IMG/VR virus record: IMGVR_UViG_3300030104_007485
Location: 1 to 26,542 of that record
Direction: 5' to 3' (one strand)
Origin: a virus
DNA length: 26,542 nucleotides
Shown here: piece after piece, positions 1 through 26,542 of the stretch
How the letters are laid out: every line of letters begins with the position of its first letter
Position numbering within the stretch: position 1 is the stretch's first letter
Notes under the pieces: generated by a model
Database searches by the model: none
What the model was told of the DNA's origin: nothing
The model's input: the letters and a program-made list of their open reading frames with translations, nothing else
Program-made: the position numbers and the translations under genes

Positions 1-980
1 AAGTTAGTATCTTCTGCCATGTCTGTTCGAAGTTCGTCTATGAACCTCTCATGACCTTCAGAAAACCTCGACATTGGTTGGTTAGATCGAGACATACCCA
101 TGTAGCCCGGTGGTTCCCGATCAAAATCGTATCGAGCGTCGGGATCCAAGAAACCAGGTTCTGGGCCACCTTTTTGCAGCGGATCTTCTATGGGGCGACT
201 CTTTGCATATTCAACCATATGATCGTCCTCGATCGCCGCGATCTCACGTCGGACCTGCATGTCGTCTGTGACTTTTCCTTCGTCTACACGCTTCGCAAGG
301 TCGTTCATCTTCCTTGCGGCTTCATCAGGGATCTCTTCACCTGCTTCAGTGGCACTCTTCAGCCAACCCTTGGACATGGATTTACCCAACGTCTGTAGGA
401 CTGCAGGCGCAAGGATCAGACCGCCATACAGAGCGGCAGTACCGTAGTCACCCCTTTCGGCGGCATCCACAGACAAGGCAGCATCACCAATGGTGGAAAA
501 AGGCTCTGCAATGCCCTCAGAAGCCTCTGTAGCCGCCGTCCGGATTGCTTCCCGGTCTCCAGACATTACCTTTTTAGCAAACTCAAGAGACCCCTTAGGG
601 TCCGACTGAATCGCCGCTTTAGTTCGTGGGACCACCGTAGCGGCGTCAATCAAAGCACTACCAACCGTCTTACCTAACTCAGGTAAAACTTCGGCTTCTT
701 TGAACATCTCTTTTACTGCTTCTTTTCCTGATTCTCCTACACCGCGCCAAAAGCTCCCCTCGTCACCCACTTCGGCTTTACGTTGTTTTTTTGCCTCAGG
801 GTCTATACGCTCATCAATAGATTTTCGCCAAGCACGACGCTGAGGAAGACTCATGCCTCGCGGCATCTTAAAGCCTCGATACTTCTCGCGAGACTCAAAC
901 TCTTTGCGAGCATCAGGATCGGGAGCCGCAATCTCGTTGTCAGGCTTCGAGGGAAGATCGCTACGAATTTCGTCGGCCAT
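1..980 (-). CDS. Large phage protein of unknown function, C-terminus beyond the left edge
   Basis: An uninterrupted leftward frame of about 326 codons starts at the ATG at 980 and is still open at base 1, so the gene is cut by the window edge. The start follows an AGAGG ribosome site and lies 8 nt after the end of the upstream DUF2589-type gene, as expected within an operon. The protein begins MADEIRSDLPSKPD and its first 80 residues are very charged. A small, alanine/glycine-rich hydrophobic stretch (around ALYGGLILAPAVL, residues 188-200) is followed by an acidic, helical region and a part rich in Pro, Asp and Arg. I do not recognise a family. Its length, composition and place after two small phage-type genes would fit a virion-associated or internal protein, but that is a guess. 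Confidence 0.8.
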   Translation of the reverse strand, partial: MADEIRSDLPSKPDNEIAAPDPDARKEFESREKYRGFKMPRGMSLPQRRAWRKSIDERIDPEAKKQRKAEVGDEGSFWRGVGESGKEAVKEMFKEAEVLPELGKTVGSALIDAATVVPRTKAAIQSDPKGSLEFAKKVMSGDREAIRTAATEASEGIAEPFSTIGDAALSVDAAERGDYGTAALYGGLILAPAVLQTLGKSMSKGWLKSATEAGEEIPDEAARKMNDLAKRVDEGKVTDDMQVRREIAAIEDDHMVEYAKSRPIEDPLQKGGPEPGFLDPDARYDFDREPPGYMGMSRSNQPMSRFSEGHERFIDELRTDMAEDTN

Positions 981-988
981 GACTACCT

Positions 989-1591
989 CTATTTCTTAGC
1001 TGGTGCCGGTACACCCTGAGTGGGTGCAATTGCGTCATTAAGCATATCCAGAACCTTCATAAGACCTTCTGGGGGCCCGTCGTCGCGGGCAACTACTTTA
1101 ACGTCGTACTTGGCGCTGTTGTCGCTCTTGCGGCTGTTCTCGCTGTGGTTGGCCACAGAGCCATGAACAGTAACGTCACAGCTAAAGAGTCCCGCGTTGT
1201 ACTTAGCGTGCGCTGTAAGCTCAGCCTTGGTGTCAGAAGTAGTCTTCGCCGAAGTAGATGACTTTACTTCCATCGTAAAGCGAACCTCAGCCTCTTTCAC
1301 CGATAAACTTGGCGTGTTGATGATAGCCAGAAGAGGAACCTGAAGATCCACCTTCTCCATCGATGTGGTACCATCCGCACCCTGCACCGGTTTGTTGAAA
1401 CTGAAATCGACTGTACGAGCAGTCATTGCACCACTCGTACCAGGATTCAGGCCCACATCTTTAATAAAGTCGGCGGAAGCCTTGGCAAGCAGCGTCTGCG
1501 CTGAACAGGCGGCCTTCAGGGGCCCCCCAATAAGCTGGTCCATGGGAAGACCACCAAACTGGTCTGACATCTTTACAAGTTGATCTGGCAT
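989..1591 (-). CDS. DUF2589-family protein
   Basis: This 200-residue protein has the pattern I associate with DUF2589: an N-terminal GLPMDQLIGGPLKAA segment, a central beta-rich part where VDFSFNKP and VPLLAIINTPSLSV are followed by a strand with EVRFTMEVKSS, and an end with DDGPPEGLMKVLDMLNDAI. The function of the family is not established as far as I know. ATG 1591 follows a TAGGAG ribosome site. It lies 9 nt after a second protein with the same architecture and 8 nt before the edge-truncated gene, so the three are probably one transcript. The Ala/Pro/Lys-rich tail looks disordered. Family assignment is from memory of the motif pattern; function unknown. Confidence 0.8.
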   Translation of the reverse strand: MPDQLVKMSDQFGGLPMDQLIGGPLKAACSAQTLLAKASADFIKDVGLNPGTSGAMTARTVDFSFNKPVQGADGTTSMEKVDLQVPLLAIINTPSLSVKEAEVRFTMEVKSSTSAKTTSDTKAELTAHAKYNAGLFSCDVTVHGSVANHSENSRKSDNSAKYDVKVVARDDGPPEGLMKVLDMLNDAIAPTQGVPAPAKK

Positions 1592-1600
1592 GATGTTCTC

Positions 1601-2095
1601 CTACGGAAGCAGCTTGATTAGCTGGTCATCGATTCTTGCATAACCTTCTGGAGGCTCACTGCCTTTGAAGATCAGCTTGAGTTTAGCAGCATTGCTTTCT
1701 TTTTTAAACCAAGATGGAATATTTGGGCAGGGACGAACCATCAGTTTGCCTTTTTTCTTATCCGCAGTGAGGCCCGATATCTCCACAGACATCTCAACTT
1801 CGAGTTTGTCCACGCGCAAACTCTGCCCAGTCGTGAGGGACTGGAGCGGGACCGGAACTCTTTTTTGTACCAGTACTCCATCTTCCCATGTTGGGATTTC
1901 CATGACGACCATACGAGGTGCATATATGTGTCTTCCGTCGTCATCAGTAACGGGCTCTCCATTCTCATCAACCTTCTGCTCCCAGAACTCTTGATTCATG
2001 ATCGAATCAAGTTCATGACGTTCCGCAATATCGGTCGCGGCTATAACCGCTGATTGGATGGAATGGACTATGTCATCCAAAGAATGATCAGACAT
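1601..2095 (-). CDS. Second DUF2589-like protein, diverged paralogue
   Basis: This 164-residue protein shares three landmarks with the next gene: a central strand pair with VPVPLQSLTTGQSLRVDK and EVEMSVEISG, and an ending SEPPEGYARIDDQLIKLL that matches PPEGLMKVLDMLNDAI. It lacks the GGPLKAA N-terminal segment. Instead it carries a helix and an insert with DENGEPVTDDDGR, which resembles the acidic loop of many phage proteins. ATG 2095 has a GGAG ribosome site. The two genes are probably a tandem duplication that diverged, and their products may form a hetero-oligomer; this is inference. The start lies only 36 bp from the divergent start at 2132, so there is little room for two separate promoters. 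Confidence 0.72.
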   Translation of the reverse strand: MSDHSLDDIVHSIQSAVIAATDIAERHELDSIMNQEFWEQKVDENGEPVTDDDGRHIYAPRMVVMEIPTWEDGVLVQKRVPVPLQSLTTGQSLRVDKLEVEMSVEISGLTADKKKGKLMVRPCPNIPSWFKKESNAAKLKLIFKGSEPPEGYARIDDQLIKLLP

Positions 2096-2131
2096 GGTAT
2101 CTCCGCGTTATGATTGAGTGAAGGTGTTGCA

Positions 2132-2551
2132 ATGAGAAGCTTCTTCAAAGCGTACAAGGACATCCTGGTCTACCACGACTACGGACCCTTGCTGTTGTTC
2201 TGGAATATCGCTGACCTTGCCAACAACCGCGTGCTTTGGATGAGCTACGGCGAGGCCTTGGATGGGGGCAACGAGTGGGCCTACTTTCAATACTGCCTGT
2301 ACTTCGTGGTCGCCTTGGGCATGCTGTTCAGCCTCCCCAACGTACGGTCCTGCTCCCGCTTTGTCGGCACATACCTGCTTCTGTACATCTTCTCCACCAC
2401 CCGTTTCTTGGTCAACGTGTTTAGTGACCCTGAGTTTGCCGCTGGTGACGTTGGTCGCAGCTTGGTTGTTACGGGCGTGTACTTTACCCTGTGGGTTTGG
2501 ATATACGTTAAAATGCGTATGGAAGTAATGCACAAGGATCTCCGTGGATAA
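2132..2551 (+). CDS. Multi-span membrane protein, possible lysis-cassette component
   Basis: A 139-residue protein with at least three strong hydrophobic segments, at about residues 49-69 (around FVVALGMLFSL), 77-95 (TYLLLYIFSTTRFLV) and 110-130 (LVVTGVYFTLWVWIYV), plus a weaker one at 16-30. I chose ATG 2132, preceded by GAAGG at good spacing, over a TTG 18 nt upstream. Its stop overlaps the GTG start of the next gene, so the two are coupled. The pair runs rightward inside an otherwise leftward region. A small multi-span protein followed by a one-span coiled-coil protein is a common layout for phage holin-type genes, but no holin family is recognised, so lysis is only a hypothesis. Confidence 0.72.
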   Translation: MRSFFKAYKDILVYHDYGPLLLFWNIADLANNRVLWMSYGEALDGGNEWAYFQYCLYFVVALGMLFSLPNVRSCSRFVGTYLLLYIFSTTRFLVNVFSDPEFAAGDVGRSLVVTGVYFTLWVWIYVKMRMEVMHKDLRG

Positions 2552-2849
2552 ACCAACTACTGCCGCTGCAATCGTTGCCGCCGTCACAGGTTTAGTCAGT
2601 GCAGGCGCGTTTAAGTTTTACGAGTTTATGATTAAGCAGAAGAGAGAAAAGCAAGTAGAAGAGAAAGCTGAGCAAACGCTGTACCGTGACGATTTAATAA
2701 AGCGAGTTGAAAAGTTAGAGCAAGAGCGTGATGAGCACCTGCAGCAGATCATCGACCTGATGACCGAAGTAGCGGGACTCAAAGTAGAAGTGGACTACGT
2801 CAAACGCGAGAACGAAATCTTGAAACTCAAGATCGACGCACTACGGTAA
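2544..2849 (+). CDS. Single-span membrane protein with C-terminal coiled coil
   Basis: This 101-residue protein begins at GTG 2544, which overlaps the end of the preceding membrane-protein gene by 8 nt and has AAGGA upstream. Residues 6-30 are a membrane helix (AAIVAAVTGLVSAGAF). The rest is highly charged, with heptad-like Leu/Ile spacing in VEKLEQERDEHLQQI and VDYVKRENEILKLKIDAL, so it should form a coiled coil. The layout resembles some phage holins, inner-membrane spanins or tail-assembly helpers. The stop lies 4 nt from the convergent stop of the FmdB-like gene. Function is inferred only from topology and its partner gene. Confidence 0.75.
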   Translation: MDKPTTAAAIVAAVTGLVSAGAFKFYEFMIKQKREKQVEEKAEQTLYRDDLIKRVEKLEQERDEHLQQIIDLMTEVAGLKVEVDYVKRENEILKLKIDALR

Positions 2850-2853
2850 ATAC

Positions 2854-3039
2854 CTATGTTTCTTTCAACCCATAGTTGTCTTTTGCCCAACCAGATCCCT
2901 TCAACGAAAAGTTGGTTGCAACAATCTGTTTTTTCATTTCACATAAACAGTCTTTACATGAAGGTGTGGGGCCCCCAAAAGGCATAAGGACCTCTATTTT
3001 TTGCCCACAATCTTCACATTTAAACACATATAAAGGCAT
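2854..3039 (-). CDS. FmdB-type zinc-ribbon protein
   Basis: This 61-residue protein starts MPLYVFKCEDCG and has two CxxC pairs (Cys8/Cys11 and Cys28/Cys31) separated by MPFGGPTPS, followed by VATNFSLKGSGWAKDNYG. This is the pattern of the FmdB-family zinc ribbon (often annotated as a putative regulatory protein, FmdB family), whose molecular role is mostly undefined. I chose ATG 3039 because family members begin with MP-Y directly before the first Cys; a GTG 12 nt upstream is possible but adds MRFY. It is the last gene of the leftward run from 4059. The ribosome site is weak (GAGA). Confidence 0.85.
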   Translation of the reverse strand: MPLYVFKCEDCGQKIEVLMPFGGPTPSCKDCLCEMKKQIVATNFSLKGSGWAKDNYGLKET

Positions 3040-3070
3040 ATAAAATCTCACACTAAACAGTCTAATTGTA

Positions 3071-3445
3071 CTAAGTGTCGTCTTGGATATGACGCCCGAT
3101 TAGTATTTCGGTGTCACTACCCGTCTCCGACGGCACCTCAAGGCCGTCCATAGGATAACGGACGCCTATCGGCTGCAGAGTAAACGACGCGATTAACGGG
3201 GTATTGGGGCCCTCCCAGCAACCCTCAACGTTAAAACAGAAATAGTCCTCCGCAACCTCCCGAGTTGCGCCAGAATCCATCAATATCTGGATGCATTTCT
3301 CCCGATCGTACAAAGCAAGCGGCAATGTGGACGAACGAGACGCAATACCCACCAACGCATCCTCAAATCCCTCGTACATTAGGGCTTCAGGGTTCAATTC
3401 TTCCAAAAAATCCGCGATTTCCTGCGATTTGGGCGAATCTTTCAT
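3071..3445 (-). CDS. Conserved small phage protein of unknown function
   Basis: A 124-residue acidic protein. I know closely similar sequences as unannotated phage proteins, with the series NPEALMYEGFEDALVGIA, then an ALYDREKCIQILM stretch, then EVAEDYFCFNVEGCWEGPNTP; no function is established. ATG 3445 overlaps the stop of the upstream RHH-like gene (ATGA), with GGTGG as ribosome site. An in-frame GTG at 3454 is less likely. The C-terminal 30 residues (after IGVRYPMDGLEVP) are specific to this copy and acidic. Translational coupling suggests the same transcript as the RHH-like gene. Confidence 0.82.
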   Translation of the reverse strand: MKDSPKSQEIADFLEELNPEALMYEGFEDALVGIASRSSTLPLALYDREKCIQILMDSGATREVAEDYFCFNVEGCWEGPNTPLIASFTLQPIGVRYPMDGLEVPSETGSDTEILIGRHIQDDT

Positions 3446-4059
3446 GCTGACCACCCATGAGGAATCATATGACCTGGACCATACGGGGTATTTTGCACAT
3501 TTAACTCCTTACCGTTGCGATCGGCCTTCTTATAGGACGGATAGTCCTGCAACGCGGGGTCAGGACTCCAATAAAACGCAATAACCTCCTCCCCAACACG
3601 GCCCCAATAGCGATTCCACCCACCTTTTTTGTAGTAATTGTCGATATCTACGTGCTCAGAAGGAATTCGCTCCCCAGAACTCCACATATTCCAGCCCTCA
3701 GGAAGACCAAACAAGCCATCCTCGCCCAATTCCGACATATCTGCCCCCTCAGAAACCCCGTTTGCTGGTGAGGAAGGAGAAGAGTCAACGTTCGGGAGCG
3801 GAATCGCAAGCGGTGGGGGCGGCGCAACCTCCCCCGATAGGTCCTGCGGCGTGTCAGGTGCCGGTTTTTCAGGCACCGCCGCCTCCATGGCAGTCAATCC
3901 ACGCAATAATGCGACCCGAGACACCAGACGACGGTCTACCTCAACGCCAAACTCCCTGGCTGCAGCCGATTCGGCCACTATAGGGACCAGTTCATCTAAG
4001 CGTTTGAGCGTTAATGCGTCTAAGTTGAGTTTGATCTCTGCAGATTTGGGTCGTGGCAT
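3442..4059 (-). CDS. Possible ribbon-helix-helix DNA-binding protein with long linker and C-terminal domain
   Basis: The 205-residue protein begins MPRPKSAEIKLNLDALTL followed by KRLDELVPIVAE. This is a short basic strand and two helices that resemble a CopG/Arc-type ribbon-helix-helix fold. Residues 70-125 are a Pro/Ser-rich, probably disordered linker. The C-terminal part, with GWNMWSSGERIPSEHVD, YYKKGGWNRYWGRVG and FYWSPDPALQDYPSYKKAD, is aromatic-rich and looks like a separate small domain. ATG 4059 follows GAGGACC; an upstream in-frame start would add 23 poorly supported residues. It is the first gene of the leftward run, and the palindrome TACCACTGTGGTA lies 63 nt upstream, which would suit autoregulation. 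The RHH call is by pattern only. Confidence 0.7.
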   Translation of the reverse strand: MPRPKSAEIKLNLDALTLKRLDELVPIVAESAAAREFGVEVDRRLVSRVALLRGLTAMEAAVPEKPAPDTPQDLSGEVAPPPPLAIPLPNVDSSPSSPANGVSEGADMSELGEDGLFGLPEGWNMWSSGERIPSEHVDIDNYYKKGGWNRYWGRVGEEVIAFYWSPDPALQDYPSYKKADRNGKELNVQNTPYGPGHMIPHGWSA

Positions 4060-4122
4060 AGCGGTCCTCGATAGGTTGGACAAGAAAAGTACCACGTAAA
4101 GGCCATCGTGGCAAGGCGGTAA

Positions 4123-4135
4123 TACCACTGTGGTA
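4123..4135. promoter_or_regulatory. Palindrome TACCACTGTGGTA, candidate operator (copy 1)
   Basis: A perfect 6-bp inverted repeat with a single central base lies in the leader of the RHH-like gene, 63 nt before its ATG. A half-site TACCAC occurs at 4090-4095. The identical 13-mer occurs at 17152-17164, also 63 nt before a leftward gene. The operator role is inferred from symmetry and position. Confidence 0.5.
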
Positions 4136-4274
4136 AGGCAGTTGGGAAAAGGTCCTGGTCGGGAAAACGGTCCTCGGCATTAGGGGAGGTACGACTAACG
4201 AATGGCATACCCTCCCCCCCTCCACTATCAACCTCCGGTTCCGGAATTATACGTAGTGCAACGACAAACGGCGG

Positions 4275-4440
4275 GTGGCGGATCGGATCTTCCGGCAGAG
4301 ACAAAGTTGATCCACTCCCAGCGGCGGGGTGGCGGATTGATCGTTGTTCCGGTATCGAGGCGTGGCAGGTTCAGCCTTGTGGCGGATTCAGCGCGTGGCG
4401 GTTTCATCGTTCCGGCATATCGATTGCTGTGGCGGATTGA
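4275..4440 (+). repeat. Iteron-like array of GTGGCGGATT repeats
   Basis: Six copies of GTGGCRGRTTSA-like sequence begin at 4275, 4329, 4362, 4379, 4395 and 4429. A second motif, TTCCGG, sits at 4290, 4347 and 4410 between some of them. Taken together the motifs from 4329 on follow one another at 18, 15, 17, 16, 15 and 19 bp, close to one and a half helical turns. There is no convincing coding frame here. Arrays of this kind usually bind a replication initiator, regulator or packaging protein; which one cannot be told from sequence. Confidence 0.6.
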
Positions 4441-4600
4441 ACCAATCAACCGCAGCCCGTATCGCTACCGACTCTACGGAACGAACCAAAGGACATCTTC
4501 ACTCGCTGGGAAACGCTCTGAATTCTGGCTTCTTTTCTGGACCGGCAAACCTACCCTCGCTTCGCTCGGCCCACGACGTTGCTTGCACTGAGCCTTCTTT

Positions 4601-4692
4601 CGATCTGATCGATCGATTAGCCTGGTCGGCTAACCAGAAGACCAAGTTGATGATCAGGGTCAGGCTGATCATCAATCAGTTGATCAAGTCGC
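4601..4692. promoter_or_regulatory. GATC-rich palindromic cluster with 11-bp perfect inverted repeat
   Basis: GATC occurs six times within about 90 bp. At the centre, TTGATGATCAG (4647-4657) and CTGATCATCAA (4665-4675) form a perfect 11-bp inverted repeat around a 7-nt loop. It is flanked by smaller hairpins (CTGGT/ACCAG at 4622-4637) and the palindrome TTGATCAA. The cluster follows the repeat array at 4275-4440 in the gap between the leftward and rightward gene blocks, so it may belong to an origin, packaging site or major regulatory region. Confidence 0.45.
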
Positions 4693-4813
4693 ATGGGGTG
4701 ACCAAACAAGTTTGGCCATCCGGTCTATCTGGTGGCATATCCGGACACTATTCCTGTTGCGCTGCTATATGGGATGAAGTCCAAAACGTACGTAGTTTTT
4801 CGTGCTTCCTGTC

Positions 4814-5032
4814 TTATTTATAAGGAAAAAGCCTACGCTTCATCCCCGCAGCGCGAAGGACTCTCCTTAATGTTGGTCCGTGCGTGTGAAAAATCTCAGC
4901 AATCATTTCTAGCGAAATGAGTCGGGCCGCAGGCGCAGGTACTCGATTCCGCCTGGGGCGGCGGGCTTCGGAGTCGCTAAAGCGACCTTTGTTTTTTGCC
5001 GGGATTACGACCCGGAATCGAGTCTTTTGCAT
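4814..5032 (-). CDS. Small helix-turn-helix protein (tentative)
   Basis: A 72-residue basic ORF. Its last third, with ISLEMIAEIFHTHGPTLRRV followed by LRAAGMKRR, matches the spacing of a resolvase- or MerR-like helix-turn-helix (helix, turn at HTHGP, recognition helix). The N-terminal part is rich in Arg, Lys and Pro. The ribosome site is poor (GCGGAAAAA). A rightward terminator hairpin and an inverted repeat lie within its coding sequence, which weakens the case. It is the only plausible gene in the 1.2-kb region between the leftward and rightward blocks, and a regulator of that region would fit there. It may be a degraded or chance ORF. Confidence 0.45.
   Translation of the reverse strand: MQKTRFRVVIPAKNKGRFSDSEARRPRRNRVPAPAARLISLEMIAEIFHTHGPTLRRVLRAAGMKRRLFPYK
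4941..5023. repeat. 11-bp inverted repeat flanking a terminator hairpin
   Basis: ACTCGATTCCG at 4941-4951 and CGGAATCGAGT at 5013-5023 are perfect reverse complements separated by 61 bp. The interval contains the hairpin and T-run at 4973-4997. The arms could close a larger RNA structure or mark ends of a small inserted segment. Both arms are inside the small leftward HTH ORF. Confidence 0.5.
4973..4997 (+). terminator. Intrinsic terminator
   Basis: GTCGC-TAAA-GCGAC is a perfect 5-bp stem, followed immediately by CTTTGTTTTTT. The orientation ends rightward transcripts that enter the gap from the left, before the 5307 gene. No rightward gene is seen just upstream, so it would insulate the rightward block or end a short leader RNA from the repeat region. 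Confidence 0.6.
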
Positions 5033-5076
5033 AGAGATTTTTCCGCACTACTACTACTAAGAAAGACGCTTTCAAC

Positions 5077-5117
5077 AATGAACTCCTTTCCCCCCGACTG
5101 TGAGAAAGGAGTTCATT
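5077..5117 (+). promoter_or_regulatory. Strong leader hairpin containing an SD-like sequence
   Basis: AATGAACTCCTTTC (5077-5090) and GAAAGGAGTTCATT (5104-5117) form a perfect 14-bp stem with a 13-nt loop rich in C. The 3' arm carries AAAGGAG, an excellent ribosome site that would be sequestered when folded. There is no T-run, so it is not a simple terminator. It lies 190 nt before the 5307 gene and may be a leader control element or RNase III site. Confidence 0.5.
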
Positions 5118-5230
5118 ATCTTGTTGTCAGTGTCATTGCTCAGCCAGTCGAAAGCTTGCAAGAGATTCGATTGTTTAAGCTCTATAGTCTGCATTGTTTC
5201 ATTCGTAATGAGCTGTTTTTCTCATATCCA

Positions 5231-5252
5231 AATCAATGACTTGTCATTGATT
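5231..5252. promoter_or_regulatory. 10-bp palindrome, candidate operator
   Basis: AATCAATGAC and GTCATTGATT are perfect reverse complements separated by TT. The 22-bp symmetric site is AT-rich and lies about 55 bp upstream of the ATG at 5307. A 5-bp hairpin GTGGG-AAAA-CCCAC follows at 5264-5277. The symmetry suits a dimeric repressor. No clear -35/-10 pair could be assigned beside it. Confidence 0.5.
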
Positions 5253-5306
5253 CTCAACACAGGGTGGGAAAACCCACTCAACAATACTCCAAAAGGAAGT
5301 GCAACC

Positions 5307-6068
5307 ATGAAAGGTAAACAAAAACTCACAGCTAACCAAGAACGCATCCAAACCTTGATTGCGTTTATCAAAGCTCGTCTACTCGTCTTCTTGGAAGAGC
5401 CGGGCCGTCTCTGGGCCGACACACCAACCAACCGCGAATGCGTTCGCCGTAAGGTAAAGGGGTGCGCCATCCAGTTCGGTCCGCGTCTCAACCAAACCGC
5501 TGAATCCGATGTCATTTACAAGTTCGAACTTGGCATGCTGATGTATGTTCCTCGCGCCGACATGGACCTGAACATCGACCTCGACGACTTCTTCTCAACA
5601 GGAGAGCAATACACCGGAGAGACACATCTCCACCTTTTCGTACCTTGGTCGACTTGGATGATGGTGGTGAAGCGAGTCGTCATGGGCATCGCGGACAGAG
5701 ATGGCAACAAACTCAGTGAGACCAACCATCTCCGGCAACTCGCCAGCCTCGCTCGAGTCTTGCGCCACATCGAGACCATCTCTTGTTGGCAGAACGAAGG
5801 AGTCAACACCCAAACGGGTGAAGCCTTCCTCTACAAGTGGCCCGCCGAGGTGGCTCACTTCCCCAACGCCTACCACAGGTTCGAACTGAACGAGAGGGCA
5901 TACGATGGTGATTGGTACAACGCGTTCGGTACCGGATACGTTGCCAACCCCGACAAAGCTGAACCCACCAACTTCGACGACCCGGTTCACCCCGATGACG
6001 CGAAGCGTGAGGTTGCCAAGGAGTTGCGTCGTCAGCGCACCCAAGACTTCTTCAACCAAGAACTGTAA
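5307..6068 (+). CDS. Phage protein of unknown function, first gene of the rightward block
   Basis: A 253-residue soluble protein starting MKGKQKLTANQERIQTL, with AAAGGAAG ahead of ATG 5307. The frame stays open for 69 codons upstream to a GTG at 5100, but that stretch overlaps strong inverted repeats and lacks the codon pattern of the gene. I recognise no family. Visible features are an Asp-rich segment around ADMDLNIDLDDFF, an aromatic core with THLHLFVPWSTWMM, and an acidic/basic C-terminal helix with DDAKREVAKELRRQRTQ. A strong intrinsic terminator follows at 6088-6120, so it is probably transcribed as a single gene under the control signals at 5077-5277. A regulatory or early takeover role is possible but unsupported. 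Confidence 0.85.
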   Translation: MKGKQKLTANQERIQTLIAFIKARLLVFLEEPGRLWADTPTNRECVRRKVKGCAIQFGPRLNQTAESDVIYKFELGMLMYVPRADMDLNIDLDDFFSTGEQYTGETHLHLFVPWSTWMMVVKRVVMGIADRDGNKLSETNHLRQLASLARVLRHIETISCWQNEGVNTQTGEAFLYKWPAEVAHFPNAYHRFELNERAYDGDWYNAFGTGYVANPDKAEPTNFDDPVHPDDAKREVAKELRRQRTQDFFNQEL

Positions 6069-6087
6069 GTTCGACTTACGCCTTCTG

Positions 6088-6120
6088 CCTCGGGTCGCTT
6101 CGGCGATCCGGGGCTTTTTT
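6088..6120 (+). terminator. Intrinsic terminator after the 5307 gene
   Basis: CCTCGGGTCGC and GCGATCCGGGG pair over 11 positions (two G-T wobbles) around a TTCG tetraloop, followed by CTTTTTT. This is a textbook rightward terminator 19 nt after the stop codon. Confidence 0.9.
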
Positions 6121-6149
6121 CCGGTCGCCCGTGCAAAGGAGTCATTGCC

Positions 6150-6401
6150 ATGACCTTCTATTCCATTGATACATTATTCGTCATGGTCACAACAATCGTC
6201 TCACCGCACGCAACACAGGTGGCTTCCACAAACTCACCGGCAATCCGAACGCGCGCACCTTGGAACTCACTGGTACTCCCAACACTCCAACCCCGATCCT
6301 CGGTGACGGGGCGAACGGGGGCACAGCACTGGACTTACCATTCAGAGTACTGGGCATTTTTCATTTTTACTTTTTCTCTTTTATCTTTTTCTAAGGTGTA
6401 A
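6150..6401 (+). CDS. Small gene, probably frameshifted or misread
   Basis: ATG 6150 has a good AAAGGAG ribosome site and opens an 83-codon frame. After about 12 codons, however, the protein turns into Ser/Thr/Pro-rich sequence typical of an out-of-frame reading. The overlapping frame one base back (open from 6170, stop TAA 6392-6394) shows the C-ending codons of the neighbouring genes and reads HGHNNRLTARNTGGFHKLTG, then a TPNTPTPILGDGANGG stretch, ending in a Phe-rich tail. That frame has no ATG of its own because TGA at 6167-6169 blocks it. The likely explanations are a one-base indel, a programmed shift near 6180, or a decayed gene. No family recognised. Confidence 0.35.
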   Translation: MTFYSIDTLFVMVTTIVSPHATQVASTNSPAIRTRAPWNSLVLPTLQPRSSVTGRTGAQHWTYHSEYWAFFIFTFSLLSFSKV

Positions 6402-6678
6402 CCCAGTAACCCAAACGTTACCCAAAGTGGGTTACACCATACGGTAGGTTGTTACTTACATATAAAGAAGTGTAACCACTGTAACCACATATTCGAATAC
6501 ATAGAAAATAAGCTGGCTCGCTCTTCGCACTATGTATTAAACAGAGTATTAAGCCAATCCGCGAGCCTCGTGAGAGCACCCAGCTACCCTATAAAATATT
6601 GGGTAACAGGGTTACATCTCCATACTCGGCGTTCAAACTACCTTCTCGCGTTACCACCTACATGTTGGTGGTTACACC
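6396..6678. promoter_or_regulatory. GTAACC repeat region, candidate replication origin or control region
   Basis: The 315 bp before ATG 6717 lack a gene. About eleven GTAACC/GGTTAC-type motifs lie in both orientations between 6399 and 6674. GGTGTAACCC (6396-6405) and GGGTTACACC (6429-6438) form a perfect 10-bp inverted repeat. Around an AT-rich core, AGCTGG (6511-6516) pairs with CCAGCT (6580-6585) and GGCTCGC (6515-6521) with GCGAGCC (6561-6567). TACCC/GGGTA and ACCACC/GGTGGT pairs follow. Many short repeats plus an AT-rich stem-loop are typical of initiator-binding origins or repressor regions; the choice is inference. Confidence 0.5.
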
Positions 6679-6716
6679 ATCACCACACGCTACCCGTAGT
6701 GTCCGGAGAAATCATC

Positions 6717-7229
6717 ATGACAAAAGCAAACATCGAACGCTACATCAGAATGATTCGTCAACTCCTTCACTTGGAGCCATGCACTGATGAGGAGATGACC
6801 ACGCACGTCAACCAGATCAAATGGAATCTTGACACCAAGTGGTACTACCATGACCTGACACTCAGATACTTTGATGGTCCGTGGGTTCGAGACCTCGATC
6901 TTGTCAGGCTGCACAAAGACTTGCGTGACAATATCAAACACAACGGACTCAGCGCAGTAAAAAAGATGGTAGACATCTTTCAAACCAACAGCAAATGTGG
7001 ACCAGTACATGCTGCGTTCGAAATGTTCGTGTGGGTCGACAAATGGACGTTGATCCACAATCAAACACGAGCAACCTTCGACCCGAGTGACTGCCCAACA
7101 GTTCGCGCAGGAAAAGGACATCACTACTGCACTTGCGAGCTTGAACAAAGAACGTTCATGTCACTCAAGCCATCGTTAGATGACCACCCAAATCCAGAGG
7201 ACATCAAACGGTTCTCAACATATTCATGA
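6717..7229 (+). CDS. Phage protein of unknown function
   Basis: A 170-residue protein. ATG 6717 is chosen because CGGAGAA precedes it; an upstream extension would run through the repeat region. It starts MTKANIERYIRMIRQLL, has a helical charged centre (LVRLHKDLRDNIKHNGLSA), and shows a His/Cys group near the end (GKGHHYCTCELEQ) that could bind a metal. No known family is recognised. It is the gene directly after the GTAACC repeat region and directly before the long structured non-coding segment, so it could belong to that module, for instance by binding the repeats or the RNA; there is no direct evidence. Confidence 0.8.
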   Translation: MTKANIERYIRMIRQLLHLEPCTDEEMTTHVNQIKWNLDTKWYYHDLTLRYFDGPWVRDLDLVRLHKDLRDNIKHNGLSAVKKMVDIFQTNSKCGPVHAAFEMFVWVDKWTLIHNQTRATFDPSDCPTVRAGKGHHYCTCELEQRTFMSLKPSLDDHPNPEDIKRFSTYS

Positions 7230-7567
7230 AAGACTTGATGGTCTAAGAATGTGTCGTGCTTCAAAGCATCAAAGCGACACACGTTGTATGTCCAACTGCA
7301 ACCATCAAGCCGGATTGCTGTGTCCGACCCAACGTTCAACACAGCCAGACAACGTCATCTAACCGGCATCCCCGTGACGTTGCAGAAACTATAGGGGGTG
7401 CCGCCATCTTAAATTATAAACATTTACATGGGTTCGAAGCATAAAAGTAATGCGCCTGCAGGTAGCCAACGCTTGAGGATGACCACCTCCGTAACTACTC
7501 AGCACCAGCCAGACTCGTCATCTGTATTGCTGGTCCGTCACACTGGGGAAGATTAACCCCCCCAGGC

Positions 7568-7631
7568 AGGGTCGTCGGTAAGCCGACAACAGGAAGAACG
7601 TCTGTAAGGTGGGGCAGTACCACCCGATCCC
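7568..7631 (+). ncRNA. Minimal cloverleaf resembling tRNA-Phe(GAA), not a normal tRNA
   Basis: Four stems fit a 64-nt cloverleaf: acceptor 7568-7574/7625-7631 (six of seven pairs, one wobble), D-like hairpin 7575-7578/7583-7586, anticodon-like arm 7589-7593/7601-7605 with a 7-nt loop whose centre is GAA, and a T-like arm 7608-7612/7620-7624 with a 7-nt loop. It lacks U33, the TTC of the T loop, the two bases between acceptor and D stem, and a normal variable loop. It is better read as a four-way junction or tRNA mimic inside the large RNA than as a decoding tRNA. Confidence 0.35.
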
Positions 7632-7899
7632 AACATTTTGAGGCAGTCAACCGACGTGGAGTTCGAACCTCCAACCCCTAATAGGGGTACGCTATGGGCC
7701 GTATCAATTGACAGCGGGAAACCAAGTAGAATCACCCTGATGATTCGAACGAAAGTACTGGAAGAAGGAGGTTAGGGCCTCCTTCTCCTCACATCTTTTA
7801 GCCGCTGAACTCAGGCAGCGGGATACAAAAAACGAGGCGTCTGAACGCACGCCTACAACCCTTCGGGGAGAGCTTGAGTGGGCACGTAGTTCACACTAC

Positions 7900-8049
7900 G
7901 GGTACGATGCAAACTTAGTAAATGCACGTAATAGTTTCGGTGCTTTGTGGATGCATACACAAAAAAACAACAAGGATTGTACACCCTTGTCAGAGGCGAT
8001 GTTCGTGGCCCATGTGGCGTTGGGGGTGCAAATCCCTCCGTACCCAGCA
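7900..8049 (+). ncRNA. tRNA-like ends enclosing a multi-hairpin insert
   Basis: GGGTACG (7900-7906) and CGTACCC (8039-8045) form a perfect 7-bp acceptor-like stem. Directly before the 3' strand is a T-arm-like hairpin, GGGGG-TGCAAAT-CCCTC (8022-8038), with a loop one base from the TTCAAAT consensus, and AGCA follows the acceptor stem. The 5' side has a TGCA/TGCA D-like hairpin (7908-7911/7923-7926). Instead of an anticodon arm there are two hairpins, 7944-7949/7958-7963 and 7970-7975/7985-7990. It is too short for a normal tmRNA. The next gene's ribosome site starts 5 nt after it. Confidence 0.4.
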
Positions 8050-8066
8050 TTTTAAAGGAGATCGAT

Positions 8067-8285
8067 ATGGACTGGCTCGAAAGAATGCGCGCAGAAAGTG
8101 ACGCACTCATGCAGCACCAAGCCGATCAGACATGGATCGAACGCGAACATACAGACTTTCTCGCATCGAGAGGTAGCAGTCCCACGGAGCAGCAAACCAC
8201 CCGTACCGTGGACGGGGAACTTACTTTGGTCGGGCGTCCGGACAACGTAAAGACAAACACAGGGCGCACCCTCACAACGGAATAA
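8067..8285 (+). CDS. Small charged protein of unknown function
   Basis: A 72-residue protein from ATG 8067 with an ideal AAAGGAG ribosome site. It starts MDWLERMRAESDALMQHQ, a predicted amphipathic helix, and ends in a Thr/Gly-rich tail (VKTNTGRTLTTE). A longer in-frame reading from 7947 would run through the tRNA-like structure and is rejected. It is the first of a chain of small genes and is followed by the GTG of the next after 2 nt. No family recognised. Confidence 0.75.
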   Translation: MDWLERMRAESDALMQHQADQTWIEREHTDFLASRGSSPTEQQTTRTVDGELTLVGRPDNVKTNTGRTLTTE

Positions 8286-8287
8286 TC

Positions 8288-8566
8288 GTGGACCCTATTG
8301 ACATGCCCGAAGGGCTCGAGTACTGGACGGCTGATGAGGTAGCAGAATGCCTCAGTGGAATCGGACCAGACCTCTACAGAAAACTCTGGCAGATTCTGTC
8401 AGACGCCAGCAACCCAACCCCACTCGGCGGTGACGGATCAGACGGTACGGTGGAAACTCCGGACGAGCGCCTTGACCTGGACAACGACGACAAAGCTCCG
8501 CACTGGTGGAGCAAGCTTACCCCTACAGACCAGCAGACCATCGCGACTGCATACATCAACCGATAA
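8288..8566 (+). CDS. Small acidic protein of unknown function
   Basis: A 92-residue protein, starting at GTG 8288 or at ATG 8303 (MPEGLEYWTADEV). The GTG start gives a 2-nt gap to the previous stop; CGGA upstream is a modest ribosome site. It is Asp-rich in the middle (DERLDLDNDDKAP) and contains TADEVAECLSGIGPDLYRKL, helical and somewhat like a helix-turn-helix or SAM-type segment but not assignable. A protein of this size between two others in a chain spaced by 2 and 13 nt is very likely expressed. No known family. Confidence 0.75.
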   Translation: MDPIDMPEGLEYWTADEVAECLSGIGPDLYRKLWQILSDASNPTPLGGDGSDGTVETPDERLDLDNDDKAPHWWSKLTPTDQQTIATAYINR

Positions 8567-8579
8567 GGAGACTACACCC

Positions 8580-9077
8580 ATGGGAACATCTACACCAAAC
8601 GGAATCGTAATTGCTCATGATGACCACGACCTTCAATCAGAGCACCTGACATACATTGACACCGTACTGTCGGACTGGGACGGTTCGTTCATAATCAAAT
8701 GTTTGAAGCTACCCGACGAACTGCCAAGCATCCCGTCCGCACTATACGGTCCCGAGGCAGGTGATGACCCAATCACCAACGACCAAGTCTTCTACCTCGT
8801 ACGTAACAACCGACGTGGACCTTCCCGCCTAATCAATGCGCCGATGCGCCCAGCACGAAACTTGGTTGTGATTGGTATGCAGGTAGAGGATGGCACGATG
8901 CTCCTCTTCACCGCCTACGGTACCCAAGCTTCTATGGCATCCCCCAAAGAATGGTGGGACTACCCCCCTCCCGACCTCACCGGTATGTGCCCGCGCGAGC
9001 TTTCCGTATGGTGCCAGCGCACGTCCGAAAGCGCTGACTTCTGGTCGCTCCATGCTCTCGCAACTGGCGGTGAGTGA
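8580..9077 (+). CDS. Phage protein of unknown function
   Basis: A 165-residue protein from ATG 8580, with AAGGAG in the leader. It begins MGTSTPNGIVIAHDDHDLQS and contains IDTVLSDWDGSFIIKCLKLP, VRNNRRGPSRLINAPMRP and MLLFTAYGTQASMASPKEWW. The last phrase, ending in WWDYPP, is reminiscent of small globular phage proteins and of formyl-transfer or ART-like folds, but I cannot assign a family. The stop TGA overlaps the next ATG (TGATG) at a GGCGGTGAGTGATG junction, one of a set of similar coupling sites in this block. Confidence 0.8.
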   Translation: MGTSTPNGIVIAHDDHDLQSEHLTYIDTVLSDWDGSFIIKCLKLPDELPSIPSALYGPEAGDDPITNDQVFYLVRNNRRGPSRLINAPMRPARNLVVIGMQVEDGTMLLFTAYGTQASMASPKEWWDYPPPDLTGMCPRELSVWCQRTSESADFWSLHALATGGE

Positions 9078-9229
9078 TGGAAAAAGAAAAACTGACTTTC
9101 AAACAGTGGTGTGAGTTGAACGGTCGTCGCTGGGGAATGGAGCGCTCATACGAAGAGTTCAGCAGAAACGCTGCCGATTACGAACGATACTTGGTCGAGT
9201 TTATCCACGACCCCAAGGAGAACGAATAA
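9077..9229 (+). CDS. 50-residue protein of unknown function
   Basis: A short gene between two overlapping neighbours. ATG 9077 overlaps the previous TGA and its stop TAA overlaps the next ATG (TAATG). The protein begins MEKEKLTFKQWCELNGRRWG and continues with MERSYEEFSRNAADYERYLVE; it is highly charged and helical. The GGCGGTGA just upstream acts as ribosome site. Exact overlap at both ends is strong support despite the small size. A role as a small binding or inhibitor protein is possible but unsupported. Confidence 0.75.
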   Translation: MEKEKLTFKQWCELNGRRWGMERSYEEFSRNAADYERYLVEFIHDPKENE

Positions 9230-9522
9230 TGCCACTCGCATACGTCGTACCCGAACAGGCCTTTGTAATCAAGCACCAAAATGGGTGCTCGGTTCCAGTG
9301 TACCACTGCTACAAAGCCACCCACTACCCCGATCCGCTCGTGTACTGGTACACGTTCGACTACCAAGAAGACCCACAACACGACTTCGACGTTCGAACAC
9401 TTCCAACGTACGACCCCGATCTACGTCACGACGACATCGTAGCCCTCGCGTTCAAACGTAATCTCGTAGAACTCGTAGGCGTCCGCCTCACCATAAACCC
9501 TAAACCTGGAGACCCATCATGA
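9229..9522 (+). CDS. Small protein of unknown function
   Basis: A 97-residue protein from ATG 9229 that overlaps the stop of the 50-residue gene; AAGGAG lies 8 nt upstream. It begins MPLAYVVPEQAFVIKHQNGC and has a beta-rich, aromatic core with VPVYHCYKATHYPDP and WYTFDYQEDPQHDFDV. The C-terminal half is basic then hydrophobic (ALAFKRNLVELVGVRL). It is likely a small beta-barrel or sandwich. The stop overlaps the ATG of a 23-residue membrane peptide (ATGA). No family recognised. Confidence 0.75.
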   Translation: MPLAYVVPEQAFVIKHQNGCSVPVYHCYKATHYPDPLVYWYTFDYQEDPQHDFDVRTLPTYDPDLRHDDIVALAFKRNLVELVGVRLTINPKPGDPS

Positions 9523-9590
9523 TCTGGGATGCCGCCGCTACTTTCCTCATTGCCGTGTACATCATCGGCTTTCTTCCTCTGTTCTTTTAG
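9519..9590 (+). CDS. 23-residue single-span membrane peptide
   Basis: ATG 9519 overlaps the stop of the preceding gene (ATGA), with GGAG in the right position. The 23 codons encode MIWDAAATFLIAVYIIGFLP followed by LFF, essentially one membrane helix with a short acidic N-terminus. It ends 9 nt before the next ATG. The context (perfect stop/start coupling, its own ribosome site, and a hydrophobic sequence unlikely to arise by chance in this GC-balanced region) supports a real micro-protein. It could insert into the host membrane, for example as a holin-like toxin or a regulator of a membrane complex. Confidence 0.6.
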   Translation: MIWDAAATFLIAVYIIGFLPLFF

Positions 9591-9599
9591 GAGCCAACC

Positions 9600-9944
9600 A
9601 TGGGACTTGACCAATACGTATTCATGAAACCAAAAAGCGGTAACCCCGACGACTTGTGTGACGAGTTGTTCTACTGGCGCAAACACTCTGACCTGCAAGG
9701 TTGGATGCAATCTTTGTATTACGAGAAAGGTGGTGACGCCAAAGAGTTCAACTGCGTAGACGTCGAACTGACCATCGATGACATCAACCGTTTGGACCGT
9801 GACTATCACAACCTCGACCACCACACAGGTTTCTTCTACGGCTCGTCTGACCAGTACCACACAAACCAGACGACCCGCTTCATTGCAAAGGCCAAGGCCG
9901 CACTCAGCCAAGGCCGCGAACTGTTCTACACATCATGGTGGTAG
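9600..9944 (+). CDS. Conserved MGLDxY-type small phage protein
   Basis: A 114-residue protein beginning MGLDQYVFMKPKSG, then a YWRKHSDLQGWMQSLYY segment. Phage and bacterial proteins starting MGLDMY with a similar YWRK.N.IH.W region are common and unnamed, and this looks like that family. A Cys and several His residues (CVDVELTIDDINRLD, then YHNLDHHTGFFYG) lie in the C-terminal half. ATG 9600 follows AGGAGCC. It is in the middle of the rightward chain. The function is not known. Confidence 0.85.
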   Translation: MGLDQYVFMKPKSGNPDDLCDELFYWRKHSDLQGWMQSLYYEKGGDAKEFNCVDVELTIDDINRLDRDYHNLDHHTGFFYGSSDQYHTNQTTRFIAKAKAALSQGRELFYTSWW

Positions 9945-9958
9945 GAGGTGAGTGATGA
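9944..9958 (+). repeat. Coupling cassette GGAGGTGAGTGATGA, copy 1
   Basis: A 15-mer combining an extended Shine-Dalgarno (GGAGGTGA, fully complementary to the usual 16S 3' end), GTG, and the ATG start of the 9955 gene. Exact copies lie at 15026 and 15340. Confidence 0.75.
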
Positions 9959-10155
9959 ACCTGAGTGACGAACGACTTCAGATTGTTTTGGTCGGAAACA
10001 TAGTAGACGGGTTTGAGGCGCATGGCCCCTTCTCATCGGATGAAGCGATTGACGACTTTATGTTTGATTGCACAGTCGAGGCAGTCATGGACCTTATCGT
10101 TCCACCAAGCTGGAACCCGTCACTGCCACCAGCGCAGGACGAAGGAGAAGAGTGA
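9955..10155 (+). CDS. Small acidic protein of unknown function
   Basis: A 66-residue protein. ATG 9955 is preceded by a GGAGGTGAGTG ribosome site; a GTG 3 nt upstream belongs to that signal. It begins MNLSDERLQIVLVGNIVDGF, a short beta-helix pattern, and ends acidic (SLPPAQDEGEE). The stop TGA overlaps the next ATG (TGATG). No family recognised. Confidence 0.75.
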   Translation: MNLSDERLQIVLVGNIVDGFEAHGPFSSDEAIDDFMFDCTVEAVMDLIVPPSWNPSLPPAQDEGEE

Positions 10156-10502
10156 TGAAACCTAACGACATGAATGGACTTTGGGACGACGGCCACCTGA
10201 CCGTGAGCATCGAGAAGGTAAGTAATACCGATAGGTGCCGCAGGTGTGGAGACTGGATTGAGATCCACGATGGTAAGTCAGTGTGCAAGAGCGGATGCCC
10301 GATGACACCCAAACAAGCATACGAATTCCTAAAGGACCTAGAGGCTGAGCTTGACAACACAATGCTTATGTCTCCTGATCCACACGAAGGGCCCGAGGCA
10401 ATCGAAGCTCATGACACCGAAGTCACCCGCCTGCGCAAAGAAATAGCTGCTTACCGTGATGGTATTGCATCTGCGTATGACGACCCAACCAAACCATTCT
10501 GA
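10155..10502 (+). CDS. Small protein with a zinc-ribbon-like knuckle
   Basis: A 115-residue protein from ATG 10155, which overlaps the previous stop with GGAGAAG as ribosome site. Residues 28-50 contain CRRCGDWIEIHDGKSVCKSG followed by Cys, a CxxC...CxxxC arrangement that likely binds zinc. The rest is helical and acidic (YEFLKDLEAELDN, then VTRLRKEIAAYRDG), so it may be a zinc-knuckle plus coiled-coil adaptor. Nucleic-acid or protein binding would be plausible. Family not identified. Confidence 0.78.
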   Translation: MKPNDMNGLWDDGHLTVSIEKVSNTDRCRRCGDWIEIHDGKSVCKSGCPMTPKQAYEFLKDLEAELDNTMLMSPDPHEGPEAIEAHDTEVTRLRKEIAAYRDGIASAYDDPTKPF

Positions 10503-10509
10503 GGTACCA

Positions 10510-10902
10510 ATGGCAAGCATAAAAAAGAACCGTTCCCTCCAGTTCCGTCAGACATGGCCAGACTGGAAGGGAAACCCAATCGATATTATCATGTACGCAG
10601 GCTATCTGTACGGCCTTGGACTGATCTCTGCACCATACATTACGATGACAAACGGTGTCCGACTGGGTGCTACCGAAGGTATGTACCTCACGATATGTAA
10701 AGATGATGGCTTAGTCCTTACGTGTACAGACGGTGCTGGAATACTCTACGAAGAAATCATGAAAGCACTTCAACCCCTCATCTCCAACGCAATCTTTATA
10801 TCGTGGTCCAACCTACCCGAAGACATTGAGTTTATCACCACGCTCGATCGCCAAACCTTCATGCTCCGCGAACGTCAGAAGAACAACTACCACAAGCTTT
10901 AA
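10510..10902 (+). CDS. Protein of unknown function
   Basis: A 130-residue protein from ATG 10510 with GAGG upstream, 7 nt after the preceding stop. It begins MASIKKNRSLQFRQTWPDWK and has hydrophobic segments around ILIYGLISAP-like residues 30-45 (seen as YAGYLYGLGLISAPYI) and 60-80 that look globular rather than membrane-spanning. The C-terminus is basic (REQRKNN-like, MLRERQKNNYHKL). No family recognised. A foldable leader for ssb follows it. Confidence 0.75.
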   Translation: MASIKKNRSLQFRQTWPDWKGNPIDIIMYAGYLYGLGLISAPYITMTNGVRLGATEGMYLTICKDDGLVLTCTDGAGILYEEIMKALQPLISNAIFISWSNLPEDIEFITTLDRQTFMLRERQKNNYHKL

Positions 10903-10921
10903 AAGCGCGGTCAACCTTTTG

Positions 10922-10970
10922 CCGGGTTTGAAAACCGCCGATTCAGCCAACCAGCATGGTTAAAACCCGG
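10922..10970 (+). promoter_or_regulatory. Inverted repeat in the ssb leader
   Basis: CCGGGTTT (10922-10929) and AAACCCGG (10963-10970) form a perfect 8-bp stem in the 94-nt gap before ssb, enclosing a 33-nt loop. No T-run follows, so it is more likely a control or RNA-stability element for ssb than a terminator. Confidence 0.45.
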
Positions 10971-10996
10971 TACCTCTAACCATAAGGAACAAAACA

Positions 10997-11380
10997 ATGA
11001 ACCTAATCATCATCACCGGAAACCTGGGTACCAATCCAGAACTCCGCAAAACCAAAAACGGTATGTCCGTTTGCAATCTTAGCGTTGCAACAAACGAGCG
11101 TGTCAAACAGGGAGACGAATACGTCGACCATACAGAGTGGCACCGCGTCGTAGTCTTCGGCGGTCAAGCTGATAGCTGCGCAAAGTTCCTCGCCAAAGGA
11201 TCAAAGGTAGCAGTACGAGGTAAGCTCCGTTCCCGTAAATGGACTGATGCCGCTGACATCGAACGGACAAGTGTCGAGGTCTTGGCAGACAACGTTGAGT
11301 TCATGACCAAGTTGCCCAGCCAACAATCCGCTAACGGTGCCAACCCTCCGGGTTCGTACAACGACGAGATCCCATTCTAA
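10997..11380 (+). CDS. ssb: Single-stranded DNA-binding protein
   Basis: A 127-residue bacterial-type SSB. Residues 1-105 form the OB fold with the hallmark start MNLIIITGNLGTNPELRKT, then MSVCNLSVATNERVKQG and HTEWHRVVVFGGQADSCAKF, and KVAVRGKLRSRKWTD. The tail is short (about 20 residues) and ends in NDEIPF, close to the usual acidic DDDIPF tip that recruits replication and repair partners. ATG 10997 has AAGGAAC upstream. It coats single-stranded DNA during replication and would serve the PolA and DUF927 ATPase encoded in the leftward block. A foldable leader precedes the gene. Confidence 0.96.
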   Translation: MNLIIITGNLGTNPELRKTKNGMSVCNLSVATNERVKQGDEYVDHTEWHRVVVFGGQADSCAKFLAKGSKVAVRGKLRSRKWTDAADIERTSVEVLADNVEFMTKLPSQQSANGANPPGSYNDEIPF

Positions 11381-11390
11381 GAGAGGGCCA

Positions 11391-11714
11391 ATGTCAAACG
11401 ACGATTACGACCGTAGCACACGAACGCCGCGTCGACGCACTGAACCGCGTCGGCGTAAGCCAACCACGCACAGAGAACAATATGTGGCGTGGCTTGAACA
11501 ACTTCAGAAACCCAATCAAGTTCTACTCAAGAAGGGCACTAACGACATCACTGGCAACATCCCAATGTTACCCAGTAAGGCTTCGTTATTGTTGGCTGTA
11601 TACGATGGAATCATACCCGCTTCTCCAGTACACAAACTCAATGTGTATCTGCAGGAGCTACCGCGCAACCCGCGCAAAGGTAAGATCCCACCATGGCCAA
11701 TTTCAAATGCATGA
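11391..11714 (+). CDS. Small basic protein of unknown function
   Basis: A 107-residue protein from ATG 11391 with GAGAGGG ribosome site, 10 nt after ssb. Its first 35 residues are very rich in Arg (RTPRRRTEPRRRKPTTHRE), suggesting nucleic-acid binding. The rest, with YVAWLEQLQKPNQVLLKKG and SLLLAVYDGIIPAS, is hydrophobic and helical. The position after ssb suggests a replication-associated role. No family recognised. Confidence 0.7.
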   Translation: MSNDDYDRSTRTPRRRTEPRRRKPTTHREQYVAWLEQLQKPNQVLLKKGTNDITGNIPMLPSKASLLLAVYDGIIPASPVHKLNVYLQELPRNPRKGKIPPWPISNA

Positions 11715-11956
11715 CCCGAGACAGTGAAGAATGGGAACGCGCATGGACAATCGTTCACAGCACCCCATTCAAACCCAAACCACCCGGACCCGTAGATAGC
11801 CACGAATACTGGCAGTACATGGGAACGCAACGTGAAAACGATGGACCATGGATACACCATTTTCGCCATCGCTACCACCCCGCCACAGGTCAATGTGAAC
11901 GACTGCGCATTCCGTGCAGAGACGACACATCGCTTAAACTAATGGACTGGCAATGA
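11693..11956 (+). CDS. Small protein of unknown function
   Basis: An 87-residue protein that overlaps the end of the previous gene. ATG 11693 (MANFKC) is used here; ATG 11711 (MTRDSEEWERAW) forms an ATGA overlap typical of this block and may be the true start, giving 81 residues. It is rich in His, Trp and Arg (GPWIHHFRHRYHPATGQCER). Its stop overlaps the ATG of the DUF932 gene (ATGA). No family recognised. Confidence 0.7.
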   Translation: MANFKCMTRDSEEWERAWTIVHSTPFKPKPPGPVDSHEYWQYMGTQRENDGPWIHHFRHRYHPATGQCERLRIPCRDDTSLKLMDWQ

Positions 11957-12888
11957 CCCAAACACAACACAACTCAACCCCTATCGCCGCGCCGCGCATC
12001 AACACAACTCTCAACCGTGCGCGTGTTGCCCCACCCCCAGCTTTGAAGTCACAACAAATCTGTACAATCGGAGCACCTGACGCTTACAGAACTGACTACC
12101 GAACTGTCTGTGAAGTGCCCATTCCCGAAACGGAGTATCACCCCAAATCCGGCAACGCCTCATACCAACCTGTGCCTTACGCCTCGTTGATCAATGGTGC
12201 AAGAGATGCCATGGCGAACGTGCTTAATGCTGACCCAGTCTTCGAGACCTACGCTCTAAACCAAAAGGGCACGCATCTGTTCGGCATGATTGGTTTCGGT
12301 TCCGGTATCACGGGTCAAGCACTGACAGTCGCTCTGCGTTCCAGCTACGACAAGTCAATCTCTAACCAGATTGCAATCGGCAGTGCACCATTCGTATGTG
12401 CCAACGGTTGTTTCTCCGGCGACCATATGATCAGTGCCAAGCACACAACCAATGTGTTTGAAACACTCAGCAAGATGTTGACTGAAATCACAGACACCGC
12501 CGTAGCTCCAGTCCTCGAACGCATTCAAATGATCGATGAGTGGAAAGACATCCCAGTCCAGAACGATTTGTTCGGTGCATACATGGGCGTACTATTTAGC
12601 CGTGGCCTCATCAAACCCAACTCGTTCAACGCAGCCTTCCGGTATTGGAACGATTGCCACAACGGTGACCTGCACGATCAACACGGCCAGAACGACCTGT
12701 TCTCCGCATACCAGGCCGTAACCGCAGCAGGTCAACGCCTTCCACCAAATCGCGCATTCAATCACTTCGCAGGCATCGACCACGCCACAAAGGCAATCGC
12801 TGCAGCAGGTGGTTCTGTTACCGAGGCACACATCCCAGCGTTCGACCTCAGCATCCGCGAGTACATCGACGTTGGCGAAGCCAAGTAG
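11953..12888 (+). CDS. DUF932-family (phage/plasmid-like) protein
   Basis: A 311-residue protein whose core matches DUF932, a family common on phages and plasmids with no fixed biochemical role. The signature stretch is LTVALRSSYDKSISNQIAIG followed by SAPFVCANGCFSGDHMISAKH, equivalent to the NSYD...F.R..CTNG pattern of the family. The first 40 residues are Pro/Ala/Thr-rich and likely flexible. The end contains a helix-rich domain with NDLFGAYMGVLFSRGLI and the repeated phrase QNDLFSAYQAV, an internal duplication of about 8 residues. ATG 11953 overlaps the previous stop. Proposed roles in DNA modification or anti-restriction exist for relatives but are unproven. Confidence 0.85.
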   Translation: MTQTQHNSTPIAAPRINTTLNRARVAPPPALKSQQICTIGAPDAYRTDYRTVCEVPIPETEYHPKSGNASYQPVPYASLINGARDAMANVLNADPVFETYALNQKGTHLFGMIGFGSGITGQALTVALRSSYDKSISNQIAIGSAPFVCANGCFSGDHMISAKHTTNVFETLSKMLTEITDTAVAPVLERIQMIDEWKDIPVQNDLFGAYMGVLFSRGLIKPNSFNAAFRYWNDCHNGDLHDQHGQNDLFSAYQAVTAAGQRLPPNRAFNHFAGIDHATKAIAAAGGSVTEAHIPAFDLSIREYIDVGEAK

Positions 12889-12901
12889 TTCTAACTGTTT
12901 C

Positions 12902-12929
12902 GCAGGGTAACCCAGCCCAAAAACCCTGC
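12902..12929 (+). promoter_or_regulatory. Hairpin between the DUF932 gene and the tRNA
   Basis: GCAGGGT and ACCCTGC form a perfect 7-bp stem with a 14-nt loop, 13 nt after the DUF932 stop and 11 nt before the tRNA. No T-run follows; it may separate mRNA from tRNA processing. Confidence 0.45.
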
Positions 12930-12940
12930 ACCTCACCAAC

Positions 12941-13024
12941 GCCTGAGTGGTGGAATGGGTAGACACAGGAGACTTAAAATCTCCCGGCAATCATGCCATG
13001 CGGGTTCGACTCCCGCCTCAGGCA
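12941..13024 (+). tRNA. tRNA-Leu (TAA)
   Basis: An 84-nt class II tRNA with all arms intact: acceptor GCCTGAG/CTCAGGC (12941-12947/13017-13023), anticodon arm GGAGA-CTTAAAA-TCTCC with anticodon TAA at 12975-12977, a long variable arm (GGCA-ATCA-TGCC) and a canonical T arm GCGGG-TTCGACT-CCCGC. Position 13024 is the discriminator A. The genome continues CCC rather than CCA, so CCA must be added after processing. It reads UUA codons. Confidence 0.97.
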
Positions 13025-13044
13025 CCCACCACCCTGGAGTTACC

Positions 13045-13233
13045 ATGTTCCTTACCAAATGCTGCCTTGAACACATCGGCACAGCCAACGACGTAATCAT
13101 ATGCAGAGCATGCGGCGCTGAAAACCCTGAGACTATTGACGAATCAGCAAGCCAAACACTCAGCGAGTATCGTCGCGAGCAAGCTGAAATATTGGGGATG
13201 ATACTCCGCAGCAACGCAGACCCTCTCAAATAG
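13045..13233 (+). CDS. Small Cys-rich protein
   Basis: A 62-residue protein from ATG 13045, with TGGAGT upstream. It begins MFLTKCCLEHIGTANDVIIC and then RACGAENPE: with CCxxH and CxxC it could form a small zinc finger. The C-terminal part is a charged helix (SEYRREQAEILGMILRSN). It lies 20 nt after the tRNA and 9 nt before the next gene. A reading that continues through the tRNA is rejected. No family recognised. Confidence 0.72.
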   Translation: MFLTKCCLEHIGTANDVIICRACGAENPETIDESASQTLSEYRREQAEILGMILRSNADPLK

Positions 13234-13242
13234 GAGCCCACC

Positions 13243-13707
13243 ATGCGCGTCGAAGTCTATTGGAACCTCCATAAAAAATGCTGGAGCGTCCGCCACAAAG
13301 GTAAGGTCATCGACCATGCAAAATCTGTTTACCTACAGGATGTGCAGTGGGTCGTGCAACCCGGCGGACAAGCACGGGTACGTAGACAAGGCCGCAAAAA
13401 CGTACACGCATTCGCTCGCGGCACACTGCTTGATGCCAACACATACTTCGACTGTCACTTAGAGCACTCAACTCTCGACATCGGTGTACGGTACAACCCA
13501 TACCTCAACGACTGTTTTGTAACCAAAACCCTCGGTGAACCTGTACCCAAAAGTAAATACGCGGCACTCACTTCCATCTACACAACTCACACCAACGGCT
13601 ACCAACCCAAAGCCATTGCCCACATCACCCCACCATGGAGTACTCATGACGATCGACCCAATAGTCCTGACCGCCTTAGCCAAGTTCAACCAGAACAAAA
13701 ACGCTAA
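13243..13707 (+). CDS. Conserved phage protein (MRVEVxxNLHKxxWSVR type)
   Basis: A 154-residue basic protein beginning MRVEVYWNLHKKCWSVRHKG and continuing with RVRRQGRKNVHAFARG. I know this pattern from many phage proteins that lack a function; relatives are usually shorter, about 100-120 residues. ATG 13243 has AGGAG upstream. The last 20 codons overlap the next gene by 62 bp in another frame, and the C-terminal QVQPEQKR tail looks unconstrained. A nucleic-acid-associated role is suggested only by its basicity. Confidence 0.82.
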   Translation: MRVEVYWNLHKKCWSVRHKGKVIDHAKSVYLQDVQWVVQPGGQARVRRQGRKNVHAFARGTLLDANTYFDCHLEHSTLDIGVRYNPYLNDCFVTKTLGEPVPKSKYAALTSIYTTHTNGYQPKAIAHITPPWSTHDDRPNSPDRLSQVQPEQKR

Positions 13708-14095
13708 GCATTTCAAAGCAGACCTCGACCCCGGCACTTACCCTGTCGACCTGTCCTTCCACCTGCTTGGCACAATATCTCGCGGCACACCTGGACTGAC
13801 GCGCAAACGAGACCTGTCTGGTTCCAAACACATCGCAGCATTCTTGCTCGACCACTGCACTCCCGAGGTGTACGAGAACCTTGTCCGCCATCTGAGCGAG
13901 ATTCGAAAAGGTAATATCTTATCCAACCATCCCGAACGTCTCGAAGACCGTCTGGACCAGATCATGCCGTACAGGGAATACCCACGGCAAGGCTCCACAT
14001 CCTTCACTGGCGAACTCATAGTGGAGGACGTAAACACCGAACCCGATGCATACACATCAGTGACTGACGGTCTTCGCATCGTATCCGGGAAGTAA
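13646..14095 (+). CDS. Protein of unknown function
   Basis: A 149-residue protein from ATG 13646 with CATGGAG 8 nt upstream, inside the end of the preceding gene. It begins MTIDPIVLTALAKFNQNKNA, has a probable beta-helix core (DPGTYPVDLSFHLLGTIS), then a basic loop GLTRKRDLSGSKHI and helices. The codon pattern and regular start support it over the overlapping tail of the previous frame. No family recognised; the 62-bp overlap is unusually long for this block. Confidence 0.75.
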   Translation: MTIDPIVLTALAKFNQNKNAKHFKADLDPGTYPVDLSFHLLGTISRGTPGLTRKRDLSGSKHIAAFLLDHCTPEVYENLVRHLSEIRKGNILSNHPERLEDRLDQIMPYREYPRQGSTSFTGELIVEDVNTEPDAYTSVTDGLRIVSGK

Positions 14096-14096
14096 T

Positions 14097-14468
14097 ATGT
14101 TCCACATAATCAACGACAACATCGAAGCTTACCGCCGTGCTGTAACTGACACTGCCCGTTCCCAAGGCATCATGCGCTTACGTCCGTGCGATGAGACAAT
14201 CCAAGAACTGCAAAGCTGTCGGGAGGAGGAGCAGATCCGACTCGATGGCCTCCTATCTGTCATCGGGATGGCAATCCAAGACGCCGCTGCTCAGGAACCC
14301 CACAACCCATACAGCATCAACGGCGACGTCAACCAACCTCCGGTACAACCACGTTCGCGCCTCGCGCAGGCCATGGACGATGACCCACAGGTACGTACAG
14401 TATCACCCAAATGGTCAACGGTACTGTCACCACCACCACCCCGAGAGGACGACGGAGATACACCATGA
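14097..14468 (+). CDS. Protein of unknown function
   Basis: A 123-residue protein from ATG 14097, one base after the previous stop and with a weak ribosome site (GGGAAG), so it is probably coupled. The N-terminal 65 residues are helical and charged (IEAYRRAVTDTARSQGIM, then QELQSCREEEQIRLDGLL). The C-terminal part is Pro/Asp/Arg-rich and likely disordered. The stop overlaps the ATG of the methylase-like gene (ATGA). No family recognised. Confidence 0.75.
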   Translation: MFHIINDNIEAYRRAVTDTARSQGIMRLRPCDETIQELQSCREEEQIRLDGLLSVIGMAIQDAAAQEPHNPYSINGDVNQPPVQPRSRLAQAMDDDPQVRTVSPKWSTVLSPPPPREDDGDTP

Positions 14469-15037
14469 AAGTACTTGTAGCTTGCGAATTCAGCGGCATC
14501 GTTCGTGATGCATTCATCGCCAAAGGTCACGACGCAATGTCGTGCGACATTCTACCCACCGAATCTGCGGGCCCTCACCACAAAGGTAATGTACTCGACA
14601 TCATCTACGACGGGTGGGACCTGATGATTGCACACCCACCATGCACCTACCTGACCAACAGTGGCGTGCGGTGGCTGCACACTCAACCAGGCCGATGGGA
14701 CCAACTCCGTCTTGCCGGTGAGTTCTTCAACCGCCTCCTGGATGCACCCATCAATAAGATCTGTATCGAGAATCCTATCCCACACAAGTACGCGATCGAA
14801 TGCATGAATGGCCGACGCTACACTCAACTCATACAACCATGGCAGTTCGGTCACGGTGAAACCAAAGCCACCTGCTTGTGGCTCAAGAACCTACCATCTC
14901 TGCGTCACACCAACGTAGTTGACGGACGGGAACAAACAATATGGAAGATGCCACCGAGCGAAGACCGATGGAAAAAACGCAGCATAACCTACACCGGCAT
15001 CGCTAATGCAATGGCCAACCAATGGGGAGGTGAGTGA
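14465..15037 (+). CDS. Short DNA-methylase-like phage protein
   Basis: A 190-residue protein beginning MKVLVACEFSGIVRDAF, with DLMIAHPPCTYLTNSGVRWL and INKICIENPIPHKYA. These correspond to a C5-cytosine methyltransferase motif I (FSG), motif IV with the Pro-Cys dipeptide (Cys60) and an ENP in place of the usual ENV of motif VI. This is a widely seen phage family often annotated as DNA methylase. It is much shorter than a full methyltransferase and lacks the target-recognition domain, so the true substrate is open. ATG 14465 overlaps the previous stop; it ends in Gly-Gly-Glu at a coupling cassette (GGAGGTGAGTGATG). Confidence 0.8.
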   Translation: MKVLVACEFSGIVRDAFIAKGHDAMSCDILPTESAGPHHKGNVLDIIYDGWDLMIAHPPCTYLTNSGVRWLHTQPGRWDQLRLAGEFFNRLLDAPINKICIENPIPHKYAIECMNGRRYTQLIQPWQFGHGETKATCLWLKNLPSLRHTNVVDGREQTIWKMPPSEDRWKKRSITYTGIANAMANQWGGE

Positions 15038-15040
15038 TGA
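15026..15040 (+). repeat. Coupling cassette GGAGGTGAGTGATGA, copy 2
   Basis: The exact 15-mer encodes the last residues Gly-Glu and the stop of the methylase-like gene while serving as ribosome site and start of the 15037 gene. Confidence 0.75.
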
Positions 15041-15351
15041 AAATCTATGCGCTTACTTATGATGTCCACTATATCGCTAAGTCTTTTCACGGTCTCTGCT
15101 GTGAATGTTTTGGTTCAAAGCGCGAAGCTATTGCACGATACCGAGAACTGTCGGCGGTAAAAGAAGAGGATGACATTCAAGTTGCTGAGGCCGATGGAAG
15201 TCAACCCATAGTCAATATATACGAGAAGTTTTCTTTATCCAAATGCGACGTACCAACCGATAAAAAAGGTCTATTAAAGTGGCTAACGGAAGCACGCTTG
15301 CAGGAACCTGACGGTCACAGGGAGACACTACCGCATGCAGGAGGTGAGTGA
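15037..15351 (+). CDS. Small protein of unknown function
   Basis: A 104-residue protein. ATG 15037 overlaps the TGA of the methylase-like gene and has the strong GGAGGTGA signal. It begins MKIYALTYDVHYIAKSFHGL and contains a Cys pair (CCECF) and a charged helix (SKREAIARYREL). Its codons use more A/T than its neighbours, so it may be a later acquisition. It ends in Gly-Gly-Glu at another copy of the coupling cassette. No family recognised. Confidence 0.78.
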   Translation: MKIYALTYDVHYIAKSFHGLCCECFGSKREAIARYRELSAVKEEDDIQVAEADGSQPIVNIYEKFSLSKCDVPTDKKGLLKWLTEARLQEPDGHRETLPHAGGE

Positions 15352-15354
15352 TGA
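15340..15354 (+). repeat. Coupling cassette GGAGGTGAGTGATGA, copy 3
   Basis: The third exact copy, again covering the final Gly-Glu codons and stop of one gene and the start of the next (ATG 15351). Confidence 0.75.
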
Positions 15355-16028
15355 CAACGATGCTATGGGTACCGCAATCCAAGAACTCTAAGACCGGCAA
15401 CATCATCCAAGGATACGTCGGCGCTACCCGAGACGAAACCGAGGCATCATGCGAAGGATGCCCAATGCGCCACAAAGGCTGCTACTACTGGAACGGCATG
15501 CCAGTAGCTGCACATTCATCAATGCAGAAAGTGCACGCCAGAAACGAAACACCTGGTCGCTACAGTCTCGAGTCTGCGATACAACGCAGCGCCCGCTCTG
15601 CCCGTTTCGCTCGTGGTGCAGTAGGTGGTGACCCCTGCGCATTCGACCGCAAAACCGTTCAAGGTTGGACCGACAAGATCCAAGCCCACGGCATGAAGGG
15701 ACTCATCCTCTACACCCACTTCCCAAAAACCAAAGGCGCTACCCTCAAAGGACTTGCATTAGCCAGCACCCACTCACTCCAAACCTCCGACGAGTTGATG
15801 TCCGACGGATGGTCAGTTGCATACGTTGCGCCCTTCCGAACTCCGGACAGCAAACGTAAAACCTTACGCCACCTACCAGTCTGGTCCGGTGAACGCATCA
15901 CCACTCCTGACGGTCGGATAGCCACCGTATGTCCTGCCCAGTACAAACGCGGTGTCAACTGCAACACTTGCGGATTGTGCAGCAATCATCACAAGTCCCA
16001 ACGCCTCATCGCGTTCCTCCAACATTGA
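15351..16028 (+). CDS. Cys-rich phage protein, possible metal or Fe-S binding
   Basis: A 225-residue protein, last gene of the rightward block. It has two Cys groups: CEGCPMRHKGC near residues 34-44 and CPAQYKRGVNCNTCGLC near the C-terminus, seven to eight cysteines in total, suggesting two metal or iron-sulfur sites. Between them is GGDPCAFDRKTVQGW and LILYTHFPKTKG. Similar Cys-rich proteins occur in phages of several hosts without a settled function; my memory of the family name is not firm enough to give one. ATG 15351 uses the strong coupling signal. The stop codon TGA lies inside the -35 box of the promoter at 16025. Confidence 0.82.
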   Translation: MTTMLWVPQSKNSKTGNIIQGYVGATRDETEASCEGCPMRHKGCYYWNGMPVAAHSSMQKVHARNETPGRYSLESAIQRSARSARFARGAVGGDPCAFDRKTVQGWTDKIQAHGMKGLILYTHFPKTKGATLKGLALASTHSLQTSDELMSDGWSVAYVAPFRTPDSKRKTLRHLPVWSGERITTPDGRIATVCPAQYKRGVNCNTCGLCSNHHKSQRLIAFLQH

Positions 16029-16050
16029 CACTCACATAGCTGTACGATAA
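16025..16050 (+). promoter_or_regulatory. Promoter, TTGACA-14 nt-CGATAA type
   Basis: A perfect -35 TTGACA (16025-16030) is followed 14 nt later by CGATAA; the -10 is best read as GATAAA or TAAAAC (spacing 15 or 17). The same form with the same spacing is found leftward at 22384-22359. The -35 box contains the TGA stop of the upstream gene. It points into the hairpin region that ends at 16145, so it would make a short RNA. Confidence 0.6.
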
Positions 16051-16054
16051 AACA

Positions 16055-16145
16055 CGGACGACCAATGGTCAGTCCGAAACATCTGGGGTTCGCCCCAACC
16101 TGAACGCCCGCCCGGTTTGCACTTTCGCCGGTCGGGCGTTTTTTT
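16055..16145 (+). ncRNA. Candidate three-hairpin small RNA with terminator
   Basis: Starting shortly after the promoter at 16025, three stable hairpins follow without a gene. The first is 16055-16063/16067-16076 (CGGACGACC paired with GGTC and GTCCG around AAT). The second is TGGGG-TTCG-CCCCA (16084-16097) with a UUCG loop. The third is the intrinsic terminator 16103-16145, an 8-bp outer stem AACGCCCG/CGGGCGTT plus CCGG/CCGG and seven T. A transcript of about 90 nt would be almost entirely structured. It could also be an elaborate end of the rightward operon, as the terminator also stops read-through from the 15351 gene. Confidence 0.5.
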
Positions 16146-16148
16146 ATG

Positions 16149-16487
16149 TCAATACTCCATAGCCTTTCCATGCGGATTATGTCCTGCAGCCTTGTGCGGC
16201 TTCTCCGGGCCATCAGAGTACTGGCCTTTTTCGGACTCGTACATCTCCTCGCAAATCTCCATCAACTTATCCGCCTGCCCTGCATGCATCTTTGAGGCTT
16301 TGTAAAGCTCCTCTGCCATCTCTTTCATCGCAGCATGCGGCTCATCCGAGTACTTCCTGTCTTTGGATTCTTCGCCGTGAATCATTTTCTTTCGAGCATC
16401 ACCGTACGAATCGCCACTAAAGTCCGGCATGTCCTCGCCAGCTACATCACGTTTCGCAATGATCATAATCTTGGGACCACCATGCAT
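16149..16487 (-). CDS. Charged protein of unknown function
   Basis: A 112-residue protein from ATG 16487 with a perfect AGGAGG ribosome site. It begins MHGGPKIMIIAKRDVAGEDM, then is helical and highly charged (AMKEMAEELYKASKMHAGQA, MEICEEMYESEKGQ) and ends in a His/Pro/Lys-rich tail. It lies 49 nt after the small-terminase-like gene in a leftward pair, and 4 nt from the terminator T-run of the opposite strand. A Gly/His start and helical centre would suit an oligomeric virion or packaging component; this is a guess. Confidence 0.8.
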   Translation of the reverse strand: MHGGPKIMIIAKRDVAGEDMPDFSGDSYGDARKKMIHGEESKDRKYSDEPHAAMKEMAEELYKASKMHAGQADKLMEICEEMYESEKGQYSDGPEKPHKAAGHNPHGKAMEY

Positions 16488-16536
16488 CGCCCACCTCCTG
16501 TATAGCGCACGCTAACAGTGTATCCTATTACGCAGA

Positions 16537-17088
16537 TCAGGTCTCGGTCTTCGCACCTGCAACAATGCGAGCTAACCTCTCGTCAAAGTCAACATCGACT
16601 GTCACGCCAATCGCTGCACTACCCTTGCCCACATCCGGCGTGATCCCACATCTGTCGAGGATTGCTTCTGACGCTTTCACCCGATCTTTTGGCTGGGCTC
16701 CCACATCATTCGCTACCTCAATCAGAGCACCGAGCGCCTGTTCCGCCGCCTCTTCCAAACCCTGTCCGAGTACTGCGCGTCTGCGTTCCTCACCAGCAGC
16801 CATTGCCTCTGCAATTTCTGGCTCCTTCGACCATGACCAGACTGTCGACGCTCGAACCCCCAGCCTCCTAGCGGTTCCTCGAACTGAATGGCCCGCCCCA
16901 AGTAACTGACTCGCAACAGCCTTCATTTCTGGCTCATCGTTAAAACGAGCTTGTTCTGCGAGCATAGCGGCTACTTCTTGTTCGCCTGCAGGAACTACTG
17001 AAGTGGGCACTAAATGTAATGGCTGATTCGCAGGCGCTGCTTCAGTTGTTGGAGCAGGCGGCAAATCCACATTTGAATCGTTTGACAT
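16537..17088 (-). CDS. Small-terminase-like helix-turn-helix protein
   Basis: A 183-residue protein with a disordered acidic/Pro-rich N-terminus (1-55), a helix-turn-helix at residues 61-88 (GHSVRGTARRLGVRASTVWS), then a helical region and the segment RVKASEAILDRCGITPDVGK. HTH plus a Lys/Arg-Ala-Ser/Ala-Glu-Ala-Ile-Leu-Asp motif is common in phage small terminase subunits and related HTH proteins. The large terminase is not adjacent, so the name stays tentative; a transcriptional regulator is the alternative. ATG 17088 has AGGTAGAG upstream. The palindrome TACCACTGTGGTA lies 63 nt upstream. Confidence 0.6.
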   Translation of the reverse strand: MSNDSNVDLPPAPTTEAAPANQPLHLVPTSVVPAGEQEVAAMLAEQARFNDEPEMKAVASQLLGAGHSVRGTARRLGVRASTVWSWSKEPEIAEAMAAGEERRRAVLGQGLEEAAEQALGALIEVANDVGAQPKDRVKASEAILDRCGITPDVGKGSAAIGVTVDVDFDERLARIVAGAKTET

Positions 17089-17151
17089 GTAAACACTCTA
17101 CCTGATTAAACGGTTTGTCACCACACAGACGTAATTCACTGGCACATCCCT

Positions 17152-17164
17152 TACCACTGTGGTA
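17152..17164. promoter_or_regulatory. Palindrome TACCACTGTGGTA, candidate operator (copy 2)
   Basis: The same perfect 13-bp palindrome as at 4123-4135, here in the divergent gap between the small-terminase-like gene (63 nt to its ATG) and the zinc-ribbon gene at 17186 (21 nt to its ATG). It could control both. Confidence 0.5.
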
Positions 17165-17185
17165 TCTTTTATTAAAGGAGTTTCA

Positions 17186-17401
17186 ATGGCTTTTTGGTGG
17201 AACAATCTCAACCCTGACACAGATGTTCAGGCTGAGCTTAACAAGTTTGCATCGTACAGTATCGACACCTCGATCATCGGACACACCCCAATTGTTGAGG
17301 TTCGGTGCAAGAAATGTTTGTCGGTTCGTGGTCCAGCGTGGATGAAACTAAAAGACATTCGTAAACTGGGCGTCAACGGTGAATGCTTTTCCTGCGCCTA
17401 A
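17186..17401 (+). CDS. Small zinc-ribbon protein
   Basis: A 71-residue protein from ATG 17186 with an ideal AAAGGAG site. It begins MAFWWNNLNPDTDVQAELNK and has two CxxC pairs (RCKKCLSV and GECFSCA) flanking WMKLKDIRKLGVN, a treble-clef or zinc-ribbon arrangement in which the last Cys is the penultimate residue. It stands alone rightward between two leftward genes; its stop overlaps the stop of the DUF927-type gene by 4 nt. DNA- or protein-binding is likely. Confidence 0.78.
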   Translation: MAFWWNNLNPDTDVQAELNKFASYSIDTSIIGHTPIVEVRCKKCLSVRGPAWMKLKDIRKLGVNGECFSCA

Positions 17402-19512
17402 AGCGCAAACTCTGAAGCTTCACGGTCAATGCAATAGCACCTGGTTGGCGCACCATCGATACGTACAACGCGGGTTCGGTGCCTACCTTGACCCGTGTTC
17501 AACCACCCACGGGACACCCAACGACTGATAATCTCATCGGGATCATGACCAATACTGCGAATCACTTCCTTGAACGTCAGCGTTGAAACTGCAATAAAGT
17601 CCCAGTCATCACCCTGACCCCAACTTCCAGCCCAACCAGTTGTTGGTGCTCGTGGCCGCCCGCTATTGTCTAAGTCTGCTCTGCCCCAGAACCGTGTTTG
17701 ATGTGTCGCACACCACGACAACATATCCTGCAGCGCAGCCAGTGGACGATCTGCATCTACAGCAGCCGCCTCTTGTGACTCAATCAAATACGCAAACGGA
17801 TCAACGTCAGGCTGCGGTACACCAAGTAGATGCACGATAGCCGCGATTACTTCCAATACCGCAAGGTGACCTGCGTGTCGTCTCGCAACAGCAGTACGTG
17901 CGATACCCGCATACTTCGCCCTTGCCCGGTTGAATATCTCCCGTATATCGTCATGACTCGCTTCGTTCGCCACCAGATACTGAACAATGCGTCTACCAAG
18001 ATGCCCATAGTTACAGGCTAAAGTCAGTTGCGCTTGCTCGCTTACGCGTGAACCGATCTCCACATCGCTACCCAAAGGCTTACCCTTCAGGCTCAACACC
18101 CGTGCTCGAGTCCCAGCGTCCTGTGAGAATGACGTAGCCGCCCCTTCTCCGCTGCTGATCAGAATAGAACGCCATGACTCTGTATGGCGAGTTCCATCGA
18201 CGGCACCACGACCACGACCCTGCCCCTGACAGAAGTCGTAGATCACATCACGGACAATCCGAGGATGTCGCGCGCGCTTTGTCTCGTCTAGAATCAATGG
18301 GAGATTGTGAAGGAACCCACTGGTCCGCTCAATCCAGACCTTGGTAGCGTCCCAAGAATACATGGCTGTCGGGTAGGATTCGGCGGGACGACCCCAGACC
18401 GAGGCCGCGAAACGAAGTGCGGTGGTCTTTCCTCCGCTCGTCTCACCACTGAAGTCCACAACGAAACCTGGTATGCGAAGCACTGAGAGTAGTGGTGCGG
18501 CAGCCCCCGCGTACATAGCGATGTACATGTAGGGGAATGATGAGACAAGCTCCATAGCGCCAACCCACTCTTCCCAGGTGCCAGCAGTGGTCCAACCAGA
18601 CGAAAGTGTTTCCAAGCCGCTTGGCGGAGTGAGCGCAAAGTTAGAGCTTGCCTCATCATTCACAGCGTAAAACACATCAGGCAAAAGGAACCCACCATCA
18701 GGTTGCCAACCCATACGAGATGCAGAGCGAACGACAGGAAACCTGTGGCTGTTCTCTGCTTCGAAGTCAGCAAGATAGCCAACCATCTGCCCAGTTGTGT
18801 TTGAATTAATCGGAGCTTCAAGATTCGTCAGTAGAATAATCTTTGACGCGTCAAGTATTGTCCTTCGGTCGATAACGCGTGAGCACCACCCACTCGGCCC
18901 ACGCCAAATAACCTGACGCTTCGCTTCACCTGAGTGCACATCTACGGTTCTACCTGCGATAAAGATTGGAGCAGGAGCAATCCGTGTGCGGTTCAGTTGC
19001 CCGTCTGCCGTCGCTGAAAGTCGATACACGCCCCCAACATCCAAGTCATATCCACGAGGCACGCAAAGATTCTCAAGTGTTTGAATCGGAACGACTGACG
19101 GAGGTGGCGCACCTGTCGACAACAGGTTGGCTAACGTTTGAGGTTGACCAAGTTGCTCTTCAAGTTGATCGATCAACGCATCAGCGTCTCGTCGACTCCG
19201 CTCTTCTGCAAGACGCCGTACTGCTGATCGCAGATTACGCGTCCTCTGTACCTGACCCGGTACCGTTTCAATAGTAGACAAGGCGGCACTTAGCATCGCT
19301 TCGTCTGCTCTCCATCCGTCAGCCAACGAGGCCATTACGTCAGGGTCTTGAATCGCGGCCCACGCCGCTCTATGATCTTCACGTCCACCAGTCTGAAGAG
19401 AGGCCAACAACCGAGCAAGAATGTCACTTCCTAAGTTGTTCGTTTCCTCACTGGGCTCAGCATCTTCTGCGCTGCGAGGTTCATCTACCGTCGCTGAGCC
19501 ATCACTTTCCAT
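17398..19512 (-). CDS. DUF927-type AAA ATPase/helicase
   Basis: A 704-residue protein. Residues near 300-420 match DUF927: WTTAGTWEEWVGAMELVSS, then PGFVVDFSGETSGGKTTALR with a Walker A (GETSGGKTT, about residue 355-366) and FLHNLPLILDETKRARHP with a Walker B. SILISSGEG resembles a sensor. DUF927 proteins are superfamily-3-like ATPases of phages and mobile elements, probably replicative helicases. The N-terminal 130 residues are acidic and helical, and the C-terminal domain may bind DNA. ATG 19512 has AGGTGG upstream; GTG codons just before it are alternatives. In the leftward block it probably unwinds DNA for the PolA protein. Confidence 0.85.
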   Translation of the reverse strand: MESDGSATVDEPRSAEDAEPSEETNNLGSDILARLLASLQTGGREDHRAAWAAIQDPDVMASLADGWRADEAMLSAALSTIETVPGQVQRTRNLRSAVRRLAEERSRRDADALIDQLEEQLGQPQTLANLLSTGAPPPSVVPIQTLENLCVPRGYDLDVGGVYRLSATADGQLNRTRIAPAPIFIAGRTVDVHSGEAKRQVIWRGPSGWCSRVIDRRTILDASKIILLTNLEAPINSNTTGQMVGYLADFEAENSHRFPVVRSASRMGWQPDGGFLLPDVFYAVNDEASSNFALTPPSGLETLSSGWTTAGTWEEWVGAMELVSSFPYMYIAMYAGAAAPLLSVLRIPGFVVDFSGETSGGKTTALRFAASVWGRPAESYPTAMYSWDATKVWIERTSGFLHNLPLILDETKRARHPRIVRDVIYDFCQGQGRGRGAVDGTRHTESWRSILISSGEGAATSFSQDAGTRARVLSLKGKPLGSDVEIGSRVSEQAQLTLACNYGHLGRRIVQYLVANEASHDDIREIFNRARAKYAGIARTAVARRHAGHLAVLEVIAAIVHLLGVPQPDVDPFAYLIESQEAAAVDADRPLAALQDMLSWCATHQTRFWGRADLDNSGRPRAPTTGWAGSWGQGDDWDFIAVSTLTFKEVIRSIGHDPDEIISRWVSRGWLNTGQGRHRTRVVRIDGAPTRCYCIDREASEFAL

Positions 19513-19730
19513 GTGCACCACCTAAAAATAAAAGTCCAAAAGTTAATACGAAACATCGACACAGGAATGCACCGCCTGAGCAAAACACTCAGACGATGCG
19601 ACCCAAAGCCGGACCATTCCTGGGGAGAATGAGTACCAGACCAAACAACTCTATCGGGGTGTCTGGGATCGTGTCAAACCCCAATACCCTACATCCTGTT
19701 ATACTTACCTCACTGGCACAGGGAGACACC

Positions 19731-20102
19731 ATGGCAACGACCAAAAAAACGACGAAGGCAAAGGCTGCACCAAAGAAAAAAGCTGCACCAAAAAAAGCTG
19801 CACCCAAAAAGGCTGCACCGAAAAAGAAAGCTGCACCTAAGAAAGCCGCACCAAAGCCCGCGCCCGCACCTGCACCCCCACCAGCGATGAAACATCGCAC
19901 CCTACATTTAGATACAAATGCAGGGTCGGCATCACTGAACTTCGTTGATGATCGAACGTTCGATGCGGCGCTAAAGACTGTCAAGGATGCTCCAAGTTCA
20001 GGTGGTGGTAGTCGTACGCCGCCCCCACTACGAACTGTAGTAGGAACGAACGGTGAGTTTTCTTTTCGAATCGTGAAGCACTACTCAGTTCACGAGCATT
20101 AG
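19731..20102 (+). CDS. Protein with histone-H1-like KAAPKK tail
   Basis: A 123-residue protein from ATG 19731 with GGGAGA upstream. Residues 2-45 are a low-complexity Lys/Ala/Pro repeat (KAAPKKAAPKKAAPKK units), like the tails of histone H1 and of bacterial nucleoid proteins; they should bind DNA by charge. A Pro/Ala hinge follows, then a globular-looking part with HRTLHLDTNAGSASLNFVDD and FSFRIVKHYSVHEH. A TGTTATACT extended -10 (19697-19705) is a possible promoter; no clear -35. The gene is rightward inside the leftward replication block, and its stop overlaps the opposing NrdR-like gene by 4 nt. Confidence 0.75.
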   Translation: MATTKKTTKAKAAPKKKAAPKKAAPKKAAPKKKAAPKKAAPKPAPAPAPPPAMKHRTLHLDTNAGSASLNFVDDRTFDAALKTVKDAPSSGGGSRTPPPLRTVVGTNGEFSFRIVKHYSVHEH

Positions 20103-20320
20103 TCTCGGGGCGTCCACCCGTTCTCTAAATCATCCAGCGAAAGCTCGACGGTAAGGACAACGTCACCGCAACTAAGGCACTTGCGTCGCCTGTATACCCA
20201 ATCATTGGTATACCAGGCGACACGATCCCGTATAAGTGCTTGACCACGAAACGAAGTAGTCGAGTCACAATGACGTGAATCAACTACCTTCGTCTTCTTT
20301 CCGCATGACTCACACTTCAC
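20099..20320 (-). CDS. NrdR-like zinc-ribbon protein without ATP cone
   Basis: A 73-residue protein, starting MKCESCGKKTKVVDSRHCDS and with RRRKCLSCGDVVLTVEL, the zinc-ribbon pattern (CxxC...CxxC) and KVVDSR landmark of NrdR, the repressor of ribonucleotide reductase genes. NrdR is about 150 residues because of a C-terminal ATP cone; here it is absent, so only the DNA-binding ribbon is present. It carries a 15-residue insert between the two CxxC pairs. The GTG start lies 5 nt after the SMC-like gene's stop, with no clear ribosome site, so it is probably coupled. It may act on host or phage nucleotide genes. Confidence 0.7.
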   Translation of the reverse strand: MKCESCGKKTKVVDSRHCDSTTSFRGQALIRDRVAWYTNDWVYRRRKCLSCGDVVLTVELSLDDLENGWTPRD

Positions 20321-20325
20321 AGCAG

Positions 20326-22320
20326 CTACACTTTCGGTGCAGGTGGCATCGGCAGAACGTTACCGCTTCGAACAATCTGATAACTACCATCAGTGTTTAC
20401 GTGGACCATTGCCGGAAGCAAACGATCCTTAATGATGGAGGCAACAGTCTCGCGTGACATAGACTGCACTAAATCTGGATCCCAGCCTAAATTCTCCAGC
20501 AGAAGAGCACTACGAGTAGTGACGCGAAACCCACCACTTGCATGGTTGAGACTCGTCTTACTGACTGGCTTCTCTTCTTCCATAACCTCTGCAACAACCT
20601 CAGCTTCCTGTGTCCAAGAAGCACTTACCTCGTCCATATCAACGATTGTCCAACCTTTAGGGGTCTTACCTGACGGTCGGGTTGTGCTAGCCATAATGAC
20701 CTGGCCGTCGAAGTTAGAGAACCCCCGCATCACAGACGCTAAGGTCTTACCATCCCACGCACGATCCTCAGGGATCAACACTGCAGGGTGGTTGCTTGGC
20801 AGACTTTCAGACACAGCCATGGCAATCGCAGTAACTACCGATGTCCACTCGGCCCCAGATAACGCCGCATGAAGTTTGCCGTTACGAACGATGCCCATAC
20901 GAAACACTTCGCGGTCACCATCAAGCAGTTCAATACTAAAAATCCACTGCGCAGGCAGGAACTTCTGTACACGATCCGAGAATGCGCGTGTCTGGTCATT
21001 AAGAAGCTTACCGATCGCAACCTCACAAGCAGACTTCAATGACTTGTAGGTTGTTACTTCACCCTTCATAGTCATCAGCTTGTTGCGTGCAGCAGAAAGA
21101 TTGTCCCACTGTGAGCAACTAAGGTCCATCTTGGTCAGAGCGTCCATCGCTGCCTCAAGCCGAGACTGCGCATCCGACACAGGAATAGCTTGAGAGTCTG
21201 CAACTTGAGCCGGTGTTTTCCTCAACTTCTCAAGAAGGTAGTTACTATCTACAATTTGTCTGTCAAAGAACTCAATCTCATCTTTCTTCTTGTTCAAGAC
21301 ATCGAGCTTCGACTTGACCTGTACCTTCCAATCACCTTCTTGTTTCTGGTAGAAAGATTGGCAGTTCTTGAGATGCTGAAGTCCCACTTGACTACTGCAA
21401 ACAGGGCACGCGTCTAAGTTGTGGTTAACCGCGACTTCAATGATTTGAGCCGCCAACGTGACGTTGTCTCCCAGTTGAGGCATCGTAGCCTTCACTGCAT
21501 CGATTTCTTTTTGTAGAGAAATCTTCTGGCCTTCGTAGTGACCAATTTTATTTTCTTCGGCCTGAATCTCCGCGTCTAACTCCGCTCGAGTTTTACGGTT
21601 AGTCGGGTTTCGAATTGACTTATCGAGTACGTTCTTGGCTTCGGCGACGGCCATTCGCATACGCGTCATGTCTTCTTCGCTTGGCTTTGCTTCGATAGTG
21701 TCGCCCAGACTTTCAAGCACAATCTCTGCGCCCTTGGCTTCCTTTGCAGCTTCCCGCTGCTTCTGACCCGCATAAGCCGCTACATCAATGAGCGTCTCGA
21801 CTGCTGACTTTCCTCGACCCTTATACTCTGAGATGTCTTTGTACTTCTCTTGTAGGTCACTTGGCAGGTACGAAAGAACGTCGTCCAACGATACGTTACC
21901 ACCAGACCACGACAAGAATGCTTTACGCGCAGATGCGGGAGACCCCGACAGTGCGGATGTCACTAAACGATGAACCAGTGCATTTGGGCCAGGACCATCA
22001 TGCACAGGCCGCTTAACCTTAGCGTCCTCTCGACGAGCGTTAAAGGAAGCCACCTGATCGTCCGACAAGGTTGCGGTTACGCCCAACTCATCATTAGGCG
22101 CAAGCGTCAGCAGTAGCGCAGCATCAGATACGGCACTGCGACCAAAGATGTCATCAGCAGAACCTGCGAGCGCCAACTCTACAGACTGGATGACACCACT
22201 CTTGTGGCTGGTGTTGGACCCGACAAACAAAGTTCGTGGTCCCAGTTCGATGTTCCACGCCTCACCATCAGGTAGCGGTGATTTTAAATTACTGTAGATA
22301 CTCTTCACGTAGGGTCGCAT
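20326..22320 (-). CDS. SMC/Rad50-like ATPase
   Basis: A 664-residue protein with the SMC/Rad50 layout: N-terminal Walker A-like GSNTSHKSG (34-42), long coiled-coil regions on both sides of a CPVC zinc-hook pair (Cys305, Cys308), then a signature LSGAEWTSVVTAIAMA (487 on) and Walker B-like AVLIPEDRAW (513 on). It resembles phage gp46/SbcC-type proteins that process DNA ends for recombination. The Walker A has His39 where Gly is normal, so ATP binding may be altered. ATG 22320 has TGGAGG and the promoter at 22384. A gp47/SbcD-like nuclease partner is not seen in the window. Confidence 0.85.
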   Translation of the reverse strand: MRPYVKSIYSNLKSPLPDGEAWNIELGPRTLFVGSNTSHKSGVIQSVELALAGSADDIFGRSAVSDAALLLTLAPNDELGVTATLSDDQVASFNARREDAKVKRPVHDGPGPNALVHRLVTSALSGSPASARKAFLSWSGGNVSLDDVLSYLPSDLQEKYKDISEYKGRGKSAVETLIDVAAYAGQKQREAAKEAKGAEIVLESLGDTIEAKPSEEDMTRMRMAVAEAKNVLDKSIRNPTNRKTRAELDAEIQAEENKIGHYEGQKISLQKEIDAVKATMPQLGDNVTLAAQIIEVAVNHNLDACPVCSSQVGLQHLKNCQSFYQKQEGDWKVQVKSKLDVLNKKKDEIEFFDRQIVDSNYLLEKLRKTPAQVADSQAIPVSDAQSRLEAAMDALTKMDLSCSQWDNLSAARNKLMTMKGEVTTYKSLKSACEVAIGKLLNDQTRAFSDRVQKFLPAQWIFSIELLDGDREVFRMGIVRNGKLHAALSGAEWTSVVTAIAMAVSESLPSNHPAVLIPEDRAWDGKTLASVMRGFSNFDGQVIMASTTRPSGKTPKGWTIVDMDEVSASWTQEAEVVAEVMEEEKPVSKTSLNHASGGFRVTTRSALLLENLGWDPDLVQSMSRETVASIIKDRLLPAMVHVNTDGSYQIVRSGNVLPMPPAPKV

Positions 22321-22358
22321 AAGTCCTCCAGGACAAGTTGCTTTGGGTTGTCTGACTA

Positions 22359-22384
22359 TTATCGAAATCGTACCGCAGTGTCAA
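22359..22384 (-). promoter_or_regulatory. Promoter, TTGACA-14 nt-CGATAA type
   Basis: On the minus strand TTGACA (22384-22379) is followed 14 nt later by CGATAA (22364-22359), matching the rightward promoter at 16025 in motif and spacing. The -35 contains the TGA stop of the 22809 gene. It would drive the SMC-like gene and the NrdR-like gene. The best -10 is GATAAT (15-nt spacing) or TAATAG (17-nt). Confidence 0.6.
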
Positions 22385-22809
22385 GAGCCAAGCTCTAGTC
22401 TGGCCCATGCCGCCCAGTTGTCATCAGGCAATTCTTCTACAGAAACTACTTGCCTAAACGATTTTGAGTCGGGGCACCATGCGTATACGTGCTTCGATTC
22501 TTGTATGAATCCTTGAAGAATCTGCGCAGTAGCTTTACCAACTGTAGGTTCCTCAATTAATGAGTCAATGGGAACGATGACACCGTGGTACATTGGGGCA
22601 CCAGTGTAATCAATCCCGCTTGGAATGTCTCGGCACCAGGCTTTCCAGCCACCAAGCGCCGCACTACGGGCTTCGTAGTCATCGCGACCTGAAATTACAA
22701 CCGCCTCCCAGCCATCCCCTGTCAGAGAGTCCGCGAGTTCTGTGCACCAGCATTCAATATCTTCGGGCTCGTCTTTTCTTGAGTGAGCTAAAAACCATTG
22801 TGAGTTCAT
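22381..22809 (-). CDS. Protein of unknown function, possible nucleotide-binding fold
   Basis: A 142-residue acidic protein from ATG 22809 with AGAGG upstream, 8 nt after the fused polymerase gene. It has a Rossmann-like rhythm: MNSQWFLAHSRKDEPEDIE, then GWEAVVISGRDDYEARSAAL, then YHGVIVPIDSL and TVGKATAQILQGFIQESKHV. The last resembles nucleoside deoxyribosyltransferase-like or TIR-like folds (strand-helix with GxATAxxI), but no catalytic site is certain. Eight Trp residues in 142 are unusual. Its place directly after PolA suggests a nucleotide-handling role, as inference. Confidence 0.78.
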   Translation of the reverse strand: MNSQWFLAHSRKDEPEDIECWCTELADSLTGDGWEAVVISGRDDYEARSAALGGWKAWCRDIPSGIDYTGAPMYHGVIVPIDSLIEEPTVGKATAQILQGFIQESKHVYAWCPDSKSFRQVVSVEELPDDNWAAWARLELGS

Positions 22810-22817
22810 TGCAACCT

Positions 22818-25598
22818 CTAAATATCTTTTAAGCTTCGACCGACATCAGCCTCAGCAGTCATGGGTACTTCCCAACCGGGGATGTTCACGGTCATACACG
22901 CTTCCACTATGCGGCGCGCTTCTTCAATTTTCGGCGGTAACTTCTCGCCATCGACCGGCTTCCAATCAGGTGCAAGACCATCTGGCAGTGGCATCTCTAC
23001 TGCGATTGAATCGTGGCATTGATGAATCATTCCGGTACCTTCACCCGCGTAGTTAAATGGGAACGCGTTGATAATCTCTTGCTCCGCCATACGCATGATC
23101 GATGACTCAGCCGCAAGGATTGGAAAGTTGACCACTTCATTCTTCTTACCATCAGATAGTGGTCCCGACCGACGACCGAATACAGGCTCAAACATATGAC
23201 CCTGATCTTCGTAAAGTTGAATCATCTTCTTCCACGCGGACTCCCACTCAGGCTCAGCCTCAAGCCACTTGTTGTGAAAGTGCCTCACTTCACGAGTCTC
23301 AAACTTCAGATACGGCATACGCCCGTCATCAGTTTCAGTACTTGTAAGCACCTGCCAGACGGTCGTCGGATCAGCCCAGTAGATTGACGCGTAACGAAAT
23401 GTCTTCATCACATCACGCATCGCCTTAGCTTCACCACCGGTAGGTTTTCGGTCTAGGCTGAAACCATCTGGTCCCCAACCAGTTGCGTTCTTAAAGTCCT
23501 TACCAAAAACGTCATAAGCCAACAGGTTGTGGGGATCTTTACCGGTATCAAAGCACTCGAGTAAACGAGGGATTTGCCAGTAACAAGCTGTGATTCTCAA
23601 GTGTGCTTGGTCTAAGTCAGCACCAACAAGGATCCGACCTGGAGGAGCCGCGAATATTTTCTTCAGACGACCCTGACCTTTACGGTTACCAATATTCTGT
23701 AGGTTGGGTCCGCTGCTTGAAAGCCTCCCAACACTGGTCACATGCGCGTTCCAAGTGGAGCGAACTCGACCATCCCCATGCACCAATCCTTTTTTCGGAT
23801 CTTGATCTCTGCGTCTCAGCGGAATGAGAACTGTTCCGAGAATCTTATTCTTCTCTCGCCGATACAACCGCAGTTCCTTCACAAATGATTCTTGATTTTT
23901 GTTCAATCTCCCCGACGCAAGATGCGCTCGAAGTACAGCGTCGCCCGTACCGGGTGCTCCCGTCTCCGTATAAAACTCCCGCGCACTCATCGATGCTGGA
24001 ATGCCCAGAGCCCATTGCTCATAAAGCAAGTTGCGAATCTGGTCAGCACTACCCGGATTCAGTTCGTTCACCGAATCCGCATCTAAACTTCTAAGCCCAA
24101 CATCTTGTGCTAAAGACTGCAGGTTCTTGTACCGCTTCTTAACTGAGATGTCGTACTCGCACTCAAGATCCATCCGAAGTTTCTGATCAACCCAAACCCC
24201 AGACTTGTGCATTCCGACGCACATCTCTTGGGTTGCGTGATCTACCTCGTTTAGATTCCATGGCCGATCGTTTGACCAACCTGAGGGACGTAGTCCATCT
24301 GAGATAGGATTAAACGCACCCGCTCGCTTTGACGCGTCAATAAGTGGGACGACTATCCTCGCGTTTACAGTTGAGTCGATAATGTTGTATCGAAGAAGCT
24401 CAGTATCATCCTGACTTCCCGTAGATATATGTGTTCCCTTCTCTGTCGTTTCCCAACGTTCAACATCAGTCAGAATGGAGCCGATTGTCTTGAGCCCCTT
24501 CGGTAGGTCTGGAGCCCTGAATCGTGCATGAAACAGCGTGTCGACAAGTGGAGTAGGAGTCACACCAAGTTGTGACTCAATCACCATGCGGTCGTAGTAA
24601 CCGGCATTGTGGCCCACCCAAACTCGGCCATCAGTGAAAGCATCTCGGAGAATCTGAAGAATCTCTTGCTCTTGGGCGCGGGGGTACAGGCGTGTGTGCC
24701 CGTCAGTAGAGAGCAGCCCAACCCCAATGGCGCGGGCGTTCTGCGCCACATTACTTCTTGCGGCGGAGCCCTGCGAGTCTAAATCGGGAATAGCAATAGC
24801 AATGGTGCGAAGATTGCATTCAAGAGGCTCAATGCCGTCTGTCTCGACATCATAGGTCCAGAAGGGTGCAGGCTGTTTGAGCCAATCCCTAAGCTCTTGA
24901 GGTGTCGGGTTCATCTCTGCGTCAGGCTGAGTCCATCGAAGAGTGCCGTCGAACCATCGGAATGCCTTTGCTACGTCAGCGTGAAGAACATGACGCCAGC
25001 TTGGCGACCTCAAAATAAATGATGGGTGCAACATTGGAAGCAGCTTTCGCGCACCACTCTCAGGAACCCAATCCCATTCATCGTTGACCTGCATTGGCCC
25101 ACCGCGCAACGATTGGATGCTGCTCGATTGACCCGTCAAGATAGACGTTGCAGTCTTACCTAAGGTAATAACTTTGTCGTATCGAGAAACTACATTCAGC
25201 AGCCTCGGCCTACAACATACAGACGGGTGAGGGTAAGGCTCTTCACCCTGTTTAATCCTCTTTCGGTTGAGCCGATCCAAGGATTTCTCCATCCTGCGCC
25301 AGGAGCCAGATTCCTGACCCGCTGGCTTACAGGAGATGACATGGTCTAAATCTACGTCTACTCTACGGCGTCCTGCTTGAGTAAGCGCGTTGGCCCACTC
25401 ACTACCTGCTCGCCCAACAAGAGGTCGACCATGCTGAACCTCCTCTGAACCTGGTGCTTCTGCTACAGCAATGATGGAAGCCCCCCGATGGAATTCACCA
25501 CCGACGGGCCTCCACTCATCTTTATGCAGTGGTCCCTCTGGCCCCAAGGGGCATATGTCGCATTGCGCGCCACAACTCTTAGGGTTGAAGGATCCCAC
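22818..25598 (-). CDS. Uracil-DNA glycosylase / 3'-5' exonuclease / family A DNA polymerase fusion
   Basis: A 926-residue replicative polymerase. Residues 1-210 are a family IV-type UDG: CxxC 13-16, AEAPG (46-50), Cys90 and Cys128/129, HPS (191-193), the spacing of a 4Fe-4S cluster and active-site motifs. Residues 245-440 are a DnaQ-type 3'-5' exonuclease (Exo I Asp250/Glu252 in YDVETDG; Exo II VGHNAGYYDR; Exo III IIDSTVNAR). The PolA part has motif A (DLDQAHLRI, Asp661), O-helix RDVMKTFRYASIYW (Arg728, Lys732, Tyr736, Tyr740) and motif C (CHDSIAVE, Asp863). A UDG-PolA fusion is also known, to my recollection, in phage SPO1. It starts at GTG 25598, 3 nt after the previous stop. Confidence 0.93.
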   Translation of the reverse strand: MGSFNPKSCGAQCDICPLGPEGPLHKDEWRPVGGEFHRGASIIAVAEAPGSEEVQHGRPLVGRAGSEWANALTQAGRRRVDVDLDHVISCKPAGQESGSWRRMEKSLDRLNRKRIKQGEEPYPHPSVCCRPRLLNVVSRYDKVITLGKTATSILTGQSSSIQSLRGGPMQVNDEWDWVPESGARKLLPMLHPSFILRSPSWRHVLHADVAKAFRWFDGTLRWTQPDAEMNPTPQELRDWLKQPAPFWTYDVETDGIEPLECNLRTIAIAIPDLDSQGSAARSNVAQNARAIGVGLLSTDGHTRLYPRAQEQEILQILRDAFTDGRVWVGHNAGYYDRMVIESQLGVTPTPLVDTLFHARFRAPDLPKGLKTIGSILTDVERWETTEKGTHISTGSQDDTELLRYNIIDSTVNARIVVPLIDASKRAGAFNPISDGLRPSGWSNDRPWNLNEVDHATQEMCVGMHKSGVWVDQKLRMDLECEYDISVKKRYKNLQSLAQDVGLRSLDADSVNELNPGSADQIRNLLYEQWALGIPASMSAREFYTETGAPGTGDAVLRAHLASGRLNKNQESFVKELRLYRREKNKILGTVLIPLRRRDQDPKKGLVHGDGRVRSTWNAHVTSVGRLSSSGPNLQNIGNRKGQGRLKKIFAAPPGRILVGADLDQAHLRITACYWQIPRLLECFDTGKDPHNLLAYDVFGKDFKNATGWGPDGFSLDRKPTGGEAKAMRDVMKTFRYASIYWADPTTVWQVLTSTETDDGRMPYLKFETREVRHFHNKWLEAEPEWESAWKKMIQLYEDQGHMFEPVFGRRSGPLSDGKKNEVVNFPILAAESSIMRMAEQEIINAFPFNYAGEGTGMIHQCHDSIAVEMPLPDGLAPDWKPVDGEKLPPKIEEARRIVEACMTVNIPGWEVPMTAEADVGRSLKDI

Positions 25599-25601
25599 TA
25601 A

Positions 25602-26195
25602 TTAACTCACGATGCCTTGTGCTGCGCTCGAAGGAGGCGGCAACGACACACCAGCGGGAGGTACAGGTGCTCCGTTAGACGGTGCCGCACTGACGGGCTC
25701 AACATGCTTAGGCGCTACAGTCGCAGGCTCAATCGCTTCGCTCATTGCGTTAAACTGAGCCTTCGTGAGGAACCTTTTGACTTCGTTGTATGAGCCTGCA
25801 ACACCCTTTTGACCGGGCTCAAACTCTACATAAGCAAGGCGACCATTGTTCATTGTAGACAAGAACCACGAATCGTTGATCTCTTGGGCAGTCTCGATGT
25901 TCTCCTTGGTGTACCCAAGTGACTCAAGAATAGTCCGAAGTGCTGCCATGCGACCACGAACTTGCTTGTCAGTAAGGCCGGGAAGAGCGTTACCGTTGTC
26001 ATCGTAGGGCAAGCTCACGAATGTGAACATCTTAAAGCCGTTCTCGAACTGAACGTGAAACCGTCGAGTACCGGGCTTATCGTTTGCCCCAGTCTCAATG
26101 TTTACAATTGATACAGGATAGACGCCGGGTTCTGGGGTGGATGATCCCAGAGAACTGATGCCTTGAAACGCGTTGCCGGAAATTTTAATAGCCAT
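25602..26195 (-). CDS. Possible DNA-binding accessory protein (DUF669-like)
   Basis: A 197-residue protein; ATG 26195 has GGAGCC upstream and is preferred over TTG/ATG codons four residues earlier. Residues 1-140 are beta-rich: EPGVYPVSIVNIETGANDKP, RRFHVQFENGFKMFTFVSLP, then a helix and AYVEFEPGQKGVAGSYNEVK. The layout resembles DUF669-type phage proteins, which sit beside replication genes and are suspected single-strand-binding or recombination mediators. The last 55 residues are a Pro/Ala/Ser-rich disordered tail. It lies 3 nt before the GTG of the fused polymerase. Family call is tentative; a second SSB-like factor is an alternative. Confidence 0.72.
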   Translation of the reverse strand: MAIKISGNAFQGISSLGSSTPEPGVYPVSIVNIETGANDKPGTRRFHVQFENGFKMFTFVSLPYDDNGNALPGLTDKQVRGRMAALRTILESLGYTKENIETAQEINDSWFLSTMNNGRLAYVEFEPGQKGVAGSYNEVKRFLTKAQFNAMSEAIEPATVAPKHVEPVSAAPSNGAPVPPAGVSLPPPSSAAQGIVS

Positions 26196-26245
26196 TGTTG
26201 GCTCCATTGTTTGGGTTGTTGGTCAGAATGACCGGGGGGTAAAAG

Positions 26246-26542
26246 TTATTTGCCGGGTGGCGGGGGTGGCAACGAAGGTGAGTTCGCTGTCTTCTTCTCT
26301 TCTGCGGTGAAGTCAAAGAGGGATCGACGAGCCTGCTGCAAAAGAACGCCACGGGCGATGCCATCTTGGCATGCCCAACGTAAGTGCAATGGGTTGTCAG
26401 TCCGACCTGACACTGCTGACTGAATCGCATCCTGAACAGCAGTTCCACTCAACATATCTTGAGCCACAGACTCTGCAACCTCATCTTGCCACTCTAGCCC
26501 AGAAAGTCGGGTCAAATGATAGTTGCTCTCACTCGCACGTAA
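26246..26542 (-). CDS. Protein of unknown function, N-terminus beyond the right edge
   Basis: A leftward frame open from the right edge to a TAA at 26246-26248, at least 98 codons. No ATG occurs early; a TTG at 26515 is possible, but the frame continues upstream (RASESNYHLTRLSGLEWQDE), so the start is probably outside. It contains a helical part (DEVAESVAQDMLSGTAVQDA), a LRWACQDGIARGVLLQQARR segment and a Pro-rich end (SLPPPPPGK). It lies 50 nt before the 26195 gene in the replication block. No family recognised. Confidence 0.75.
   Translation of the reverse strand, partial: LRASESNYHLTRLSGLEWQDEVAESVAQDMLSGTAVQDAIQSAVSGRTDNPLHLRWACQDGIARGVLLQQARRSLFDFTAEEKKTANSPSLPPPPPGK

Follow-up and report, generated by a model that had tools for sequence, protein, structure and literature searches.

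A previously uncatalogued folded RNA, conserved among uncultured phages, heads an 820-nt non-coding stretch of a viral contig

The 26.5-kb window analysed here (the whole 26,542-nt stretch, an IMG/VR viral contig) encodes an SSB, a DUF927 protein and a DNA polymerase I-like gene that is distant kin of phage polymerases and for which every relative at 80-90% protein identity is an uncultured viral contig. The analysis concerns the roughly 820 nt in which an earlier note, made from the letters alone, had seen no credible gene between 7229 and 8067, a dense tiling of helices, and a candidate giant phage RNA (either a diverged member of the GOLLD and ROOL classes or a new class). The question is thus what occupies this stretch, and whether it is one object. 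The absence of genes was borne out by ORF listing and by Pfam and PHROG searches: 7229-8067 holds no ORF of note (the longest, of 85 aa, lies on the minus strand), none of its ORFs gave anything above cut-off in either collection, and a 112-aa plus-strand ORF at 7947 amounts to the downstream gene (8067) read from an upstream GTG. As for the object, we conclude that 7230-7411 is a previously uncatalogued folded RNA and that the flagged 820 nt are not one RNA.

Taken as a whole, the 822 nt are more stably folded than 20 dinucleotide shuffles (z -3.7 on the plus and -4.2 on the minus strand), and the dense folding described earlier holds to the extent that both folding and the number of hairpins exceed chance. 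The excess is, at the same time, common to both strands and not plus-specific, is matched by a second part of the contig (about 4550-5300) that is equally hairpin-rich, and is uneven along 7230-8066: 7229-7410 reaches a z of about -3 and 7641-7910 is structured again, 7401-7560 lies at or above the shuffled mean (7401-7550, z +1.6; 7461-7610, z +0.4), and 7881-8090 folds at chance level in 150-nt windows.

The conserved element at 7230-7411 (plus strand) combines a three-way junction with two H-type pseudoknots and has homologues in four other IMG/VR phages, each with a single copy at 95% to about 80% DNA identity (covariance model R1, 112-223 bits, E 1e-26 to 1e-55). One of them, G001 (a 53-kb contig), was reached by a protein search with the 311-aa product encoded at 11953, and G002 (73 kb), G003 (23 kb) and G004 (33 kb) came from exact-pattern and protein-alignment searches; a relaxed search with the 5' pattern returned zero additional contigs with the element, and the pattern GTTGTATGTCCAACTG, run against 84,980 bacterial and archaeal genomes, gave five matches in unrelated hosts, approximately the chance expectation. 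The match begins at the identical base in all phages, and its 3' end is formed by GGGGGUGCC plus a few bases in the window, G001, G002 and G004; in G003 BLAST similarity ends past the three-way junction, and the first pseudoknot is common in structure, not in sequence. G001 has the sequence of window positions 7230-7410 and nothing of the remaining flagged stretch. Indels of 1, 2, 7 and about 37 nt separate the copies of the element, the three shortest falling in loops, and one phage has lost an arm; because of these indels and this loss, no reading frame is common to the phages. Neither outcome that the earlier note had named as speaking against an RNA occurred in the 5' part, where no frame is conserved and covariation is present.

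The three-way junction (7234-7309, plus strand) is closed by P1 exactly where it had been proposed (7234-7242/7301-7309), and it is kept in five phages. P1 (9 bp) encloses P2 (7250-7256/7275-7281, 7 bp) and P3 (7283-7286/7293-7296, 4 bp, loop UAUGUC), and 100% of the cells are paired in an alignment of 4 phages. One compensatory change, G-C to A-U, is found in P1 of G003, and in G001 the P2 arm has been deleted cleanly as a unit, most P1 pairs being kept there next to one mismatch and a bulge. Since the junction hardly varies, its helices rest on invariance and on one compensatory pair.

The two pseudoknots (7311-7402) are absent from the earlier note, and the first of them is the best-supported feature of the region. 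In this first pseudoknot (PKa, 7311-7345, plus strand) S1 joins 7311-7314 to 7323-7326 (4 bp) and S2 joins 7317-7322 to 7340-7345 (6 bp). A hand alignment of the five phages by structural segments, which was made along the structure and leans towards it (the letters were verified against the source sequences), has compensatory changes in 9 of the 10 pairs, S1 occurring as CGGA/UCCG, CAGG/CCUG and AGGC/GCCU. Permutations of the strands pair equally well in 4 of 120 cases for S1 and in 2 of 120 for S2, and a PKa-like pseudoknot appears at the same place in 32 of 20000 shuffled G003 tails. The second pseudoknot (PKb, 7350-7402, plus strand) consists of S1 (7350-7358/7374-7382) and S2 (7365-7373/7394-7402), of 9 bp each; all S2 pairs are intact in the window, G001, G002 and G004, with two wobble changes, S1 in G004 has two broken pairs next to one compensatory change, and in G003 PKb was not confidently recognised. 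When four phages are aligned automatically, 95% of the cells pair, versus 30-46% with slid partners, and the structure-level counts from this alignment are higher than in 498 of 500 shuffles and than in all slid controls. Across the five sequences that make up the structural comparison, covariation supports the structure of the element, from which, together with its position, a function may be proposed.

A scan of Rfam found no family matching 7230-7411, the element belongs to no family of Rfam 15, and the cmscan that the earlier note had proposed returned no match to GOLLD, ROOL or tmRNA. At E <= 10 the contig has no match to the GOLLD model RF02032, nor to the ROOL model RF03087 (for which the control genomes were also without a match), and the layout of the region excludes both classes as well. 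GOLLD has a conserved 3' region, forms an RNA often longer than 800 nt and often lies near tRNA genes (PMC12286853). The RNA described here resembles GOLLD and ROOL in being phage-encoded and non-coding, with several helices and pseudoknots; it differs from these 500-800-nt RNAs in that conservation is confined to the 5' 180 nt, the 3' part being without relatives, and in that no tRNA island is present, the nearest tRNA being at 12941, 4.9 kb away. Of the two possibilities put forward earlier, membership of GOLLD or ROOL has thus fallen away, and the homologues and the covariation argue for a new structured phage RNA class in the 5' 180 nt. The tRNA just mentioned is a tRNA-Leu (TAA) gene (12941-13026) that ARAGORN did not find in the fetched loci of the relatives; in G002, ARAGORN lists a tRNA (L027 14173-14267) with anticodon TTA, which reads the stop codon TAA and is a possible suppressor tRNA.

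Other RNA types with comparable parts were considered and rejected. The RNA antitoxins of type III toxin-antitoxin systems (ToxI, reviewed in PMC5086642, with a phage mimic in PMC3475682) are similar in being pseudoknotted RNAs upstream of a protein gene, and in being phage-borne too; the region has no tandem pseudoknot units (its one repeat is of 14 nt, in two copies), PKa and PKb are unlike one another, and the proteins encoded downstream of the element or near it match no toxin family. The chain of pseudoknots recalls tmRNA, and a T-arm look-alike at 7657-7673 (TGGAG-TTCGAAC-CTCCA) recalls tRNA; ARAGORN and the Rfam tRNA and tmRNA models gave no match here, and the two tRNA-like parts announced in the earlier note were not recovered. 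Hammerhead, HDV-like and other self-cleaving ribozymes had no Rfam match, and the helix nested in the HDV fold is presumably missing from PKb.

H-type pseudoknots ahead of start codons are found in the SAM-II and preQ1 riboswitches and in the autoregulatory pseudoknot of T4 gene 32. The element is similar to such pseudoknotted 5' leaders in having an H-type pseudoknot shortly upstream of a start codon, and differs from them in combining two pseudoknots with a three-way junction, in its sequence, and in leaving the Shine-Dalgarno outside. We consider, with about even confidence, that the RNA at 7230-7411 acts in cis as a leader (intercistronic) RNA of an early phage operon and represents a new family. 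In its favour, five phages have one copy of the element each at the same place, and the compensatory changes looked for in a leader RNA are present in PKa and in the shuffle and slide counts, for few sequences. In 5 of 5 phages a conserved, repeat-rich non-coding region (6069-6716 in the window, plus strand) with GTAACC/GGTTAC repeats precedes the element, and the 3' half of this region is 68-72% identical in each of the four relatives; 7 of the contig's 14 GTAACC sites fall within 6398-6675, a motif scan found a single palindrome, CRCTACCCGTAGTGTC, at about 6689-6704, and the 650-nt region looks like a replication origin or an early control region. A further non-coding stretch of the contig, 4130-4440, is conserved at 71-73% in the relatives over its first 240 nt and has GTGGCGGATT units at 4275, 4329, 4379, 4395 and 4429, in and after these 240 nt.

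In G001, G002 and G004 the element is followed by the Shine-Dalgarno and ATG of a related 220-aa gene, so that it holds a fixed place ahead of a start codon (about 25-45 nt past PKb) in these three phages; other sequence intervenes in the window and in G003. In G003 this consists of about 150 nt of unrelated non-coding DNA followed by another gene, and in the window the next gene (8067-8285, plus strand, Shine-Dalgarno AAGGAG at 8055-8060) has homologues in G001 and G002, placed after the operon of the element. On the upstream side, an accessory ORF stands between palindrome and element in the window and in G004; that of the window (6717-7229, plus strand) has a stop codon that abuts the element, and it is missing at this place in G001 and G002. 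Relatives were sought through this gene and through the one at 8288, and none was found for 6717. The latter gene (8288-8566) encodes a 92-aa protein that recurs, among unrelated neighbouring genes, in at least 24 further viral contigs and, judging by that distribution, is a mobile accessory gene; none of the 24 contigs has the element or its 3' part. As the neighbouring genes differ between phages, the element is a stable unit at a place where genes are exchanged.

Judging from position and structure, transcription would proceed from the control region at 6069-6716, and the transcript would fold into the three-way junction and then two H-type pseudoknots in series, the end of PKb in the relatives coming to lie just beyond the usual footprint of an initiating ribosome. 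Such a rigid pseudoknotted block would most likely act in cis, stabilising and protecting the early mRNA or segmenting it, and tuning its translation, and a phage or host protein perhaps reads the invariant loops of the junction. The Shine-Dalgarno lies outside every helix, and therefore no simple on/off switch is visible. Against a leader stands the different downstream gene in the window and in G003, which weakens a gene-specific cis role.

The main rival is that the 180 nt form a small RNA acting in trans (for host take-over, as an anti-defence decoy or as a protein-binding RNA) that happens to be coded for where the early operon starts. This we regard as unlikely. The sequence of the element is kept while genes on both sides come and go (control region and element are separated by a gene in the window and in G004, and the 220-aa gene is missing from the window and from G003), and the invariant loops suggest a binding partner; its constant place before a start codon in three phages speaks for the leader, however, and neither a plus-strand terminator of its own right after PKb nor a separate promoter was found. 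The control region, in turn, permits the reading that the element is part of a replication origin, as RNA primer or processed origin transcript beside the repeats at 6069-6716. It always follows the conserved GTAACC repeats, and SSB and DNA polymerase genes are on the same contig, but an ORF separates repeats and element in the window and in G004, and we hold this origin reading to be very unlikely.

The remaining 7412-8060 occupies the place that the 220-aa gene has in G001, G002 and G004. Its first section (7412-7570, plus strand) is unstructured and contains a 42-codon ORF (7428-7556) that has no clear Shine-Dalgarno and no family match. An array of local hairpins follows (7574-8046, assigned to neither strand; 7574-7587, 7608-7624, 7657-7673, 7674-7688, 7729-7746, 7763-7786, 7802-7821, 7835-7854, 7885-7900, 7944-7963 and 7970-7990), the chain continuing as far as the Shine-Dalgarno ahead of gene 8067. 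In 7411-8060 there are 11 perfect local hairpins with stems of at least 5, versus 3.6 +/- 1.7 in shuffles, none of 300 shuffles being as high. The UUCG hairpin noticed earlier at 7859-7868 is present, with a stem of only 3 bp. No relative of 7412-8060 was found among phages, among plasmids (distant blastn) or among the fetched IMG/VR relatives; the proposed check for homologues and covariation thus gave compensatory changes for the 5' part and, for the 3' part, no homologue to compare; among the five phages compared, the array is seen in this one only. A remnant of the 220-aa gene was rejected (tblastn and Smith-Waterman scores at chance), as was 3' sequence common to the window and G003 (at chance). 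Likewise rejected was an interrupted tRNA or tRNA array, suggested by 7899-7905/8039-8045, which pair perfectly as a 7-bp acceptor: 650 nt are expected to contain about a dozen 7-bp matches of this kind, and ARAGORN with introns and lowered thresholds gave noise only.

A single ornate RNA of 820 nt, as the earlier note had it, finds no support: the four relatives have the 5' element but lack the other 640 nt, which match nothing. A modular version, in which 7230-8050 as a whole is one giant phage RNA that works in the manner of GOLLD or ROOL, its 5' domain being conserved and its 3' hairpin domain evolving fast, can point to the z of the whole region, to the hairpin excess of the 3' part and to the additional non-coding DNA after the element in G003. 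It has against it that a gene takes the place of the 3' part in three of the relatives, that 7401-7560 is unstructured, that the minus strand folds equally strongly, and that no GOLLD, ROOL or other Rfam model matches; we judge it quite unlikely. The more specific form, in which each lineage gives a conserved 180-nt head its own structured tail (640 nt of tandem hairpins in this phage) and the whole acts on the host in trans, appears distinctly improbable.

The strand bias of the 3' part (z -3.9 on the minus versus -2.2 on the plus strand) favours another reading, that the array at 7574-8046 represents minus-strand small RNAs or inverted repeats acting at the DNA level, and not plus-strand RNA. 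The minus strand has two terminator-like sites, a hairpin with seven T at 7968-7992 and a second at 7835-7854 with six T (in 6000-8700 such sites number 7, versus 2.6 expected). The conserved palindrome core TACCCGTAGTGT recurs as an inverted 12-nt copy at 7904-7893 on the minus strand, about 40 nt ahead of a terminator-like site; this copy may be there by chance, a 12-nt match somewhere in the contig being expected, and no sigma-70-like promoter was found on that strand. This reading, which we find possible though doubtful, concerns the 3' part only and is therefore compatible with the leader explanation of the 5' part. Our best explanation of 7412-8060 is a lineage-specific hairpin array, that is, an unrelated accessory stretch which in this phage would have replaced the gene that normally follows the element.

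The flagged 820 nt accordingly need to be split before any claim of a giant RNA is made. Between the window and G002 the element is 95% identical in DNA, the DNA polymerase gene 75%, and the product of the gene upstream of the control region 20% in protein. So high an identity would also result if phages had recently exchanged the element; within an early region that changes fast, an element kept more strictly than the phage's own polymerase gene probably has a role that the phage cannot lose. Absent from Rfam, defined at 180 nt and provided with a testable structure, it offers an object for the study of early gene control in uncultured phages.
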